DNA of 64,000 nucleotides from Arthrobacter sp. PAMC 25486 (lineage in GTDB: Bacteria > Actinomycetota > Actinomycetes > Actinomycetales > Micrococcaceae), in NCBI RefSeq assembly GCF_000785535.1, contig NZ_CP007595.1, forward strand, positions 2,254,439 to 2,318,438, in the 5' to 3' direction. This document shows positions 1-64,000 of this stretch, in pieces; the stretch's first letter is position 1, and each line of letters begins with the position of its first letter. The notes under the pieces were generated by a model. It was not told the DNA's origin. It did no database searches and saw only the letters and a list, made by a program, of their open reading frames with translations. The translations under genes were made by a program, and so were the position numbers.

Positions 1-607
1 TGCCGACCGTGGGGCCGTCGATGGGGCCGGGCAGGTTGCCGACGCGGCTGGCGACGACGAGCTTGGCGCGCGGATAGGCCATGGCCTCGCGGTCGGCGGA
101 CATGCCGGTGTCGCGGCGGAAGTCGCCGGAGCCGAATGCGAGGCGGAAGGCGCCCTCGGCGCGGGCGATGTTGTTGGCTTCCTCTATGCCCAGTGCAGAT
201 TCAACCAGGGCCAGAACGCGGGTCTTGCCGTCGAGGCGGTGGTAGGTTTCCTTGACCTGCTCGGCCTGTTCGGTCTTGGCGAGCATGACGCCGAGCAGTC
301 CGGGGACGTTGCGCAAGTTGGCGACGTCGTCGGCCCAGAACTTGGAGTGGACGTCGTTGATGCGGACCCAGGCCTGGCCGCCATTGCGCAGCCAGTTGAT
401 GACGTCGGCGCGGGCGTCATCCTTCTTCTTGGGGTCCACGGCGTCTTCGATGTCCAGCACAATGGCGTCGGCGCGGGATGCTGCGGCCTCGTCAAAGATC
501 TCCGGGCGGGTGGCGGGCACCAAAAGCCACGAGCGGGCGATTTCAGCCGGGATATTGCGGGTGCGGACGGGTGCGGGGATGGCTTCGTTGCCGACGGTGC
601 TAGACAT
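1..607 (-). CDS. HpcH/HpaI aldolase / citrate lyase beta-like protein, truncated at window edge
   Basis: The first 202 residues are visible; the rest lies beyond the left edge. The frame is open without stops from an ATG at 607. Residues 27-60 carry the CitE-type barrel start (SWLLVPATRPEIFDEAA, then LDIEDAVDPKKK), followed by WVRIND near 81 and LALVESALGIEEA near 135, which match the CoA-ester lyase fold that cleaves or forms carbon-carbon bonds in malyl-, citramalyl- or citryl-CoA. No clear Shine-Dalgarno sequence precedes the start, and a perfect 10-bp palindrome lies 7 bp upstream, so it may be controlled there. The exact substrate cannot be told; partner genes would be to the left. Family call is secure, function is not. 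Confidence 0.85.
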   Translation of the reverse strand, partial: MSSTVGNEAIPAPVRTRNIPAEIARSWLLVPATRPEIFDEAAASRADAIVLDIEDAVDPKKKDDARADVINWLRNGGQAWVRINDVHSKFWADDVANLRNVPGLLGVMLAKTEQAEQVKETYHRLDGKTRVLALVESALGIEEANNIARAEGAFRLAFGSGDFRRDTGMSADREAMAYPRAKLVVASRVGNLPGPIDGPTVG

Positions 608-612
608 ATATC

Positions 613-626
613 TACCGTATACGGCA
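613..626. promoter_or_regulatory. Palindromic operator candidate before the CitE-like gene
   Basis: The core CCGTATACGG at 615-624 is a perfect palindrome centred about 12 bp upstream of the start codon at 607. GTATAC-centred palindromes are common operators of GntR/FadR-type regulators in actinobacteria, but no such regulator gene is in the window, so the link is inference. Confidence 0.35.
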
Positions 627-706
627 AACAGCGTCCGTGAGATGTGCCGAGCTACAAAGCCTTGCTGGATACACTGGCGGATTGCACCAGAATTTACCGT
701 ACTGGT

Positions 707-1621
707 CTAGACCACTGACCGGTTGGGCACGTCCGCATCCCACGTCAGGTCGGCGCCTTCCCGCAGCACCAGGGCCTCGATGTCCGGATCCTGCGCCAGC
801 GCGGAAATGAGTTCCCAACTGCCCGCCACAATGGTGGAATCGAAGTCGATCTCAGAAACCAACACCCATTTTTGGTCTTGGGGCCACAGGATGCTCGGCG
901 ATTGCGGCCACTGCCGCGTGTGATGCCACGGCACGTGGTCCACCCAGGCCGGGTCGGTGTAGAAGCTGGCGCCCGCGTTGAACAGGAAATAGCTCCTCCC
1001 TGGGAGCTCCAGCTTTTCGCCGTTGACCACTTCTGCGGGCAGCAGTCCGGTGCCTGGCTCTGCGTTGGGGGCTTCGAAGCCTCCGCCAAAGTGGTGCTGC
1101 ACGCCGCCGTCCGCAATGCTCAGCTCCACGTAACCGGAAGAGCTGGTCAGCCCGCCCCACCCCTCCCAGATGGCGGTGACGCCCCGCTCCGGAGTGGTGG
1201 TGTGTTCGCACAGGTGGGCGGCCACTTTGGCCAGGACGCCCTGGGCGAGGTTGCCTACCTCCGGTTTGGAATAGCGCCAGCCGGCTGCGTCAAGAGGCCC
1301 AAGTTTCGCGGTCTCCGGGCCTACCAGCCGATGGAACTGTGCCAGTGCGTGCATTTGTTTACCAAAGGCCTGTGCGACGGCGGACCAGCCCACCTGCCGC
1401 TGTTCCATGTCCACCATTGCGGTCAGATCGTGCCCGTGCCATGTTTTGGTGTCCAGCGGCCGGTCTCGTTCCGTCGGGTGGAAGATCCGGACATAGGCGG
1501 GGAAACCGCGCGGCACCACGGCATGCATGTCATGCCATTGCACATCGATGAGGGGCTTGAGCCATGCACCGGGGCTTGCATCGCGGAGCGACTCGGGAAC
1601 TGTTGCCGGCTGGGAGTCCAT
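707..1621 (-). CDS. Conserved hypothetical protein, 304 aa
   Basis: I do not recognise a named family. The ATG at 1621 is chosen because the in-frame extension upstream has shadow-like composition and runs through the adjacent intergenic repeat. The protein is soluble, with no signal peptide or membrane segment, and is rich in Trp, His and acidic residues (DVQWHDMHAVVPRGFPAY near 26, IWEGWGG near 143). It ends in NRSVV. A TATGCT hexamer sits 8 bp before the ATG and no ribosome-binding site is evident, so it may be transcribed leaderless. Codon use matches its neighbours, and it looks like a normal chromosomal gene downstream of the GNAT gene on the same strand. Confidence 0.7.
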   Translation of the reverse strand: MDSQPATVPESLRDASPGAWLKPLIDVQWHDMHAVVPRGFPAYVRIFHPTERDRPLDTKTWHGHDLTAMVDMEQRQVGWSAVAQAFGKQMHALAQFHRLVGPETAKLGPLDAAGWRYSKPEVGNLAQGVLAKVAAHLCEHTTTPERGVTAIWEGWGGLTSSSGYVELSIADGGVQHHFGGGFEAPNAEPGTGLLPAEVVNGEKLELPGRSYFLFNAGASFYTDPAWVDHVPWHHTRQWPQSPSILWPQDQKWVLVSEIDFDSTIVAGSWELISALAQDPDIEALVLREGADLTWDADVPNRSVV

Positions 1622-1654
1622 GGCCCCAGCATAGGCGGGTGCGGAGCCGTCAGC

Positions 1655-1674
1655 GGGCGTGATCTCACACCTCG
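1655..1674. repeat. Half-palindrome of the GAGGTGTGA intergenic repeat family
   Basis: GGGCGTGATCTCACACCTCG lies in the 59-bp gap between two minus-strand genes. It matches the right arms of palindromes at 33.5, 34.3 and 59.6 kb. Here only one arm is present. Confidence 0.7.
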
Positions 1675-1680
1675 ACGGGG

Positions 1681-2235
1681 CTAGGCCATGGTTGTGGCAA
1701 GTTCCTCCCGGCTCAGCGGCCGGTCGGCGTACACGAGGCGGACCGCCTTGGGATCGGGGTTGCCGGCGTCGGGGCCGCGGTGCACCAGCGTCAGGCCCAA
1801 CTTCTCGGCAACCCGGGCCGAGGCAACGTTGTGTTCCAGCAGGTACGCGACCACGGGCAGCTCCGGCCGGTGCGCCTTGGCTTGGCGGATGGCCTCCTGT
1901 GAGAGCTCCGTGGCATAGCCCCTGCCATGGACATCGGCGGAGAAGCGGTAGCCAAGATTCCAAAACACGCCAGCCTTAATGGAGCAGCCGCCCTGGCCGA
2001 TGATCTCCTGCTCCCCCATCGCCCGGACCACCCACGGGCCCAGCCCGTCCTGGTCCCACTTGGCCGTGAACGCGTCAAGCATGGCGGCCGTCTGCGCGGG
2101 ATCGGTGTGCCGCAGGCTGGGGAAATGCGTCCAGACGCGGGGGTCGCTGCAGATGGCATACATCCCGGCGGCATCGCCCGGCGCTGGACGGGACAGCGAC
2201 AGGCGGGCGGTGGTTGTTGGCTCAGCAGTCATCAA
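1681..2235 (-). CDS. GNAT family N-acetyltransferase (RimJ/RimL-like)
   Basis: Predicted acetyl-CoA-dependent N-acetyltransferase of 184 aa. It starts with the TTARLSLSRPAPGDA strand typical of RimJ/RimL enzymes, has IGQGGCSI near 80 as the beta4 strand, and the acetyl-CoA loop region GYRFSADVHGRGYATEL near 95-111, where a normal Q/RxxGxG/A motif appears as HGRGYA. A C-terminal NVASARVAEKLGL segment (about residue 135) is the conserved NxxSxxxxEKxGF motif. The substrate could be a ribosomal protein, an amino-sugar antibiotic or a metabolite. It stands alone between two repeats and is not obviously in an operon. Confidence 0.9.
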   Translation of the reverse strand: MMTAEPTTTARLSLSRPAPGDAAGMYAICSDPRVWTHFPSLRHTDPAQTAAMLDAFTAKWDQDGLGPWVVRAMGEQEIIGQGGCSIKAGVFWNLGYRFSADVHGRGYATELSQEAIRQAKAHRPELPVVAYLLEHNVASARVAEKLGLTLVHRGPDAGNPDPKAVRLVYADRPLSREELATTMA

Positions 2236-2283
2236 GACATCCTTGGATTGTGGGGCCCCCGACTAGTGAGGGAGGGATCGTGC

Positions 2284-2355
2284 AAATAGCCCGTATGTGA
2301 GCGAGCGTTGCGGGAAACAGCCCCGTATGTGAGCGAGCGTTGCGGTGGGCTATTT
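2284..2355 (-). terminator. Hairpin with two 24-bp direct repeats behind the antiporter gene
   Basis: Outer arms AAATAGCCC (2284-2292) and GGGCTATTT (2347-2355) enclose two copies of a 24-bp unit (2290-2313 and 2322-2345) containing TATGTGAGCGAGCGTT, with a 32-bp period. Read on the minus strand the structure ends in a short T-rich stretch, and it overlaps the antiporter stop codon at 2350, so it can act as its terminator. The inner unit recurs at 24531-24548. Confidence 0.5.
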
Positions 2356-3924
2356 TTCCGGGGTGATCATGGTGCGCAGATCCAGCTGCCGCAGCACCTT
2401 GTCCACGACCTCGGGATCGGCGTCGGCCTCATTGCGGGCGTTCAAGACCTCGGTGCGGGCCGCGTCCAGGGCGATCGTTTGGACGGTGATGGCTAGTTCC
2501 CGCCCACGACGACGGCGCTCGTCAAGGCCTTCATTCTTCAGACTGCCGTCGAGCAGCTCGGCATGGAGGCGCTTCATCTTTTCCTTGACGAGAGCGACCT
2601 TCTCGGGCGGCAGGTTCTTCATCAGTTCGTGGTCGCGCAGGGCTGCGATGGCGGCTTCCTGGGCGCGCAGGGCCAGAACCTTGGCAGCCTCACGTTCCTC
2701 GGTGCCGTCGTCGGTTGCCTGCAGCACGCGCATGAGCCACGGCAGGGTCAGGCCGGGCAGCACCAGGGTGGTGAGCAGGACCGCACAGGCCACCACGATA
2801 ATCTCGTGCCGGGCAGGGAAGTCTCCCCCACCGGGCAGCGTGACCGGCAGCGCGAGGGCCAGGGCCAACGTGGCCAGGCCGCGCATGCCGCACCAGGTGA
2901 GGATCACGACGTCCTTGAGGCTGGTTGGCGGCAGGTCGCCGTCGTTCTTCCGAGACAGCAGCGCCAGCAGGCCAAACCACAGGAACCTGACCACAATCAC
3001 CAGGACGCTGATGCCGATCGCCATGGGCAGCATGCCCCAGATCGCGGAGCCTTCAATCTTGATGACCTCGCGTACTTCCAGACCTACCAGGCCAAACGCG
3101 AGGCCCGTCACGAGGAGTTCCACCACGTCCCAGAAGGCGGCGCGGGTGATGCGTTCGGTGGCGTCCTCGGCGCGGGCATGGCGCTTGATCTCGAGGGCGG
3201 TGACTACGACGGCGATGACACCCGAGGCGTGCACCTCCTCGGCCAGGATGTACGCGGCGAACGGCGCCACCAGGGTCACGGCGCTGCGGGCCACGGAAGA
3301 GGTGATGAGTTTGCTGATGACGCGCGTCAGCCAGCCAAAGAGCATGCCGACCACGATCGCTAGCGCGGCGCCGAGCAGGAATTTCCCGATGACGCCCAGT
3401 CCGAACGGCTGCCCGTCCATGGCGCTGGCCACGGCCGTCTGGAAGATGACGATGGCTGCGGCGTCGTTGAACAGGCCCTCGCTTTGTAGCACCGTGATGA
3501 GCCGGCGCGGCATGTGGACGCGGCCGGCGATGGATTCCACAGCGACCGGGTCCGGCGGGGCGCACATGGCGCCGAGGGCGATGGCTGCCGGGATGCCGAT
3601 GCTGGGGATCAGCAGCCAGACGGCACCTGCGACGGCGGCCGTGGAGACCACAACCAGCGCCACCGCCAGCAGGAGGATGGTGCGCCAACGGATCCGGAAG
3701 ACGGCCCACGAACTCTTCTGCGCCGTGGCAAAGAGCAGCGGGGGAAGGAAGATCGGCAGAATCAGCTCGGGCTCAATCCGCAGGTCCGGAAATCCCGGGA
3801 TGAAGGTCAGCGCACCCGCCATGATGAGCATCAGGACCGGGTACGGGAGCTTGAGCTTGTCGCCCAGGCCCACGGCAACCACAGTGGCGAAAAGGAGTCC
3901 GACAATGAGTATGAGCTGTTCCAC
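2350..3924 (-). CDS. Na+/H+ antiporter, CPA1 (NhaP-like) family
   Basis: A 524-aa integral membrane protein that should exchange cytoplasmic Na+ (or K+) for external protons, serving pH and salt homeostasis. About 11-12 hydrophobic segments fill residues 1-410. The CPA1 hallmarks are visible: ILPIFLPPLLFATAQ near 55, GAMCAPPDPVAVESI near 118, and SEGLFNDAAAIVIF near 147, whose Asn-Asp pair is the ion-binding site. Residues 410-524 are a charged, helical cytosolic tail (EKVALVKEKMKRLHAELLDG), longer than in minimal family members. The next upstream gene on this strand stops 10 bp away, so the two may be co-transcribed. Confidence 0.93.
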   Translation of the reverse strand: MEQLILIVGLLFATVVAVGLGDKLKLPYPVLMLIMAGALTFIPGFPDLRIEPELILPIFLPPLLFATAQKSSWAVFRIRWRTILLLAVALVVVSTAAVAGAVWLLIPSIGIPAAIALGAMCAPPDPVAVESIAGRVHMPRRLITVLQSEGLFNDAAAIVIFQTAVASAMDGQPFGLGVIGKFLLGAALAIVVGMLFGWLTRVISKLITSSVARSAVTLVAPFAAYILAEEVHASGVIAVVVTALEIKRHARAEDATERITRAAFWDVVELLVTGLAFGLVGLEVREVIKIEGSAIWGMLPMAIGISVLVIVVRFLWFGLLALLSRKNDGDLPPTSLKDVVILTWCGMRGLATLALALALPVTLPGGGDFPARHEIIVVACAVLLTTLVLPGLTLPWLMRVLQATDDGTEEREAAKVLALRAQEAAIAALRDHELMKNLPPEKVALVKEKMKRLHAELLDGSLKNEGLDERRRRGRELAITVQTIALDAARTEVLNARNEADADPEVVDKVLRQLDLRTMITPEK

Positions 3925-3934
3925 GGACTTTACT

Positions 3935-4597
3935 TTACGGGGTGAGGGCTTCCTCGATTGTCACGTGGCCGTCGCTGAACTCGATGGTTCGCATGATCGT
4001 GTCAGGGCGTTGCAGGGCGGCAGCCGTCACGAGGGCCACGTTGGCGCGGGACGTGTTGCCCGGTGCGTCTGCCTCGCGGGCGGTGGCCGGGGTCGGGTCG
4101 ATCAGGCCGGTGGCTTCTTCCAGGGTCAGCGCACCCGGTCCCAGAATGGTCCATGCCAGGGTGCTCGACCGCAAGTGGGCATCAGCCGCAGCCTTCGCCT
4201 CGGCGTAGGCAAAGAAGCTGTTGTCCGGCGGGACGCCGTGGTCTGTCCGGGCGCCCAGATAGGAAACCATGAGGTAGCGCTGCACCCCGGCGGCCGCGGC
4301 GGCATCCATGGAGGCGATCGCCGCGTCACGGTCCACGGCGTAGGTCCGTTCCGGGCTGCCACCGCCCGCCCCTGCTGACCAGATCACGGCGTCATGGCCG
4401 GCCAGCACCTCGGTGAGCTCTTCGCGGGAGGAGGATGCGACGTCGTGCAGGACGGGTTTGGCGCCCGCAGCCGCGACGTCGTCGATGTGGGCGGCGTTGC
4501 GGATCACCGAGGTGATCTCCCACCCGGCGTCCTTCAGCATAGGGGCCAGCAGCAGGGCAATTTTTCCGTGCCCGCCGATGATGACAACTTTTTTCAT
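3935..4597 (-). CDS. NAD(P)-binding atypical SDR (YwnB/NmrA-like)
   Basis: A 220-aa Rossmann protein. The N-terminus VVIIGGHGKIALLLAP (residues 4-19) is the dinucleotide-binding GxxGxxG variant of the atypical short-chain dehydrogenases, and YLMVSYLGA near 108 plus FFAYAEAKAAADAHLR near 128 give the YxxxK-like pair. TILGPGAL near 151 is the usual substrate-side motif. Such proteins act as NAD(P)H-dependent quinone or aldehyde reductases or as redox sensors; a specific substrate is not inferable. An AAGGAGC-like ribosome-binding site lies just upstream of the ATG at 4597. It precedes the antiporter gene by 10 bp, which suggests one transcription unit. Confidence 0.85.
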   Translation of the reverse strand: MKKVVIIGGHGKIALLLAPMLKDAGWEITSVIRNAAHIDDVAAAGAKPVLHDVASSSREELTEVLAGHDAVIWSAGAGGGSPERTYAVDRDAAIASMDAAAAAGVQRYLMVSYLGARTDHGVPPDNSFFAYAEAKAAADAHLRSSTLAWTILGPGALTLEEATGLIDPTPATAREADAPGNTSRANVALVTAAALQRPDTIMRTIEFSDGHVTIEEALTP

Positions 4598-4967
4598 GTT
4601 TTGCTCCTTGGTCCGAGGCTAGTTGGTGGAAGCCTACTCCACGCCCTTGCCGAGAATTACCCGAACCCGCTCTGTGCATCGTCCGACACACCGAAAATGG
4701 ACCTTTCTTTCGAAATACATGCAAAGTGCACCCCTCACGCGGGTTGGGCTCATCTTCGCTGATTGGCCCGGCGGAACGGCTGGTTTGGCCCATTCTCGGC
4801 GACAGAATCGTGGACACCGTCCCGTCAGCTCCCGCTCGAGGGTGTCAGTGCATAGTGCAACTGCCGAAACGACACAGATGGCCACAAAGTGGGACCAGGC
4901 AAGCTCTGGGGCTGCTTTCAGGCACAAGAAAACCCCCTCCGGCGCAATGCTGGAGGGGGTTTGTCTG
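4598..4967. other. Intergenic stretch without a supported gene
   Basis: Open frames here lack conserved features or a ribosome-binding site. The stretch holds a tRNA terminator (4929-4962) and, at 4791-4805, CATTCTCGGCGACAG, a one-base variant of the motif found repeatedly in the large repeats at 53.6-54.1 and 57.2-57.7 kb. It may be a degenerate remnant of that element. Confidence 0.5.
4929..4962 (-). terminator. Rho-independent terminator of the tRNA-Met gene
   Basis: Arms AAACCCCCTCC and GGAGGGGGTTT form a strong stem; on the minus strand it is followed by a T-rich TTTTCTT tract. It begins 5 bp past the tRNA 3-prime end. Confidence 0.85.
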
Positions 4968-5041
4968 TAGCGGCACCGAGACTCGATCTCGGGACCTCAC
5001 GATTATGAGTCGTGCGCTCTAACCAACTGAGCTATGCCGCC
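4968..5041 (-). tRNA. tRNA-Met (CAT anticodon, elongator type)
   Basis: The minus strand reads GGCGGCA for the acceptor 5-prime half, TAGCTCAGTTGGTTAGAGC for the D arm, and CGACTCATAATCG for the anticodon stem-loop with anticodon CAT. The acceptor closes with TGCCGCT, making a G-U first pair. CCA is not encoded. The A1-C72 mismatch and three G-C pairs of an initiator are absent, so elongator Met is favoured over initiator; tRNA-Ile2 with a lysidine anticodon is the alternative. The T loop reads ATCGAGT, with A where T54 is expected. Confidence 0.93.
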
Positions 5042-5105
5042 ATAAACAAGAATAGCTCGTGCCGCCCCGGACAAAACCGTCTCGACACGAGCTTTCTCAT
5101 TTGCG

Positions 5106-5177
5106 AGCCCCCCACCGGAATCGATCCGGTGACCTCGTTCTTACCAAGAACGCGCTCTACCACTGAGCTAGGGGGGC
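5106..5177 (-). tRNA. tRNA-Thr (GGT anticodon)
   Basis: Minus strand: acceptor GCCCCCC paired with GGGGGGC, D arm TAGCTCAGTGGTAGAGC, anticodon stem CGTTC/GAACG around loop TTGGTAA (anticodon GGT), T arm ACCGG/CCGGT. CCA is not encoded. The T loop reads ATCGATT, sharing the A54 deviation of the neighbouring tRNA-Met. It lies 64 bp upstream of tRNA-Met on the same strand, so the two are probably processed from one transcript. Confidence 0.95.
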
Positions 5178-5543
5178 AACGAGAAAATACTTTACCAGCG
5201 CTTGGGCTGGATGTGAAATCGTATGCCAGTCAACTTTCAGCAAGCCTCCGGATGCGGCCGCATTTTCCCATTTTCATCCCCAAACGCAGCTCAAATTCCG
5301 CGTCAAATCAAGGGATTTCGAACGATGCAACGCAGCTCATGACTTCGCTCACACAGGCCCTGGCAACAGTGCTCCGGGCACGAAAGGTGCTGCCGCGTTG
5401 GCGAAAAAGCCCCGGACGATGCTGCGGCGTTGGGAGGTGCGAGGGAGCGAAAGAAGGGCCGGCCTCCGTGTGGAGACCGACCCTTCTTTCACTCATTCAA
5501 AACTGTCACTCAGCCAGGCACAAACCGGACAAAGCAGTGGTTG
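5178..5543. other. Intergenic stretch with helicase terminator and GCGGCAG-type repeat arms
   Basis: No gene is supported. At 5386-5399 GGTGCTGCCGCGTT is identical to part of the palindrome at 21.5-21.6 kb, and ATGCTGCGGCGTT follows at 5419-5431. The hairpin at 5449-5490 is listed separately. The rest shows nothing recognisable. Confidence 0.5.
5449..5490 (-). terminator. Terminator hairpin behind the DEAD-box helicase
   Basis: Arms GAAAGAAGGG (5449-5458) and CCCTTCTTTC (5481-5490) pair perfectly and the inner GGCC/GGTC extends the stem. It lies about 55 bp past the helicase stop. The T tract is weak. Confidence 0.6.
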
Positions 5544-7475
5544 TTACCACTTGCCCTTGGCGTTGTAGTTCGCGCCGCCCTCGTGGCGGGGACGGCGGTC
5601 GCCGCCACCGTGGCCGGTGTGGCCCTGGCCGCGGTCGTTGCGGTCCTGGCCACGGTCTGAGCCGCGATCCGCGCGGAAGCCGCCACGGTCGCCGTCGAAC
5701 TTCTTTTTGAAGCCGCCCTGACCGCGGTCATTGCGCTCTTCACGGGCCTGGTAAGGGGCGCCGCCGCCTCCGCCGGAGGGGCGACGGCCCTTGTCCAGCT
5801 CGAGGTTGATGAGCTCGCCGCTGATGCGGGTCTTGCTCAGTGCACGCCACTGGTCCTTGCTCAGCTCTGCCGGCAGTTCAACCAGGGTGTGGTCGGCGCG
5901 GATGTCGATGCCGCCGATCTGTGCGGAGGACAGGCCGCCTTCGTTGGCAATGGCACCAACGATGGAACCGGGCATGACACGCTGGCGGCGACCCACCGAG
6001 ATGCGGTAGGTGGCGTTGCCCTCGGTCAGGGTGCGGGTCGGGCCACGTGAGCCGAAGCCGTCCTTGGAGCGTTCCTTCTTCTGGTACTCGGGAGCTGCCG
6101 GCAGGTCGTTGACAAGCAACGGCTGGTTGCCCTGGGCCATGACGGCCAAGGCAGCAGCAATCTCCGACGCCGGAACGTCGTGCTCCTGCTCGTAGGAGGC
6201 GATCAGGTCACGGAACTTGGCAACGTCCTGGCTGGCCAGGGTTTCGGTGATCTTCTCAGCGAACTTGCCCAGGCGCAGCGAGTTGATGGTCTCTGCGGAC
6301 GGCAGGTGCATCTGGTCCACCGGCTGGCGCGTGGCCTTCTCGATGGCGCGCAGCAGGTACTTCTCCCGCGGGGTCATGAACAGGATCGCGTCACCTGAAC
6401 GGCCGGCACGGCCCGTGCGGCCAATGCGGTGCACGTAGGACTCGGTGTCGTGCGGGATGTCGTAGTTGATCACGTGCGTGATGCGCTCAACATCCAGGCC
6501 ACGGGCGGCAACGTCCGTGGCAACCAGGATGTCGATCTTGCCGCTGCGCAGTGCCTCGATGGTGCGCTCGCGCTGCTGCTGCGGGATGTCACCGTTGATG
6601 GCGGCAGCCTGGAAGCCGCGGGCCTTCAGCTTGTCAGCCAGGTCCTCGGTGGCCATCTTGGTGCGCACGAACGCGATAACGCCTTCGAACTCTTCAACTT
6701 CAAGCACACGGGTCAGTGCGTCGAGCTTGTGCGGGCCCATGACCTGCAGGTAGCGCTGACGGGTGTTGGCGCCGGTGGTGGTCTTGGACTTGACCGTCAC
6801 CTCGGCCGGGTTGTTCAGGTACTGCTTGGAGATGCGGCGGATCTGGCCAGGCATGGTGGCGGAGAAGAGGGCAACCTGCTTCTCGGCCGGGGTCTTGGAC
6901 AAGATCTGCTCGACGTCTTCGGCGAAGCCCATGCGCAGCATCTCATCGGCCTCATCCAGCACCAGGTACTGCAGGTTGGACAGGTCCAAGGAGCCCTTGG
7001 AGAGGTGGTCGATGACACGGCCGGGGGTGCCGACAACAACCTGTGCACCGCGGCGCAGGCCAGCAAGCTGCGGGCCATAGGCCGAGCCGCCGTATACGGG
7101 GAGCACGGAGAAGTTGTCCATGTGCTTGGCGTACGACGTGAACGCTTCAGCAACCTGAAGTGCCAATTCACGGGTAGGGGCCAGGACCAGGATCTGGGTG
7201 TCCTTGGTGGGACCGTTAAGGTCCATGAGCTCAGCCATGCGGGACAGTGCCGGAACGGCGAATGCTGCCGTCTTTCCGGTTCCGGTCTGCGCCAGGCCAA
7301 CAACGTCGCGGCCTTCAAGCAGCAACGGGATGGTGGCAGCCTGGATGGGTGAGGGCTTCTCGTAGCCAACGTCGCTCAGGGCAGACAGCACACGGCCGTC
7401 AATGCCCATATCAGCGAAAGTAAGTTCGTTCTCTTCTTCCACAACAGCGGAATTTTCAGTCAAGTTTTCGGGCAT
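5544..7475 (-). CDS. deaD: DEAD-box ATP-dependent RNA helicase (DeaD/CsdA type)
   Basis: A 643-aa RNA helicase that unwinds RNA duplexes in ribosome assembly and mRNA decay, often at low temperature. Visible motifs: Q motif (YEKPSPIQ), Walker A AQTGTGKTAAF, APTRELALQV, DEAD box VLDEADEML, SAT motif FSATMPGQI, and motif VI HRIGRTGRAGR. A DbpA-type RNA-binding domain (YRISVGRRQRVMPGSIVG through LPAELSKDQW) follows near residues 480-560, and the tail is a Gly/Arg/Asp-rich disordered segment ending in AKGKW. The ATG at 7475 is preferred to an in-frame one 18 bp upstream because GAGGA lies 11 bp before it. It is monocistronic, with a long upstream gap. Confidence 0.95.
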   Translation of the reverse strand: MPENLTENSAVVEEENELTFADMGIDGRVLSALSDVGYEKPSPIQAATIPLLLEGRDVVGLAQTGTGKTAAFAVPALSRMAELMDLNGPTKDTQILVLAPTRELALQVAEAFTSYAKHMDNFSVLPVYGGSAYGPQLAGLRRGAQVVVGTPGRVIDHLSKGSLDLSNLQYLVLDEADEMLRMGFAEDVEQILSKTPAEKQVALFSATMPGQIRRISKQYLNNPAEVTVKSKTTTGANTRQRYLQVMGPHKLDALTRVLEVEEFEGVIAFVRTKMATEDLADKLKARGFQAAAINGDIPQQQRERTIEALRSGKIDILVATDVAARGLDVERITHVINYDIPHDTESYVHRIGRTGRAGRSGDAILFMTPREKYLLRAIEKATRQPVDQMHLPSAETINSLRLGKFAEKITETLASQDVAKFRDLIASYEQEHDVPASEIAAALAVMAQGNQPLLVNDLPAAPEYQKKERSKDGFGSRGPTRTLTEGNATYRISVGRRQRVMPGSIVGAIANEGGLSSAQIGGIDIRADHTLVELPAELSKDQWRALSKTRISGELINLELDKGRRPSGGGGGAPYQAREERNDRGQGGFKKKFDGDRGGFRADRGSDRGQDRNDRGQGHTGHGGGDRRPRHEGGANYNAKGKW

Positions 7476-7912
7476 GGTGGTGAATGTCCTCATTCATAGG
7501 GCCGGACGGCGAGGAACGCCGCATAACAAGAAATCCAGCCTCTACAGGGCATCCCGGGCAGGATCTCGCGCCATTTGCGCACCGTGGGTACGGCCGCCAA
7601 TGTTGAAGTTACTCAACACCGCATGGCGTTTCTTTGCCGGCAATCCCCTATGAACACTACTTGCCCGCTCAAGAACTTGCGGGCCCCATACACTTCAGGC
7701 TCCTGCCTCAAAAATTGGGCAGAAAATAAAAGGATATACCGGAGTGGGGGATATATAAATTGTAGGGCATACCCTGCCGCCGGGACAGTCCTAAAGTCGA
7801 TGTTCGGCCGTGAGTTCCGGCACACGCCCTTGTTCCAAGCACGACGCCGGGACCACACCGAGGCGCCCGGCTCACCACCGCGGACCCTCACGTTGGGTGC
7901 TGTGTACGGACC
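7476..7912. other. Long AT-richer intergenic region upstream of the helicase gene
   Basis: 437 bp between the MOSC gene stop and the helicase start, both on the minus strand. A hairpin GCCCGC...GCGGGC lies at 7663-7684, and 7725-7765 is markedly AT-rich (ATATATAAATT) against the GC-rich surroundings. Long structured leaders are known for cold-shock helicase genes, so this may be a regulated 5-prime UTR; that is inference. The open frames inside lack coding character. Confidence 0.4.
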
Positions 7913-8581
7913 TCAGTTGCTGAAACTGCCCCGCAAAATCTTGGGGAAGCGGGCGTAAAAGTGTCCGGACAGCGTCAACTCGCCGGCCGCTTCGAGGGCC
8001 TGCAGCGTCTGGACGTCCTCCACTGTGGGGTTGCTGAAGAATTTGCCCACCGTGATGCCATGGGCCGGCACATGCTCCACACTGATGGCGTCCCCCGCCT
8101 GCGCCTTGCCGTGTTCGAGCACCCTAAGATACGTGCCCACCAGGCCCGCCTGTGTGAACCGCTTGACCCACTGCGGCTCGGCCATGCGCTCGGCAAACGT
8201 GGCGCAGGGAACCCGCGGCGAGGTGACCTCCAGCAAGGCTGAGCCAAGGCGCCACCGCGTGCCGATCACGGCGCGCGTGGTCGGCACACCCTGGGTGCGC
8301 AGATTCTCGCCAAACAGCCCTGCCGGGATGGGGCGGCCCAGCTCGGCGCTCCAGTAGTCGGCGTCCTCCTGCGAATAGGCGTAGATAGCCTGGTCCGGCC
8401 CGCCGTGGTGTTCCGTATCGCCCACGGCATCGCCGAAGACACCAAAGCGCTTCAGCTTAACCGGACCATCGGCAGGGCGCTTGTCAATGCCCGTCACACC
8501 AAAGCCGGTCTTGGTGGTGATCAGCTGGTGGACCCGGCAGATGGCCAGGACCGTGCCGGGATGTGCTGTCGCGTCATTCAT
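7913..8581 (-). CDS. MOSC domain-containing protein (YiiM-like)
   Basis: A 222-aa protein of the MOSC family, C-terminal domain relatives of molybdenum cofactor sulfurase. YiiM-type members reduce N-hydroxylated compounds using a molybdenum cofactor bound through a conserved Cys. Here EHHGGPDQAIYAYS (near residue 58), FGENLRTQG (near 90), TSPRVPCATFAERM (near 120, with the candidate cofactor-binding Cys) and DAISVEHVP (near 165) are the family landmarks. Length fits the YiiM subgroup. The ATG at 8581 has no strong ribosome-binding site. No cofactor biosynthesis genes are nearby. Confidence 0.9.
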   Translation of the reverse strand: MNDATAHPGTVLAICRVHQLITTKTGFGVTGIDKRPADGPVKLKRFGVFGDAVGDTEHHGGPDQAIYAYSQEDADYWSAELGRPIPAGLFGENLRTQGVPTTRAVIGTRWRLGSALLEVTSPRVPCATFAERMAEPQWVKRFTQAGLVGTYLRVLEHGKAQAGDAISVEHVPAHGITVGKFFSNPTVEDVQTLQALEAAGELTLSGHFYARFPKILRGSFSN

Positions 8582-8681
8582 GGCTTAACACTAAGCCAAG
8601 ACACCTCGCTGGCAGGAGTGCCGCCGTCGCGCTTGGAAATATGCCGGCGCACTGACCCAACGTGCGCTGAACTCGTGCCGA

Positions 8682-8712
8682 GTGTGCCGCATAACAGTGT
8701 TGTGCGGCACAC
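8682..8712 (-). terminator. Palindrome behind the DHA2 transporter gene
   Basis: GTGTGCCGCATAACA pairs with TGTTGTGCGGCACAC with one mismatch. Outer bases CTCGT/ACGAG extend the stem. No T tract is seen, so it may be a factor-dependent terminator or a repeat element. Confidence 0.4.
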
Positions 8713-8744
8713 TGACGACGAGTCCAGCGCAGATCAGGACAGAC

Positions 8745-8828
8745 GGCGGAGGCGACGGGCCCGGCGGAGGCGACGGGCCCGGCGGAGTCGGGACCCGGCG
8801 GAGTCGGGACCCGGCGGAGTCGGGACCC
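8745..8828. repeat. GC-rich minisatellite (2 x 18 bp, 3 x 16 bp)
   Basis: Two copies of GGCGGAGGCGACGGGCCC (8745-8780) are followed directly by three copies of GGCGGAGTCGGGACCC (8781-8828). The units share the GGCGGAG start. The array ends 13 bp past the transporter stop codon. Confidence 0.9.
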
Positions 8829-8841
8829 GGCGTCGTCAATC

Positions 8842-10311
8842 TCAGGCGTCAACCAGGTCCACGGCGGCGTCCTCAGCCACATCGGATTCGGAGGCCCAGC
8901 GTGGCAGGAACGACGCCGCAATGGCAGCCAGGACCATGCCGCCGGCCATGATCCACATGGTGGAGGTGAAGCCGTCGATGAACACGGCCGACTGGCTGGT
9001 TCCGGCGCTGCCCTCGAGCGCGTCGAAGAAGATGGTGCCGATGATGGCAACACCCAGTGCCCCTGCGAGCTGGCTGGTGGTGTTGAACAGGCCCGAGGCG
9101 CTGCCGGCAAACTTCGTCGGGACTTCGGAGAGCACGAAGATGCCCACGGGTGCCACGACCATGCCGAACCCGGCTCCACTCAGGGCCAGGCCTGCGATCA
9201 GGTGCCACGGGGTGACCGTGCCACCCACGGCCTGAACGGTGAAGATCAAGACAACGAAGCCCCCGGCGATGACGAGCGGACCAAGCTGCAGCACCACGCG
9301 GCCGATCTTGCGCGCCAGGATGGCCGCCGAAATTCCGGCCAGCACCGGGACCATGATGGAGAACGGGATCATGGTGAGCCCGGCCTTCAGGATGGGGTAT
9401 TCCAGGCCCAGCTGCAGGAACAGGGTCTGGATCAGGAAGAAGCCGTTCATGGGGATGAAGAACAGGAACATCATGGCGATGCCGGCGGCAAACGGGCGGC
9501 TCTTGAACAGGGACACGGCAACGAGGGGCTCGCCCCCGCGCTTTTCCTCGCGGTGCTGCAGCAGCACAAAGCCCACCAACACCAGAACGCCGAACACCAT
9601 CGACAGGTACGTCCACAGCGGCCAGCCTTCCTCGCGGCCCATGGTCAGCGGGTACAGGATGGCGAGCATGCCCACGGCCAGAATCACGACGCCGGACAGG
9701 TCAAGCTTGTGCCGCACAGGCGCCTTTGATTCGGGCACGAACTTGACGGCACAAATCACGGCGAAGATGCCGACGGGGATGTTGACGAAGAAGATGGTGC
9801 GCCAGCCCCAGCCAAAGAGGTTGGCGTCGGTCAGGATGGCGCCGACGATGGGGCCGGACACGGCGGCAACGCCCGCCAGCGCGGAGAATCCGGCCATGGC
9901 GCCGGCCCGTTCGGACGGCTTGTACATGACCTGCAGGCTGGAAAGGACCTGCGGGATCATGGCGGCGGAGGCCAAGCCCTGCAGCGCACGGGAGGCGATG
10001 AGCATCTCCGGATTCATCGCCGCACCGCACAACACGGAGGCCACGGTGAACGCCACCAGGCCAATGATGAACACCTTCTTGCGTCCGTAAATGTCGCCCA
10101 GGCGCGAGCCGGTGATCAGGCCGACGGCCAGGGCCAGCGTGTAGGAGGCCACCATCCACTGCAGTTCGGCATTTTGGGCGCCGAGGGCACGCTCAATGTC
10201 GGGCAGGGCCACGTTGACGATCGTGGCATCCAGCAGTTCCATGAACGAGGCCATGAACAGGGAGATCAAGGCTATGGCGCGTGCCTTGCCAATGGGCGGA
10301 GCAGAATTCAT
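8842..10311 (-). CDS. MFS multidrug exporter, DHA2 (EmrB/QacA) family
   Basis: A 489-aa proton-driven drug efflux protein of the 14-TM DHA2 family. Motif C-like and motif D1 (LLDATIVNVALPDIERALG, near residues 27-45) mark the family, and GSRLGDIYGRKKVF near 75 is motif A in the loop between helices 2 and 3. The ATG at 10311 is chosen over the longer frame because AAAGGA lies 7 bp upstream and the extension is basic and lacks conservation. It follows a PadR regulator on the same strand with 112 bp between, so the pair is probably a regulator-controlled exporter operon. The substrate is unknown. Confidence 0.92.
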   Translation of the reverse strand: MNSAPPIGKARAIALISLFMASFMELLDATIVNVALPDIERALGAQNAELQWMVASYTLALAVGLITGSRLGDIYGRKKVFIIGLVAFTVASVLCGAAMNPEMLIASRALQGLASAAMIPQVLSSLQVMYKPSERAGAMAGFSALAGVAAVSGPIVGAILTDANLFGWGWRTIFFVNIPVGIFAVICAVKFVPESKAPVRHKLDLSGVVILAVGMLAILYPLTMGREEGWPLWTYLSMVFGVLVLVGFVLLQHREEKRGGEPLVAVSLFKSRPFAAGIAMMFLFFIPMNGFFLIQTLFLQLGLEYPILKAGLTMIPFSIMVPVLAGISAAILARKIGRVVLQLGPLVIAGGFVVLIFTVQAVGGTVTPWHLIAGLALSGAGFGMVVAPVGIFVLSEVPTKFAGSASGLFNTTSQLAGALGVAIIGTIFFDALEGSAGTSQSAVFIDGFTSTMWIMAGGMVLAAIAASFLPRWASESDVAEDAAVDLVDA

Positions 10312-10423
10312 GCAGGTTCCTTTAATGTTGTGGCGCAAAGTTTCTTGGGGTGCGGCTCGCAGCCGCGGCTCACGCTTGAGATTCACGGCGGCGGCCCAGG
10401 CGGCGGACCGCTGGCCAGGAGCG

Positions 10424-11026
10424 TTAGGGGTGCGGTTCGTTGGCCTGGGCCAGTTCGGCCAGGGAGTCCCGGCTCCAGGTCATGGTGCCGGAGCCCAACC
10501 CGGCCAGGACGTCGTCCAGGAATTCCAGTTCCGTGGTGCGCGTCCGGACAATGAGCTCCGCATCCAGCAGGACCACGCGGGGCAGGAACCCCGCAACGGA
10601 TGCCATTTCCGCCTGCAACTGGGCCACCTCCGCCGCCACGGCGGTCCGGCGCGTGTGCAGCAGCCCGGCAAGTTCGCCGGGTTCAAGGACCGGGGCATGC
10701 GCCAACGCCGCATGGAATTCCGGGAAGCCCCGCTTCGGCACGGACAGCATGTTGGTGAGCCAGCTGTGGGCGGTGTCGCGTCCGGCGTCGGAAATTTCAT
10801 AGACGGAACGTTCGGGCCGGGAGCCGTCCCGTTCAACCTCGGCCACGCGGATCAGCCCGTCGCGGGTGAGCCGCTCTATGGTGCTGTAGAGGCTGGCACG
10901 CTGGCTGACGTTGACCACCTTGTCCTGGCCGCGCAGGGTGATGAGCTGCTGCATGCGGTAGGGGTGCATGGGCATTTCCATCAGCAAGGCGAGCACGGCA
11001 AGAGCCAGCGGGGACCGTTTTGTCAT
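10424..11026 (-). CDS. PadR family transcriptional regulator
   Basis: A 200-aa regulator. Residues 1-80 are the PadR winged helix (SPLALAVLALLMEMPMHPYRMQQLI, shown as separate blocks SPLALAVLALL and MHPYRMQQ, then RASLYSTIERLTRDGLI), and residues 100-190 form the Vir-type coiled-coil dimerisation region. PadR proteins are usually repressors of a neighbouring efflux gene released by a phenolic or drug ligand, which fits the DHA2 exporter immediately downstream. The ATG at 11026 is chosen because MTKRSPLAL starts the conserved domain; no ribosome-binding site precedes it, so translation may be leaderless. Confidence 0.9.
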   Translation of the reverse strand: MTKRSPLALAVLALLMEMPMHPYRMQQLITLRGQDKVVNVSQRASLYSTIERLTRDGLIRVAEVERDGSRPERSVYEISDAGRDTAHSWLTNMLSVPKRGFPEFHAALAHAPVLEPGELAGLLHTRRTAVAAEVAQLQAEMASVAGFLPRVVLLDAELIVRTRTTELEFLDDVLAGLGSGTMTWSRDSLAELAQANEPHP

Positions 11027-11095
11027 AGTCACAATCGTACTAATGACTTTATGACCAGGTAAGGCCAAATGAAGGGAATGCTCCTGTGGCGTCCG

Positions 11096-11770
11096 TCACG
11101 CCGCGAAGCGGTAGCCCATGCCCGCCTCCGTGAGCAGGTGCACGGGCGCAGCCGGATCCTTCTCCAGCTTCCGCCGCAACTGGGCCATGTACACGCGCAG
11201 GTAGTGGGTTTCCTTGGCGTAGGCGGGCCCCCACACTTCCGTCAGGATCTGCTGCTGGCTGACCAGCCGCCCCGGGTTGCGCACCAGCAGCTCCAGCACG
11301 CTCCATTCGGTGGGCGTCAGCCGCACGGCCTCGCCGCCTCGCAGCACCTGTTTATTGGCTAGGTCCACCGTAAATTCGGCGGTCTGCACGAGCGGCTCGG
11401 CAGCTTGCGGCCCGGCACGCCGCGTCGCCGCCCGCAGCCTGGCCAGCAGTTCGTCGAGCCCGAACGGCTTCGTGACGTAGTCGTCGGCACCGGCGTCGAG
11501 GGCCTCCACCTTGTCGTGCGAGCCGTGCCTGGCCGAGAGCACGATGATCGGCACCTCGGTCCAGCCCCTCAGTCCCGCGATGACATCGAGGCCATCCATG
11601 TCGGGCAGGCCAAGGTCAAGCACGACGACGTCGATCGCCTGTGTTTGTGCGGCGGCCAGCGCCGTGGTTCCGTTGGGGGCCGGCACCACCGTGTAACCGT
11701 GTGCGTGCAGGTTGATCTGCAGGGCCCGCAGGATCTGGGGTTCGTCGTCGACGATCAGGACGGTGGTCAT
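11096..11770 (-). CDS. kdpE: Kdp operon response regulator KdpE
   Basis: A 224-aa OmpR-class response regulator. The receiver domain begins TVLIVDDEPQILRAL, has the phosphoacceptor Asp in VVLDLGLPDMDG (near 54), Thr/Ser in IIVLSARH and Lys in DDYVTKPF; the winged-helix output domain covers about 125-222 (LTPTEWSVLELLVRNPGRL, THYLRVYMAQLRRKLE). It activates kdpFABC on phosphorylation by KdpD. Its ATG overlaps the kdpD stop (ATGA at 11767-11770), a translational coupling. This is the last gene of a six-gene minus-strand operon. Confidence 0.96.
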   Translation of the reverse strand: MTTVLIVDDEPQILRALQINLHAHGYTVVPAPNGTTALAAAQTQAIDVVVLDLGLPDMDGLDVIAGLRGWTEVPIIVLSARHGSHDKVEALDAGADDYVTKPFGLDELLARLRAATRRAGPQAAEPLVQTAEFTVDLANKQVLRGGEAVRLTPTEWSVLELLVRNPGRLVSQQQILTEVWGPAYAKETHYLRVYMAQLRRKLEKDPAAPVHLLTEAGMGYRFAA

Positions 11771-14304
11771 GGCAGGGTTCTCACTATTCCGGTGGAGAGC
11801 GGCATGCGGATGGTCATGGTCAGCCCGCCGCCGGGTGTTTGTTCGGCTTCCAGGACGCCGCCCATGATTTCGGTGAATCCTTTGGCAACAGCCAGCCCCA
11901 AGCCCACACCGGAGCCGCCGTGCGGGCCGTAAGAGACGTCGTCGAGCCTTTGAAAGGGGCGGAACATGGCCATGACTTCCGCGGCCGGGACACCCCTGCC
12001 GTGGTCGATCACGCGCAGTTCGCTGGCGGGGCGGCCGTTGATGGTGGCGCTGCCGCTGCCGCCCACGGAGCCAACCACCAGGATGTCCGAATCGGGGGCG
12101 TATTTGACGGCGTTCTCCACAATGTTGGCGATGACCCGTTCCAGCAGGCCGGGGTCGGCCTCGATGGGCGGCATGTTGGGCGGCAGCTCGCGGCGCACCC
12201 TCTCGGAGGGGACGCCGTGCAGGGCGCCGGGCAGCACCTCCTGCCACGTCACCGGGCCCGCCACGGGGCGCACCATTTGGGCGCTGAGCCGGGACATGTC
12301 CAGCAGGTTTCCCACCAGCGCATCCATGCGGTCCGAATAGTGCTCAATGGTGGCCAGCAGCTCCGCCTCGTCCTCCGGGCTGAAGGTCACCTCGGTCTGG
12401 CGCAGGCTGCTGACCGCCAGTTTGATGCCGGCCAGGGGTGTGCGCAGGTCATGGGAAACGGCACGCAACACCGAGGTCCTGATGTTGTTGTCCTGGCTCA
12501 GCTGCACGTTCTCGCGCTGTGTTTCACTCAACGCCTCGCGTTGCTCAAGGGCCAGCAGGTGGGCGCCGAAGGCACTGAGCAGCCGCCTGTCGCGGGCCGG
12601 CAGGATCCGCCCGGACAGCCCCAGTACCCAATGGTCTGAGACTTCCTCCACTGTGTCAGCTGCAGCAGGGTTTTGTGGGGGCTCCTCCCCCACTGACGCA
12701 GCCAGGTGCCATGTTCCTGGAGGCGCCGCCGTGGCGAACAGGGCCACCGAGCGCATGCCAAAATGGTCCCGCACCTGTTCCAGAAACACCTGGACCGTGT
12801 CCTGGGAGGCGAGGATGCCGCGGGCCAGTTCACTGAGGGTGGCAGCCTCGGCGCCTGCCTGCACAGCTTCCCGCGAGCGCCTTGCCGACTGGTCCACGGC
12901 GAGCGCCACGGCAACGGCGACCACAAGGAACACCAGCAGGGCCAACAGGTTTTCGGGGTCGTTGATGGTCAAATTGCCCACGGGTGGGGCGGAGAAGTAG
13001 TTCAGCAGCAGGCTTCCCCACACGGCTGCCAGGATGGCCGGCCACAGCCCGCCAACCAGGGCAACCCCGATGGCGGCGGCGAGCTGGATGACCATGGTGG
13101 TTTGCAGGCTCAACGGCCCTGTGCCCAGCTGCACCAGCACAGGGAGCACCACGGCCAGCGCGAATCCTGCCACAACACGTTTCCGGTTCAGTTCCCCCCG
13201 GTTGCGCACGACTCCCCCGGCAGCGCTATGCGGGTGCGGCACCATGTGCACATCCATGTCGCCGGCGTCGCGCACCACCCGCGCCCCCACCCCGGCCCCC
13301 AGCAAGAATCCCAGGCGCGGTTTCCGGCGTGAGGAACCGATGACGATTTGCGTGGCGCCGGCGTTGCGGGCAAAGTCCAGCAGCGCCCGTGCGGGGTCTT
13401 CCCCGCCCACCGAGTGGTAGCTGCCACCCAGGTCAGTGACGAGTTGGCGTTGTCCTTCAAGGGCCGACGGCGCGTCCCCGGAGACGCCGTCGGACCGCGG
13501 CACGTGCACGGCCAGCAGCTCCCCGCCGCTGACCCGGCTGAGGATCCGGGCTGCCCGGCGCAACAGCACCTCTCCTTCGGCCCCTCCGGAGAGCCCCACC
13601 ACCACGCGTTCCCGGGTGGGCCAGTTCTCGGCGATGCCGTGGCTGTGCCGGTAGGCGGCCACCCCTTCTTCGACCCGGTCGGCCAGCCACAGCAGTGCCA
13701 GCTCCCGCAGTGCCGTGAGGTTTCCCAACCGGAAGTAATTGGCCAGGGCGGCGTCCACCTTGTCTGCCGCGTACACGTGTCCCGTACTCAGGCGCTGGCG
13801 CAGCAGTTCCGGCGGGATGTCCACGAGCTCAATTTGTTCGGCCCTGCGCACCACGTCGTCCGGGATGGTTTCCTGTTGGCGGACCCCCGTAATTGATTCC
13901 ACCACATCCCTGAGGGAGGCCAGGTGCTGGACGTTGACGGTGGAGTACACGTCGATGCCGGCGGCGAGCAGTTCCTCCACATCCTGCCACCGCTTGGCAT
14001 TGCCTGCCCCGGGAATGTTGGAGTGGGCGTACTCGTCAACCAGGGCCAACGCGGGCCGGCGGGCGAGCAATGCGGCAACGTCCAGCTCCTGAAAGTCGGA
14101 GCCGCGGTAGCTGAGGTGTTGGGTGGGAACGCTCTCGAGACCGGCCAGTTGGGCGCGGGTTTGCGCCCGGCCATGGTCGAGGATGACCCCGGCCACCACA
14201 TCAACACCTGCCGCGGCTTGGGCATGGCCTTCCTCCAGCATGGAGTAGGTCTTGCCCACACCGGGTGCTGAGCCCAGGAAGATCCGCAGGATGCCGCGCG
14301 TCAT
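11767..14304 (-). CDS. kdpD: Osmosensitive K+ channel sensor histidine kinase KdpD
   Basis: An 845-aa membrane sensor kinase that responds to potassium limitation or turgor. The N-terminal KdpD domain starts ILRIFLGSAPGVGKTYSML, including the Walker A GxxGxGKT, followed by a universal-stress-protein-like domain (about 230-370; VVGLSGGAEGEVLLRRA). Four membrane helices of the DUF4118 type span about 380-480. The kinase core has VSHDLRTPLAGIKLAVSS (phosphoacceptor His) near 620, NIVENAVKYAPDS (N box) and DHGRGVP (G1). Length is near the E. coli value of 894. It sits 3 bp behind kdpC and overlaps kdpE by 4 bp. Confidence 0.97.
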   Translation of the reverse strand: MTRGILRIFLGSAPGVGKTYSMLEEGHAQAAAGVDVVAGVILDHGRAQTRAQLAGLESVPTQHLSYRGSDFQELDVAALLARRPALALVDEYAHSNIPGAGNAKRWQDVEELLAAGIDVYSTVNVQHLASLRDVVESITGVRQQETIPDDVVRRAEQIELVDIPPELLRQRLSTGHVYAADKVDAALANYFRLGNLTALRELALLWLADRVEEGVAAYRHSHGIAENWPTRERVVVGLSGGAEGEVLLRRAARILSRVSGGELLAVHVPRSDGVSGDAPSALEGQRQLVTDLGGSYHSVGGEDPARALLDFARNAGATQIVIGSSRRKPRLGFLLGAGVGARVVRDAGDMDVHMVPHPHSAAGGVVRNRGELNRKRVVAGFALAVVLPVLVQLGTGPLSLQTTMVIQLAAAIGVALVGGLWPAILAAVWGSLLLNYFSAPPVGNLTINDPENLLALLVFLVVAVAVALAVDQSARRSREAVQAGAEAATLSELARGILASQDTVQVFLEQVRDHFGMRSVALFATAAPPGTWHLAASVGEEPPQNPAAADTVEEVSDHWVLGLSGRILPARDRRLLSAFGAHLLALEQREALSETQRENVQLSQDNNIRTSVLRAVSHDLRTPLAGIKLAVSSLRQTEVTFSPEDEAELLATIEHYSDRMDALVGNLLDMSRLSAQMVRPVAGPVTWQEVLPGALHGVPSERVRRELPPNMPPIEADPGLLERVIANIVENAVKYAPDSDILVVGSVGGSGSATINGRPASELRVIDHGRGVPAAEVMAMFRPFQRLDDVSYGPHGGSGVGLGLAVAKGFTEIMGGVLEAEQTPGGGLTMTIRMPLSTGIVRTLP

Positions 14305-14307
14305 AGT

Positions 14308-14904
14308 TTATTCTCGCAGGCCTGTGGCAGTTTTTTGCACGGCGGCCAGGGCAGCGTTCAAGGTGGTGGTGTTCACTGACGGCTGGCCCAGAAACGCATT
14401 CACCCCGGTGCTGGTGTTTTGTGCGATCAGCTCCCGCACGGCTGCTTCGCCGACCCCGTTGGCCGCCGCCACCCGCGGCACTTGCAGGGCTGCGTACTCT
14501 GGCGATATATCCGGGTCCAGTCCTGAGCCGCTCGCCGTGACTGCGTCGATGGGCACGGCGTCCGGGGCAACCTTCTCCCTTGCCACCACCTCTGCCCGGT
14601 TGGTGGCAATGGCCTCCACCAGCGCGGGCTGGTTGGGTCCCAGATTGGAGGCCGACGACGACGCCGGGTCCCAGCCCACCGCCGAGGGCCGCGGGTAAAA
14701 GAACTTCTCCCCCGTGACCGGCTGGGCCAGCAGTGAGGAACCCGCAGCCTTGCCACCCACCGTCAGAATGGAGCCGTTGGCTTGGGCGGGGGCAATCAGC
14801 TGCCCGGCCCCGAAAACCAACACGGGGTAGGCCAGGCCCAGCAACAGGGTGGCGCAGAGAAGGAACCGCAAGGCTGTGAAGAGTTGGCGTCCATAGGCGT
14901 TCAT
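14308..14904 (-). CDS. kdpC: K+-transporting ATPase subunit KdpC
   Basis: A 198-aa single-pass membrane subunit that stabilises the KdpFABC complex and helps ATP binding by KdpB. One N-terminal transmembrane helix (LRFLLCATLLLGLAYPVLVF, residues 12-31) is followed by an extracytoplasmic domain with GSSLLAQPVTGEKFFYPRPS (near 55) and DAVTASGSGLDPDIS (near 117), both typical KdpC motifs. It starts 2 bp after the kdpB stop, indicating tight coupling within the operon. Confidence 0.97.
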   Translation of the reverse strand: MNAYGRQLFTALRFLLCATLLLGLAYPVLVFGAGQLIAPAQANGSILTVGGKAAGSSLLAQPVTGEKFFYPRPSAVGWDPASSSASNLGPNQPALVEAIATNRAEVVAREKVAPDAVPIDAVTASGSGLDPDISPEYAALQVPRVAAANGVGEAAVRELIAQNTSTGVNAFLGQPSVNTTTLNAALAAVQKTATGLRE

Positions 14905-14906
14905 AA

Positions 14907-17042
14907 TTATTGACCAATCGTGGGGATGAGGGAGACCAGCAGGTCGATGAGCTTGATGCCAATGAACGGGACAATGACGCCGCCCAGGCCAAAGATGAGC
15001 AGGTTTCGGGACAGGGCCTTGGCCGCCGAGACTGCCCTGTATTTCACCCCGCGCAGCGCCAGCGGAACCAGCGCCACGATGACCAGTGCGTTGAAGATGA
15101 CGGCCGAGAGGATGGCGCTCTCGGGTGAGGACAGCCCCATGATGTTCAGCAGGCCCAGCCCGGGGAACGTGGCGGCAAACAACGCCGGCACAATGGCAAA
15201 GTACTTGGCCACGTCGTTCGCCACCGAAAAAGTGGTCAGCGAACCGCGTGTGATCAGCAATTGCTTGCCAATGCCCACAATGTCAATGAGCTTGGTGGGG
15301 TCCGAATCCAGGTCCACCATGTTGGCCGCTTCCTTGGCCGCACTGGTGCCCGAATTCATGGCCACACCCACATCCGCCGCAGCCAGCGCCGGGGCATCGT
15401 TGGTGCCGTCCCCCGTCATGGCCACCAACCGCCCCGCCTCCTGCTCGGCCTTGATGACGGCCAGCTTGTCCTCCGGGGTGGCCTCGGCAACAAAGTCATC
15501 CACCCCGGCCTCCGCGGCAATGGCAGCGGCCGTGACCTTGTTATCACCGGTGATCATGATGGTCTTGATGCCCATCGCCCGCAGTTCGGCGAACCGTTCC
15601 TTCATGCCGGGCTTGACCACATCCGCCAAATGGATGACGCCCAAAACCTGCGCGCGCCCGCCGTCGTACGTGGCCACCAACAGAGGGGTGCCACCGGTTC
15701 CCGAGATTTTCAACACCGCCTCGTCAAGTTCCTGCGGCAGGACTCCGCCGCGTTCCTTCGCATAATGTTCGACGGCGGACGCGGCCCCCTTGCGCACCTC
15801 CAGAACCGCTTGGGTTGGGTTGGCAGGATGCCCCACGGGCAGGTTGAGCCCGCTCATCCGGGTCACGGCGCTGAACTCGATCACATCGACGTCCGTGGTG
15901 AGCGTTGCTGTGGCATCCGGAGCTGCCCCATCCCCATCGCCCTCGGCCAGCTCCACTGCCAGCTCCACGATCGAGCGGCCCTCGGGTGTTTCGTCTGCCA
16001 GCGAGGATAAGCGTGCCGTCTCGATGAGCAGTTGCTGGTTTACGCCGTCGGCCGCGAGGAAGGCAACCGCGCGGCGATTGCCGTAGGTGATGGTGCCTGT
16101 CTTATCCAGCAGCAGGGTGGTGATGTCGCCGGCGGTTTCCACGGCCCGGCCGGAGGTGGCCAGGACGTTGCGTTGAATGAGCCGGTCCATGCCGGCGATG
16201 CCGATGGCCGGCACCAGCGCGCCGATGGTGGTGGGGATCAGGCAGACCAGCAGTGCCACCAGCACCACGGGGGTGGGCAGGGCGCTGGCGAAGTTCGCCA
16301 TGGGTGCCAGTGTCATGACGGCGACCACGAACACGATGGTCAGCGAGGCCAGCAGCACGTTCAACGCGATTTCATTGGGCGTCTTTTGCCGGGTGGCGCC
16401 TTCCACCAGGGAGATCATCCTGTCCAGGAACGTCTTGCCGCTGGCGGCCGTGATGCGGATGGTGATCCTGTCCGAGAGCACCATGGTGCCGCCCGTGACG
16501 GAGCTTCTGTCCCCACCGGATTCACGGATGACGGGGGCAGATTCGCCGGTGATGGCGGATTCGTCCACGCTGGCCAGGCCCTCGATGACGTCGCCGTCAC
16601 TGGGGATCAGGTCCCCCGCCTCACAGATGACAATGTCACCCACCTCGAGGTCGGTGCCGGGGACGAGCTCCTCTTCGTACTCTTCGTGTCCGTTGCCGTC
16701 GTGAGCCCCGCTTGACTGGCCGGCTGGCACCAAGGTGCGGGTCCGGCGTCGAGCCATGACTGAGGTGCGGGCGGCGCGAAGGCTGTCAGCTTGGGCCTTG
16801 CCACGTCCCTCGGCAATGGCCTCGGACAGATTGCCAAACAGCACCGTCAACCAAAGCCACACGGTGACGATGATGGAAAATACGGCCGACTCGGAGCCAA
16901 TGGCCAGTTGCTGGACGCTCACGGCGGTGCAGACAATGGAGCCGATCAGCACGGTGAACATGACTGGCGAGTGGATCATTTGGCGGGGATCGAGCTTGCG
17001 GAAGGCCAGGGGCAGAGCCGCGAGCGTGTTGTTCAGGTTCAT
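14907..17042 (-). CDS. kdpB: K+-transporting P-type ATPase subunit KdpB
   Basis: The 711-aa catalytic subunit of the high-affinity potassium pump. The P-type motif [15 protein letters not shown] (phosphorylated Asp, near 315) and the hinge [13 protein letters not shown] (near 530) are intact, as is the actuator-domain loop [12 protein letters not shown] (TGES, near 165). Seven membrane segments fit the family. A Gly/His/Glu-rich insert near residues 105-125 ([15 protein letters not shown]) in the first cytosolic loop is longer than in the E. coli protein. Start codon overlaps the kdpA stop by 4 bp. Confidence 0.98.
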
Positions 17043-18694
17043 TTCAGGAGTCCTTCTGCAGCCGGGCCCAGGGCGAGCGCGGGGAAGTAGGTAAGTGCTG
17101 TCAGGATCAGGGAGATGCCGCCCAGCAGCACGGCAAACAGCGGTCCGTGCGTGGCGAGGGTTCCTGTGGTGGCGGGGATTTTGCGTTGCTTCGCCAAGGA
17201 TCCTGCGAGCGCCAAGACCAGCGCTATGGGCAGGAAGCGGCCAAGGAACATGGCCAGCGCCAACAGGGTGGCCAGTCCAGGACCGGAGCTGGTGATGCCG
17301 CCAAAGGCCGAGCCGTTGTTGTTGGCGGCGGAGGTGAAGGCGTACAGGATTTCACTGAAGCCGTGCGGGCCCTCGGCGGGTGCCGCTGCTGCTAGTGCGG
17401 GTGTTGCCACGGTGATGGCCGTGCCGAGCAGCACCAGTGTGGGGGTGACCAGGATGTAGAGGGCCACGAGCTTCATCTGGGGTGCGCCAATCTTCTTGCC
17501 CAGGTACTCCGGGGTGCGTCCCACCATGAGGCCGCCGATGAACACCGCCACCACGGCGAGGATCAGCATCCCGTAGAGGCCGGATCCGACGCCACCGGGG
17601 GCAATCTCGCCCAGCATCATGTTCAGCATGGCCAGTCCGCCGGCCAGGGGCGGCAGGGAATCGTGGGCCACGTTCACGGCGCCGGTTGAGGTCAGGGTGG
17701 TGGCTGTGGCGAACAAGGCGCTGGGGGCACCGCCCAGGCGCTGCTCGAATCCTTCGCCCACGCTGGTGCCGCTGCCGGTGAAGGCGGCGATGGCCCAGGC
17801 CATGAGGGAGGTGGAAATGAGCCAGAACGCCACCATGACGGTGAGTACTGTGTAGCCCTGGCGTTTGTCGCCCACCATGCGTCCGTACATGGCCGGCAGG
17901 GAGAACGGGATGACCAGGATCAGGAACACCTGGAACAAGCTGCTGAAAGCCGTGGGGTTTTCAAAGGGGTGGGCCGAGTTGGCGTTGAAGTAGCCGCCGC
18001 CGTTGGTGCCCAGGAGCTTGATGACTTCCTGCGAAGCGACCGGACCGCCGGGCACTGTTTGCTGGGCGCCTGTGACAAGGGTGTGGATGGCCGTGCCGCC
18101 CCAGTTTTGGATGACGCCGGTGATGATCAGGACGACCGCACCAACAATTGCCATCGGCAACAGGACGCGCAGGGCGCCGCGGGTCAGGTCGACCCAGAAG
18201 TTGCCAAGGTTGTTGGTTTGGGCCCTCGTGAGACCGCGAATCAGGGCCACCACAACGGCCAGCCCCACGGCGGCGCTGAGGAAGTTCTGCACGGCCAGCA
18301 GCATCATCTGGACACCAAAGCCAAGGGTTGCCTCCGGGGCGTACGTCTGCCAATTGGTGTTGGTGACAAAGGAGACCGCCGTGTTCATGGCAACCCACGG
18401 GTCCACGGCCCCCAATCCCTGATTGAAGGGCAGGATTCCCTGCAGCAGCTGGCCAAGGAACAGCACCACAATGGAGACAATGCTGAATGCCAGCAGTGAG
18501 CGCAGATACACCTTCCAGTGCTGGTCTGCCTGCGGGTCAATGCCGGAGAGCTTGTAGAGGCCGCGTTCCACGGCCAGGTGCTTGTGGCTGGTGAATGTTT
18601 TGGCGAGATACTTGCCCAGGGGCTGATGGACGGCGGCCAGCACCACTAGCAATATGGCCAGCTGGGTGGCGAGCGAGAAGAAATTAAGGTCCAT
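17039..18694 (-). CDS. kdpA: K+-transporting ATPase subunit KdpA
   Basis: The 551-aa K+-selective channel-like subunit, derived from the Trk/Ktr superfamily with four pore repeats. Filter-like segments are visible: [12 protein letters not shown] (near 110), [15 protein letters not shown] (near 230), [11 protein letters not shown] (near 340) and [13 protein letters not shown] (near 455). Ten hydrophobic helices span the protein. It starts 9 bp after the kdpF stop. Intact, with family-typical length. Confidence 0.97.
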
Positions 18695-18703
18695 GGTGTC
18701 CGC

Positions 18704-18796
18704 TTACCACTTCTCGGGGCGGATCAGGGCGGCCAGCAGGTAACCCAGCAAAGCCAAGCCCACCAGCCCCAAAATGAGCCACGTAACTAAAACCAC
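18704..18796 (-). CDS. kdpF: KdpF, small stabilising subunit (30 aa)
   Basis: A GTG-initiated reading frame encoding one transmembrane helix (LILGLVGLALLGYLLAALI) and the ending RPEKW, a characteristic actinobacterial KdpF C-terminus. AGG lies 6 bp before the GTG. KdpF sits at the interface of the KdpABC complex and stabilises it. Its position 9 bp before kdpA, as first gene of the operon, supports the call; it is too short for standard gene callers. Confidence 0.88.
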   Translation of the reverse strand: MVLVTWLILGLVGLALLGYLLAALIRPEKW

Positions 18797-18975
18797 GACA
18801 AACCTACTTTCACAATGTGCGTTGATGTCTTTCTCAATCGCACACCCGCGGAGTGGGCTTGGAGCTGGTTTTTACGTGTTCTTTACGCTGTTCCGGGCAA
18901 TCTTGACGGCTTCCTGACTCTTGGCGGTGTAGCACCCAGCCCGTGCCGGGCCGCGGGCGACGTGCCGCACCGGAC
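18797..18975 (-). promoter_or_regulatory. Upstream region of the kdp operon
   Basis: The kdp promoter must lie here. On the minus strand GTAAAGAACACGTAAAAA (18869-18886) gives two GTAAA half-sites 12 bp apart, a possible KdpE site, since KdpE favours T/A-rich direct repeats. No convincing -10/-35 pair or riboswitch could be read. Confidence 0.3.
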
Positions 18976-19164
18976 ACCAGATCGAAACTGCAGATATGGC
19001 GATTCCCGGCGCCCGCACCAGATCGAAACCGCAGATATGGCGACCCCCGGCGCCCGCACCAGATCGAAACTGCAGATATGGCGACGAATTGCCCGGATTC
19101 ATCGCCTTTTCTGCCGTTTGGAATTCTGTGAGACCAGCAAATCGCCTTATCTGCCGTTTGGAAT
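18976..19164. repeat. Array of three direct and two inverted 41-bp repeats
   Basis: A 27-bp core ending in GCAGATATGGCGA occurs at 18976-19002, 19017-19043 and 19058-19084, exactly 41 bp apart, joined by CGGCGCCCGC linkers. Two inverted copies, ATCGCCTTTTCTGCCGTTT (from 19101) and ATCGCCTTATCTGCCGTTT (from 19141), follow 40 bp apart. The array fills the gap between the divergent-facing ends of the kdp upstream region and the SDR gene. Short frames through it are artefacts of the repeat. Confidence 0.92.
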
Positions 19165-19272
19165 CGGGTGGGGCGCTGCGGGGGCGATATTGCCTTCGGA
19201 GGCAGGTCTACAGGCGTCCGATTGCCATGTCGGCCCCGCGCCAGGGTCCCCGGGAGCGCCAGCAGCCCAGCG

Positions 19273-20022
19273 TCAGGAGGAGAATCCGCCGTCGGACTTG
19301 ATGAGCTGCCCGCTGACCCAGCGCCCGCCCGGTGAGAGCAGGAATGCCGCGGTCGGCGCCACGTCCGCCGGGGTGCCGAGCCGTTCTCCCGGCTGGAGCG
19401 CCGTCATGGCTTCCCGGGTGGCCGCGTCCATCCAGCCGGTGTCCACGGGTCCGGGGTTGAGGACGTTCGCGCTGATGCCCTGCCCGCCCAGCTCGCGTGC
19501 GGCCGCAAGCACGATCCTGTCCAACGCGCCCTTGGACGCCCCATACGGCAGGTTGAACGCCGTGTGGTCGCTGGTCAGCGCAACGATCGCGCCGCCGTCG
19601 GGCTTGGCCTGCCGGGCAAACGCGGCAATCAACTGCCAGCTGGCGCGGGTGTTGACGGCAAAATGGCGGTCAAAGGCCTCCACCGACGTGTCCAGGATGG
19701 CCGAATCCACCGATTCGCAGTGTGCGAGCACCATCCCCTCCAACGGCCCCGCTTCCTGCGCGATCGCCGCCATCAAGCGTTCGACGGCGGACGGGTCGCC
19801 GAGGTCGCCCGGCAGGGACCACACCCTGGCGCCGGCCGCCTCGAGCTCAGCGGTGAGAGTGCCGACATCGTCCGGCTGAACGCCCCATGGCATGCGTTCG
19901 TCGTAGGCCTGCCAATAGTTCAGGACCACGTCCCAGCCGTCGGCTGCGAGCGCCCGGGCAATGCCGGCGCCGATGCCGACAGTACGGCCCACCCCTGTGA
20001 TTAATGCTGTTTTGCTGTGCAT
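19273..20022 (-). CDS. SDR family oxidoreductase
   Basis: A 249-aa classical short-chain dehydrogenase. The cofactor motif is ALITGVGRTVGIGAGIA (residues 6-22, an extended TGxxxxxGIG variant of the FabG/FabI-like type), the active site has LTSDH and PYGASKGALDR (Tyr and Lys of YxxxK near 159-163), and VLNPGPVDTGWM follows. It ends with the usual SGQLIKSDGGFSS. NAD(P)H-dependent reduction or oxidation of a small carbonyl or alcohol is expected; substrate unknown. It faces away from the amidohydrolase gene, with 97 bp between starts. Confidence 0.9.
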   Translation of the reverse strand: MHSKTALITGVGRTVGIGAGIARALAADGWDVVLNYWQAYDERMPWGVQPDDVGTLTAELEAAGARVWSLPGDLGDPSAVERLMAAIAQEAGPLEGMVLAHCESVDSAILDTSVEAFDRHFAVNTRASWQLIAAFARQAKPDGGAIVALTSDHTAFNLPYGASKGALDRIVLAAARELGGQGISANVLNPGPVDTGWMDAATREAMTALQPGERLGTPADVAPTAAFLLSPGGRWVSGQLIKSDGGFSS

Positions 20023-20119
20023 CGCCCCAGCCTATGCCCGCGTGGGTGTGCCCCGACACATTGGGCACCTCAAACGCGATAACTTTGAAGGGTCCAGAAA
20101 TGGCACGCGAAAGGCAATC

Positions 20120-21496
20120 ATGAGCAGCTCACAGCCCACCCCCACACCTGGTTTTATCCCTGGCCGGGTGACACGCAGGGCCGCTGCTCCAGCGGGAAAG
20201 CCGGGATCGGTTCCCGTCAAGCCGATCCCGGGCGGAAAGAAGCCCGTGCCCGCCGCAGCCAAAAAGCCTGACACGGCAACCATCAGCGCCACTATCCGCG
20301 AGGCTGCAGCCGCTGCGAAGAGACGCGTCCTGGCGATCACCAACGCCCACGTCGTCCCGGTAGAGGGCGAACCGTTCGACGGCACCGTACTGGTTGAAGG
20401 CGGCAAGATCCTTGGTTTGGGCGCCTCCATCCAGGTTCCCGAAGGCGCGGACGTGCTCGATGCGAAGGGCCAGTGGCTGCTGCCCGGCTTCATCGACGCC
20501 CACGTGCACCTGGGCATGGACCCGGAAGGCGAAGTCTCCTCCACGAGCGACGTCAATGAGATGACCGATCCCGTCATGGCCGCAGTCCGGGCCATTGACG
20601 CCGTCGACCCGTTTGACCCGGGCTTCGACGACGCCCTAGCCGGCGGCATCACAGCCGTCAACGTCAACCCGGGCTCCGGCAACCCGATCGGCGGGCTCGC
20701 CGTAGCAATGCACACGCACGGGCGCTACATCGAAGAAATGGTGTTGCGCTCTCCCAGCGGCCTGAAATCAGCCCTCGGCGAGAATCCCAAGCGCGTTTAC
20801 GGCGAAAAGAAGAAGACGCCCTCCACCAGGCTGGGAACCGCGCTCGTGATCCGCCAGGCATTCATGGCCGCCCAGAACTGGCTGGCGCTGCCCGAACCGC
20901 GCCCGCGCGATGCACAGATGGAGGCGCTGGCCATGGTGCTGCGCCGCGAGATCCCCTGGCGCCAGCACTGCCACCGCGCCGACGACATCGCCACCGCCAT
21001 CCGCCTGGCCGACGAATTTGGCTATGTGCTCGTAATCGACCACGGCACCGAGGCCCACGTCCTGGCCGACGTGCTGGCCGAACGCGGCACTCCCGTGTTG
21101 ATTGGCCCGTTGTTCACCACCAAGTCCAAGCCGGAGCTGCGCGCCCGCTCCATCGCCAACCCGGGCAAGCTGGCGGGGGCCGGCGTCGAAATTTCCATCA
21201 TCACCGACCACCCGGTGGTGCCCATCAACTTCTTGGTCCACCAGGCCACGTTTGCCGTGCGCGAGGGCCTGGACCGGGATGTTGCGTTGCGCGCCATCAC
21301 GATCAACCCCGCCAAGGTGCTTGGCCTCGATGCGCGGATAGGCTCGCTGAAGGTGGGCAAGGATGCGGATCTGGTGCTGTGGAGCGGTGACCCCCTCGAT
21401 GTCATGGCCCGCGCCACGCAGGTGTTCATCGGCGGCAAGCAGGTTTACACCTACGACGCCGACGCCCGGGTGGGTGTCGCAGCCTCCCGCGTGTAG
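20120..21496 (+). CDS. Amidohydrolase family protein (imidazolonepropionase-like)
   Basis: A 458-aa metal-dependent hydrolase of the amidohydrolase superfamily. The N-terminal half-barrel has DGTVLVEGGKILGLG (near 95), and the metal motif is LLPGFIDAHVHLGMD (HxH near 133). HCHRADDI (near 282), IDHGTEAHVL (near 311) and SIITDHPVVP (catalytic Asp, near 363) follow, ending with KVGKDADLVLWSGDPL. The first 75 residues are Pro/Ala/Lys-rich and probably disordered, an unusual extension. The ATG at 20120 has AAAGG upstream; earlier in-frame starts overlap the divergent SDR gene. Likely acts on a cyclic amide or peptide-like substrate. Confidence 0.88.
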   Translation: MSSSQPTPTPGFIPGRVTRRAAAPAGKPGSVPVKPIPGGKKPVPAAAKKPDTATISATIREAAAAAKRRVLAITNAHVVPVEGEPFDGTVLVEGGKILGLGASIQVPEGADVLDAKGQWLLPGFIDAHVHLGMDPEGEVSSTSDVNEMTDPVMAAVRAIDAVDPFDPGFDDALAGGITAVNVNPGSGNPIGGLAVAMHTHGRYIEEMVLRSPSGLKSALGENPKRVYGEKKKTPSTRLGTALVIRQAFMAAQNWLALPEPRPRDAQMEALAMVLRREIPWRQHCHRADDIATAIRLADEFGYVLVIDHGTEAHVLADVLAERGTPVLIGPLFTTKSKPELRARSIANPGKLAGAGVEISIITDHPVVPINFLVHQATFAVREGLDRDVALRAITINPAKVLGLDARIGSLKVGKDADLVLWSGDPLDVMARATQVFIGGKQVYTYDADARVGVAASRV

Positions 21497-21527
21497 CACT
21501 CCCCTCCCCCCACGACTCCCCCACACG

Positions 21528-21620
21528 AACGCGGCAGCACCTTCCGGGGTGTTTTCCTGAACGCCGCAGCACTCAGTGCTGCGGCGTTCATGATTTATGC
21601 CCGGAAGGTGCTGCCGCGTT
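21528..21620. terminator. Nested palindrome between convergent genes (GCGGCAG repeat family)
   Basis: Outer arms AACGCGGCAGCACCTTCCGG (21528-21547) and their exact complement (21601-21620) enclose an inner perfect hairpin with 15-bp arms TGAACGCCGCAGCAC (21558-21572 and 21576-21590). It sits between the amidohydrolase and rpf genes, which converge, so bidirectional termination is plausible. Related arms occur near 5.4 and 57.0 kb. Confidence 0.7.
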
Positions 21621-21681
21621 TCCAGTGGGGCGGCGCTTCAGGGAAACCCCAGCGTGGGCTGCTGCGGCGCAGGCGTGCGGA

Positions 21682-22699
<1,018 letters not shown>

Positions 22700-23194
22700 T
22701 CAGTCCGGAGCCGAGGTTGCATCCGTCCGCCTGCCCGCATTTTCCGCCCTCCTCACCCAGCGTGAGCCGGGACCTTCTGCTGCTGCCACATCGTCTGGAT
22801 TGAACAGCGTGCACCTCCCCAGGGACAGGCAGCCACAACCGATGCAGCCATCCAGCGAGGTCTGCAGAACTTCAAGCTGGCGAATCCGCAAGGCAACCAG
22901 CTCCGACCAGCCAGTACTCATGTGCGTCCATTCACGTTGCGTCGGTGCCCTGTCAGCGGGAAGCGAGGCGAGCGCCGTCGTAATCTCCTGCAGTGTCAGG
23001 CCAACTCGCTGGCCGGCCGCAACGACGGCGATCCTGCGGAGTGTGTGGCGGGGAAAGAGGCGCTTGTTGCCTGAGGTCCGCTCGGATTGAATCAGGCCCC
23101 GTTCCTCGTAGTACCGCACGGTGGGCACGCTGATGCCCGCTCGACGTGCGATTTCGCCGATGGGGAGCAATTCATTGGGTGCAATCCGTGCCAT
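22700..23194 (-). CDS. soxR: Redox-sensitive transcriptional activator SoxR
   Basis: A 164-aa MerR-family regulator. The winged helix starts LPIGEIARRAGISVPTVRYY, then RTSGNKRLFPRHTLRRI, and a dimerisation helix leads to the [2Fe-2S] ligand loop CIGCGCLSLGRC (Cys117, 120, 122, 128), the SoxR hallmark. Oxidation of the cluster by redox-cycling compounds switches promoters with 19-bp spacers. Two such promoters lie next to it, one divergent to soxR at 23221-23251. The ATG at 23194 is inferred from domain position; longer in-frame frames would run through the SoxR box. Confidence 0.95.
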   Translation of the reverse strand: MARIAPNELLPIGEIARRAGISVPTVRYYEERGLIQSERTSGNKRLFPRHTLRRIAVVAAGQRVGLTLQEITTALASLPADRAPTQREWTHMSTGWSELVALRIRQLEVLQTSLDGCIGCGCLSLGRCTLFNPDDVAAAEGPGSRWVRRAENAGRRTDATSAPD

Positions 23195-23220
23195 GCCTTG
23201 AATGGTGCCATGGAGATGAT

Positions 23221-23251
23221 TTGACCTCAAGTTAGCTTGAGCTAGTTGGCT
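23221..23251 (+). promoter_or_regulatory. SoxR-dependent promoter 1 with SoxR box
   Basis: TTGACC, a 19-bp spacer and TTGGCT. The spacer overlaps CCTCAAGTTAGCTTGAGC (23225-23242), which differs from the E. coli soxS SoxR box CCTCAAGTTAACTTGAGG at two positions. The 19-bp spacer is the known MerR/SoxR signature. It reads into the 82-aa gene. Confidence 0.85.
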
Positions 23252-23290
23252 GGTGCCCACTACATCCGCTCAACACCCACGGAGCCCGCC

Positions 23291-23539
23291 ATGACCGCAC
23301 CCCTGTTCCATACCCGCACCAGCCGCGACGCCTCACCGGTGGCAGGGACCCCTCCCCCGGACACTGGCCAGGACGCACGAAAAACGGCCGACGAATCATT
23401 TCGCCGCAATGCCAAGCGCCTGCGTCGGCTACGAAAGCTCGCGAGGAAGAACTCCGCCTCCGAGGTGCCCCCGAATCAGCTGCGTCCGCATGAAGACTTG
23501 TCCCTTTTGTGGGCCGGACACATTACGGGCCCGCGCTGA
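23291..23539 (+). CDS. Small basic protein under SoxR control, 82 aa
   Basis: Not a family I recognise. The ATG at 23291 has ACGGAG 7 bp upstream. The N-terminal third is Pro/Thr-rich, the middle is strongly basic and helical (FRRNAKRLRRLRKLARKN, residues 41-58), and the end is LLWAGHITGPR. No signal peptide or membrane segment. It starts about 40 bp after a near-consensus SoxR promoter and is followed by a second one 23 bp past its stop, so induction by redox stress is predicted. The basic helix could bind nucleic acid or membranes, but this is inference. Confidence 0.7.
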   Translation: MTAPLFHTRTSRDASPVAGTPPPDTGQDARKTADESFRRNAKRLRRLRKLARKNSASEVPPNQLRPHEDLSLLWAGHITGPR

Positions 23540-23561
23540 GCCAAACATCTTCCGAAACGGC

Positions 23562-23592
23562 TTGACCTCACGCTAGATTGAGCTAGTTGGCT
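23562..23592 (+). promoter_or_regulatory. SoxR-dependent promoter 2 with SoxR box
   Basis: TTGACC, 19 bp, TTGGCT, with box CCTCACGCTAGATTGAGC at 23566-23583. The -35 and -10 hexamers and the GAGCTAG-TTGGCT part are identical to promoter 1, which supports both. It drives the metallo-hydrolase gene 35 bp downstream. Confidence 0.82.
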
Positions 23593-23626
23593 GATCCTGT
23601 TCACAGCAACACCTTCAAGGAGCCCC

Positions 23627-24442
23627 ATGACCATTTGGACCTGCGCCACGTGCGCCATTGAACACCCCGACACGCCTGCGCCGCCGGAGGTGTGTGAAAT
23701 TTGTGCCGACGAGCGTCAATACGTCCCGGCCACCGGCCAGCGCTGGACCACGAGGGATGAGCTCGCCGCAACGGGTATGCGGATCGTTGTCCACGAACTG
23801 GAGCCGGGCCTGCATGCCGTGACCACCGAACCAAAATTGGGGATTGGCCAGCGCGGGCTTCTCCTGCAGACACCGCAGGGCAATGTGCTGTGGGAGCCGC
23901 CTGGATTCATTGACGACGCCGGAATCGCTGCGGTCCACGCGCTGGGCGGAGTCACCGCCATTTCAGCAAGCCACCCGCATCTGACGGGTTCCTCCATTCA
24001 GTGGAGCCACGCCTTTGGCGGTGTCCCCGTGTACGTTGCCACAGCCGACAAGCGCTGGATCCGCCGTCCGGACTCCGTCATCGAGCTGTGGGATGGCGAA
24101 GCTGAACCAGTACCCGGACTGCGGATGCTCCAGTGCGGTGGCCACTTTGCTGGCAGCAGTGTGCTCCACTGGCCTGAAGGGGTCGGGGGTCATGGGGCAC
24201 TCATCACGGGCGACACCATAGCCGTCGGTGGTGACAGGAAATCCGTGAACGCCATGCGCAGCTACGTCAACAACATCCCCCTGCCCAGGCGGGCCATCCA
24301 ACGCATCCTTGACACCATTTCGCCGCTGGAATTTGACCGGATCTACGGCGCCTTCGGCATCATCGATGGCAATGCAGCCTCCATCACCCGGCGTTCCCTG
24401 CAGCGTTACATGGACTGGCTGGACGGCACCCCCAAGGAATAA
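23627..24442 (+). CDS. MBL-fold metallo-hydrolase with N-terminal zinc ribbon
   Basis: A 271-aa protein. Residues 6-26 carry a zinc-ribbon or rubredoxin-like knuckle (CATC and CEIC; Cys6, 9, 23, 26). The rest is a metallo-beta-lactamase fold: HPH (His116, His118), GGHFAGSSVLHW (His173) and ITGDTIAV (Asp196). The usual HxHxDH motif is reduced to HPHLTGS, lacking the Asp-His pair, so metal use or catalysis may differ. A strong AAGGAG precedes the ATG. It follows a SoxR promoter, so a role in redox stress or detoxification is expected; substrate unknown. Confidence 0.88.
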   Translation: MTIWTCATCAIEHPDTPAPPEVCEICADERQYVPATGQRWTTRDELAATGMRIVVHELEPGLHAVTTEPKLGIGQRGLLLQTPQGNVLWEPPGFIDDAGIAAVHALGGVTAISASHPHLTGSSIQWSHAFGGVPVYVATADKRWIRRPDSVIELWDGEAEPVPGLRMLQCGGHFAGSSVLHWPEGVGGHGALITGDTIAVGGDRKSVNAMRSYVNNIPLPRRAIQRILDTISPLEFDRIYGAFGIIDGNAASITRRSLQRYMDWLDGTPKE

Positions 24443-24467
24443 TCCTCTGCCGCCGACGCTCCTGCAG

Positions 24468-24535
24468 ATATGGGGCCTTTTTCATGAACCCTCCTGCAGT
24501 TCAGTGCAGGAGCGTTCGTAAAAAAGGCCCCATAT
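24468..24535. terminator. Bidirectional hairpin between MBL and CGS genes
   Basis: 31-bp imperfect arms (24468-24498, 24505-24535) start ATATGGGGCCTTTTT and pair with AAAAAAGGCCCCATAT, with an inner CTCCTGCA/TGCAGGAG stem. T-rich runs on both strands suit termination of the two converging genes. The right flank continues into GTGAGCGAGCGTTTGG, the motif seen at 2290-2345. Confidence 0.75.
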
Positions 24536-24550
24536 GTGAGCGAGCGTTTG

Positions 24551-24596
24551 GTTTGGATAGGCGCGGCCGGCGGGTTTGGATAGGCGCGGCCGGCGG
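24551..24596. repeat. Tandem 23-bp duplication
   Basis: GTTTGGATAGGCGCGGCCGG plus CGG occurs twice in direct succession (24551-24573, 24574-24596), just outside the CGS stop codon. Confidence 0.9.
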
Positions 24597-24603
24597 GCCA
24601 GCG

Positions 24604-25779
24604 TTACGACAGGGTGTTCAGGGCCTGATCCAGGTCTGCAATCAAGTCCTCGATGTCCTCAATCCCCACGGACAACCGGATCAAGTCAACCGGCACGGCC
24701 AGCTCCGTGCCCTTCACCGACGCGTGCGTCATTTCCGACGGGTAGTTCATGAGCGACTCAATGCCGCCCAGCGACTCCGCCAGCGTGAACACGCGCGTGG
24801 CCTCTGCAACCTGGCGGGCAGCAGCCTCCCCGGCCTTGAACTGCACCGAGATCATGCCGCCAAAACCACGCATCTGGCGGGCGGCCAGCTCGTGCCCGGG
24901 GTGGCCCGGCAGGCCGGGGTACAAGACCCGCGACACCTCGGGGCGGGTCAGCAGCCATTCGGCCACGGCCTGCGCGTTGGAGCAGTGCCGATCCATGCGC
25001 ACGCCCAGGGTCTTCAGCCCGCGCGTCGTCAGCCAGGCTTCCATCGGCGCGGAGACTGCGCCCACGGCAAACTGCACAAAGCCGATCTTCTCAGCAGCCT
25101 CGGGGTCGGAAAGAATGATCGCGCCGCCGGAGGCGTCCGAGTGCCCGCCAATGTACTTCGTCGTCGAATGCACCACAATGTCGGCGCCCAGGGCGAGGGG
25201 GTTCTGCAGGTAGGGCGAGGCAAAAGTGTTGTCGACCACCAGCAGCGCCCCGGCGGCGTGCGCCGCCCCGGCGAGCGCGGCAATGTCGGTGATTTTCATC
25301 ATCGGGTTCGACGGCGTCTCCACCCAGACCATCTTCGTCGCGCCTTCCGGACCGCCGGCGGCAACAGCGGCGGCCAGGGATCCGCCGTCGTTCATGTCAA
25401 CGGCGGCGTTGCTGATGCCCCACACCGAAAGCACGCGGTTGATCAGCCGGTAGGTGCCGCCATAGACGTCATTGCCCATGACGATGTGGTCGCCGGGGAC
25501 CAGGAGCGCGCGGATCAGGGCGTCCTCGGCGGCCAGTCCGGAGGCGAAGCTGAACGCGAACGCCCCGCCCTCGAGTGCGGCGAGCTGGGCCTGGAGTGCG
25601 TCGCGGGTGGGGTTGGTGCCGCGGCCGTATTCATAGCCGTTGCGGAGCTTGCCGATCCCGTCCTGCGCGAACGTGGTGGTTTGGTACAGCGGCGGGATGA
25701 CGGCGCCGGTGGTGGGGTCGGGGGTTTGTCCGGCGTGGACGGCGCGGGTGTTGAAGCCTGTGGTGGAGTGCTCGGTCAT
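24604..25779 (-). CDS. metB: Cystathionine gamma-synthase / gamma-lyase
   Basis: A 391-aa PLP enzyme of the Cys/Met metabolism family. The PLP Lys is Lys208 in HSTTKYIGGHSD; other landmarks are GYEYGRGTNPTRDALQ (near 48), FSFASGLAAEDA (near 77) and VVDNTFASPYLQNP (near 181), ending ESLMNYPSEMTHAS and RLSVGIED. Family members make cystathionine from O-acyl-homoserine and cysteine (MetB) or cleave it to cysteine (lyase). With cystathionine beta-synthase 28 bp upstream on the same strand, the reverse direction to cysteine is likely, so lyase activity may dominate; sequence alone does not decide. Confidence 0.9.
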   Translation of the reverse strand: MTEHSTTGFNTRAVHAGQTPDPTTGAVIPPLYQTTTFAQDGIGKLRNGYEYGRGTNPTRDALQAQLAALEGGAFAFSFASGLAAEDALIRALLVPGDHIVMGNDVYGGTYRLINRVLSVWGISNAAVDMNDGGSLAAAVAAGGPEGATKMVWVETPSNPMMKITDIAALAGAAHAAGALLVVDNTFASPYLQNPLALGADIVVHSTTKYIGGHSDASGGAIILSDPEAAEKIGFVQFAVGAVSAPMEAWLTTRGLKTLGVRMDRHCSNAQAVAEWLLTRPEVSRVLYPGLPGHPGHELAARQMRGFGGMISVQFKAGEAAARQVAEATRVFTLAESLGGIESLMNYPSEMTHASVKGTELAVPVDLIRLSVGIEDIEDLIADLDQALNTLS

Positions 25780-25807
25780 GATGCTCCTAAAAAGTCGGTC
25801 GTCTGTA

Positions 25808-27193
25808 TCAGTCGTTGAGGTAGTTGAGCAGGTCGTGGCGGGTCAGCACACCCACGGGCGCGCCGACAAAAGTGACCATGAGCGCGTCAACTTCCTGCAG
25901 CTTGGTGCGTGCGGCGGAGATGGGCTCCAGCGAGCCGATGATGGGCAGCTGTGGCTGCATGTGGTCGGTGATCTTGTCGGTCAGCTTGGCCTCGTGCCGG
26001 AACAGTTTGCCGGTCAGCGTGCGCTCATCGACGGCACCGATCACCTCCCCCATCACCACTGGCGGCTCGGCGGTGAGCACCGGAATCTGCGAGACACCGT
26101 ACTCCGCCATGAGGTTGATGACGTCGCGCACCGTCTCGTTGGGGTGGATGTGCACCAGCTCAGGCAGCGCGCCTGTCTTGGCCTTGAGCACATCCCCGAT
26201 GGCGGGTTCGTCCGTGACCTTCAGGAAACCGTACGACTGCATCCACGAGTCATCAAAGATCTTGCCCAAATAGCCGCGGCCGCTGTCCGGCAGAAGCACG
26301 ACGACGACTGCCGCGGGTCCCAGCCCCTTCGCAGCTTCCAGCGCGGCCACCACAGCCATGCCGGAGGAACCTCCCACAAGCAGGCCCTCCTCGCGTGCCA
26401 GGCGGCGGGTCATGGCGAAGCTGTCGTTGTCGCTGACCGCGATGATCCGGTGCGGGACCTTGGGGTCGTAGGAGGCCGGCCAGATGTCCTCTCCCACGCC
26501 TTCAACCAGGTAGGGCCGCCCGGTGCCGCCCGAGTAGACGGAGCCTTCGGGGTCGGCGCCGATGATCTGGACCTCGCCGCCAGCTGCGGCGTCCCGGTCC
26601 GCGGAAGCCTCGCGCAGGAACCGGCCCGTGCCGGTGATGGTGCCGCCCGTACCCACGCCGGCCACAAAGTGGGTGACTTTCCCGTCGGTGTCGCGCCAGA
26701 TCTCCGGGCCGGTGGATTCGTAATGGCTCAATGGGCCGTTTTGGTTGGAGAACTGGTCCGGCTTGTAGGCGCCCGGAATCTCCTTCACCAAACGGTCGGA
26801 GACGCCGTAGTAGGACTGCGGGGAATCGGCCGCGACCGCCGTCGGGGTCACCACCACCTCGGCACCGTAGGCCGCCAGGACGGCCCGCTTGTCCTCGCCC
26901 ACCTTGTCGGGGACCACGAACACGCAGTTGTAGCCGCGCTGTTGCGCCACCATGGCCATCGCCACGCCGGTGTTGCCGCTGGTGGGTTCCACCACGGTGC
27001 CGCCGGGCTGGATTTTGCCCTCACGTGCGGCCTCGTCCAGCATCTTCACGGCGATGCGGTCCTTGGCTGATCCGCCGGGGTTCAGGTACTCAAGCTTGAC
27101 CAGGACGGTGGCCGCGATCCCGTCGGTGACCTTGTTCAGTTTCACCAGCGGGGTGTTGCCGATCAGGTCCAGGACGGAGTTGGCATACTTCAT
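25808..27193 (-). CDS. cbs: Cystathionine beta-synthase
   Basis: A 461-aa fold-type II PLP enzyme that condenses serine with homocysteine to cystathionine. PLP Lys is Lys44 in NPGGSAKDRIAVK; EPTSGNTGVAMAMV (near 80) binds the substrate carboxylate and GVGTGGTITGTG (near 180) the phosphate. A C-terminal pair of CBS domains (about 330-461) may bind adenosyl ligands. There is no N-terminal haem domain, as usual for bacteria. ATG at 27193 is chosen because MKYANSVLDLIGNTPLV is the canonical start. It forms a two-gene transsulfuration operon with the CGS gene. Confidence 0.93.
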   Translation of the reverse strand: MKYANSVLDLIGNTPLVKLNKVTDGIAATVLVKLEYLNPGGSAKDRIAVKMLDEAAREGKIQPGGTVVEPTSGNTGVAMAMVAQQRGYNCVFVVPDKVGEDKRAVLAAYGAEVVVTPTAVAADSPQSYYGVSDRLVKEIPGAYKPDQFSNQNGPLSHYESTGPEIWRDTDGKVTHFVAGVGTGGTITGTGRFLREASADRDAAAGGEVQIIGADPEGSVYSGGTGRPYLVEGVGEDIWPASYDPKVPHRIIAVSDNDSFAMTRRLAREEGLLVGGSSGMAVVAALEAAKGLGPAAVVVVLLPDSGRGYLGKIFDDSWMQSYGFLKVTDEPAIGDVLKAKTGALPELVHIHPNETVRDVINLMAEYGVSQIPVLTAEPPVVMGEVIGAVDERTLTGKLFRHEAKLTDKITDHMQPQLPIIGSLEPISAARTKLQEVDALMVTFVGAPVGVLTRHDLLNYLND

Positions 27194-27273
27194 AAGTTCA
27201 AACGTAGTCCTCCGCCCGCCACGCGCCAAGGAACATTACCGTTTAGGGCTTTTGCCGCAATAAACTTGCTTTC

Positions 27274-27885
27274 ATGCTGACCGCTGCCGACCCCCTGCCC
27301 ACCCGGCCCCAACGAATCCTCGTTGCCGGGGTCTCGGGCTGCGGCAAAACCACCCTGGCCGCGCGCCTCGGCAGGGTGCTGGACCTGCCGCACACCGAGA
27401 TCGACAGCCTGTTCCACGGACCCAACTGGGTGCCGCGCACGGACTTTACCTCCGACGTCGGCCATCTCACCAAGGGGTCTGGCTGGGTCACCGAGTGGCA
27501 ATATTCTGCCGTGCGCCGCATGCTCGCCGAGCGCGCGGACACACTGGTGTGGCTCGATTATCCTGTGTGGCTGTCCATGTCGCGGCTGGTGCGGCGCACA
27601 GTGCGGCGCCGGCTGCGCGGCCAGGAGTTGTGGAACGGCAATTTTGAGGGCCCCTTGCACGGCGTGTTCACCGATCGCGACCACATCATCCGCTGGGGCT
27701 GGCGCACGCGGTACAAGCTGCGGCTGCGCGTTCCCGCCTTGGAAGGCGAATTTCCGGGGCTGAGTGTGGTGCGGCTGCACTCACCTGCCGAGGTCGAGGT
27801 GTGGCTGCGCAGGCTGGCGGTAGTCCCGGCGGACGCAATCGCGGACGGGACTGCGACCCCCGCGGCTACCAAGGACCCGGCATGA
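27274..27885 (+). CDS. P-loop NTPase, adenylate-kinase-like (FlaR/topology modulation type)
   Basis: A 203-aa protein with Walker A GVSGCGKTTLAARLG (residues 19-33) and TEIDSLFHGPNWVPR (near 41), the pattern of the small AAA/adenylate-kinase-like family formerly named DNA topology modulation protein FlaR. WVTEWQYSAVRRMLAERADTLVWLDYP holds the WxxE-like and Walker B region (shown in part: DTLVWLDYP). Role is uncertain, probably phosphoryl transfer to a small molecule. It begins 80 bp from the divergent CBS gene and overlaps the AraC gene by 4 bp, so it heads a three-gene operon. Confidence 0.82.
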   Translation: MLTAADPLPTRPQRILVAGVSGCGKTTLAARLGRVLDLPHTEIDSLFHGPNWVPRTDFTSDVGHLTKGSGWVTEWQYSAVRRMLAERADTLVWLDYPVWLSMSRLVRRTVRRRLRGQELWNGNFEGPLHGVFTDRDHIIRWGWRTRYKLRLRVPALEGEFPGLSVVRLHSPAEVEVWLRRLAVVPADAIADGTATPAATKDPA

Positions 27886-28400
27886 ACCCCCAACCGTCAG
27901 TGACGGAGGAGGAGCTGGCCACGCTCACGTTGCTGCGCCGGGCCAGGGACCTGATCGACAGGGAGTACGCTCAACCGCTGGACGTGCCCACCGTTGCGGC
28001 GAAGGCGTTCATGTCCCCCGCCCACTTCTCGCGCAAGTTCCGCGCCGCCTACGGTGAGACACCCTATTCCTATCTCATGACCCGCCGCATCGAACGAGCG
28101 TCGGCGCTGCTGCGTGCTGGAGCTTCGGTGACGGATACGTGCATGGCCGTGGGCGCCACCTCGCTGGGTTCCTTCAGCTCGCGGTTCACGGAAATCATGG
28201 GCGAAACGCCCAGCAGCTACAAGTCCCGCGACCACAGCGCCATCGAAGCCATGCCGCCCTGTTTTGTCAGAGTCACTACCCGGCCGGCCCGCAACGGCGC
28301 CGGCAATGGCACCCGCGCCGCCACCAAGTCGGCAAACCCAGGCGCGGGCGCCGCCAAGTCGAGCAGGATTGAAGAAGCAGCGGCAAGGCTGCCGCATTAG
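27882..28400 (+). CDS. AraC family transcriptional regulator
   Basis: A 172-aa regulator with the AraC DNA-binding domain near its N-terminus: two helix-turn-helix units at about 30-50 (VPTVAAKAFMSPAHFSRKF) and 80-105 (VTDTCMAVGATSLGSFSSRF), plus GETPYSYLMTRRIERA and GETPSSYKS. No ligand domain precedes it. The C-terminal 50 residues are Ala/Arg-rich and of low complexity. ATGA overlap with the upstream gene and the AAGGA site fix the start at 27882. The VOC gene 10 bp downstream is probably co-transcribed and its target; such AraC-VOC pairs are common in actinobacteria. Confidence 0.9.
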   Translation: MNPQPSVTEEELATLTLLRRARDLIDREYAQPLDVPTVAAKAFMSPAHFSRKFRAAYGETPYSYLMTRRIERASALLRAGASVTDTCMAVGATSLGSFSSRFTEIMGETPSSYKSRDHSAIEAMPPCFVRVTTRPARNGAGNGTRAATKSANPGAGAAKSSRIEEAAARLPH

Positions 28401-28410
28401 CGTTGGTGCC

Positions 28411-28812
28411 ATGACTATTTCACTGCAGTACACGCACCTCACCGTCAATGACCCCGACGAGTCGATCGCCTTTTACCGCGACGCACTGGGGCTTGTTGTC
28501 CAGAACGACGTCAGCAACGGTGAATTCCGCTGGGTCACCATGGGCACCAGCACCCAGCCGGGTCTGGGGATCGTGCTCTCCGAGCCGCACGCTGGCCGCT
28601 CCAAGGACGATGGCGACGCCATGGCGCGCCTCCTCGCCAAGGGCGTGCTGCCCATGCTCAACTTCAGCGCATCAGACCTTGATGCCACCTTCGAGAAGGC
28701 AGTGTCCGCCGGTGCCGAGGTATTGCAGGAACCCATCGATCAGCCGTGGGGCCCGAAGGACTGCGCGTTCCGCGACCCGTCCGGCAACACGGTCCGCATC
28801 GCGCAAGCCTGA
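28411..28812 (+). CDS. VOC family (glyoxalase-like) protein
   Basis: A 133-aa single-domain vicinal-oxygen-chelate protein. The N-terminus YTHLTVNDPDESIAFYRDAL is the standard first beta-alpha unit, with a metal-ligand His in the THLTVN strand, and DQPWGPKDCAFRDPSGNTVRI near the end is the second half with a candidate acidic ligand. Function may be detoxification, resistance or lyase chemistry. It follows the AraC gene by 10 bp and ends before a strong terminator, so the operon ends here. Confidence 0.9.
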   Translation: MTISLQYTHLTVNDPDESIAFYRDALGLVVQNDVSNGEFRWVTMGTSTQPGLGIVLSEPHAGRSKDDGDAMARLLAKGVLPMLNFSASDLDATFEKAVSAGAEVLQEPIDQPWGPKDCAFRDPSGNTVRIAQA

Positions 28813-28821
28813 CCTCCCCAG

Positions 28822-28891
28822 AAAAATGCGCCCGCTCCCCACTAATGCGCCCCGTAGAGCGGGCGCATTAGTAGGGAGCGGGCGCATTTTT
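28822..28891. terminator. Bidirectional terminator, 31-bp arms
   Basis: Arms at 28822-28852 and 28861-28891 (AAAAATGCGCCCGCTCCC, continued by CACTAATGCGCCC) are complementary with one mismatch and an 8-nt loop. A and T runs flank both ends, so it should stop transcription of the VOC gene and of putA, which converge. Confidence 0.9.
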
Positions 28892-28923
28892 GCCTCAGCA
28901 GCTCCGTCTCTGCCGCTGGAGTG

Positions 28924-31900
28924 CTAGATCAGGCCGTCCGAGAGGTGGTCCGGCGTGCCGAAGCGGTGCGCTGTGATGCTGACGGCCTGCTCGTGCAGGA
29001 ACGGCAGCATCTCCACACGCCCGGCTTCCGTCACCGAACCGTGGTAAATCGCCAGGTCGGGCCGCCCGCCAGTGGCCTCATACACGGCCGCAGCATCCCC
29101 GCCGATCAGGCGGATGCGCCCGGCACCAAAGCGCCGCGCCCGGGTGAGCCAGTCGCCGTCGTGCTCCACAGCGACCGAAATCCGCAGGCTGAACAGCAGG
29201 GCCTGCACCTCGCTGGGAAGTGCGACGCCGGAGGAGACCTCCGGTGTTGCCCCGGCCAGGATTCCTGCCGCCAGCACGCGCAGGAGCTTCGCGGGAGATT
29301 CGCCCTCGGCCAGCCGCACCAGCGGGTTCAGGGGCAGGTAGCGGAAGACGTTACGCTCGGCCGACAGCGCCGAAACGTCCTTGGCCACACCGAATTCGGC
29401 GGCCCATGCGGCGGCATCGCTGTGCAGCGAGCGGCTCAGGAACGCCTGCTCATCATCGGTGAATGAGGACGCGGCCGTCAGCAACTTCCGGGCTGCATCG
29501 CCCAACTCAGCGGCGGCCGCTGCCGGCGCTGAAACCCAGGAGCCCAGGCCCATGAGGTAGTTCGGTCCGCCGGCCTTGGTGCCCGGACCAACCGCCGACT
29601 TCTTCCAGCCACCAAACGGCTGGCGCTGCACGATGGCACCGGTGATGCCGCGGTTCACGTACAGGTTTCCGGCCTGGATGGTGTCGAGCCAGAGGCCGAT
29701 CTCCGCTGAGTCCAGGGAGTGCAGTCCGGAGGTGAGTCCGTAGTCGATCGCGTTGACCATGGCGATGGCCTCTTCGAGGGTGTCCGCCGTCATGACGCCC
29801 AAAACGGGGCCAAAGAACTCGGTCAGGTGGAAGTGGGATCCAGCCGCAACGCCGGTCCGCACTCCCGGTGACCACAGGCACCCGGTGGAATCCAACTGGC
29901 GCGGTTCGATGGCCCAAGACTCACCGGCGTCCAAGGTGGTCAGGGCGCCCAGCAGCTTGCCGGCCGCCGGTTCAATGACCGGGCCCATCTGCGAGGTGGC
30001 CACGCCGGGGTAGCCCACGGCGAGGCTCGCCGCCGCATCCAGCAGCTGGTTGCGGAAGCGCTTGGACTTCGCCACGGAACCCACCATGATCACCAGCGAT
30101 GCCGCAGAGCATTTCTGCCCGGCGTGCCCAAAAGCAGACTGGATAACGTCCTTCGCCGCCAGGTCAAAGTCCGCACTGGGCGTGACGATGACGGCGTTCT
30201 TGCCGGACGTCTCGGCCAGCAGCGGAAGGTCTGTGCGGAAGCGCCGGAACAACTCGGCCGTCTCGTAGCCACCGGTCAGGATCAGCCGATCAACGGAGGG
30301 GTGCGCAACGAGCGCCTGTCCCAGCTCCTTCTCGCCCAGTTGCACCAGCGCCAAAACTTCGCGCGGCACGCCGGCGTCCCACAGTGCCGCCACCATAAGG
30401 GAGCCGCTGCGCCGTGCCTGGGTCGCCGGCTTAATAACGACGGCGGATCCCGCAGCGAGCGCCGAAAGGGTCGACCCTGCCGGGATGGCCACAGGGAAGT
30501 TCCACGGCGGCGTCACAACGGTGAGCCGCGCTGGGACGAACGTTGCGCCGTCGACCGTTTCCAATTCCTTGGCGCGTTCGGCGTAGAAGTGGGCGAAGTC
30601 CACGGCCTCGCTGACCTCGGGATCACCCTGGTCAAGCGTCTTGCCTGTCTCCGAGGCCATGACCTCAAGCAGTTCGGCGCGGCGGGCGTTGAGAAGGTCG
30701 CCGGCCCGGTGCAAAATTGCCGCACGCCCGGCCCCGCCCAGCGCAGCCCATTCAGTGGAGTGCTCGACGGCGGTGTCCACAATCTTGTTCAGCTCGTCCA
30801 GCTCGGTGACGGTGGTGTCGGCGACGAGGCGTTCACCCAGGGTGGATGACGGGATGCGGGCCAGGATGTTGGCGCCCCAGGCGCGGTTCACGGCCAGGGC
30901 GGGGTCGGTGTCCGGGGTGTTGGAGAAACCGTCCGCAGGTGCAGGGGCGGCAGACAGCGAGCGGTCCTGCACTCGGTTGGTGGGCGGCACCGAGTCGTCA
31001 AGGTCGGACAGCGAGGCGAGGAAGCGTTGCTTTTCGCGCTCGAACAGGGCCTCGTTGTCGGAGAGCTCGAACACGGCGGACATGAAGTTGTCCTGGCTGG
31101 CACCCTCCTCGAGGCGGCGGATGAGGTAGGCGATGGCCACGTCGAATTCGCCCGGGTGGACCACAGGCGTGTACAGCAGGAGGGAGCCGACGTCGCGGCG
31201 GACGGCCTCGGCCTGGCCGGTGGCCATGCCCAGCAGCATCTCAAATTCGAGCTGTCCGGAGGTGGCACTGATGCCGCGCTGCTTGGCGAGGAGCCAGGCG
31301 TGGGCTACGTCAAAGAGGTTGTGCCCGGCCACTCCGACGTGCACGTTGTTGATGTGTTCGGGGGTCAGCGCGTAGTTCACGATGCGCTTGTAGTTCGTGT
31401 CGGAGTCCTGCTTGGTGCCCCAGGTGGCGAGCGGCCAGCCGTTGACGGAGGCCTGCACCTGTTCCATGGGCAGGTTGGCGCCCTTGACGATCCGTACCTT
31501 GACGGGAGCGCCGCCGTCGGCCCTGCGCACGGCAGCCCACTCCTGCAGGTCGATCATGGCGGCAAGGGTGTCGGGCAGGTAGGCCTGGAGCACGATGCCG
31601 GCCTCGAGGTGCTTGAACTCGGGCTTGTCCAAAATGCGCTTGAACACGGCAATGGTCATGCCGAGGTCCTTGTATTCCTCCATGTCCAAGTTGATGAACT
31701 TGGGCTTGGGGAAGGAATTGGCCAGCGTGTAGAGCGGGGTGAGCTTGTCCACCACGTGGTTGACGGCATCGTCAAAGGCCCACGGCGAGTGCGGGGCCAC
31801 GGTGGAGGATTCCTTGATGGAGACGTAGTTGACGTCGTCCCTCGCCAACAGTGCCAGGGTCCCCTCGAGGCGGCGGTTGGCTTCGCTCTCTCCGAGGACG

Positions 31901-32376
31901 GCCTCGCCCAGGAGGTTGATGTTCAAATCGACGCCGCCGGCGCGGATCTTGGCGATGGCCGGGCCCAGCTTGGCGTCGGTGGCGTCCACGATCAAGTGGC
32001 CCACCATGTCGCGCAGCACCCTGCGGGCAATCGGGATGACAAGCTGCGGCAGCACGGGAGCCATGATGCCGCCCAGGCGGACGGCGCCGCGCATGTACCA
32101 GGGCAGGAATGTCGGGACCTTGGGCGCCAGTGCCGCAAGGTTGCGTCCGGCCACGGCCAAGTCTTCCGGGCGGATGACGCCGTCGACGAATCCCACGGTG
32201 AAGTCCAGCCCGTTGGGGTCCTTCAGGACGCCGGCCAGCCGCTGGGCGGACACGTCGGCGGGGAACTTTGCGGCTTCCGTGAGCCAGTGCCGGACCAAGG
32301 CGATCGTCTCGTCCGCGAGATCGTCGCCGGGGACCGGAATGTTGGCGGCTGTGGCCGCTGCGGTGGTGCTTGTCAT
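28924..32376 (-). CDS. putA: Bifunctional proline dehydrogenase / glutamate-gamma-semialdehyde dehydrogenase PutA
   Basis: A 1150-aa fusion that oxidises proline to glutamate. The N-terminal half (about 1-470) is the FAD-dependent proline dehydrogenase barrel, with INLLGEAVLGESEA, YVSIKESS, NLDMEEYKDL and RIVKGANLPMEQ. The aldehyde dehydrogenase (about 510-1010) has PPWNFPVAIPAG, LLAETSGKNAVIV and the catalytic Cys in HAGQKCSAASLVI, then EEFFGPVL-like EFFGPVLGV. The last 140 residues are a shorter C-terminal domain. There is no ribbon-helix-helix domain, so it is not a trifunctional repressor; control probably lies with the divergent LysR gene. Confidence 0.97.
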   Translation of the reverse strand: MTSTTAAATAANIPVPGDDLADETIALVRHWLTEAAKFPADVSAQRLAGVLKDPNGLDFTVGFVDGVIRPEDLAVAGRNLAALAPKVPTFLPWYMRGAVRLGGIMAPVLPQLVIPIARRVLRDMVGHLIVDATDAKLGPAIAKIRAGGVDLNINLLGEAVLGESEANRRLEGTLALLARDDVNYVSIKESSTVAPHSPWAFDDAVNHVVDKLTPLYTLANSFPKPKFINLDMEEYKDLGMTIAVFKRILDKPEFKHLEAGIVLQAYLPDTLAAMIDLQEWAAVRRADGGAPVKVRIVKGANLPMEQVQASVNGWPLATWGTKQDSDTNYKRIVNYALTPEHINNVHVGVAGHNLFDVAHAWLLAKQRGISATSGQLEFEMLLGMATGQAEAVRRDVGSLLLYTPVVHPGEFDVAIAYLIRRLEEGASQDNFMSAVFELSDNEALFEREKQRFLASLSDLDDSVPPTNRVQDRSLSAAPAPADGFSNTPDTDPALAVNRAWGANILARIPSSTLGERLVADTTVTELDELNKIVDTAVEHSTEWAALGGAGRAAILHRAGDLLNARRAELLEVMASETGKTLDQGDPEVSEAVDFAHFYAERAKELETVDGATFVPARLTVVTPPWNFPVAIPAGSTLSALAAGSAVVIKPATQARRSGSLMVAALWDAGVPREVLALVQLGEKELGQALVAHPSVDRLILTGGYETAELFRRFRTDLPLLAETSGKNAVIVTPSADFDLAAKDVIQSAFGHAGQKCSAASLVIMVGSVAKSKRFRNQLLDAAASLAVGYPGVATSQMGPVIEPAAGKLLGALTTLDAGESWAIEPRQLDSTGCLWSPGVRTGVAAGSHFHLTEFFGPVLGVMTADTLEEAIAMVNAIDYGLTSGLHSLDSAEIGLWLDTIQAGNLYVNRGITGAIVQRQPFGGWKKSAVGPGTKAGGPNYLMGLGSWVSAPAAAAAELGDAARKLLTAASSFTDDEQAFLSRSLHSDAAAWAAEFGVAKDVSALSAERNVFRYLPLNPLVRLAEGESPAKLLRVLAAGILAGATPEVSSGVALPSEVQALLFSLRISVAVEHDGDWLTRARRFGAGRIRLIGGDAAAVYEATGGRPDLAIYHGSVTEAGRVEMLPFLHEQAVSITAHRFGTPDHLSDGLI

Positions 32377-32461
32377 GGCTGCTGGTGGGTTCTTTTCTGT
32401 TGTGCGGAGCGTGCTGGAACAATGGTTCTCACCACAAGTATGCGACTAAAGTTCATTTAGC

Positions 32462-32497
32462 AAAAGTGGTGATTTATGATGGATATTGATCACTTTT
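32462..32497. promoter_or_regulatory. Operator candidate between putA and the LysR gene
   Basis: AAAAGTGGTGAT (32462-32473) and ATCACTTTT (32489-32497) form an imperfect inverted repeat around an AT-rich centre, in the 143-bp divergent promoter region. The position fits binding by the LysR-type regulator. Confidence 0.55.
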
Positions 32498-32519
32498 ATT
32501 AACCTATCTGGAGGCGTCC

Positions 32520-33455
32520 ATGCTGGACCTCAAACGGCTGCGCATGCTGCGTGAACTGCACCTTCGCGGAACCCTTGCCGACGTGGCTGCGGCGCTGCAA
32601 TACAGCCCCTCGGCCGTCTCCCAACAGCTGGCACTTCTGGAAAAGGAAGCCGGCGCAAAACTGCTGCGCAAGGTGGGCCGGCGCGTGCAGCTCACGCCCC
32701 AGGCCGAGATCCTGGTAGCGCACACGGCGGAAATATTGGAGACCCTTGAGCGTGCCGAGGCCGACCTCTCAGCCTCCCTGTCGACCGTGACGGGAACCGT
32801 GAAGCTGGCCGTGTTCCAGTCGGCCGCCTTGGCCTTGCTGCCGAACACACTCACCGCCATGGCCCAGGCCTACCCCGAGGTGCGCATTGAAGTGGTGCAG
32901 CGCGAACCGGAAACCGCGCTCTACGAAACGTGGGCGCGCGACTTTGACCTCGTGGTTGCCGAACAGTATCCCGGCCATGCAGCCCCGCTGCACCCCGAGC
33001 TCGACCGGGTAACGCTGACCACCGACGCCATTCGGCTCGCCGTCCCGCACGAGGGCGTGGCCGGCGGCATGGCGCGCCTGCTGGACGGACCCATCATCGG
33101 CATCCAGGACACCGCACGACTGCCGTGGGTCATGGAACCGCACGGGGCCGCGTCCCGCCATTGGGCCGAGCAAGCCTGCCGTCAGGCCGGTTTTGAGCCC
33201 GACGTCCGCTTTGAAACAGCCGATCTCCAGGCCCAGGTCAGGCTCATCGAGTCCGGCAACGCCGTGGGCCTCATGCCGGATCTCATGTGGACGGGACGAC
33301 CGCCAGCACTGGCGCTGCTGGACCTGCCGGACCTGCCCCGCCGCACAGTGTTCACGTCGGCCCGCCTGGCCAGCCGCCTGCGCCCGGCGATCCTGGCGTG
33401 CAGGGAAATCCTGACCCAGGCGGCGGAGGGCATCGCCGCTGACGCCGAGGTGTGA
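32520..33455 (+). CDS. LysR family transcriptional regulator, divergent to putA
   Basis: A 311-aa regulator. The N-terminal winged helix (LDLKRLRMLRELHLRG, then VAAALQYSPSAVSQQLALLEKE) is classical, and residues 90-295 form the substrate-binding-like effector domain (VKLAVFQSAALALLP, VVQREPE, AVGLMPDLMW). CTGGAGG lies 7 bp before the ATG. Its divergent position to putA suggests control of proline catabolism, with proline or a derivative as ligand; that link is inference. Its stop codon lies inside the first GAGGTGTGA repeat unit. Confidence 0.92.
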   Translation: MLDLKRLRMLRELHLRGTLADVAAALQYSPSAVSQQLALLEKEAGAKLLRKVGRRVQLTPQAEILVAHTAEILETLERAEADLSASLSTVTGTVKLAVFQSAALALLPNTLTAMAQAYPEVRIEVVQREPETALYETWARDFDLVVAEQYPGHAAPLHPELDRVTLTTDAIRLAVPHEGVAGGMARLLDGPIIGIQDTARLPWVMEPHGAASRHWAEQACRQAGFEPDVRFETADLQAQVRLIESGNAVGLMPDLMWTGRPPALALLDLPDLPRRTVFTSARLASRLRPAILACREILTQAAEGIAADAEV

Positions 33456-33557
33456 CATCACGCCCGGTCCACTTCGCCGAGGTGTGACATCACGCCCTGT
33501 CCACTTCACCGAGGTGTGAGATCACGCCCTGTCCCACAGGGCGTGATCTCACACCTC
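33446..33557. repeat. GAGGTGTGA repeat family: three direct copies and one inverted
   Basis: CGAGGTGTGACATCACGCCC at 33446 and 33478 and CGAGGTGTGAGATCACGCCC at 33510 are spaced exactly 32 bp, and GGGCGTGATCTCACACCTC at 33539-33557 is the inverted arm, pairing with the third copy. The first copy overlaps the LysR stop codon. The array could terminate both converging genes. Confidence 0.92.
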
Positions 33558-33598
33558 AGCAGGAAGAACAGTGAAAGTGCGACGGCGGATGGCTGATT

Positions 33599-34222
33599 TT
33601 AACGCGCCAGTTCCCTGATGACGGGGCCCAGCAGGCGGCGCAGTTGTTCGGGTTTCCTGCGCGCGGCCTCGCTCAGGAGCACCTGCTGCGGCCCTGTCTG
33701 ACGCAGCCAGAATCCCTCCAGCGGCAGGATCACTAGGTTCAGCTCAAAGGGCGAAGCCTTTCGCCCCAGCTCCTTTTCAATGGACTGCACCAGCTTCGTC
33801 ACAGCCAAGCCCTGAACCCTGAGGTTGGCTTGGAACTGCTTGAAGTACGCTTCGAAAGCATTGTCCGCTGCCGCCCCTGCAGACCCAAAGTACTTCTCAA
33901 CCATGTCCCGGAACGCTGGCTCCCGGTCCTCGAGCGAAAAGTAGTCGATGGGTCCTCCTCGCGGAATAACTCGTGGGTCCGCCAGCAGTCCCGAGAACCA
34001 CGCCGTCCACTCATCGCCCAGCAGGATGTCTAGATCAGGTCCGGTGACTGGAATGTGTTCGGGCACCTCCGGCACCAGCGGTGGAATGAAGAACGGCACC
34101 GTGGCCGGCAGCTTCAAAACGTCCCGAATATACAGGGCCACCGTGAGCGGCCACGACAGGTCCTCGCCCATCCGCCAACTTGCCGGCGCCCTCTTGCCCC
34201 AGATGTTCCCTACCCGTTGCAT
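33599..34222 (-). CDS. Hypothetical protein, 207 aa
   Basis: No family recognised. The protein starts MQRVGNIWGKRAPASWRM and contains a Pro-rich stretch (FFIPPLVPEVPEHIPVTGPD, near 44-63), then DEWTAWFSGLLADPRV and a helical C-terminal half (AYFKQFQANLRVQGLAVTK, ELGRKASPFELNLVILPLEG). It lacks a signal peptide and membrane spans. Coding bias is normal, and it ends close to the repeat array. The 210-bp gap to the next gene holds another palindromic repeat, so it is a single-gene unit. Confidence 0.65.
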   Translation of the reverse strand: MQRVGNIWGKRAPASWRMGEDLSWPLTVALYIRDVLKLPATVPFFIPPLVPEVPEHIPVTGPDLDILLGDEWTAWFSGLLADPRVIPRGGPIDYFSLEDREPAFRDMVEKYFGSAGAAADNAFEAYFKQFQANLRVQGLAVTKLVQSIEKELGRKASPFELNLVILPLEGFWLRQTGPQQVLLSEAARRKPEQLRRLLGPVIRELAR

Positions 34223-34301
34223 GTCCGCCCATCACCCTCGCCGCCGCTGTTTCGCCCAGCCTACGACCGCCGTCGAACTTTGACCATGGCACCCCCACCG
34301 T

Positions 34302-34393
34302 CGAGGTGTGAGTTGACGCCCTCTCTGGCCCTTAGGAGAGGGCGCCAACTCACACCTCGGCCAAAGTAATCGGGCGTGATTTCACATCTCGGG
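34302..34393. repeat. GAGGTGTGA repeat family: full palindrome plus a half copy
   Basis: CGAGGTGTGAGTTGACGCCC with CTCT at 34302-34324 pairs with AGAGGGCGCCAACTCACACC at 34337-34359 (one mismatch). A diverged arm, CGGGCGTGATTTCACATCTC, follows at 34371-34390. The element lies between divergent genes, so it is not simply a terminator. Confidence 0.92.
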
Positions 34394-34438
34394 AGAAAGG
34401 CATCCCTCATTCCCAGCAGCGCATGCGACCATGGTTCC

Positions 34439-35395
34439 ATGACAGTCGCAGCAGCCACTTCAGCACCCCCAGCGGTCTGGGATCCCGGCGGCTCCTATTC
34501 GCTGCAGCATACGCTGGGAATCCTGGCCCGCGGCCCCGGCGATCCCACCGTCGCACTGGCACCCGGCACTGCCTGGCTGGCCTTCAACACGCCCACCGGC
34601 CCGGCAACCCTGGGCATCACCCACCGCGGCACAGAGCTGCATGCACGGACTTGGGGGCCGGGCGCGGTACATGCGCTGGCCGGCGTCCCGGCGCTGCTTG
34701 GCACCTATGACGACTGGTCCCACTTCGACTCCCCCGCCTTTACCGAGTCGCTTCCCCGCCGCATTCGGGAAGCACGACGGCGGCACCCGGCACTGCGCCT
34801 GCCCGCCACCGGGCGCATGGTTGACGCGCTGGTGCCGGCCATCCTAGAGCAGAAGGTCACCGCGATTGAGGCCCAGCGCGGCTACGCCACGTTGTTGCGG
34901 AAGTTTGGCTCTGCGGCGCCCGGAGCGGGAATCGTCCCTGGCATCCCGGCCAACTTGCTCGTGGCCCCGACCCCGTCGCAGTGGGCGGCCATTCCCTCCT
35001 GGGAATGGCACAAGGCAGGTGTTGGACCACAGCGCTCGGCGACGGTGCAGCGGATGCTGCGGTCGTCGTCGGGCTTGGAGCGGTTAAGCCTGCTGCCTGC
35101 GGAAGAGGCAGGCCGAAAGCTGCAAAGCATCCCCGGAATTGGCGCCTGGACGGCGGCGGAGGTCACGCAGCGCACTCATGGCGACGCCGACCAGGTGGCG
35201 GTGGGTGACTACCATCTTGCAGCCTATGTTGGCTGGGCGCTGGCCGGGAAGCCGGTGGACGACGCCGGTATGCTGGAGCTGCTCGAACCATGGCACGGGC
35301 ACCGGCAGCGCGTGGTGCGGATGCTGCAGCTGAGCGGTTTCCGCAAGCCGGCGTTCGGGCCGCGGATGACCATTCAGGACCATCGCGGGCACTGA
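34439..35395 (+). CDS. DNA-3-methyladenine glycosylase-like HhH-GPD protein
   Basis: A 318-aa DNA glycosylase of the AlkA-like helix-hairpin-helix superfamily that removes damaged bases in base-excision repair. The hairpin is LQSIPGIGAWTAAEVTQRT (near 223-241), and the catalytic Asp is in DQVAVGDYHLAAYVGWAL (GDxH, near 253). VDALVPAILEQKVTAIEAQR (near 128) is the conserved helix before it. Start at 34439 is chosen over an earlier frame that runs through the repeat. Exact lesion specificity is unknown. Confidence 0.88.
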   Translation: MTVAAATSAPPAVWDPGGSYSLQHTLGILARGPGDPTVALAPGTAWLAFNTPTGPATLGITHRGTELHARTWGPGAVHALAGVPALLGTYDDWSHFDSPAFTESLPRRIREARRRHPALRLPATGRMVDALVPAILEQKVTAIEAQRGYATLLRKFGSAAPGAGIVPGIPANLLVAPTPSQWAAIPSWEWHKAGVGPQRSATVQRMLRSSSGLERLSLLPAEEAGRKLQSIPGIGAWTAAEVTQRTHGDADQVAVGDYHLAAYVGWALAGKPVDDAGMLELLEPWHGHRQRVVRMLQLSGFRKPAFGPRMTIQDHRGH

Positions 35396-35511
35396 CCGGA
35401 CGGCCACCATGTCCTGGCACAGCAGAATCAACGCATAATGGAGACATTCAACTTGGGCCGCGACACCTTGCATGGGACGCGCCAATGACCCGATCACAGA
35501 GGCGGACACAC

Positions 35512-36993
35512 ATGTTCCTCGGCATTGATGTAGGAACCGGAAGCAGTAAGGCCGTCCTGACGAATCCGGACGGCTCCATTGTTGGCACCGCCACCATCAC
35601 CCACCAGGTGTCACTCCCCCGTCCCGGGTGGGCGGAATTCGATGCAGAAAACACGTGGTGGGAGGAGGTCATCAGCCTGTGCGGCGAGCTATTCGCAAGA
35701 CACGATCCGGCCACGGTCGCCGGAGTCTCCATCAGCGGCATGGGGCCCTGCCTTGTCGTCACCGATGCCGACTTCACACCGCTTCGCCCGGCGATTCTCT
35801 ATGGTGTGGACACCCGGGCGGAACGGCAGATCGAGGACCTGAACCGGGAATTCGGCGACGCCGCCATGTACGCCACCGGCGGCAAGGTCCTGTCGTCCCA
35901 GGCGGTGGGGCCCAAGCTTCGCTGGCTTGCCGATGAGGAGCCCGAAATTTTCGACGCGACCCGCTACTGGTTCAGCGCCAGCTCTTTTCTGACCGCCAAG
36001 CTCACCGGGGAATATATCCTGGACCACCATACGGCCAGCCAGTGCGACCCCCTGTACGACATCCACCGGCAGGACTGGATTCCCGAGCGCACGGACGCCA
36101 TCGCCCGGCACATCCCCATGCCCCGGCTGGCTTGGTCCACCGACATTGTTGGCACCGTGACCGCCGGCGCCGCCGCCGTGACGGGAATCCCGGCGGGAAC
36201 TCCCGTCTGCGCCGGCACCGTCGATGCCTGGGCCGAAGGTTACAGTGCCGGCGTCCGCCAGCCCGGGGACCTGATGCTGATGTATGGCTCCACCATGTTC
36301 TTTGTGCAGGTACTGGAGGCCTTCCATTCACACCGCCAGCTGTGGACCACCGCAGGAGTGGAACAGGGAACACTGACTCTTGCCGGCGGAATGTCGACCT
36401 CCGGAAGCCTTATCACCTGGCTGGCACACCTGTTCGGCGACGTCCCCATGGAAACACTCATGGAAGAAGCCCTGGCGGCCGGCCCCGGCGCTGACGGACT
36501 GCTGATACTGCCCTACTTTGCGGGGGAACGCTCACCGATTCTTGACCCTGATGCCCGCGGCACCATCATTGGCCTCACCCTCCGGCACGGCCGCGGGCAC
36601 CTGGTCCGGGCTGCCCTGGAAGGCATCGCCTTCGGTCTGCGCCAGAGCCTGGAACTTTTTGAAAGTTCGGGCCAGCCCATCCAGCGGATTCTGGCAGTGG
36701 GCGGCGGTACGCAGGGGACGTTGTGGACCCAGCTGGTTAGCGACATTCTGGGGCGGCCCCAGATCATTCCAGAGCAGACCATTGGTGCAAGCTACGGGGA
36801 TGCGCTCATGGCGGCCATCGCCACCGGAGCCGTCCCGCCGGAGACCGACTGGACGCGCATGGCGCGCGTGGTTGAACCGGATCCGGCCTCGGCGCCACTG
36901 TACGACACCTTGTATGACAACTATTGCCGGCTGTATCCGGCCACAGGCGGGCACATGCATGCTCTGGCGCGGATCCAGCGGGACGGCACCTAA
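35512..36993 (+). CDS. FGGY family carbohydrate kinase
   Basis: A 493-aa sugar kinase of the xylulokinase/erythritol-kinase class. The actin-like fold is visible: MFLGIDVGTGSSKAVL (phosphate loop, residues 1-16), WWEEVISLC, VAGVSISGMGPCLV (near 68), GTVDAWAEG (near 235; catalytic Asp), MYGSTMFFV, GERSPILDPDARG (near 342) and VGGGTQGTLWTQLVSD (near 400). GAGG lies 9 bp upstream of the ATG at 35512; an alternative ATG at 35485 adds nine residues. It lies next to the SorC regulator of the tetritol locus, so a polyol or ketose (for example erythritol or xylulose) is the probable substrate. Confidence 0.9.
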   Translation: MFLGIDVGTGSSKAVLTNPDGSIVGTATITHQVSLPRPGWAEFDAENTWWEEVISLCGELFARHDPATVAGVSISGMGPCLVVTDADFTPLRPAILYGVDTRAERQIEDLNREFGDAAMYATGGKVLSSQAVGPKLRWLADEEPEIFDATRYWFSASSFLTAKLTGEYILDHHTASQCDPLYDIHRQDWIPERTDAIARHIPMPRLAWSTDIVGTVTAGAAAVTGIPAGTPVCAGTVDAWAEGYSAGVRQPGDLMLMYGSTMFFVQVLEAFHSHRQLWTTAGVEQGTLTLAGGMSTSGSLITWLAHLFGDVPMETLMEEALAAGPGADGLLILPYFAGERSPILDPDARGTIIGLTLRHGRGHLVRAALEGIAFGLRQSLELFESSGQPIQRILAVGGGTQGTLWTQLVSDILGRPQIIPEQTIGASYGDALMAAIATGAVPPETDWTRMARVVEPDPASAPLYDTLYDNYCRLYPATGGHMHALARIQRDGT

Positions 36994-37026
36994 GCGCTGA
37001 TTTGTTGCGGACCTGGCGGCAGCCTC

Positions 37027-38010
37027 TTAGGCTGCCGCCACCTGCACGAGATCCAAAATGGCCTTCGCCGTCCGGACATCGGTCACAAGGCGCCGGAAGT
37101 ATCTGGCGTTTGCCCCTCCAACAATGCTTCGTGCCTTTTCCGTGCCCACCGCAATGCCCACGGAACAGGGGATTGAACGTAGCAGGGCCGGCGGGGTGGC
37201 GATCATATTTTCGCTGCCCGGGAAGTGTATTTCCGCACCGTCGGCGTCAAAAAAGTTCAGGCAGATGTCCCCCGCTGCCCGTGACAGCGAGTCGTTGTCT
37301 TTCGGGATGAAGCGGGAGATCGAGCTCCGGGTCGTCGGAGGGGCGCCGATGCCCAGCAAGGCACCTTTCGCCGATTCCCAAAGCCGCTGGATCCGCTGGA
37401 AGTCGGGGTCGTTCTGGAGCAGCGCAAACATTTCCGGTGACGGCAGCGCCTGGGTCCACAGAAACGCCGGGCGTGCACCTGTCTGCTCCGCAATGGAGCG
37501 TGCAATCTCGTTCGTCTGGTACCACGGCTCCGGTTCTGTCTGCCCACCCACGGTGGGGACAACTATCACACCGGGCAGTTTGGGCAGCGGCGCCCCTGCC
37601 AGCTCATAGATGGTGCGGCCGGAGGAAGCCAGCAAAATGTCGCCGGGGGCCAGCTCCATGTCCCGCATGGCCTCGCCCACCAACGGTGCAAGGCCCGCAC
37701 CCAGGCGGCCGGACTGGTCAGCATCCGCAAGGTAAACCTTTTCCAGGCCGAGGGCTTCAGCCAGCTCCGCGGCCAGCGACTCCGTCACCGCCCTGGAAGG
37801 GTGAATTACCTCAATTTTGACCATGCCAACGCGTCTCGCCTCCTGCAGGAGCCTGCTGACGGTGGGGCGTGAGACCTTCATGACTTCAGCAATCCGGGCC
37901 TGGTTCACGTCTTCCAGGTAGTACATGTGGGCAGCCTGATACAGCGTTTCCACCGGGAACCGGCTCAAGGCGCCGCCTTGGGCGGCGGCAGTTTCAGTCG
38001 CCAATTGCAC
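37027..38010 (-). CDS. SorC/DeoR-type sugar-binding transcriptional regulator
   Basis: A 327-aa regulator. The helix-turn-helix is at about 20-60 (YYLEDVNQARIAEVMKVSRP, then TVSRLLQEARRVGMVKIEV), and residues 65-325 are the SorC sugar-phosphate-binding domain (LGLEKVYLADADQSG, LASSGRTIYEL, IVVPTVGGQ, VGIAVGTEKARSIVGGANA). GTG at 38010 is chosen because AGGGAG lies 5 bp upstream and the sequence before is not conserved. It is divergent to eltD and converges on the FGGY kinase. Its ligand is likely a phosphorylated intermediate of this pathway. Confidence 0.9.
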   Translation of the reverse strand: MQLATETAAAQGGALSRFPVETLYQAAHMYYLEDVNQARIAEVMKVSRPTVSRLLQEARRVGMVKIEVIHPSRAVTESLAAELAEALGLEKVYLADADQSGRLGAGLAPLVGEAMRDMELAPGDILLASSGRTIYELAGAPLPKLPGVIVVPTVGGQTEPEPWYQTNEIARSIAEQTGARPAFLWTQALPSPEMFALLQNDPDFQRIQRLWESAKGALLGIGAPPTTRSSISRFIPKDNDSLSRAAGDICLNFFDADGAEIHFPGSENMIATPPALLRSIPCSVGIAVGTEKARSIVGGANARYFRRLVTDVRTAKAILDLVQVAAA

Positions 38011-38084
38011 ATTCTCCCTGGTTGCATTTGTGGTCTGCCCCACGGCGGACCTGTTCCCATGGTAGCCCGAAGCAGGCGTTCGTG

Positions 38085-38131
38085 TGAACAAAATTTCACG
38101 ATTCCCACGTTGTGAAATTATGTTCTTGACA
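38085..38131. promoter_or_regulatory. Operator and -35 box of the tetritol operon
   Basis: TGAACAAAATTTCAC (38085-38099) and GTGAAATTATGTTC (38112-38125) form an inverted repeat with centres about 27 bp apart, directly followed by TTGACA (38126-38131). The site is between the divergent SorC regulator and eltD, where a SorC operator is expected. A clear -10 is not seen. Confidence 0.65.
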
Positions 38132-38194
38132 TTTGTTCAGGATGTCTTCACACTTGAGTCATTGAGCTACATCACACTTCCACTGGAGGAAACA

Positions 38195-39322
38195 ATGACC
38201 ACCACCGCTGCTGAAACTGTTCCCACATCCACCGCCGTCCCTGCAACTATGCAGGCAGTCGTCGTCCACGGACCCGAAAACTACGTGATGGAAACCCTGC
38301 CGGTTCCCGTCCCGGGACCGGGCGAACTGCTGATCAAGGTTGAGGCCGTCGGCGTCTGCGCCAGCGACCTCAAGTGCTACCATGGTGCACCGAAGTTCTG
38401 GGGCGACGAGAACCGCCCCGCCTGGGCACAGACCGGAGTCACCCCCGGGCACGAGTTCATTGGAACCGTTGTTCTCGGCGATGGGAAGGGCCTCGCCCAT
38501 CACGGCTTGGAAATGGGCGACCGTATTGCCTGCGAGCAGATCGTTCCCTGTGGCGAGTGCCGCTACTGCGTCCGCGGCCAGTACTGGATGTGCGGCCCCC
38601 ACGACATGTTCGGCTTCCGCAACTACAACGGCGCCATGGCCGAATACGTGCTGGTCCCCATGAAGGCATTGACCCACAAGGTCTCCCACGATCTCCCACC
38701 GGCCCACGCCGCCTTCGCCGAACCGCTCTCCTGCTCACTGCACGCAGTGGAACGCGCAGAGATCAAGTTCAACGACGTCGTTGTTATTGCAGGCTGCGGC
38801 CCGATCGGCCTTGGCATGGTTGCTGGCGCCAAGGCCAAGAATCCGATGAAGGTCATCGCCCTGGACATGTCAGACGACAAGCTCGCCCTCGCCACCAAGT
38901 GCGGCGCCGACATGGTCATCAACATTGCCCGCGAAGATGCCGTCCAGATCATCAAGGACATGACCGACGGCTACGGCGCCGACGTCTACATCGAAGGAAC
39001 CGGCCACCCCTCAGCTGTTGGCCAGGGCCTGAACTTGCTGGCCAAGCTCGGCACCTACGTTGAGTACTCGGTCTTCGGCTCGGATGTCACGGTCGACTGG
39101 TCGATCATCAGCGACGACAAGGAGCTCGACGTCCGCGGCGCGCACCTCGGCCCGCACTGCTGGCCCGCCGCCATCAAGATGATCGAATCAGGCATCCTAC
39201 CCCTGGATGAAATCTGCACCGACCAGTTCCCCCTGGACAAGTTCCAGGACGCGCTGGACCTTGTCGGCGACACCGCAGGCGCTTCCGTGAAGGTGTCCAT
39301 CGTTCCCGGCTTTGTGAAGTAA
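38195..39322 (+). CDS. eltD: Erythritol/L-threitol dehydrogenase (zinc-dependent ADH family)
   Basis: A 375-aa NAD-dependent medium-chain dehydrogenase. Catalytic zinc ligands are in GVCASDLKCYHG (Cys55) and PGHEF (His86, Glu87); the structural zinc site is CGECRYC...WMC (Cys119, 122, 125, 133); the Rossmann motif is VVIAGCGPIGLGM. The stretch KCYHGAPKFWGDENRPAW and the C-terminal part (VDWSIISDDKELDV, GAHLGPHCWPAAI) closely match the mycobacterial EltD enzyme as I recall it, which oxidises erythritol and L-threitol to erythrulose. GGAGG precedes the ATG at 38195. First gene of a five-gene plus-strand operon. Confidence 0.85.
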   Translation: MTTTAAETVPTSTAVPATMQAVVVHGPENYVMETLPVPVPGPGELLIKVEAVGVCASDLKCYHGAPKFWGDENRPAWAQTGVTPGHEFIGTVVLGDGKGLAHHGLEMGDRIACEQIVPCGECRYCVRGQYWMCGPHDMFGFRNYNGAMAEYVLVPMKALTHKVSHDLPPAHAAFAEPLSCSLHAVERAEIKFNDVVVIAGCGPIGLGMVAGAKAKNPMKVIALDMSDDKLALATKCGADMVINIAREDAVQIIKDMTDGYGADVYIEGTGHPSAVGQGLNLLAKLGTYVEYSVFGSDVTVDWSIISDDKELDVRGAHLGPHCWPAAIKMIESGILPLDEICTDQFPLDKFQDALDLVGDTAGASVKVSIVPGFVK

Positions 39323-39381
39323 CCGCCCACGTTCACACCCACCTGGCCACCCCTCTCCCCAAAACAAAGGCGTTTTATACC

Positions 39382-40686
39382 ATGACTTCATACACCCGCA
39401 CCCCGGAAAAGGCGCCGGATACCTGGCTCGATCGGATCGGCATCCCGCAGTCGCTGCGCTGGGGGTTCATCGCAGTCTTGGTCTTCATGACAGGCAACGG
39501 CGTTGAATCCAACTTCATCTCCCCGCACATGGCCGAGGCGCTCGGCAGCCAAGCTGCGTTGGTTCCCACCATCATCACCCTGTACGGGGTGGCTGTCATG
39601 GTTGCGTCCTACCTTTCAGGCGCCTTGTCGGACCTGGTCGGGCCGCGCAAGGTCATGGCTCTGGGCTTCGTGCTCTGGGTGGTCTTTGAAGTCTTGTTCC
39701 TGCTGAGCCTGGGCACAGGCTCAGCAGTGGCAATCTTCGCCAGCTACTTCTTCCGTGGCCTGGGCTATCCCTTGTTCGCGTTCGCCTTCCTGGTGTGGGT
39801 CAACAATGTGGTGCCAGTCAAGCGCAAGGGCACCGCCGTCGGCTGGTTCTATGTCATGTTCACAGGCGGCCTACCCACCTTTGGTTCACTGTTCGCACTG
39901 TTCGCCATCCCCGGCTTCGGCGGCGGCGCCTCAGGCGAAACCAAAACCCTGTGGGCTTCGATTGCCTTGGTGACGATTGGCTTTGCCATTGTCTGGTTCG
40001 GTGTGAAGGAGCCGAGCGGCTCCCAGCGGCAGGCCCCGGCCCATGAGTCCACGGCCCAGGTCCTCACCGGCGGCGTCCGACTCCTGGCCAGCGAACCGCG
40101 TGTCCTGGCAGGCTTTGTGGTCCGCCTGATCAACACCGCACCGCAGTACGGCATGTTTGTCATCCTGCCCGCCGTCATCGGCGGCCAGCTCGGCTGGACC
40201 CAAACCCAATGGCTCATGATGACAGTGATCGTGTACGCCTCCAACATCGCCTTCAACGCCGTCTTCGGCGCCATCGGCGACAGGTGGGGGTGGCTGCGCA
40301 CCGTTCGCTGGTTCGGCATCGCAGGCTCCGCACTCGGCCTGCTCGCCTGGTGGTACGTGCCGCACCTGGTGGCACCCGGCTCCGAATGGGGCTACTGGCT
40401 GTCAGTCCTTGCCGGCGTCGTCTTCGGCATCCTACTCGCTGGCTTCGTGCCCATGGGTGCGATCATGCCCGCACTGACCCCGAGGCACCAGGGCGCGGCC
40501 ATGGCCATGTACACCACCGCAGCCGGAGGTGCCGCATTCCTCGGTGCCGCCGTCGTCGCGATCGTCCTGCCCTGGGGCGGGAACACCGGCGTCGTCTGGG
40601 CCTTCGTGGCCCTCTACGGGGTGGCATTCGCCCTGACGCACTTCCTCAAGGTGCCCGAGGACGCGGCCCGCGGCCGCCAGCACTGA
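39382..40686 (+). CDS. MFS transporter, predicted tetritol importer
   Basis: A 434-aa major facilitator with about 12 hydrophobic helices. The loop motif SGALSDLVGPRKVMALG (near 75) is motif A, and FRGLGYPLFAFAFLVW (near 118) is a characteristic helix 4; a second motif A copy is AIGDRWGWLRT near 297. It lies 59 bp behind eltD and 34 bp before the kinase gene, so it should carry the operon's substrate. Mycobacterial tetritol pathways use an ABC transporter, so an MFS carrier would be a replacement. Substrate identity is inference from position. Confidence 0.85.
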   Translation: MTSYTRTPEKAPDTWLDRIGIPQSLRWGFIAVLVFMTGNGVESNFISPHMAEALGSQAALVPTIITLYGVAVMVASYLSGALSDLVGPRKVMALGFVLWVVFEVLFLLSLGTGSAVAIFASYFFRGLGYPLFAFAFLVWVNNVVPVKRKGTAVGWFYVMFTGGLPTFGSLFALFAIPGFGGGASGETKTLWASIALVTIGFAIVWFGVKEPSGSQRQAPAHESTAQVLTGGVRLLASEPRVLAGFVVRLINTAPQYGMFVILPAVIGGQLGWTQTQWLMMTVIVYASNIAFNAVFGAIGDRWGWLRTVRWFGIAGSALGLLAWWYVPHLVAPGSEWGYWLSVLAGVVFGILLAGFVPMGAIMPALTPRHQGAAMAMYTTAAGGAAFLGAAVVAIVLPWGGNTGVVWAFVALYGVAFALTHFLKVPEDAARGRQH

Positions 40687-40720
40687 GCACACCTTTCCTA
40701 ACAAGATCCCTGGAGCAGCA

Positions 40721-42430
40721 ATGACCAAGATATTCAATTCACCGGCAGATTTTTCGGATGACCAGTTTGAAGGCTTCCTTGACATCTATGCGGACCGCCT
40801 GCGCGGAGTTGCCGGCGGTGCCGTAGCCCTGCGCACCGGCGAACCTCAGGTGGCTGTGGTCATTGGCGGCGGTTCCGGACACTACCCGGCATTCGCCGGA
40901 CTCGTGGGCACTGGCTTTGCCACCGGCGCTGTCGTGGGGAACATCTTCACCTCCCCGTCGGCAGCCCAGGTGTACTCGGTGGCCAAGGCTGCCAACCAGG
41001 GGCAGGGCGTGGTGCTGAGCTTCGGCAACTACGCCGGTGACACCATGAACTTCGGCATTGCGGCCGAGCGCCTCCGGAAGGAAGGCATCGACACCCGCAT
41101 TGTGGTTGTCACCGACGACATTGCTTCCTCCGATGACGAGAAAAAGCGCCGCGGCATTGCCGGCGACTTCACCGTGTTCAAGGTCATGGGAGCCGCGGCT
41201 GCCGCCGGACTCGACCTGGGCGGCGTGGAGCGTGCTGGCCGTGCCGCAAACTCAGCCACACGCACCCTGGGTGTTGCATTCTCCGGCTGCACCATGCCCG
41301 GCGCGGACAATCCGCTCTTCGAGGTTCCGGAGGGGCACCTCGGCCTGGGCCTGGGCATCCACGGCGAGCCCGGCATCAGCGACGAGCCCATGCCCACGGC
41401 ATCCGCACTCGCTGACATGCTGGTCGACAAGCTCCTCGTCTCCGCGCCCGCAGGGGCCGGCAACAAGGTCGGTGTGATCCTCAACGGTTTGGGCACCACC
41501 AAGTATGAGGAGCTGTTCCTGCTTTGGGGTCCGGTATCCAAGCGTCTGCGCGACGCCGGCCTGGAACTGGTGGACGTCGAAGTGGGCGAGCTGGTGACAA
41601 GCCTTGACATGGGCGGCACCTCACTGACACTCATGTGGCTAGATGAAGAGTTGGAAACGTTCTGGAAGGCTGACGCTTACACACCCGCATACCGTAAGCA
41701 GGCCGCCCCCGTTGCCGCCCTGGAGAGCTTCCAGGACGGCGCCGAGGCAGAACTGGAGGCGGCCGTGGCCCCGGAATACTCCGAGGCCTCCGCACAGCTG
41801 GCCGGCGCAGTCGTCGCCGGCCTGGAAATCATGGCATCCACCCTGCACGAGCACGAACAGCGCCTGGGCGACATTGATGCAGTGGCGGGCGACGGCGACC
41901 ACGGCCGCGGCATGGTCAAGGGCGTCGACGCTGCACTCCAGACAGCAACCGCCGCCTCCGAGGGTGGTGCGGGCGCAGCCTGGGTGCTGCAGCGCGCGGG
42001 CCAGGCCTGGGCCGAAAAGGCCGGCGGCACCTCCGGTGTCCTGTGGGGCGCAGCCCTCGAGGCGGCCGGTACCTCGCTGGAAAACAACCGCGCCAGCTAC
42101 ACCCCGGCGGACTTTGTGGCGGCGGCGCACGCCTTCGCCGATGCCATCATCGAGCTGGGCCGCGCCACCATCGGCGACAAGACCCTCGTTGATGCGCTGC
42201 TGCCCTTCACGGAATCATTGGCCACCGCAGTCACCGCCGGCGCAGACTTCGCCGGCTCCTGGCAAGCCGCCGCCGCTGTGGCCGTCGAGCAGGCAGCAGC
42301 GACCGCAGCACTGAGCCCGAAGCTGGGACGTGCCCGCCCTCTGGCAGCGAAGTCCATTGGCACCCCCGACGCCGGCGCCACCTCGCTGGCACTGTTGGTC
42401 ACCGCATTGGCGGACCTGCCTGCAAAATAG
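40721..42430 (+). CDS. DhaK/DhaL-type kinase, predicted erythrulose kinase
   Basis: A 569-aa ATP-dependent dihydroxyacetone kinase family protein with DhaK and DhaL domains fused. The DhaK half has [12 protein letters not shown] (His54) and the His that binds the ketose covalently in GLGIHGEPG (His214). The DhaL half starts near 365 with [14 protein letters not shown] (Asp ligands for Mg-ATP) and ends [16 protein letters not shown]. In the mycobacterial pathways such kinases (DerK, LerK) act on D- or L-erythrulose. Which enantiomer is used here cannot be read. Followed 44 bp later by the isomerase gene. Confidence 0.85.
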
Positions 42431-42474
42431 CAGCCGGCCCCATTCCACACACCACAAGCTTTAAGGAACCCACC

Positions 42475-42933
42475 ATGAACAAGAACTTGCGCGTCGTCAT
42501 CGGCTGCGATGAAGCCGGCGTTGAATACAAGGAAATCATCAAGAAGGACCTGGCTGCCAACGGCCTCGTCGCCGAAATCATCGACGTTGGTGTAGATCCC
42601 AACGATACGACCGCTTACCCCCACATTGCCGTCAACGCCGCGAAGCTCGTGGCCGACGGATCCGCCGACAGGGCCATCCTGTTCTGCGGCACCGGCCTCG
42701 GCGTTGCCATTGCCGCCAACAAGATCAAGGGCATCCGTGCTGTCACGGCCCACGACTCCTTCTCCGTGGAGCGCTCCGTTCTGAGCAACAACGCACAGGT
42801 CCTGTGCATGGGCCAGCGCGTCATCGGTGTGGAGCTTGCCCGCCGCCTCGCCGGCGAGTGGCTCGGATACACCTTTGATGAGTCCAGCGCCTCGGCCGAA
42901 AAAGTCGACGCCATCTGCGGCTACGAGGAGTAG
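42475..42933 (+). CDS. derI: RpiB/LacAB-family isomerase, predicted erythrulose-4-phosphate isomerase
   Basis: A 152-aa aldose-ketose isomerase. Family motifs: [14 protein letters not shown] (residues 7-20), [16 protein letters not shown] (near 37) and [17 protein letters not shown] with catalytic Cys71, then [20 protein letters not shown]. RpiB itself begins with a GSDHAG motif; here it is GCDEAG, which points to a ketose other than ribulose. DerI of mycobacterial tetritol pathways makes D-erythrose 4-phosphate, an entry to the pentose phosphate pathway. The SDR gene follows 3 bp downstream, so they are translationally linked. Confidence 0.82.
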
Positions 42934-42936
42934 GCA

Positions 42937-43680
42937 ATGAGCCAGGAATTTGCTGGACGCACCGTCGTTGTCACCGGCGCCGCCAGCGGCATCGGAAACT
43001 CCGTGGCCCGGCACTTTGCGGAGCGCGGCGCCCAAGTGTTCGGCGTGGACCTCAGTGAATCGATCCACGAAGAAATGGCCAGACTCCCCGGCAGCGGACA
43101 CCAGGGCATCGCCCAGGACCTGACCGCTGCGGCTGCCGGCACCGAAACCATCGGCCAAGTGGTGGCGGCCGCCGGAAAGGTTGACATCCTGGTCAACTCA
43201 GCCGGCATCGTCCTGTTAGACAAGGCCCTTGAACTGAGCGAACAAAAATGGGATGCCACGCTTGCCGTGAACCTCACCGCCAGCTTCAAGATGGCACAGG
43301 CGGCCGGCCACGCCATGACAGAAGCCAGATACGGCCGCATCATCAATCTGGCCTCCCAGGCCAGCGTGATCGGCCTGGACGAGCACGTGGCCTACTGCGC
43401 CAGCAAAGCGGCAATTGTCGGCATGACCAAGGTGCTATCCATGGAATGGGCGCAGCAGGGAGTGACCGTCAACGCAGTCTCCCCCACCGTCGTAGAGACG
43501 CCCCTTGGCAAGCTCGCCTGGGCCGGAGAGAAGGGAGAAGCCCTGAAGAAGCAGATCCCCACCGGCCGGTTTGCACAGCCCGAAGAGGTTGCCTCCCTGA
43601 TCGCCTACCTTGCCGGCGAAAATGCCGGCATGATCACAGGTGAGAACATCCTGATCGACGGCGGCTACTCCAGCATCTGA
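42937..43680 (+). CDS. SDR family dehydrogenase, predicted threitol dehydrogenase
   Basis: A 247-aa classical SDR. Cofactor loop TGAASGIGNSVA (residues 13-24), NAG motif LVNSAGIV (near 85), catalytic Ser140, Tyr153 and Lys157 (LASQASVI, AYCASKAAI), and the ending LIDGGYSSI. An Asp near 38 (VFGVDLSES) indicates preference for NAD over NADP. Position in the tetritol operon suggests it oxidises D-threitol to D-erythrulose, as the SDR DthD does in mycobacteria, so that two substrates feed one kinase and isomerase. Assignment rests mainly on context. Confidence 0.8.
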   Translation: MSQEFAGRTVVVTGAASGIGNSVARHFAERGAQVFGVDLSESIHEEMARLPGSGHQGIAQDLTAAAAGTETIGQVVAAAGKVDILVNSAGIVLLDKALELSEQKWDATLAVNLTASFKMAQAAGHAMTEARYGRIINLASQASVIGLDEHVAYCASKAAIVGMTKVLSMEWAQQGVTVNAVSPTVVETPLGKLAWAGEKGEALKKQIPTGRFAQPEEVASLIAYLAGENAGMITGENILIDGGYSSI

Positions 43681-43774
43681 CCCTGGCCGGGGTGCGGGCT
43701 CCAGCTGCGCCCGCGGGAGTTCACACTGCGGGACGGCTTCCCGCCCGGGCCGCCGCATCGCCTAGGCTGATTCC

Positions 43775-44053
43775 ATGAGCGAAATCATCAACCTTCAGGC
43801 CACCTTCATCCCCAACGAGGGCGAGTCCTTCCGCGTGAAGCTCGCCCTGGACATTGCCATTGAGCAGGTCGTCGAGGAAGCAGGCTGCATCCAGTACGAA
43901 ATCACCGAGGAATCGAATGACAAGATCGTCCTGACCGAGCAGTGGGCGTCCAAGGAAGACCTGGATGCGCACAGCAAGGGCATCGCAGTGCAGGACCTCA
44001 ACGAATCATTGAGCGCGCTGCTGGCCGAGCCGGTCAAGCTGGAACGCTCCTAA
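43775..44053 (+). CDS. Antibiotic biosynthesis monooxygenase (ABM) domain protein
   Basis: A 92-aa ferredoxin-like-fold protein of the ABM/quinol monooxygenase family: INLQATFIPNEGESFRVK, EEAGCIQYEITEESNDK and VLTEQWASKEDLDAHSKG are the usual beta-alpha-beta landmarks, with His66 region DAHSKG. These small dimers oxidise quinols or act as heme-binding or signalling proteins. It lies 94 bp past the tetritol operon and may have its own promoter or be the last gene of it. A strong terminator follows. Confidence 0.85.
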   Translation: MSEIINLQATFIPNEGESFRVKLALDIAIEQVVEEAGCIQYEITEESNDKIVLTEQWASKEDLDAHSKGIAVQDLNESLSALLAEPVKLERS

Positions 44054-44084
44054 GCAGCCAGCAGCACCACGAACGTGTAAAAAG

Positions 44085-44148
44085 GAAGCCGATCCCGCTG
44101 TCGGATCCCGGAATTCCGGGGTCATAAAGCGGGATCGGCTTCATTTTT
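44085..44148 (+). terminator. Strong bidirectional terminator
   Basis: GAAGCCGATCCCGCT (44085-44099) pairs perfectly with AGCGGGATCGGCTTC (44128-44142), followed by ATTTTT; an A run precedes it. It separates the ABM gene and the converging thioredoxin gene. Confidence 0.92.
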
Positions 44149-44163
44149 CACAGAGGACCTGCG

Positions 44164-44544
44164 TTACTCGGCGGCGGCGTCCTCGGCCTGCTTGGTCGCC
44201 ACGGCTGCGTGGACTTCCTTCATGTCGAGAGCCTTGACGGCGTCGATGACGGAGTCCAGCTGGGTGCCGTTCAGCGCACCGGGCTGGGCGAAAACCAGCA
44301 CCTTTTCGCGGAAGGCCATCAGCGTGGGGATGGAGGTGATGTTGGCTTCGGCGGCCAGCTGCTGCTGGGCTTCGGTGTCGACCTTGCCGAACACAATGTC
44401 GTCGTGCTTTTCGGAGGCAGCCTCAAAAGTGGGCGCAAATCGCACACAGGGCTGGCACCAGGCTGCCCAAAAATCAACGATCACGATGTCGTTGCCTTCG
44501 ATGGTGGGTCCAAAAGATTCCGTGGTGATTTCAACTGTAGCCAT
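44164..44544 (-). CDS. trxA: Thioredoxin
   Basis: A 126-aa thioredoxin-fold disulfide reductase. The active site is WAAWCQPC (Cys30 and Cys33; CQPC instead of the commoner CGPC), in the standard IVIVDFWAAW strand, and SIPTLMAF holds the cis-Pro. The C-terminal extension of about 15 residues (AAVATKQAEDAAAE) is Ala/Glu-rich. ATG at 44544 starts the conserved TVEITTESF. The variant active site may shift redox potential; otherwise typical of actinobacterial thioredoxins. Confidence 0.93.
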   Translation of the reverse strand: MATVEITTESFGPTIEGNDIVIVDFWAAWCQPCVRFAPTFEAASEKHDDIVFGKVDTEAQQQLAAEANITSIPTLMAFREKVLVFAQPGALNGTQLDSVIDAVKALDMKEVHAAVATKQAEDAAAE

Positions 44545-44722
44545 GGCTCCTACGCTACTTGAGAGGCAGTGGCTTGGCGAGAAGTTTCGCTGAGCGCTTG
44601 AGCGCCGGCCCCGATCGGCGCCGGCCCACAGGCCCCGCCGCCACACCGTCCGGCACCCAACAGAAGCACGACGGCAACGCACCCAAGCCGGGCACGCCGC
44701 CGTCGTGCCTCACCCGGGAAAG

Positions 44723-45952
44723 CTACGCTGGGACAGGCTCGTGGGCCGTGAGGAACTTGCGCCCGCCAAAGATCACGGCGGCGCTGACCAGCACCATGGC
44801 TGCGGCCACAATGAAGGTCACGGATGCGGAGGAATGCTCGGCGATCTTGGCGGCCAGGAACGGCGCCAGGGCACCGCCCATCCAGCGCACAAAGTTGTAG
44901 CCGGCACTGGCCACGGGCCGGGGTGAATCGGACACCGCCATGGCCATTTCGGTGAAGAGGGTGTTGTTGATGCCCAGCAGCGCGCCGGAGACGATGGTCA
45001 GCACCACGATGGTCGTGACGGAATGCCCGGCGGCGAATGCCAAACCGGCGAGAATCACCATGAGGCCCAGCAGCGAACCCGTCAAGGCGCCGACCGCACC
45101 GAAGCGGCGCTGCACCATGGGGGCCACGAACACGGAGAAGACGGCCACAGCCACGCCCCAGCCAAAGAACACGGCGCCGATTCCGTAGGCGTCGAACCCG
45201 AGGATGAACGGCACGAATGCCAGGATGGTGAAGAAGCCGTAGTTGTAGAACAGGGCGCTGCCGGCCGTGGTCCGCAGGCCCTTGTGCCCCAAGGCGAGCA
45301 GGGGGTCTCGCAGGCGGGTCTTGACGGCGGGAACCGGGGTTTTGGGCAGCAGCACCATGACCAGGATGAACGCGATCGCCATGGCCGTTGCCGTGCCGAA
45401 GAACGGCGCACGCCACTGCCAGCCGCCCAGCAGCGCGCCCATGAGCGGGCCGAGCGAGAGGCCAAGACCCAGGGCAGCCTCGTAGAGGATGATGGCCGTG
45501 GCCGCACCGCCGGAGGCAACGCCCACCATGACGGCCAGCGACGTCGCCACGAACAGCGCGTTGCCCAGGCCCCAGCCGGCGCGGAAGCCCACCAACGCGT
45601 CCACCGTGTTCGCCATGCCCGACAGCGCGGAGAACACCACGATGATCCCCAGCCCGATCAGCAGGGTCTTCTTGCCGCCGATCCGTGAGGACACAAATCC
45701 GGTGACGAGCATTGCGATGGCTGTGACGAGGAAATAGCTGGTGAACAGCAGCGACACCTCGCTGGGCGTCGCCTCCAGATTCGCCGCAATGGCCGGCAGG
45801 ATGGGGTCCACCAGGCCGATGCCCATGAACGCGAACACGGCCGCGAACGCCACCGCCCACACCGCCTTGGGCTGCCTGAGCATGGACTGTTTTTCGGTGT
45901 GGAGCTTCCCGCCCCTTTGGTGGTGCGTGTCCGTGGCGGCATTGGCCTGCAC
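44723..45952 (-). CDS. MFS transporter (drug exporter type)
   Basis: A 409-aa 12-helix major facilitator of the DHA1 type. Visible motifs: AFMGIGLVDPILPAIAANL (near 40-58), motif A FVSSRIGGKKTLLIGLG (near 86), a motif C-like LGLGLSLGPLMGALLGG (near 160) and ASAGYNFVRWMGGALAPF near the end. The first 25 residues are hydrophilic and may be dispensable; a later ATG (MLRQPKAV, near 24) is a possible start. It follows a MarR regulator on the same strand with 78 bp between, so regulator-controlled efflux is likely. Confidence 0.88.
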   Translation of the reverse strand: MQANAATDTHHQRGGKLHTEKQSMLRQPKAVWAVAFAAVFAFMGIGLVDPILPAIAANLEATPSEVSLLFTSYFLVTAIAMLVTGFVSSRIGGKKTLLIGLGIIVVFSALSGMANTVDALVGFRAGWGLGNALFVATSLAVMVGVASGGAATAIILYEAALGLGLSLGPLMGALLGGWQWRAPFFGTATAMAIAFILVMVLLPKTPVPAVKTRLRDPLLALGHKGLRTTAGSALFYNYGFFTILAFVPFILGFDAYGIGAVFFGWGVAVAVFSVFVAPMVQRRFGAVGALTGSLLGLMVILAGLAFAAGHSVTTIVVLTIVSGALLGINNTLFTEMAMAVSDSPRPVASAGYNFVRWMGGALAPFLAAKIAEHSSASVTFIVAAAMVLVSAAVIFGGRKFLTAHEPVPA

Positions 45953-46030
45953 TGTTTCTCCTGTGATCGTTGTGTTGTTCTTCGGGGTGATGTTCGACGC
46001 CGGAGCGCACCTTTCGTCTCCGGCGCCGCC

Positions 46031-46507
46031 TTATTCTGTGGCTGGCCGGTGCGCCGATTTGTTGACCGTTGCGGGCTGGTTGGCGAGGGCGGCGTTGAGT
46101 TTGGCGATGGCGGGTATGGCCAGGTCGATGGCCTGGCGCTCTTCGCTACTGAGCGTCTCAAGGGCCTTGGCCATGGAGGCGTTGCGGCGGGTGTTGGCTT
46201 GTTGGAGTTGCACCCGGCCCTTTGCGGTCAGCCTTACCAGGACCACGCGGGCGTCCGTGGGGTCCGCAATGCGTTCCACGAGGCCTGCTGCTTCAAGCTT
46301 GATGACTTGTTCGGTGGCACTGGGAACGCGAATGCCGGCGTTGCGGGCGATGGCCCCGACACGCATGGGTTCCGCCGAGATCATGTTCAGGGTGCTCACG
46401 TGGCCGATGCTGAGCTCCCCCTCTGCATCCATGGACCGCACCAGGAACACTGCCTGGCGCAGAATGTCACGGTATCGGCCGGCAAGATTCTGAATCTTCT
46501 TCGTCAT
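46031..46507 (-). CDS. MarR family transcriptional regulator
   Basis: A 158-aa winged-helix repressor: SIGHVSTLNMISAEPMRVGAI (alpha1-2), ARNAGIRVPSATEQVIKLEA recognition region, GLVERIADPTDARVVLVRLT wing. MarR proteins release DNA on binding phenolics or on oxidation and usually control a neighbouring transporter. A perfect 13-bp-arm palindrome lies directly before its start, and an MFS gene follows, so autoregulation of a MarR-MFS operon is predicted. Confidence 0.92.
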   Translation of the reverse strand: MTKKIQNLAGRYRDILRQAVFLVRSMDAEGELSIGHVSTLNMISAEPMRVGAIARNAGIRVPSATEQVIKLEAAGLVERIADPTDARVVLVRLTAKGRVQLQQANTRRNASMAKALETLSSEERQAIDLAIPAIAKLNAALANQPATVNKSAHRPATE

Positions 46508-46509
46508 AA

Positions 46510-46538
46510 TTAGGTAGCCTAACTATTAGGCTACCTAA
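46510..46538. promoter_or_regulatory. MarR operator, perfect palindrome
   Basis: TTAGGTAGCCTAA, spacer CTA, TTAGGCTACCTAA (13-bp arms, no mismatch) starts 3 bp upstream of the marR start codon. The size and position are typical of a MarR autoregulatory site. Confidence 0.85.
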
Positions 46539-46725
46539 CAGTCAAGCTGTTGTGACGCACCAGCAGTTAACTTCATTGACACTCCGTGTTCGCCGCGAGG
46601 TGGCCTTTGGGTAACCAGGCTTCCCTACGCTCGTTGCGGCGCTTGCGCTGAATTCAATTCAGCTCGCCCCGAACACACAGCTCAGGCATTGAAGAGCTGC
46701 ACACCGAATCGTCTTGAGGAACACC

Positions 46726-49116
46726 ATGACCAGCCCCACCAAAGTTCGCGGCCTTCTTGGGCTAGCCACGGCCGCCGGTCTCGGCGCAGCACTCCTGGGT
46801 TTGTCCTTGGTGCCAGCCGCAGCCCAGGAACTGCCCGTCGATCCCAGCCATGCCAGCACGGGCCTGCGCTCCACGATCGCCATCCTGCCCGACACCCAGT
46901 TTTACTCCCGCTACGCTACGGAAGACGAGGGCCGGCAATACCAGATGCGTTTCGGCAATACACCCTTTGAATCTCAGACCAACTGGATTGTCGAGAACCA
47001 GGACAAGTACGGGATCGCCTTCACCGAGCACCTGGGCGACATCGTCGACCAGGCTGACAAGCCACAACAGTGGCAGGTGGCAAGTGACGCCATGGAGATC
47101 ATGGAGGACGGCGGCGCCAACTACCAGGTGGTGGCCGGCAACCATGACGTCCACGCCAGCAATCCCTTCCTCACCTGGTTTCCGGAGTCACGGGACGCTC
47201 AGCAGAAAAGCTTTGGCGGCCGATCGCCGTCGGGCTTTGGCAGCTTCCACCGGGTCATCATGAACGGTGAGGAATTCCTGAGCCTGGGCCTGTCCTGGGA
47301 CGCCTCGGATGCCGACATCGACTGGGCGCAGCAGGTCCTTGATGCGAACCCCGCGGTTCCCACCATTTTTACCTCGCACCAGCTCATCGACATCAACACC
47401 GACACCTCCGAGGCCGTGGAAACCGACTTCGGCACGAAGCTGTGGGACCGTCTAATCAGCACCAACCGCCAGATCTTCCTGACGTACAACGGCCACCACC
47501 ACGGGGCCACGGAGCAGGTGAAGATGAACAACTTCGGCGAGCCTGTCATCCAGCAGCTGCTCGACTACCAAATGGCCTACCAGGGCGGCAACGGGTACAT
47601 GGGGCTGGTGGAGTTCAACTTTACGAACAACGTGCTGACCCAGACGTCATTCTCCCCTTGGGTCCTGGAAAAACCCGCTGACACACTCACGGACATGGAC
47701 ACCGCGTTCCTGTACGGAGCCGGGGACAGTTACAGCATGGAGTTCGACTTCGCGAAGCGTTTTGCCTCCTTCGCACCGGACTTCGCCCCCTCAGGAACTG
47801 AGGTCCAGTCCTACAGCAGGTCCTTGCGCAACGACATCCGCGCCTTGTACACCGATCCCGTGTCGAAACCACTGGAGCTGCCTTCCGCAGCCACCGACTA
47901 CCCCGAGGTGGACGGTACCGTGGCCCACTGGCGCATGGCACAGTCCGGCACGGCTGGCACCGCAGTACCCGAAGGCGGCACCGTCAAGGACCTCACGGGA
48001 CTCAACGACTTCTCCCGCGCAGACCTCAATTCAGAGGGCCCTGTCCGTGACGCCGTTCTGGATGATGTGAAGTTCTCAGCCGACCACGCCGCTTATTCCT
48101 CTGATGCCGGCTCAGTCTGCTTTTCCAACACCAGCAAGCACACCGGCAGCGACGGCCAGCAAACCAACCGCATGAGCTACTTCCTGACTGCCGACGGCGC
48201 CCCGGTCAATGCAGAGAAGTTCAGCAACGGCTACACCATGGAAACGTTCATCAAAATCGACCCGTCCTGGACCGCCCAACAAAATGCCTGGATGACGTGG
48301 CTGGGCCGCGACGGTGTGCGCAAGGACCTGCCCGGCTATGGCGGCGGTGACGAGGAAGAGCCGCCCATGGCCGGCGCCATCTCCTCCCTCCGCGAGGTCC
48401 AGTGGGCCTTCACCGACACCTCCGATGCCCCGCGCGGCAACTCCAACTGGTCCAGCGACGTGGACGCCAACAAATGGTTGCACCTGGCCATCGTTGACGA
48501 CCCTGCTGCCGGATCCGTGACACTGTTCGTGGACGGTGCCCCCGTGCTGCGCAATGTGCTGGACAAGCACGGCATCAACGGCTTTGCCGACATGTCATGG
48601 GTGCTGGGCGGCGGCTCCTACGACGGCGTCCGCGGCTCGGGCTTCCTCGGTTGCATCGGCGAGACCCGGATCGTGGACCATGCCCTGCCTGCCAGCCAGT
48701 GGCTGACGGCGCGTGCACCGCAGGCTGAACAACCCTCCCCCACGGCGGCTCCCACAGAGACTGCCGCACCCACGGCCACGGCGACTGCCACACCGCCCTC
48801 CGAATCCACGGCGCCGGCCCCTGTCGATCCACCCTCGCCGTCCACAACGGCCCCTGCCCCCACGGACCGTCCGGCCACCCCGCCGGCTCTGGAGCCGAGA
48901 CCTACAACCGAGGCCGCGGCAGCACCACACACCGGCCCCGCCCGCACGGACAGCCCAGACGCCCCGGCCTCTCCGGACCAAACAGCCGTGGCAGCGGAAG
49001 GCAGCCTAGCCAACACCGGAGCCGGCGGTACCCCGCTGCTGTTCGGGGCGGGCACACTGCTGCTCACGGGCGCAGCCCTGCTGGCGCTGCACCGGCGCAA
49101 GGGAGCACGCGCCTAA
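46726..49116 (+). CDS. Wall-anchored metallophosphoesterase with LamG-like domain
   Basis: A 796-aa secreted protein. Signal peptide: residues 1-33 (hydrophobic LLGLATAAGLGAALLGL, then VPAAAQ). A calcineurin-type phosphoesterase domain follows (about 48-340): ILPDTQFY (Asp56), HLGDIVDQ, VVAGNHDVH, TSHQLID and NGHHHGA. A LamG/concanavalin-like domain spans about 395-665, then an about 80-residue Pro/Thr/Ala linker. The C-terminus has LANTG (from 761), a hydrophobic helix and HRRKGARA, a sorting signal of the LAXTG type used by class E sortases. ATG at 46726 has GAGGAAC upstream. Likely hydrolyses a phosphodiester or nucleotide outside the cell. Confidence 0.9.
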   Translation: MTSPTKVRGLLGLATAAGLGAALLGLSLVPAAAQELPVDPSHASTGLRSTIAILPDTQFYSRYATEDEGRQYQMRFGNTPFESQTNWIVENQDKYGIAFTEHLGDIVDQADKPQQWQVASDAMEIMEDGGANYQVVAGNHDVHASNPFLTWFPESRDAQQKSFGGRSPSGFGSFHRVIMNGEEFLSLGLSWDASDADIDWAQQVLDANPAVPTIFTSHQLIDINTDTSEAVETDFGTKLWDRLISTNRQIFLTYNGHHHGATEQVKMNNFGEPVIQQLLDYQMAYQGGNGYMGLVEFNFTNNVLTQTSFSPWVLEKPADTLTDMDTAFLYGAGDSYSMEFDFAKRFASFAPDFAPSGTEVQSYSRSLRNDIRALYTDPVSKPLELPSAATDYPEVDGTVAHWRMAQSGTAGTAVPEGGTVKDLTGLNDFSRADLNSEGPVRDAVLDDVKFSADHAAYSSDAGSVCFSNTSKHTGSDGQQTNRMSYFLTADGAPVNAEKFSNGYTMETFIKIDPSWTAQQNAWMTWLGRDGVRKDLPGYGGGDEEEPPMAGAISSLREVQWAFTDTSDAPRGNSNWSSDVDANKWLHLAIVDDPAAGSVTLFVDGAPVLRNVLDKHGINGFADMSWVLGGGSYDGVRGSGFLGCIGETRIVDHALPASQWLTARAPQAEQPSPTAAPTETAAPTATATATPPSESTAPAPVDPPSPSTTAPAPTDRPATPPALEPRPTTEAAAAPHTGPARTDSPDAPASPDQTAVAAEGSLANTGAGGTPLLFGAGTLLLTGAALLALHRRKGARA

Positions 49117-49132
49117 CAGCTCACCAGCCCCA

Positions 49133-49175
49133 GACGGCGGTACCCGCGGGGGATTCCCACCCGGGTACCGCCGTC
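49133..49175 (+). terminator. Terminator of the phosphoesterase gene
   Basis: GACGGCGGTACCCG (49133-49146) pairs with CGGGTACCGCCGTC (49162-49175), 15-nt loop, with weak T content after it (GTTCGTT). Confidence 0.75.
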
Positions 49176-49333
49176 GTTCGTTGCGAGAAACGGCCGCGAC
49201 ACCGCCTTGCCTTCATGGACTCTTCGGCGGCTGGACACATGCAGTTCACAGGCGATTCACCTCTTGCGTGCATGCTGGCGGTGTTGACTAACGAATCAAG
49301 GAAGCAGCGATGACTTTCACACAAGGAGATCCC

Positions 49334-49570
49334 ATGGCACGTCCCATTCACCACCGAGCCTTCATTGACCCCGAGAACCACCAGGTGTGGCCGGTTCTGG
49401 CAAAGAACGATCCGGTGGCCCTGATCAACGACCGCGGCTGGCGACTGTCGGGCCGGGTTGAGACACTTTCCCACGACCGTCAATGTTTATGGATCCAACT
49501 TGACTCCGGCATGGGCCGCCAGCTGATCCACCATCAAGACGGTTTTGTGCTGGAGCATACTGCCCATTAG
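49334..49570 (+). CDS. Hypothetical small protein, 78 aa
   Basis: No family recognised. ATG at 49334 has a strong AAGGAG 6 bp upstream, better than an in-frame ATG at 49310. The sequence is soluble: ARPIHHRAFIDPENHQVWPV, then LAKNDPVALINDRGWRLSGR and LWIQLDSGMGRQLIHHQDG, rich in His, Asp and Trp and lacking Cys. The pattern looks like a small beta-barrel (SH3-like) fold, an impression only. It is followed by a terminator and is a single-gene unit. Confidence 0.7.
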   Translation: MARPIHHRAFIDPENHQVWPVLAKNDPVALINDRGWRLSGRVETLSHDRQCLWIQLDSGMGRQLIHHQDGFVLEHTAH

Positions 49571-49610
49571 CTCGCCGGCTGCACACTGGGCCCGGAATTA
49601 ACCCGGAACC

Positions 49611-49650
49611 GAGAATGCCCGAACCCGTGACGGGTTCGGGCATTCTCGTT
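49611..49650. terminator. Bidirectional terminator, perfect 17-bp arms
   Basis: GAGAATGCCCGAACCCG (49611-49627) and its exact complement (49631-49647) with a TGA loop, followed by GTTT. Lies between the 78-aa gene and the converging secreted-protein gene. Confidence 0.85.
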
Positions 49651-49680
49651 TGGCTGCTTGGGGCGCGCAGGCCAGGCCCG

Positions 49681-50307
49681 TCAGCGCTTGGACTTGCGGT
49701 ATCCGGCCTTCACAGCTGCAGTCTCGGTGGCGAAGCACTGCTCCGGGGTTGTCTTGTCGTAGAAGGCCTGCCCCCGCAGGTGGTAGATCTTGCTGGGGGC
49801 GTTGCCCTTGATGGGAGCCCAGGAGGGGCAGTTCCACTTGCTCACAGGCTTGGTCACGGATGGCTTCGGCGTCGGTTTCGGGGCAACGACCTTTACCGCC
49901 TTGGCAGTCGTGGCAGAGCCCTTATAGCCGCCCTGGGCAGCCAGCTGCACGGACCACTTTCCCGAAACAGTCGCCGCCGTGGCCGACTTGAAATAACCGG
50001 TGGAGCTGGTCTTCATGGTCTTGACCAGCTTCTTCGGCGCGGCGCCGTCCGGATCAAAATATACCTTCACCGTGAGGGCACCCGTCTTGACCCAAGACTT
50101 GCCCGACGCACGCTGCACCTGGCCCGAATACGTAACACTCTTGCCCTTGACCACACTCGCCGGAGCCACCGCGAAACTGGCAATGCGAGTCGTGGTGGTT
50201 GCTGCGGCCTGGGCAGCAACCGGAGCCACCAGCATGGGCAGCATGACGGCACAAGCTGTCAGGACAACAAGCAGGAAACGACGCAGGCTTCGCGAGCCGT
50301 GGTGCAT
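49681..50307 (-). CDS. Secreted protein with C-terminal sunset-like domain, 208 aa
   Basis: An exported protein. The signal peptide (FLLVVLTACAVMLPMLVA, cut near AAQAAA) is followed by an Ig-like, beta-rich region (about 35-130; VKGKSVTYSGQVQRASG, YGKSV-type repeats, VSGKWSVQLAAQGGYKGSAT), a Pro/Lys linker (PKPTPKPSVTKPVSK), and a 50-residue C-terminal module (NCPSWAPIKGNAPSKIYHL, PEQCFATETAAVKAGYRKS) that matches the sunset/Excalibur-like domains seen after nucleases and envelope proteins. ATG at 50307 gives a proper signal peptide. Function unknown, presumably wall- or cell-surface associated. Confidence 0.8.
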   Translation of the reverse strand: MHHGSRSLRRFLLVVLTACAVMLPMLVAPVAAQAAATTTTRIASFAVAPASVVKGKSVTYSGQVQRASGKSWVKTGALTVKVYFDPDGAAPKKLVKTMKTSSTGYFKSATAATVSGKWSVQLAAQGGYKGSATTAKAVKVVAPKPTPKPSVTKPVSKWNCPSWAPIKGNAPSKIYHLRGQAFYDKTTPEQCFATETAAVKAGYRKSKR

Positions 50308-50394
50308 GGAAACGTTCAAACTTTCCCCCACTTGGTAACGGCCGGTTGTCCCGGCGGACGAATGCTTTCCTGAAAAACTACAGCCTACCGAAGA

Positions 50395-51048
50395 TTAATC
50401 TTCGGGGCCGATCATTGACACAAACTCCTGCGCCTCAGCCACCCCAATGTCGGCGTGGTCCCGCAGAAGGCGAGCTGCGCCGTCGTAATTTCCGGCCAAG
50501 GCAAGCTGTCGGATCTGCGCATAAATCTCCGCATTCAGACGTGTGCTGGCAACCTCTCGGACCTCATCGCCCTGCGAGACGATCGCCCGGTAGCGGTAGG
50601 CGTTGGGAACGGCGGCCTTTATGGGAGGGGCGGCCTTCATGATGTCCTCGACTGTCAGCGGGGCATCGTTGGACGGAAGGACGGGCTCCGGAAGCGGCTC
50701 GGGCGTCGGCTGCGGAAACTCAGCAAGAGCAGCGACAGCCGCAGCGGAATCGCCCAGTCCCATATGGGTGGCCTTGCGATATTCCTTCACGGCGTTCAAC
50801 ACCTGGTGCTGTGCGATCAGGGCGTAGACACGCTGGTGGGTTTCAGGAGTGAGGCGTGCACTGGCTTCCTGGGCGGTTTCCCGTGTGATCTGCCGGTTGC
50901 CGCGCGGAGCCTTGACAGGCGCCCCGGCCTGGTCGATTCCCGGCTCCGTAGTTTGGGCGGCCTGATTGCGGCGCCCCAGTAGGCGGGCACCCACCACCAC
51001 GACGACGACAATAACCAGCACAATAATCAGCGGCACTACATATTCCAT
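50395..51048 (-). CDS. Membrane-anchored protein with two L7/L12-like modules, 217 aa
   Basis: An N-terminal helix (VPLIIVLVIVVVVVVGARLL, residues 5-24) anchors the protein. Residues about 70-105 (RVYALIAQHQVLNAVKEYRK, THMGLGDSAAAVA) resemble the ribosomal L7/L12 C-terminal motif (K-x2-A-IKxYRxxTGLGLxEAKxxV), and residues about 170-215 (IYAQIRQLALAGNYDGAARL, HADIGVAEAQEFVSMI) resemble it again. A Pro/Ala linker separates them. Such membrane-anchored L7/L12-like proteins occur in actinobacteria without known role. ATG at 51048 is preceded by AAGGCATGG-poor context; alternatives are absent. Confidence 0.78.
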   Translation of the reverse strand: MEYVVPLIIVLVIVVVVVVGARLLGRRNQAAQTTEPGIDQAGAPVKAPRGNRQITRETAQEASARLTPETHQRVYALIAQHQVLNAVKEYRKATHMGLGDSAAAVAALAEFPQPTPEPLPEPVLPSNDAPLTVEDIMKAAPPIKAAVPNAYRYRAIVSQGDEVREVASTRLNAEIYAQIRQLALAGNYDGAARLLRDHADIGVAEAQEFVSMIGPED

Positions 51049-51137
51049 GCCTTAACTGTAGTTCGCCTGAGCGGCCAACAGTTTGCGGGCATCCGTTGGC
51101 ACCTGAATTGCGTGGACGGGTGCGCCGAAAACCAAGA

Positions 51138-51170
51138 AAACCCGGAACCACTATGCGTGGTTCCGGGTTT
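51138..51170 (-). terminator. Terminator of the tRNA-Tyr gene
   Basis: AAACCCGGAACCAC (51138-51151) pairs exactly with GTGGTTCCGGGTTT (51157-51170); the minus strand continues with TCTTGG. It lies 5 bp past the tRNA 3-prime end. Confidence 0.88.
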
Positions 51171-51175
51171 CCCGT

Positions 51176-51260
51176 TGGTGGCAGATACTGGATTCGAACC
51201 AGTGAAGGCGTTGCCAGCTGATTTACAGTCAGCCCCCTTTGGCCACTCGGGTAATCTGCC
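51176..51260 (-). tRNA. tRNA-Tyr (GTA anticodon), CCA encoded
   Basis: Minus strand: GGCAGAT...ATCTGCC acceptor, GACTGTAAATC anticodon arm with GTA, a class II long variable arm and a T arm with normal TTCGAAT loop. CCA is encoded at 51176-51178. Length 85 nt fits tRNA-Tyr. Confidence 0.96.
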
Positions 51261-51447
51261 AAGGCCAGCGTCACCCAAACTCGGGCTTAGCTTTTCGCCT
51301 CCAACATGTGGAAGCAGTAAAACAATACTAGGAATTCGCCCAAGAATCGAATCGAGGTTTTTTGGGAGGGGCACGTTGGCCAAATTCCGGGCATTTTCTG
51401 GTTCATGGCGTACTCCCAGCAGGCTTCACTTGGCTGCCCCACCCCTG

Positions 51448-51765
51448 CTAAACCGACTCGGGGTCTCCCTGAATGTGCCGAATCAGCTGCTTCTCCAGGA
51501 AACTCGCTTGTTCGGGCGTGACTTGCGCCAACTCAACGGCCCGGGCCATGTCTTCATGGACACCGGCAATCCTAGACGATACCGAGTTTGGCGGGGATCC
51601 AATGATGCTGGCCGATTCCAGGCCGAGCGTCGATCCGCCAATCAACCCCGAACCGCTCAGGACGGTAACGGCAGCCAACGTGACGGCTGCAACGGCGGTT
51701 CCCACGGTCTTGCGTCCGTGATGCGTGCCCGGTTCGGGTGCGGGTGTGTTTTCCAAGGTGCTCAT
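51448..51765 (-). CDS. Small membrane protein, 105 aa
   Basis: Hypothetical. A very strong AGGAGG precedes the ATG at 51765, which is why the longer frame is rejected. Residues 1-18 are hydrophilic and contain HHGRK; residues 19-45 form one hydrophobic segment (TAVAAVTLAAVTVLSGSGLI), and the C-terminal half (SSRIAGVHEDMARAVELAQV, TPEQASFLEKQLIRHIQGDP) is amphipathic-helical. Short spacing to tRNA-Tyr (188 bp). The topology suggests a type II membrane protein; function not inferable. Confidence 0.72.
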   Translation of the reverse strand: MSTLENTPAPEPGTHHGRKTVGTAVAAVTLAAVTVLSGSGLIGGSTLGLESASIIGSPPNSVSSRIAGVHEDMARAVELAQVTPEQASFLEKQLIRHIQGDPESV

Positions 51766-51985
51766 GGGTCCTCCTGATGTGGCGGTCTCAACACCAACTA
51801 CAGTGCCAAACCCGCCTGTGCACCCGCCCCATGAAGCCTCAGAGGACTCTGTGAGCACCCGCTTAGATCCCTGGCGCTAGCACCTACCAGCCACCCCTAA
51901 ATCTCGCTTCGCTCGCTTTGGGGCCCCTGGCGCTACGCTTAGAGGGAGACCAATCGATCTAACTTTTTGAGTATGTGGAGGAATC

Positions 51986-52474
51986 ATGGCCAGCGAGTCA
52001 ACGTTCGACGTCGTTAGTAAAGTCGACAAGCAAGAGGTCGCCAATGCGTTGCACCAGACCCAGAAGGAAGTTGCACAGCGCTACGACTTCAAGGGAATCG
52101 GTGCCGAGATTGATTTCAGCGGCGAGAAGATCCTGCTGAAGGCCAACTCGGAAGAGCGTGTCTTGGCGGTCATGGACGTGTTCGAATCCAAGCTGATCAA
52201 GCGCGGCATCTCCCTGAAGTCCTTGGACGCTGGCGAGCCCTACGCTTCAGGCAAGGAGTACCGCCAGGAAGCTGAGATCAAGGAAGGCATCGCGCAGGAC
52301 GTCGCCAAAAAGATCAATAAGCTCATCCGCGACGAGGGCCCCAAGGGCGTGAAGTCGACCATTCAGGGCGATGAGCTGCGCGTGAGTTCCAAGAGCCGCG
52401 ATGATCTTCAGGAAGTCATGAACATGCTGCGCAAGTTTGAGGATACAGACCTGCAGTTCGTCAACCTGCGCTAA
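51986..52474 (+). CDS. yajQ: YajQ family nucleotide-binding protein
   Basis: A 162-aa DUF520/YajQ protein with two ferredoxin-like repeats. The opening SESTFDVVSKVDKQEVANAL is characteristic, with RYDFKGIGAEIDFSGEKILL and the second half KKINKLIRDEGPKGVKSTIQ and RVSSKSRDDLQEVMNML, ending LQFVNLR. Members bind nucleotides or nucleic acids, including cyclic di-GMP in some Gram-negatives. Single-gene unit with GGAGG-type site upstream and terminator downstream. Confidence 0.95.
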   Translation: MASESTFDVVSKVDKQEVANALHQTQKEVAQRYDFKGIGAEIDFSGEKILLKANSEERVLAVMDVFESKLIKRGISLKSLDAGEPYASGKEYRQEAEIKEGIAQDVAKKINKLIRDEGPKGVKSTIQGDELRVSSKSRDDLQEVMNMLRKFEDTDLQFVNLR

Positions 52475-52529
52475 TCCCCAACTCCGTGGGCCCACCCAGC
52501 GTGTAGCCCGTCCTTGGCATGGTTGCGCT

Positions 52530-52596
52530 AAAAAGCGTCTGCCGCTGGAATTCCCTGGAAACTCTGGGAAAACTTTCAGCCGGCAGGCGCTTTTTT
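52530..52596 (+). terminator. Terminator of yajQ
   Basis: AAAAGCGTCTGCCGCTG (52531-52547) pairs with CAGCCGGCAGGCGCTTTTTT (52577-52596) with small bulges, ending in a T6 run. Confidence 0.85.
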
Positions 52597-52682
52597 CTCT
52601 TGCCCGGCTGCAGCTGCGGGCATAGTCTTCCCTATATCCATCCGACGCCAGCCGTCGTCCGCGAATCACCCTTGGAGCTGCC

Positions 52683-53459
52683 ATGAACACCCAAAACATC
52701 CCTGCTGGCGCGCCTTGCTGGATCGACTTGATGACCTCTGACATGAACAAGTCACGCGATTTTTACACGGCCCTTTTCGGCTGGAGCTACGAAACCGGAG
52801 ATGAGGAAAAGTATGGCGGCTACACCATGGCGTACAAGGACGGAAAGAGCGTTGCCGGGCTGATGCAGAGCGGACAGGACGCTGGCGGACAGCCCGACAT
52901 ATGGAGCACCTACCTGCGCGTCGATGACATGGCAGCATCCATGGCGGCAGCCAAAAATGCGGGCGCCATGGCCTATATGGAGCCCATGGATGTTCCGGAG
53001 CAGGGCAGCATGGCCATGATTGGGGATCCCAGTGGCGCTGCTGTGGGCTTGTGGCAGTTTGGCGGACACACAGGATTCCAGGCCCATGAGGAGAATGGCG
53101 CCGCAGCCTGGCATGAGCTCCACAGCAAGGACTATCGGGCCGCGGTCAGCTTCTACAGGGACGTCTTTGGCGTGGAGACCTCCGTCATGAGCGACACCGA
53201 CGAGTTCCGTTACACCAACATGGTCTTCGGCGGCAAGGAGCTCGCCGGCATCATGGACGCCAGCCAGTGGCTGCCGGATGAGTCGCCCTCCAGCTGGCAG
53301 GTGTACTTCCAGACGGACGACGTCGATGCCACCATCGCGAAGGCGCTCACCCTGGGTGCCACCATCATCAACTCCGCCGAGGATTCCCCTTACGGCCGGA
53401 TTGCCGGGCTCACCGACTGCACCGGGGCCATGTTCAAGCTCGTCCAACCCCAATCCTGA
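52683..53459 (+). CDS. Two-domain VOC family protein
   Basis: A 258-aa protein of two tandem vicinal-oxygen-chelate modules, the pattern of the 27-kDa antigen CFP30B-like family. First module: PAGAPCWIDLMTSDMNKSRD, FYTALFGWSYE, ending IGDPSGAAVGLWQF; second: AAWHELHSKDYRAAVSFYRD, VFGVETSV, ending TDCTGAMFKLVQP. The metal-ligand His appears in WHELHS of module two but is not obvious in module one. Role may be resistance or detoxification; substrate unknown. ATG at 52683 follows GGAGCTGCC. Confidence 0.9.
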   Translation: MNTQNIPAGAPCWIDLMTSDMNKSRDFYTALFGWSYETGDEEKYGGYTMAYKDGKSVAGLMQSGQDAGGQPDIWSTYLRVDDMAASMAAAKNAGAMAYMEPMDVPEQGSMAMIGDPSGAAVGLWQFGGHTGFQAHEENGAAAWHELHSKDYRAAVSFYRDVFGVETSVMSDTDEFRYTNMVFGGKELAGIMDASQWLPDESPSSWQVYFQTDDVDATIAKALTLGATIINSAEDSPYGRIAGLTDCTGAMFKLVQPQS

Positions 53460-53599
53460 CCGTGCCAGGCCGGCCACAGGCCGCTGTCCGGGCCGTCGGG
53501 CGCTGATTCGAAAAAATGCCGCTCACAATGCCTCACGCCGCTAATATGTCAACGGCAGGGGGCATTATGGGCGGCTTTTCGGCTCTTGTGATTCTTTCG

Positions 53600-54140
53600 T
53601 GGGTGCTTCAGTCTGGGACCCACCATCCCGGCTGGCAGCGTTCAAGCCGTTTTCGCCCTGGCTGTCTTCGGCAGGGTCGCAGAGCACCCGTCCTGGTCTT
53701 GCCGACGTTCCTTGACAGGCCGGATCATTCGATCCCCGAGGCTCCGCCGGGGTTTGACTGGAGACTACGCGCCGAGAATGGGCCACACTCGCAGCATTCC
53801 GACCGTGTTTCGTCGAAAATGGTGCAGGCTCGCGAGAAGGGCGCAACTTCGACGGCATCTCACGTGTTCGGGTCATTCTCGGCGAAACAAGAAGCCACAC
53901 GCTACGGCCCAGGGTCATTCTCGGCGAAACAAGAAGCCACACGCTACGGCCCAGGGGCATTCTCGACGAAGCACACCCCCTCCGGCACGAGTTTCCCGCA
54001 CCCCTGCACAAGGAAACAGGGCCGATGTCCGGTACCTGAGCGATGGATCGCCACAACAGCCCGCCAGCTGAGCCAAAAGGGTATGAAGACGTGACGGTCC
54101 GATGGCGAACCCACCCATGGAAGAGCCACAAGAGCCGCTT
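53600..54140 (+). repeat. Long repeat element, copy A (about 540 bp)
   Basis: Non-coding element homologous to copy B (57178-57735) read on the other strand. Collinear landmarks: CACCATCCCGGCTGGC (53621), CGGATCATTCGATCCC (53721), GCTCCGCCGGGGTTGA-like (53741), AGGCTCGCGAGAAGGGCGCA (53826), CATTCTCGGCGAAACA (53874, 53916), CCCTCCGGCACGAGTTTCC (53978), GGTACCTGAGCG (54031), GTGACGGT (54091) and AACCCACCCA...GAGCCACAAGAGCC at the end. Indels between copies are not multiples of three, so one long coding frame is unlikely. It lies between the VOC gene and the converging response-regulator gene. Confidence 0.88.
53871..53954 (+). repeat. Perfect 42-bp tandem duplication inside copy A
   Basis: Two identical 42-bp units start GGTCATTCTCGGCGAAACAA (53871 and 53913); a third, partial and diverged, starts at 53955 (GGGGCATTCTCGACGAAGCA). 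Copy B has one full unit with the next partial, so unit number varies between copies. Confidence 0.92.
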
Positions 54141-54152
54141 TTTCGGCAGGAA

Positions 54153-54827
54153 TCAGCTGCCCGGCTCCACCAGACCGGTGTCGTAGGCCAGCACCACGGC
54201 CTGCACCCGGTCGCGCAGTCCCAGTTTCGCCAGAATCTTGCTGACGTGCGTCTTGACGGTCTGCTGGGCGATGAACAACTCAGCCGCGATCTCCTGGTTG
54301 GAGAACCCCCGCCCAATCAGCGTCATGACCTCAAGTTCACGCTCCGTGAGCCCTTCCAACGGCTCCCTCGACAGCATGGGCCGGGCAGCTGACTGCGCAA
54401 ATTGTTCAATGAGCCGCCTCGTGACGGAGGGCGCCAGCAGTGCCTCCCCCGCAGCAACAACACGCACGGCCGTCAACAGTTCATCGGCGAGCGCATCCTT
54501 CAGCAGGAAGCCGCTGGCCCCCAACCGCAGGGCGTCGTACACATAGTCGTCAACGTCAAAGGTGGTCAGCATCAGCACGTGCGTGGACCTGACACCGCTT
54601 TCGGGGGTGCCCGCAAGAATCAGCCGGGCCGCTTCCAGTCCGTCCATGACGGGCATGCGCACATCCATCAACACCACATCGGGTTGGTGTTCGGAAGCCA
54701 TGTCCACGGCAACGGCGCCGTTTTCTGCCTGCCCCACCACAACGATGTCGTCCTGTGCACCCAGCAACGCAGCAAATCCCTCACGGACCATGGCCTGGTC
54801 GTCAACCACCAACACCCTGATGCTCAT
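54153..54827 (-). CDS. LuxR/NarL-family response regulator
   Basis: A 224-aa response regulator. Receiver: RVLVVDDQAMVREGFAALLG, phosphoacceptor Asp in VVLMDVRMPVMDG (near 54), LMLTTFD and GFLLKDALADE (Lys). The C-terminal NarL helix-turn-helix is LTERELEVMTLIGRGFSNQE, IAAELFIAQQTVKTHVSKIL. Its start overlaps the kinase stop (54824-54827), an obligate pair. The trigger is unknown; similar actinobacterial pairs respond to envelope stress. Confidence 0.95.
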   Translation of the reverse strand: MSIRVLVVDDQAMVREGFAALLGAQDDIVVVGQAENGAVAVDMASEHQPDVVLMDVRMPVMDGLEAARLILAGTPESGVRSTHVLMLTTFDVDDYVYDALRLGASGFLLKDALADELLTAVRVVAAGEALLAPSVTRRLIEQFAQSAARPMLSREPLEGLTERELEVMTLIGRGFSNQEIAAELFIAQQTVKTHVSKILAKLGLRDRVQAVVLAYDTGLVEPGS

Positions 54828-56098
54828 GAGCCTCCCCGCCCGTTACTCGTCTTGTTCACAGCGCTCAGGGGCAGCGTGGCTGTGACTGAAAATCCGCCGT
54901 CGGACATGGGAACGCACACAACGGAACCGCCCACAATGGTGGCCCGCTCGCGCATGCCGATTAGCCCCTGGCCGAGGTGCTGTCCGCGATCCAGCTGCGC
55001 CATCACCGCACCCACGGCCGAGCTGGAGTTGACCACCGATATGGTGAGTTGCCCGCCGATGATGACAAAATCCGTATGGACGGTTGCCCCCGGCGCATGC
55101 CTAATGACGTTGCTGAGTGCCTCCTGCACAATCCGGTAGGTGGTCAGTGCGATGACCTCGCCGATGTCGTGATTGACGATGTCGGACAGCTCGGGTTCGG
55201 TGATCTGCACACCTGCCGATCGGGCTGAGGCGAAGAGCTGTGGCAGGTCTGCCAGTCCGGGCTGCGGACCCAGCTCGCGGCCGGCTTCGGTGTTGCGCAG
55301 GGAGCCCAGCATGCTGCGCATCTCGGTCATGGCGCGGCGGGAGTTCGCGGCGATGTCATCAAATTCCTGCTTCAGTTCATCGCTGAGGCCGGGGTGTCGG
55401 TAGCTGGCGGTGGTTGCCTGCACCACCACAACGGACATGCCGTGGGCCACCACATCGTGGAGTTCCCGGGCAATGCGTGTGCGTTCCTCGGCCAGCCGGC
55501 GTCGGGACTGCTGTTCGGCGCTGACAGAGCGTTCAGCAGCCAATTCGACTCTCAGGTGCTGCCATTGCTGCGCCACGACGGCCGCCACCATGAGGCCGCC
55601 CGAGACTGCCGCGAAGATGACCACATTGATTTGGGCGCCTTCCGACTGGCCGCCGGGCATGGTGACGTAGTTCGAGAGCACGCCAACCACCACGCTGGCC
55701 AGCCATGCACCGGCGGACACCATCCAGTGCGCCCGCAGCCCCGCCACGCAGATCACGAAGACCTGGGTGATCATGGCAACGACGCTGAACGGCATGGGGG
55801 CCGCCCCCACCGGCTGCGACACCAGCGGCATGACAGCCATCGGCACTAGTGACACCAGGGTGCCTGCCACCGGCCGCGCGGCGGTCAGGCCCAGGGAGGC
55901 TGAATGCAGGATGGCCATTCCCAGCGCAAAGGGCAGTGCCATATGGTACAAATTCATGTTCAGCGGGGCGCCCACCGCCAACAGCGCAATGCAGACGGCG
56001 GCCGTGCCCAGCCACACCCAGCTGAGCCCCTTCAACCGCCACAAGGTCACGGTGGTGAAGGGTGCCGGTGTTTCTGCGGCGTCGGCCTTTGCATCCAT
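54824..56098 (-). CDS. Sensor histidine kinase (HisKA_3/NarX-like type)
   Basis: A 424-aa two-component sensor. About four to six membrane helices fill residues 20-165 (WVWLGTAAVCIALLAVGAPL, ALPFALGMAILHSASLGLT, AMITQVFVICVAG, VVIFAAVSGGLMVAAVV). The dimerisation/phosphoacceptor helix is RTRIARELHDVVAHGMSVVV (His in ELHD) and the ATPase has HAPGATVHTDF and GLIGMRERATIVGG. Start at 56098 is chosen since it begins just past the phosphatase stop; a longer frame overlaps it. Together with the response regulator it lies between the two inverted repeats. Confidence 0.92.
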   Translation of the reverse strand: MDAKADAAETPAPFTTVTLWRLKGLSWVWLGTAAVCIALLAVGAPLNMNLYHMALPFALGMAILHSASLGLTAARPVAGTLVSLVPMAVMPLVSQPVGAAPMPFSVVAMITQVFVICVAGLRAHWMVSAGAWLASVVVGVLSNYVTMPGGQSEGAQINVVIFAAVSGGLMVAAVVAQQWQHLRVELAAERSVSAEQQSRRRLAEERTRIARELHDVVAHGMSVVVVQATTASYRHPGLSDELKQEFDDIAANSRRAMTEMRSMLGSLRNTEAGRELGPQPGLADLPQLFASARSAGVQITEPELSDIVNHDIGEVIALTTYRIVQEALSNVIRHAPGATVHTDFVIIGGQLTISVVNSSSAVGAVMAQLDRGQHLGQGLIGMRERATIVGGSVVCVPMSDGGFSVTATLPLSAVNKTSNGRGGS

Positions 56099-56111
56099 AG
56101 GAGTCTGACCC

Positions 56112-56792
56112 TTAGCTATTTGCGTACCCGTCAAAATCTGCTTCGGCGGTGGGGCCGTCGGCGTCAAGGCCGCTCAGCCCACCGGCCGGAGTCCCCTGCC
56201 AGCTCTGGATCTGCCAGCCACCGGGGGCGTTGCTTCCCGTAGGTTCTCCCTCCAGGGTGACGATGCCCGTGTTGGAAAGATCGTGGTATTTCGAGTCGCT
56301 CCAGTCGATGTTGATGCCCCTGTGCCCTGCCCAAAAGCGGATCATGGCACCGTGGCTGACCATCGCCACAGACTCGTGCGCGGCGGCCTCCGCCACCACG
56401 GCATCGAAGCGTTCCAGCACCTCGAACCCGTTGTCGGCGCCGGGCATGCGCGCCGACAGGTCGCCCTTCAGCCATGACATGAGCGCCCCCAGATACGCCT
56501 TGACGGAGTCCGGATCGCCCTTCATTTCAAGGTCTCCGGCGCTGATCTCACGCAGGCCGTCGCGGACCACCGGGGCAAGCTGGCGCTCGGCCGCGAGCGG
56601 GCCGGCCGTCAGTGCGGTGCGGGTCAGATTTGAGATGTACAGGGCATCAATATTCTGATCGGCCACGGCACCGGGGACTGCGGCAGCCTGCAATTCGCCC
56701 AGCGGCGTCAGGCCCGGCCCGGGAACGGCAGTGTCCAGGAGACTACGAACATTGTTGGGAGTTTGGCCGTGTCTAATCAAAATCAGTCGCAT
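56112..56792 (-). CDS. Histidine phosphatase family protein (phosphoglycerate-mutase-like)
   Basis: A 226-aa phosphatase. The catalytic RHG motif is RLILIRHGQTPNN (His8), GLREISAGDLEMKGD holds the acidic residue near 85, and AMVSHGAMIRFWAG has the second His (near 150). The C-terminal 35 residues are Gly/Ser/Asp-rich. Family members dephosphorylate sugars or act as mutases. ATG at 56792 starts directly at the fold. It lies 13 bp upstream of the kinase gene on the same strand and may share the transcript. Confidence 0.9.
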   Translation of the reverse strand: MRLILIRHGQTPNNVRSLLDTAVPGPGLTPLGELQAAAVPGAVADQNIDALYISNLTRTALTAGPLAAERQLAPVVRDGLREISAGDLEMKGDPDSVKAYLGALMSWLKGDLSARMPGADNGFEVLERFDAVVAEAAAHESVAMVSHGAMIRFWAGHRGINIDWSDSKYHDLSNTGIVTLEGEPTGSNAPGGWQIQSWQGTPAGGLSGLDADGPTAEADFDGYANS

Positions 56793-57177
56793 GGTTCCAT
56801 TCTGTCCTACTTGTCGTCTGGGTAAGTGCCGCAAGCTCCAAAGGACGACGACGGCCCTCACCACTTCCGCGGCAGCTCCCTTGCGCTTCGGTCATGTCCG
56901 CTGCACTGATATCGGGTGGCCTGCCGTGCGACATCCGCTTCGCCTCGGGCTGGTAGGCGGCGGACAGCCCGGCCCCACGTTTAAACGCGGCATCACATAA
57001 CTGCGTGTTTTTGCGAACGCCGCATCACTTCCTGCTGATTCAGCCGGTCAGGGGTTAAGAGTTCATTTTCAGGGGTTATGGGTTCAGAAGGTTCAACCAG
57101 CGAAAGTGGGTCCAGCCCGCTCCCACAGCCTGCGGGAACCGCGAAAATGGCTCCAGCTCGCAATATAGGCATATCGT
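56793..57177. other. Intergenic stretch with GCGGCAT-type palindrome
   Basis: No firm gene. AACGCGGCATCACATAAC (from 56984) and GAACGCCGCATCACTTCC (from 57013) belong to the GCGGCAG repeat family with G/C-variant arms. The possible short coding frame at 56993-57226 is listed separately. The phosphatase promoter is expected near 56793-56880; no clear boxes were read. Confidence 0.45.
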
Positions 57178-57226
57178 GTGGCTCTTGTGGCTGTTGTGGC
57201 TGTTCGGTGGGTGGGTTCACCGTCAC
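56993..57226 (-). CDS. Possible small gene at the end of copy B, 77 aa
   Basis: A GTG-start frame with GAGGGA 8 bp upstream, reading TVNPPTEQPQQPQEPHDMP, then ILRAGAIFAVPAGCGSG, PSEPITPENELLTPDR and ending QKHAVM. No family recognised. Copy A has the same sequence environment at the equivalent place: ATG at 54102 gives ANPPMEEPQEPLFRQE and then runs antisense through the response-regulator gene. The shared NPPxExPQEP reading could mean the repeat carries the 5-prime end of a small gene, or could just reflect DNA homology. Low confidence. Confidence 0.25.
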   Translation of the reverse strand: MTVNPPTEQPQQPQEPHDMPILRAGAIFAVPAGCGSGLDPLSLVEPSEPITPENELLTPDRLNQQEVMRRSQKHAVM

Positions 57227-57735
57227 GCTTTCAGTCCCTCGCACTGGTAATGGGCTGCTGGGTGAATCACCGCTCAGGTACCGGCGACCGTCTCCGTTTC
57301 CTTTCCCCGCTTCCTTTCCCCGCTTCTTTTCCCCGCTTCCTTTCGCAGGGGTACTGGAAACTCGTGCCGGAGGGTGTGTGTTTCGCCGAGAATGGCCCTG
57401 AGCCGTATTGTGTGGCATCCTGTTTCGCCGAGAATGGGTCCAACCCGTGACCTGGCGTCAAAGATGCGCCCTTCTCGCGAGCCTGAACCATTTTCGGCGA
57501 AACAGGTTCAGATCTATGCGGGTTTGGCCCCTTCTCGGCCCGCATTTACCTCTCAACCCCGGCGGAGCCGCTGGGATCGAATGATCCGGCATGTCACACA
57601 ACGTCGGGGATACCAGGATGGCGCGCCCCTCCTCCCTGGTCGAAGACAGCTCCTGCAACAACGGCTTGAAACCTGACAGCCGGGATGGTGCGTGTCCGGC
57701 TCAGCCACCCACGGAAGACACACACGAGCGTATCT
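57178..57735 (-). repeat. Long repeat element, copy B (inverted relative to A, about 550 bp)
   Basis: Read on the minus strand it matches copy A from CACCATCCCGGCTG (near 57680) through CGGATCATTCGATCCC (near 57575), AGGCTCGCGAGAAGGGCGCA (near 57470), CATTCTCGGCGAAACA (57418-57433), CCCTCCGGCACGAGTTTCC (near 57370), GGTACCTGAGCG (near 57275) and GTGACGGTGAACCCACCC to GAGCCACAAGAGCC-like (57178). It differs by small indels and by a 13-bp microsatellite. Its outer end is next to the MFS stop codon at 57774. Confidence 0.88.
57298..57349. repeat. 13-bp microsatellite in copy B
   Basis: TTCCTTTCCCCGC at 57298 and 57311, TTCTTTTCCCCGC at 57324 and a decayed copy at 57337. Copy A has no such expansion at this point. 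Confidence 0.9.
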
Positions 57736-57773
57736 TGTGGGTCGTTTCGCGAGCCAGCGGCATTTTCGGCACA

Positions 57774-59060
57774 TCACGGCACCGGATGGCGGGCGTCATA
57801 GCGCAGGAAACCGCGTTGCCATGCAGCCAACCCCCACACGGCGCCAATGCAGATCAGTCCCCCAATGACTGCTGCCCAGCCCTCACCCCTCCACTGCCCC
57901 ACGGAACCGGAGAACACGTCACCCAGGCGGGGCCCGCCCGTCACCACCACAACAAAAATGCCCTGCAACCGTCCTCGGAGATGGTCGGGTGTGGCCGACT
58001 GCAAAATCGTGGAGCGAAAAACTGAGCTGATGGTGTCAGCCACGCCCGCCACAACCAAGGCGGCAACCGCGCCCACCAGCCAAGGCGACGTCACGCCGTC
58101 GTGCGTCTTCCCTCCGGCCAACACCACAGCGCCCAGCGCCACGATCGCGGCGCCCCACAGCGTAATGGACCACACCACTGCCAACCCCTGACGTCGGACG
58201 CCACCGAGCGGGCCGGAGAACAAGGCCGCCAGGAAGGAACCGGCGGCAATGGATGCCAACAGAATGCCCGCTGTCTGTTCACCGCCACCCAGCCACACCG
58301 CACCAATGGCAGGAAGCAGTGCACGCGGCAGGGCGAACACCATGGCGCACATGTCCACCAGGAAGGTCATGCGCAGATTCTTCCGGGTGCCCAGGTAAGC
58401 GAAGCCCTCAAGCACGGACGTCAGCCCTGCCCGCTGGACCAGGCCACCATCGGCCCGGGCAAGGGGCGGCAGCGGCGGGAGCTTGAACAAGGCCCACAGT
58501 GAGGCAGTGAACGTCAGCACATCCACCGTGTAGGTCCACCCGTAACCAACATTGGCCACCAAGATTCCTGCCATGAGCGGACCAATGGTGGTGCCCATAC
58601 CCATCACGATCATGCTCAGGGCATTGGCCGAAGGCAGCAGTTCCGGGCGGACCAGGCGCGGCACGATGGAGCTGCGGGCCGAACCGTTCACCCCCGCAGC
58701 CGCGGATTGCACGGCGATGAGCCCATACAGAATCCAAATATTGCCAAGGCCCAGCCACGCCTGCAGCGCAATGCCAATCGTGACCAGCCACAGAACGCTT
58801 GAGGAGACCAGGGCGACCTTGCGGCGGTCGTGGGCGTCGGCGATTGACCCGCCGTACAGGCCTGCAACCACCAGCGGAATCAAGGCCACCAGGCCCAGCA
58901 TGCCCACCGACAGGGTGGATCCGGTGAGGTCGTAAATTTCCAGGCTGACGGCCACCACCGTCAGCTGCGTGCCGATCGAGGATAAGCCGTTGCCAATCCA
59001 CAGCCGCCTGAACGCCGGGCTTTCACGCAGCGGAGTGACGTCGGCGAGGATTCTTGGCAC
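57774..59060 (-). CDS. MFS transporter (EntS/MFS_3-like)
   Basis: A 428-aa 12-helix transporter. N-terminus ESPAFRRLWIGNGLSSIGTQ is characteristic of the MFS_3/EntS-like group, with motif A GGSIADAHDRRKVALVS (near 70), NALSMIVMGMGTTIGPLMAG (near 145), and GGVRRQGLAVV (second motif-A-like loop). Related proteins export siderophores or drugs; nothing nearby fixes the substrate. It starts 56 bp from the divergent ankyrin gene and stops 40 bp from copy B. Confidence 0.9.
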   Translation of the reverse strand: MPRILADVTPLRESPAFRRLWIGNGLSSIGTQLTVVAVSLEIYDLTGSTLSVGMLGLVALIPLVVAGLYGGSIADAHDRRKVALVSSSVLWLVTIGIALQAWLGLGNIWILYGLIAVQSAAAGVNGSARSSIVPRLVRPELLPSANALSMIVMGMGTTIGPLMAGILVANVGYGWTYTVDVLTFTASLWALFKLPPLPPLARADGGLVQRAGLTSVLEGFAYLGTRKNLRMTFLVDMCAMVFALPRALLPAIGAVWLGGGEQTAGILLASIAAGSFLAALFSGPLGGVRRQGLAVVWSITLWGAAIVALGAVVLAGGKTHDGVTSPWLVGAVAALVVAGVADTISSVFRSTILQSATPDHLRGRLQGIFVVVVTGGPRLGDVFSGSVGQWRGEGWAAVIGGLICIGAVWGLAAWQRGFLRYDARHPVP

Positions 59061-59116
59061 GGGAACAGCCTAGTCCTACACAGGATAATCAGCGGCCCTT
59101 CGCCTATTGTGGAGGC

Positions 59117-59521
59117 ATGACCAACACTTCAGCCTCCGACGAATCCGCCACCCTCAACGATGAGCAGACAGCCAAGGTCATTGGCCTGGCCATGGACCTG
59201 GCCCGCGAGGGAAAAACCGCGGAACTTACCGAATTCCTGGACCACGGCCTGCCCGTCGATGCGCAGGACGCGGAAGGCAACACCCTGTTGATGCTCGCCG
59301 CCTACAAGGGCGAGGTCGACACCGTGTCCATGCTGATCGGCCGCGGCGCCGACGTCAACATGCAAAACGGCCGGGGCCAGTCACCTCTCGCCGGGACCCT
59401 GTTCAAGGGCGAGGACACCATCAGCGGGCTACTCGTGGCCGCAGGCGCCGACCTCGACGCCGGAACCCCCTCCGCGCGGGCCACTGCCGCCATGTTTGGC
59501 CGCGAACACCTGCTCGGCTGA
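59117..59521 (+). CDS. Ankyrin repeat protein, 134 aa
   Basis: A small soluble protein of three to four ankyrin repeats: VIGLAMDLAREGKTAELTEF, LDHGLPVDAQDAEGNTLLML, AAYKGEVDTVSMLIGRGADV, NMQNGRGQSPLAGTLFKGED, then LLVAAGADLDAGTPSA. Ankyrin proteins of this kind (AnkB) accompany catalase genes in several bacteria and support catalase activity. Here katA lies 2 kb away on the other strand with an IS30 copy between, so a functional link is possible. ATG at 59117 has GGAGG directly upstream. Confidence 0.88.
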   Translation: MTNTSASDESATLNDEQTAKVIGLAMDLAREGKTAELTEFLDHGLPVDAQDAEGNTLLMLAAYKGEVDTVSMLIGRGADVNMQNGRGQSPLAGTLFKGEDTISGLLVAAGADLDAGTPSARATAAMFGREHLLG

Positions 59522-59582
59522 CGGGGCCTTTCGCCGAACAAGAGAGCTGCCGCGGGCCCCTCTGCGAGCTTGCGAGCAGTCG

Positions 59583-59630
59583 GAATGTGAGTTGACGCCC
59601 TCTTGGAGAGGGCGTCAACTCACACCTCGG
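59583..59630. repeat. GAGGTGTGA repeat family: full palindrome
   Basis: GAATGTGAGTTGACGCCCTC (59583) pairs with AGGGCGTCAACTCACACCTC (59609-59628), spacer TGG, stem extended by T-A. It is nearly identical to the palindrome at 34302-34359 and lies between the ankyrin gene and the IS30 copy. Confidence 0.92.
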
Positions 59631-59729
59631 CGGGAGTGGGGCGGGCAGGCTCGCTCAATGCTGCGGCGTCCGTTAACCAACGACGGCGGCACCCCACCTT
59701 CCGCTGAATGCGAAAGGGGCGGATTCTAG

Positions 59730-61400
59730 GAGTCGTTGCAACACGACTGGTGGTTAGGCTGTCAATAGTACGTCGCGTAGGCGCTCGGCTGGTGTATTCC
59801 AGTCGAGCGTTTTGCGTGGGCGGGCGTTGAGTTCCTGGGCGACGTGTTCGAGGTCTTCGGGACTGTAGACGGACAGGTCGGTGCCTTTGGGGAAGTATTG
59901 ACGCAGGAGACCGTTGGTGTTTTCGTTGGATCCGCGTTGCCAGGGGCTGTGGGGGTCGCAGAAGTAGACGTCCATGCCGGTGGCGATGCTGAAGGCCTTG
60001 TGCTTGGCCATTTCCACGCCTTGGTCCCAGGTCAGGGACCCGCGCAGGTGGGCTGGCAGGGTGCTCATGGTCTGGATGAGCCCGTCACGGACGGATTCGG
60101 CGCCGTGGTCCCCGGGCAGGTGTACCAGCATGACGTAGCGGGTACTGCGCTCGACCAGGGTCGCGATCGCTGACTGGTTGTGGGCGCCGGTGATCAAGTC
60201 CCCTTCCCAATGTCCGGGCACGGCACGGTCCTCAACCTCTGCCGGGCGCTCGGAAATGTTGATCATCGGGTCCCGGAACCTCGATGTGCGTTGTTCCGGG
60301 TTTTTACGGGTTATTCGGCGGGTCCGCCCGCTTCTAAGTGCCGCGGATACCTCACGACGAAGCTCGCCGCGGGGTTGGAAGTAAAGGGCTTGATAGATCG
60401 TTTCGTGGCACACGCGCATGTCCTGGTCGTCGGGGAAGGTCAGAACAAGCTTGTGCGATATTTGCTCCGGTGACCAGCGCTGGCGCAGGCCTTCTTTAAT
60501 GAAGGACTTCAGCCGCGGGCTTTGCGAGATTTTTGATGGTTTAGGTCGTGGTCGCCGAACCACGGATTTACGGTGTGCATCATAGGGTCGATAGCCACTG
60601 ATCGGACTGCTGTTGCGCTTGATCTCCCTGCTGATCGAGGAGGGGCTTTTCTGTAAGGCGGTGGCTATTGTTCGGTGTGATGCCCCTGTGGAGAGCATGT
60701 CGTAAATGACCTCCCGATCGGCCAAGCACAGATACCGGCTGTCAATGACGCGGTCAAGTTGCTGCAACGTCGCTCGAGGGCGGCCGGAGGCGTTAGTGCG
60801 AGAAGTCATTTCCTTGTTATAGTCCACAGCCCGGCCATTGGGATAAACACGGCCGTTTTTTGTTCTGTGGATCCCGGCATCCCACTCCTGCGCGGTGGTG
60901 GAGTGAATGCCCAACCGTACGGTTGCTTCATAGCGTGTGAGCCCCTCGGAGCGAAGCCGCAGGAAATCCTCCCGGCTGGGCTGTTCGGACCGCTTACGAG
61001 CCAGTCCTGCCCGCCGCACCCACTGATAACAGGTATTCCGATTCAGACCCAGAACCTTGGCCGCTTCAGTCACACTGCCAACCGTCGCGAGCAGATCGAA
61101 GAACTCTTGCTGCTGCTCCGGGGAAGTCTTTACCTGCCGAACTGACGTTCCTGCAGCCTTCCTTGCCTGATAGGCCCACTGATCACAAGTGCCCCTATTC
61201 AAGACCAGCTTCGCCGCAGCCAAGCCGACGCTACCGGTATCTGCGAGCAGATCGAAGAACTCTTGCTTCTGCGCCGGCGAATACTTAGGCCCTCCCGATG
61301 GCTTCTGATTCCCACGGGCTTCTTTCGGTAAAACGTACTTTTCCGTTAAAGACGACACGGTCGTTGCAACTCCCAAAATAATTAGGTGTTGCAACGACCG
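59730..61400 (-). mobile_element. IS30-family insertion sequence (1671 bp) with CTAG target duplication
   Basis: Flanking CTAG occurs at 59726-59729 and 61401-61404, a 4-bp target duplication. Terminal inverted repeats are GAGTCGTTGCAACAC (left) and, on the minus strand at the right end, CGGTCGTTGCAACAC (13 of 15 matching). A second copy of CGGTCGTTGCAAC lies inside at 61358-61370, making a palindrome over the right end. A single intact transposase gene fills the element, so it may be active. Confidence 0.92.
59754..61358 (-). CDS. IS30 family transposase
   Basis: A 534-aa DDE transposase. The N-terminus carries two related HTH-like units in tandem (YSPAQKQEFFDLLADTGSVG, SPEQQQEFFDLLATVGSVTE), followed by the IS30 HTH (REVIYDMLSTGASHRTIATA) and the catalytic core: Asp in GHWEGDLITGAHNQ, Asp in LTWDQGVEMAKH, Glu in RGSNENTNGLLRQY. 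The GTG at 61358 with GGGAG upstream is preferred; a TTG at 61394 lies inside the terminal repeat. It is longer than most IS30 transposases, which are about 380 aa, because of the duplicated N-terminal unit. Confidence 0.95.
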   Translation of the reverse strand: MSSLTEKYVLPKEARGNQKPSGGPKYSPAQKQEFFDLLADTGSVGLAAAKLVLNRGTCDQWAYQARKAAGTSVRQVKTSPEQQQEFFDLLATVGSVTEAAKVLGLNRNTCYQWVRRAGLARKRSEQPSREDFLRLRSEGLTRYEATVRLGIHSTTAQEWDAGIHRTKNGRVYPNGRAVDYNKEMTSRTNASGRPRATLQQLDRVIDSRYLCLADREVIYDMLSTGASHRTIATALQKSPSSISREIKRNSSPISGYRPYDAHRKSVVRRPRPKPSKISQSPRLKSFIKEGLRQRWSPEQISHKLVLTFPDDQDMRVCHETIYQALYFQPRGELRREVSAALRSGRTRRITRKNPEQRTSRFRDPMINISERPAEVEDRAVPGHWEGDLITGAHNQSAIATLVERSTRYVMLVHLPGDHGAESVRDGLIQTMSTLPAHLRGSLTWDQGVEMAKHKAFSIATGMDVYFCDPHSPWQRGSNENTNGLLRQYFPKGTDLSVYSPEDLEHVAQELNARPRKTLDWNTPAERLRDVLLTA

Positions 61401-61445
61401 CTAGAACTCGCCAGGTGACGTGCCGCCGTCGTACTTCTTTAAGGA

Positions 61446-62912
61446 CTAAGCCTTGGACGCCTGCAGGACCTCGATGGCCGCACGGACACCTGCGCCGTAG
61501 GCCGGATCGGCCTGGGTGCAGTTGTAGATGTGGCGCTCGATGGTGGCCTGTGAGGCACCGTCGATGGCACGGGCCGTGTTCTCGAAGAGCACCTTGCGCT
61601 GCTCGTCAGTCATCTTCTCGCGGAACAGGATGCCGGGCTGCTCGAAGTAGTTGGCATCGTCTTCGCGGAAGTTGAAACGGTCGGCAACGGCGCCAATGGC
61701 CTGTGCCGGATCGGCGTATGCCGGCTGTTCCGGCCAGCGGCCGTAGGAATTCGGCTCGATGCCGGGGGTGCGTCCCTGGTTGCCGTCAACCCGGCCCTGA
61801 CCGTCACGGTGGTACGTGTTGACCGGGTTCTTCGCCGCATTCACCGGAATCTGGTGGTGGTTCACACCGAGGCGGTAGCGCTGCGCGTCACCGTAGGAGA
61901 ACAGGCGCGCCTGCAGCATGCGGTCCGGGGAGAAGCTGATGCCGGGAACCACGTTGGCCGGTGAGAACGCTGCCTGCTCGACGTCGGCGAAGTAGTTCTC
62001 AGCGTTGCGGTTCAGTTCCCACTCGCCAACCTCGATCAGCGGGTAGTCCTTCTTGGACCAGACCTTGGTGAGGTCGAACGGGTGGTACTTGTACGTCTCG
62101 GCGTCGGCCTCGGGCATGATCTGGACCATGAGCTTCCACTTCGGGAAGTCACCGTTCTCGATCGAGTCGAACAGGTCGCGCTGGCTGGACTCGCGGTCGG
62201 CGGCAACCACGGCGCCGGCCTCTTCGTCGGTCAGGTTCTTGATGCCCTGCTGGGTGACGTGGTGGAACTTGACCCAGAAACGCTCACCCTCGGCGTTGAT
62301 CAGGGAGAAGGTGTGCGAGCCAAAGCCGTGCATGTGGCGGTAACCGTCCGGGATGCCGCGGTCGGACATGACGATCGTGACCTGGTGCAGCGACTCGGGC
62401 AGGTTGGTCCAGAAGTCCCAGTTGTTCTCGGCGCTGCGCATGTTGGTGCGGGGATCGCGCTTGACGGCGCGGTTCAGGTCGGGGAACTTCAAACCGTCAC
62501 GGAAGAAGAACACGGGGGTGTTGTTGCCAACCAGGTCCCAGTTGCCTTCATCGGTGTAGAACTTCACGGAGAAACCGCGGATGTCGCGCTCGGCGTCTGC
62601 AGCGCCACGCTCACCGGCAACGGTGGAGAAGCGGGCAAACATCTCTGTCTGCTTGCCGACCTCGGAGAAGATGCTCGCCTTGGTGTACTTGGTGATGTCG
62701 TTGGTGACAGTGAAGGTACCGAAGGCACCGGAGCCCTTGGCGTGCATGCGGCGCTCGGGGATGACCTCGCGGCTGAAGTGGGCGAGCTTCTCCAGGAACC
62801 AGACATCCTGCAAGAGCATGGGGCCGCGGGGGCCGGCCGTGAGGCTGTCCTGGTTGTTGGCAACGGGCGCGCCGGCCGCCGTGGTCAGGGGTGCGGTGTT
62901 TTCGACAGTCAT
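61446..62912 (-). CDS. katA: Catalase (monofunctional, haem, small-subunit)
   Basis: A 488-aa clade 3 catalase that dismutates hydrogen peroxide. Catalytic His is His57 in RRMHAKGSG, distal Asn130 in LVGNNTPVF, and the proximal haem Tyr is in [14 protein letters not shown] (near 340). [16 protein letters not shown] is the family signature. Full length. ATG at 62912 has AGGAGCG upstream. The Fur-type regulator gene lies 35 bp upstream on the same strand, giving a furA-katA operon. The hairpin behind it has been split by an IS30 insertion. Confidence 0.96.
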
Positions 62913-62947
62913 CTTTACTGATCGCTCCTAGGGGTAATCGACATTAT

Positions 62948-63382
62948 CTAGTTCAAAAGTTTTTTGGTTGCGCAGTCAGGGCACATTCCCCAATAAATGA
63001 CCTCGGCCTCATCAATGCTGAAACCGTGGCTGTTTGAGGCATGCAGGCAGGGCGCTTCGCCTATGGCGCAGTCCACATCGGCAATGTCTCCGCAATTGCG
63101 GCACACCACGTGATGATGGTTGTCCCCCACCCGTGTTTCAAACCGTGCAGGCGAACCCGAGGGCTCAATGCGGCGCACCAGTTTGGCGTCGACCAGCGCC
63201 GCCAGAACGTCGTACACCGCTTGCTTTGAAACACTGCCCAGCTCGGCTCGCGCAGCACCAATAACGGTGTCCGCGTCCGCGTGGGGATGGGCACTGACGG
63301 CACTCAGAACAGCAACGCGAGGACGTGTCACGCGCAGTGAAACTGCCCGCAGCCTGTCTTCGAATGTTTGTCCTTTGTCCAT
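62948..63382 (-). CDS. furA: Fur-family peroxide regulator (FurA/CatR/PerR-like)
   Basis: A 144-aa metalloregulator. N-terminal winged helix (LRVTRPRVAVLSAVSAHPHA, VSKQAVYDVLAALVDAKLVR), C-terminal dimerisation domain with the DNHHHVVCRNCGDI regulatory site and zinc-holding Cys94, Cys97, Cys134, Cys137. Peroxide oxidises metal-ligand His residues and releases the DNA. It precedes katA and is likely autoregulated through TGGACTCAGTCCA upstream, as in mycobacterial and streptomycete furA-kat operons. Confidence 0.93.
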   Translation of the reverse strand: MDKGQTFEDRLRAVSLRVTRPRVAVLSAVSAHPHADADTVIGAARAELGSVSKQAVYDVLAALVDAKLVRRIEPSGSPARFETRVGDNHHHVVCRNCGDIADVDCAIGEAPCLHASNSHGFSIDEAEVIYWGMCPDCATKKLLN

Positions 63383-63404
63383 ACAGCCATCCTGCCAGCT
63401 TTTC

Positions 63405-63417
63405 TGGACTCAGTCCA
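63405..63417. promoter_or_regulatory. Candidate FurA operator
   Basis: TGGACTCAGTCCA is a perfect 13-bp palindrome 23 bp upstream of the furA start, followed by AATT. Position fits autoregulation of furA-katA. Confidence 0.6.
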
Positions 63418-63532
63418 ATTTAGGGTGTGTTTTGTCCGTTTCATTCCTCCACAGGCACCGCTGCGACGCCGGTCATGCACTTTTCGACTCGCACCTCTGG
63501 CGACCCTTCCCCTGCATCCCTACGCTCGACCC

Positions 63533-64000
63533 ATGGACACTTTTACCGGGTTTCCCGCGGCAGCCCTGGAGTTTTATGTCGCCCTTGAAGACAACAACAA
63601 CCGGGAGTGGTGGGAGGGGCACAAAGACAAGTACGACGCCGATGTGCTGGCTCCGATTTCCGCCCTCCTCCGCAACTTGGAACCCAGGTTTGGCCCGGGG
63701 CGGATCTTCCGCCCCTATAGGGACATGAGGTTCTCCCCCAACAAGGCGCCCTACAAACCTGCCCAGGGAATTTTCCTCTCGCACTATGAGGATGTTGGGT
63801 ATTACCTGCATTTAAGTGCTGCGGGGTTGAGCATTGGTGGGGGTTACCGCTCAGCCGCACCGGCTCAGCTGGCCCGGTACCGGGCTGCCGTGGATGCCAC
63901 GTCCAGCGGGACGGCGTTAGTGGGGATTGTCGAGCAGCTCGAGGCTGCCGGTTTCGCCATTGCAGAGCCGGAATTGAAAACAATGCCCCGGGGATTCCCT
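63533..64000 (+). CDS. DUF2461 family protein, truncated at window edge
   Basis: The first 156 residues of a DUF2461 (TIGR02453) protein: FTGFPAAALEFYVALEDNNN, REWWEGHKDKYD, FGPGRIFRPYRDMRFSPNKA and YYLHLSAAGLSIGGGYRS match the family, whose role is unknown. The frame is open to the right edge. ATG at 63533 has weak ribosome-binding sequence. It starts 150 bp from the divergent furA gene. Confidence 0.9.
   Translation, partial: MDTFTGFPAAALEFYVALEDNNNREWWEGHKDKYDADVLAPISALLRNLEPRFGPGRIFRPYRDMRFSPNKAPYKPAQGIFLSHYEDVGYYLHLSAAGLSIGGGYRSAAPAQLARYRAAVDATSSGTALVGIVEQLEAAGFAIAEPELKTMPRGFP

Follow-up and report, generated by a model that had tools for sequence, protein, structure and literature searches.

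Sequence evidence for an old family of ISL3-type MITEs, and for a 328-kb inversion between two of its copies, in Arthrobacter sp. PAMC 25486

Introduction

A two-component system of Arthrobacter sp. PAMC 25486 is bracketed by two inverted repeats of about 550 bp. They lie in a stretch of 64,000 nucleotides (NZ_CP007595.1, positions 2,254,439 to 2,318,438), hereafter the window. What are these repeats, and do they invert the genes between them? We consider it very probable that they belong to an old family of ISL3-type MITEs, mobilised in trans and bearing a palindromic module, and that an inversion occurred through two other copies, c529 and c857, but not through the pair in the window. A repeat pair that lacked an explanation becomes in this way a MITE family that is defined and whose type of mobiliser can be named.

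Results

Two inverted repeats at a two-component locus

The two repeats, A (556 bp) and B (551 bp), are collinear and inverted relative to each other (Table 1). An inverted-repeat search resolved them into blocks of up to 182 nt, the four largest being 76-86% complementary. Several claims of a preliminary description of the window stand. The repeats are real, and three genes lie between them, for a histidine phosphatase, for a kinase of the HisKA_3 type and for a response regulator of the LuxR type. Each copy is placed at a gene 3′ end: two genes converge on A with their 3′ ends, and B follows immediately after an MFS gene. The motifs of CATTCTCGGCGAAACA type do recur, with 12 matches in the window against 3.85 expected, eight of them inside A and B. 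In the interior of A, extra half-motifs are located 41-42 bp outward of the palindromic module on both sides. The right end of B was set at the outer CACAAGAGCC because a near copy of this sequence sits 9 bp inward.

Table 1. Features of the locus (positions in the window; duplications of B read on the minus strand).
Feature	Position	Strand	Remark
Glyoxalase/VOC-type gene	52683..53459	+	converging on A
Target duplication of A, left, GGCTTTTC	53573..53580	+	6/8 bases common to right side
Copy A, subfamily I	53581..54136	+	556 bp
Left terminal inverted repeat of A	53581..53605	+	inverted pair 53580-53605 with 54112-54137, 85%
78-bp palindromic module within A	53809..53886	+	86.0 bits
Right terminal inverted repeat of A	54112..54136	-	inverted pair with 53580-53605, 85%
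Target duplication of A, right, GCTTTTTC	54137..54144	+	
LuxR-type response regulator gene	54153..54827	-	converging on A
HisKA_3 histidine kinase gene	54824..56167	-	ORF extent; true start perhaps internal
Histidine phosphatase superfamily gene	56112..56864	-	ORF extent; true start perhaps internal
Target duplication of B, element-right, ACACGATA	57172..57179	-	
Copy B, subfamily II	57180..57730	-	551 bp
Right end of B	57180..57204	+	terminal CACAAGAGCC has near copy 9 bp inward
78-bp palindromic module within B	57424..57501	-	89.0 bits; RNA fold z -4.77
Left terminal inverted repeat of B	57706..57730	-	
Target duplication of B, element-left, ACAAGATA	57731..57738	-	7/8 bases common to other side
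MFS transporter gene	57774..59060	-	3′ end abutting B

A dispersed family with terminal inverted repeats and target duplications

The repeats had been presented as a pair. They are, however, just two of about 14 copies, present in both orientations in the source genome, and they belong to different subfamilies. The genome search returned 30 matches, corresponding to 21 pieces of 14 copies and nine matches to the module only. The two subfamilies are 75% identical, as are A and B. Identity within subfamilies is 87-94% for I (87-90% for A against its own) and 77-92% for II. Copies range from 425 to 597 bp, which is large for a MITE, and the remaining 12 adjoin other reading frames elsewhere in the genome.

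Alignment of the copies revealed terminal inverted repeats of 24-25 bp, of GGCTCTTGTGACTCTTTCGTGGGTG type. The copies are dispersed with constant ends, and both ends are present in 13 of the 14; c263 is without its right end, and the ends of c3398 are degraded. The right ends of B, c412 and c2370 were placed by hand. The copies are flanked by AT-rich target duplications of 8 bp (flanks 74% AT). For 13 copies, comparison of the left with the right flanking 8-mer of the same copy gave agreement at 72 of 104 positions, and none of 20000 permutations was as good. Unrelated left-right flank pairs agree at a mean of 2.7 of 8 positions, with a maximum of 6 (n = 154). The duplications are imperfect in most copies: seven of 13 reach at least 6/8 on their own, and four are indistinct (c238, 4/8; c3398, 2/8; c20, 5/8; c3962, 5/8, improving when one indel is allowed). 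The earlier statement that no terminal inverted repeat is visible is wrong, and the one that the repeats match no known mobile element is unsupported: both copies have terminal inverted repeats and 8-bp target duplications, with ends of ISL3 type.

Sequence searches of 22 congeneric genomes, and of 35 further genomes from the host's family and order, detected no family copy. A plasmid or phage origin was considered and rejected: blastn found no match to the element in either the plasmid or the phage collection. An exact pattern from its interior was without match in viral contigs.

The element encloses a module that also stands alone

A palindromic module of 78 bp is found inside all 14 copies and also stand-alone in the source genome. 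Related modules are present in 16 of the 22 congeners, strongly in 11 of them, which makes 17 of 23 genomes with the source genome included. The stand-alone modules of the source genome have the centre GGGCGCAACTTTGACGGCAT in common with the MITE copies, a likeness that would suit remnants of the MITE. We regard an origin as remnants as unlikely, since the 16 congeners with related modules hold no MITE copy and some of these modules are orthologous in position, with conservation on either side (L273/L276, L274/L289). Moreover, the nine module-only matches resemble A only within its positions 209-372. Because the module also stands alone in the source genome, the MITE most likely arose when ISL3 ends enclosed a resident intergenic palindrome.

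ISL3-type ends around a non-coding body

ISL3-family insertion sequences (IS) with like ends were found in two congeners, each bounded by a perfect 8-bp duplication. The G003 IS (1437 bp, duplication GGAAATCC) matches the MITE consensus at 24 and 23 of 25 bases at its two ends. The G021 IS (1436 bp, duplication TCTTTTTC) matches at 23 and 18 of 25, one of its ends having diverged. Against the NF033550 ISL3 model (cut-off 180 bits), the transposase frames score 226 bits (G003, 320-aa piece) and 288 bits (G021). A stop lies inside the G003 frame, so only the G021 frame is open among the two partners. The terminal inverted repeats, the 8-bp duplications and the like ends on ISL3-family IS of congeners together identify the element, on sequence grounds, as an ISL3-type MITE; the copies are dispersed and contain no internal transposase. 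What was not found is a partner transposase in the same genome. The search of the source genome turned up no intact ISL3 transposase bounded by such ends; PF01610 matched there only once, to a degraded fragment (L099) without MITE-like ends. In our judgement, a MITE family of this age need not have such a partner.

The match to the ISL3 IS at the ends spans 24 to about 60 bp, which would also fit an IS that lost its interior by deletion instead of a MITE with an unrelated body. This is very unlikely, however. Significant sharing is limited to those ends, and the interiors of the two IS compared gave only short, scattered alignments of low significance (best E about 0.01-1). Neither a transposase gene nor an IS body was found in the element interior, and no coding signal in the 14 copies. 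Indels break the frame, A's longest frame being only partly common to any other copy, and on the minus strand, where frames agree, there is no substitution excess at third codon positions. Open frames extend up to 189 codons, which chance can account for, as the minus-strand length was reached in 13-118 of 200 Markov-shuffled sequences. On these three grounds a protein-coding body is rejected for the 14 copies and the bodies of A and B are taken to be non-coding, in line with the earlier view that they are conserved as DNA and not as protein.

For the ISL3-type MITE, recognition of the element's ends would have come in trans from the ISL3-family transposase of an IS whose 24-25 bp ends are alike, and the element would have inserted into AT-rich 8-bp targets, duplicating them. 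Because the copies are old, as their divergence within both subfamilies indicates, and the search of this genome turned up no intact partner transposase, movement of the family has probably ceased.

The module as a hairpin between convergent genes

We compiled 56 module sites, three of them near-identical copies; 43 could be classified and 13 were unclear. Thirty of the 43 are convergent, and the module thus has the arrangement of a bidirectional terminator, a hairpin between convergent genes. Its stem is 90% paired in relatives and 77% in the source genome. The covariance check proposed in the preliminary description was run on the module, with a divided outcome. Within the source genome there is no excess (77.3% paired versus 76.0 in shuffled data, 55 of 500 shuffles). 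Across species the signal is strong, with 75 double-change cells versus 26.0 ± 6.1 after shuffling (0 of 500) and, for sequence-detectable rows only, 49 versus 17.9 ± 4.3; the bias of a structure-aware search on this signal could be lessened but not eliminated.

Since the modules are palindromic, intergenic and repetitive, they might be REP sequences that owe their spread to a REP-associated tyrosine transposase (RAYT), and the source genome does contain one Y1_Tnp gene. Yet Y1_Tnp matches occur in only two of 23 genomes (the source genome and G019), versus modules in 17, and the stretches fetched around the two genes (L292, L293) contain no module. A Y1 transposase flanked by these repeats was thus not found, and RAYT mobilisation seems to us very improbable.

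It has also to be asked whether A and B are a structured non-coding RNA or a cis-regulatory element that was duplicated to either side of the two-component genes. All 14 copies do carry the palindromic module, whose stem covaries across species. This covariation, however, concerns the 78-bp module and not the 550-bp unit with its transposon ends, and the target duplications weaken such an origin further. The module shows no excess covariation inside the source genome, Rfam gave no match at E <= 1 in window positions 53000-58500, and the other 12 copies lie elsewhere beside other reading frames. We consider a duplicated RNA or regulatory element extremely unlikely. For 20 module loci, the only Rfam matches were far below the gathering score, mostly to miRNA hairpin models.

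We infer that the module serves as a transcript-end hairpin and that the MITE captured it. As a hairpin family of the genus with no Rfam match above the gathering score, it may mark convergent gene ends. A broader proposal, possible but doubtful, is that the module is an undescribed genus-wide hairpin, structurally selected between convergent genes, where it would terminate transcription from both sides or insulate, and that one copy was captured in this lineage as the body of the ISL3-type MITE. Each insertion would then bring its own transcript end as a portable insulator, making insertions harmless and providing recombination sites for large inversions.

An inversion through c529 and c857

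Inverted repeats of this size had been thought capable of inverting the enclosed segment. This is borne out for another pair of copies, c529 and c857 (at 529 and 858 kb), which are inverted relative to each other. Their target duplications read 8/8 and 8/8 only after the flanks are exchanged. In G002, G013 and G007, the c857 high flank is joined directly to sequence that in the source genome lies to the right of c529. In G007 the low flank of c857 adjoins the left flank of c529; this second ancestral junction is present in G007 only, and the low flank was not found at the matching place in G013 (L199). Other rearrangements are present around c529. No other exact exchange was found among 154 flank pairs; the best cross-matches are 6/8 (3/154), one of which, c412-left/c238-right, is not reciprocal. 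The exactly exchanged duplications and the ancestral junctions in relatives show, at the level of genome comparison, that about 328 kb of the chromosome was inverted by homologous recombination between the two inverted copies. Together they form a clean footprint of a large inversion via MITE copies.

For A and B the outcome is different. By gene spacing, A is absent at the matching site in six of seven relatives: the matched gene ends are 22-263 bp apart in G013, G002, G015, G006, G003 and G019, versus about 700 bp in the source genome. In G007, which is outside this count, 3.9 kb separate the two genes. The empty site is read from spacing only, because the intergenic sequence cannot be aligned between species. 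All seven relatives have the genes across A in unchanged order and orientation, as do G006 and G015, the two with the MFS gene found nearby, across both A and B. Since A (6/8) and B (7/8) also keep their own target duplications, there is no sign of inversion of the kinase-regulator segment, and neither a second orientation nor a flank exchange was seen for this pair. An invertible switch flipping the phosphatase-kinase-regulator segment deserves next to no credence: although A and B are inverted and 75% identical, and copies of this family did mediate an inversion elsewhere, a single inversion would have swapped the duplications, the relatives are collinear, none of the three enclosed genes encodes a recombinase, and the copies come from different subfamilies.

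Comparison with known systems

A literature search, with subscription papers mostly outside its coverage, found no description of this MITE or of the 78-bp hairpin. Microcystis aeruginosa belongs to a different phylum from the present host. According to PMC11448079, it carries a 187-nt ISL3-mobilised MITE whose ends start with GGCTCTT and which has an 8-nt target duplication; its proposed mobiliser is a transposase of the ISL3 family whose ends match. The present family resembles that MITE in the GGCTCTT start of its ends, the 8-nt duplication and the type of mobiliser proposed. It differs in its length, about 550 bp, and in its partner, found only in congeners, whereas the Microcystis MITE has a likely partner in its own genome (PMC11448079).

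With ISL3-family IS (PF01610, NF033550) the MITE has in common its terminal repeats, matching one G003 IS end at 24/25, and its 8-bp duplications. Unlike the two IS found, which have a transposase frame in about 1.4 kb, it is without transposase or IS body.

The module is palindromic, dispersed and extragenic, like REPs and BIMEs as characterised in PMC2817692, PMC3733652 and PMC12306157. It differs from REPs, given as 20-40 bp (PMC3733652), in its size of at least 78 bp, its low copy number and the lack of Y1 transposase association here. Finally, SPRITE, RUP and BOX of Streptococcus pneumoniae are described in PMC10969869 as small intergenic elements, properties that the present elements share. 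The terminator-like sequence of SPRITE offers an analogy for the module (PMC10969869).

A dispersed family of MITEs with target duplications

The repeats A and B, which enclose the phosphatase, kinase and response regulator genes, had been described as an inverted, collinear, non-coding pair, and their repeat blocks were recovered by an inverted-repeat scan. When copy A was searched against the genome that holds the window (G000, a single contig of 4.59 Mb), 30 matches were obtained. Twenty-one of these collapse to 14 whole-unit copies, present in both orientations, and the remaining nine correspond to the internal module alone. The copies fall into subfamily I (A and seven others, 87–94% identical) and subfamily II (B and five others, 77–92% identical), divided by a branch with a support of 1.0. 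Since A and B are in separate subfamilies and are 75% identical, they are not a matched pair.

Both ends are visible in 13 of the 14 aligned copies, and the copies having both are 425–597 bp long. The ends are inverted repeats of 24–25 bp (GGCTCTTGTGACTCTTTCGTGGGTG and its near-complement), with 8-bp direct repeats immediately outside. ISL3 ends start with GGCTCTT and the target duplications are 8 bp long. Summed over 13 copies, the flanking 8-mers match at 72 of 104 positions, and permuting the right flanks 20000 times never produced an equal value; unrelated left-right pairs (n=154) gave a mean of 2.7/8 and a maximum of 6. These units are a family of ISL3-type MITEs that duplicated their targets.

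Open frames are long in many copies, up to 189 codons. The minus-strand ORF length was equalled in 13–118 of 200 order-1 Markov sequences of matched composition. Between A and the other copies, indels disrupt the phase (79–356 columns in phase, 47–300 out of phase), and in-phase substitutions among the MITE copies compared show no third-position concentration on the minus strand. Chance-level ORF lengths, phase-breaking indels and the missing third-position excess rule out a protein-coding body and bear out the non-coding nature proposed for A and B.

Features and their coordinates (target duplication: matching bases of 8, own left versus own right flank)
Feature	Location	Strand	Target duplication	Remark
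A	window 53581-54136	+	6	
B	window 57180-57730	-	7	right end positioned by hand
c20	G000 ~20 kb		5	
c238	G000 ~238 kb		4	
c263	G000 ~263 kb			right end lost (copy alignment)
c412	G000 ~412 kb		6	right end positioned by hand
c529	G000 ~529 kb	+	4	
c857	G000 ~857 kb	-	4	
c1759	G000 ~1759 kb		8	
c2370	G000 ~2370 kb		7	right end positioned by hand
c3079	G000 ~3079 kb		7	
c3289	G000 ~3289 kb		7	
c3398	G000 ~3398 kb		2	ends degraded
c3962	G000 ~3962 kb		5	
Stand-alone modules (examples)	G000:C1: 719274, 1481210, 1975988, 2632381, 2745819, 3904788			
Weak module match	window 4687-4763	-		24.9 bits, E 0.0005
Module relatives	L187, L188, L252-L291			G003, G005, G006, G008, G009, G010, G014, G015, G018, G019, G020
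Module-bearing stretches	G015:C1 near 9699, 4226098, 4236471			~1 kb each
Y1_Tnp (PF01797) gene	G000:C1:445415-445780			
Blocks right of c529	G000 529.8-533.3 and 533.4-536.7 kb			
Paralogous stretches	G000:C1:846755-857436 (L205)			four, tandem
Actinomyces provencensis unit	L169 6690-7442			753 bp

No MITE copy was found in the 22 congeners searched, where the sole match was the end of an insertion sequence (IS) in G003. No match was obtained in 35 additional genomes from the family or order, nor in plasmid or phage records. The A site was compared in seven relatives. Between the matched ends of its neighbouring genes lie 22–263 bp in G013, G002, G015, G006, G003 and G019, ~700 bp in G000 and 3.9 kb in G007; the intergenic bases align poorly in the five relatives compared.

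ISL3 insertion sequences with like ends

Of the 23 genus genomes searched, 19 contain matches to PF01610 (ISL3 transposase). Thirty such loci (L052-L081) were scanned for MITE-type ends, and a pair was found at two of them, in G003 and G021. These units, of 1437 and 1436 bp respectively, carry a transposase frame between like ends and are flanked by perfect 8-bp duplications (GGAAATCC and TCTTTTTC). Against the 25-base MITE consensus, 24 and 23 bases match at the ends of the G003 IS, and 23 and 18 at those of the G021 IS. The protein pieces of both units score above the NCBIfam cut-off for ISL3; the frame is interrupted by an internal stop in G003 and open across 438 codons in G021. Significant similarity between the MITE and these IS is limited to the terminal 24 to ~60 bases. 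A genome_contigs search located the exact 24-base end in Nocardioides sp. Root190, in a 1426-bp unit with TCATTTTC as its 8-bp duplication, and at three places in Actinomyces provencensis. One 753-bp unit of the latter species, which has ends of the ISL3 type and a perfect duplication of 8 bp (CAGTTTCC), is possibly another non-autonomous element. The one PF01610 match in G000 is a fragment containing a stop, and the end scan of its locus found no MITE-type ends around it. A Microcystis study likewise describes ISL3 ends starting with GGCTCTT and 8-bp duplications (PMC11448079).

Recombination between copies

The preliminary description had suggested that A and B could support inversion of the segment between them. 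In 7/7 relatives the regulator-kinase genes and the glyoxalase-type gene keep their order and orientation. The MFS gene lying past B is consistent with this arrangement in G006 and G015, the two relatives in which it was found nearby. Because A and B retain their own target duplications and the relatives are collinear, there is no sign of such an inversion. At c529 and c857, the left 8-mer of c529 is identical to the right 8-mer of c857 (GTAAAACT, 8/8), and the left 8-mer of c857 to the right 8-mer of c529 (GTATTTGT, 8/8). Such an exchange is what recombination between a pair of inverted copies leaves behind. Relatives bear this out: sequence from the c529 right side lies next to the c857 high flank (234 bp away in G002, 269 bp in G013 and 37 bp in G007), and in G007 the c857 low flank lies ~1.4 kb from the c529 left flank. 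The intervening segment of ~328 kb was inverted via c529 and c857. The second ancestral junction is seen in G007 alone and was not found at the corresponding position in G013; in relatives, the c529 left flank is itself split. The two blocks right of c529 are in reversed order in G002 (L201) and G013 (L202), a local rearrangement distinct from the 328-kb inversion. Beside c857, the four paralogous stretches of ~2.0–2.4 kb all align to one single G007 stretch.

The 78-bp palindromic module

Each MITE copy contains a 78-bp palindrome that also occurs at 17 or more stand-alone sites in G000. The recurring CATTCTCGGCGAAACA motif is the palindrome arm; the starts of the two arms are 63 bp apart, and additional half-motifs lie 41 or 42 bp outward. 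The gapless, 78-column alignment A1 comprises 14 MITE copies, 14 stand-alone G000 copies and two from relatives, L183 (79 nt) being omitted. Across 16 copies (14 stand-alone, two from MITEs), 24/78 columns are invariant. A roughly calibrated covariance model search, limited to 150 candidates per genome, detected relatives in 17/23 genomes including G000. The best E value was <1e-9 in 11 of the 16 others and only 3e-5 to 3e-4 in G002, G004, G007, G011 and G016. Match counts are not site counts, because palindromes match both strands.

Arm sequences of congener modules tend to be alike among the copies of one species (CGGCGC-type in 5/6 G014 copies), and some modules are near-perfect long hairpins. 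The three G015 stretches have flanks 98.6–99.8% identical and all lie within ~12 kb of contig ends. Near the weak, degenerate match in the window (L172), half-motifs are 41 and 102 bp apart. Y1_Tnp matches occur in just 2/23 genus genomes; the fetched stretch around the G000 gene contains no modules.

Fifty-six stand-alone sites (16 in G000, 40 in relatives), partly non-independent through three near-identical G015 copies and a few orthologues, were classified by gene context. At the loosest threshold 30 were convergent, 11 tandem, 2 divergent and 13 unclear; stricter thresholds left 27, 22 and 12 convergent, with 19, 28 and 40 unclear. Among control gene pairs separated by 80 bp or more, as predicted by a crude codon-usage gene caller, 15/72 were convergent.

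In 34 modules of ten other genomes (four other-length sites, two near-identical copies, L183 and two G000 loci omitted), the 22-pair stem is 90.1% paired. Shifting the stem partner by one to three columns gave 38–48%. Double-change cells numbered 75 vs 26.0 ± 6.1 after shuffling. Pairing was possibly favoured by the search, because the stem was part of the model with which the relatives were retrieved. A profile built from G000 copies on sequence alone detected 36 of 46 module loci, two of them G000 loci, at E < 1e-3. In 26 sequence-detectable rows, which are mutually related and were chosen by structure-aware search (two by pattern), the excess persists (49 vs 17.9 ± 4.3). Within G000 the module shows no excess covariation. 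Folding z values against shuffles were -1.63 for A (slightly better), -4.77 for B, -7.02 for one stand-alone G000 copy and -5.4 to -15.4 in three relatives.

Orthologous pairs give mixed results. In L273/L276 a single double compensatory change is accompanied by the loss of one pair, the restoration of another and a one-sided change that preserves a third; in L274/L289 three pairs are restored, two are lost and four are preserved through one-sided changes. A protein binding both arms could also maintain their complementarity, as could template switching between arms. We hypothesize that the module serves as a terminator.

Proposed origin and relation to known elements

An ISL3 IS with MITE-type ends would have acted in trans on the 550-bp unit, which most likely arose by capture, ISL3 ends enclosing a resident intergenic palindrome. 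MITE copies spread into AT-rich sites in the G000 lineage. The partner transposase was presumably lost and the copies decayed, and at least one chromosomal rearrangement resulted from homologous recombination between them. Of this scheme, the MITE family, its targets and the inversion are established. No prior description of this family was found in the literature searched. ISL3-type MITEs are a known kind, within which the G000 element is a new family, and novelty is most likely for its hairpin module.
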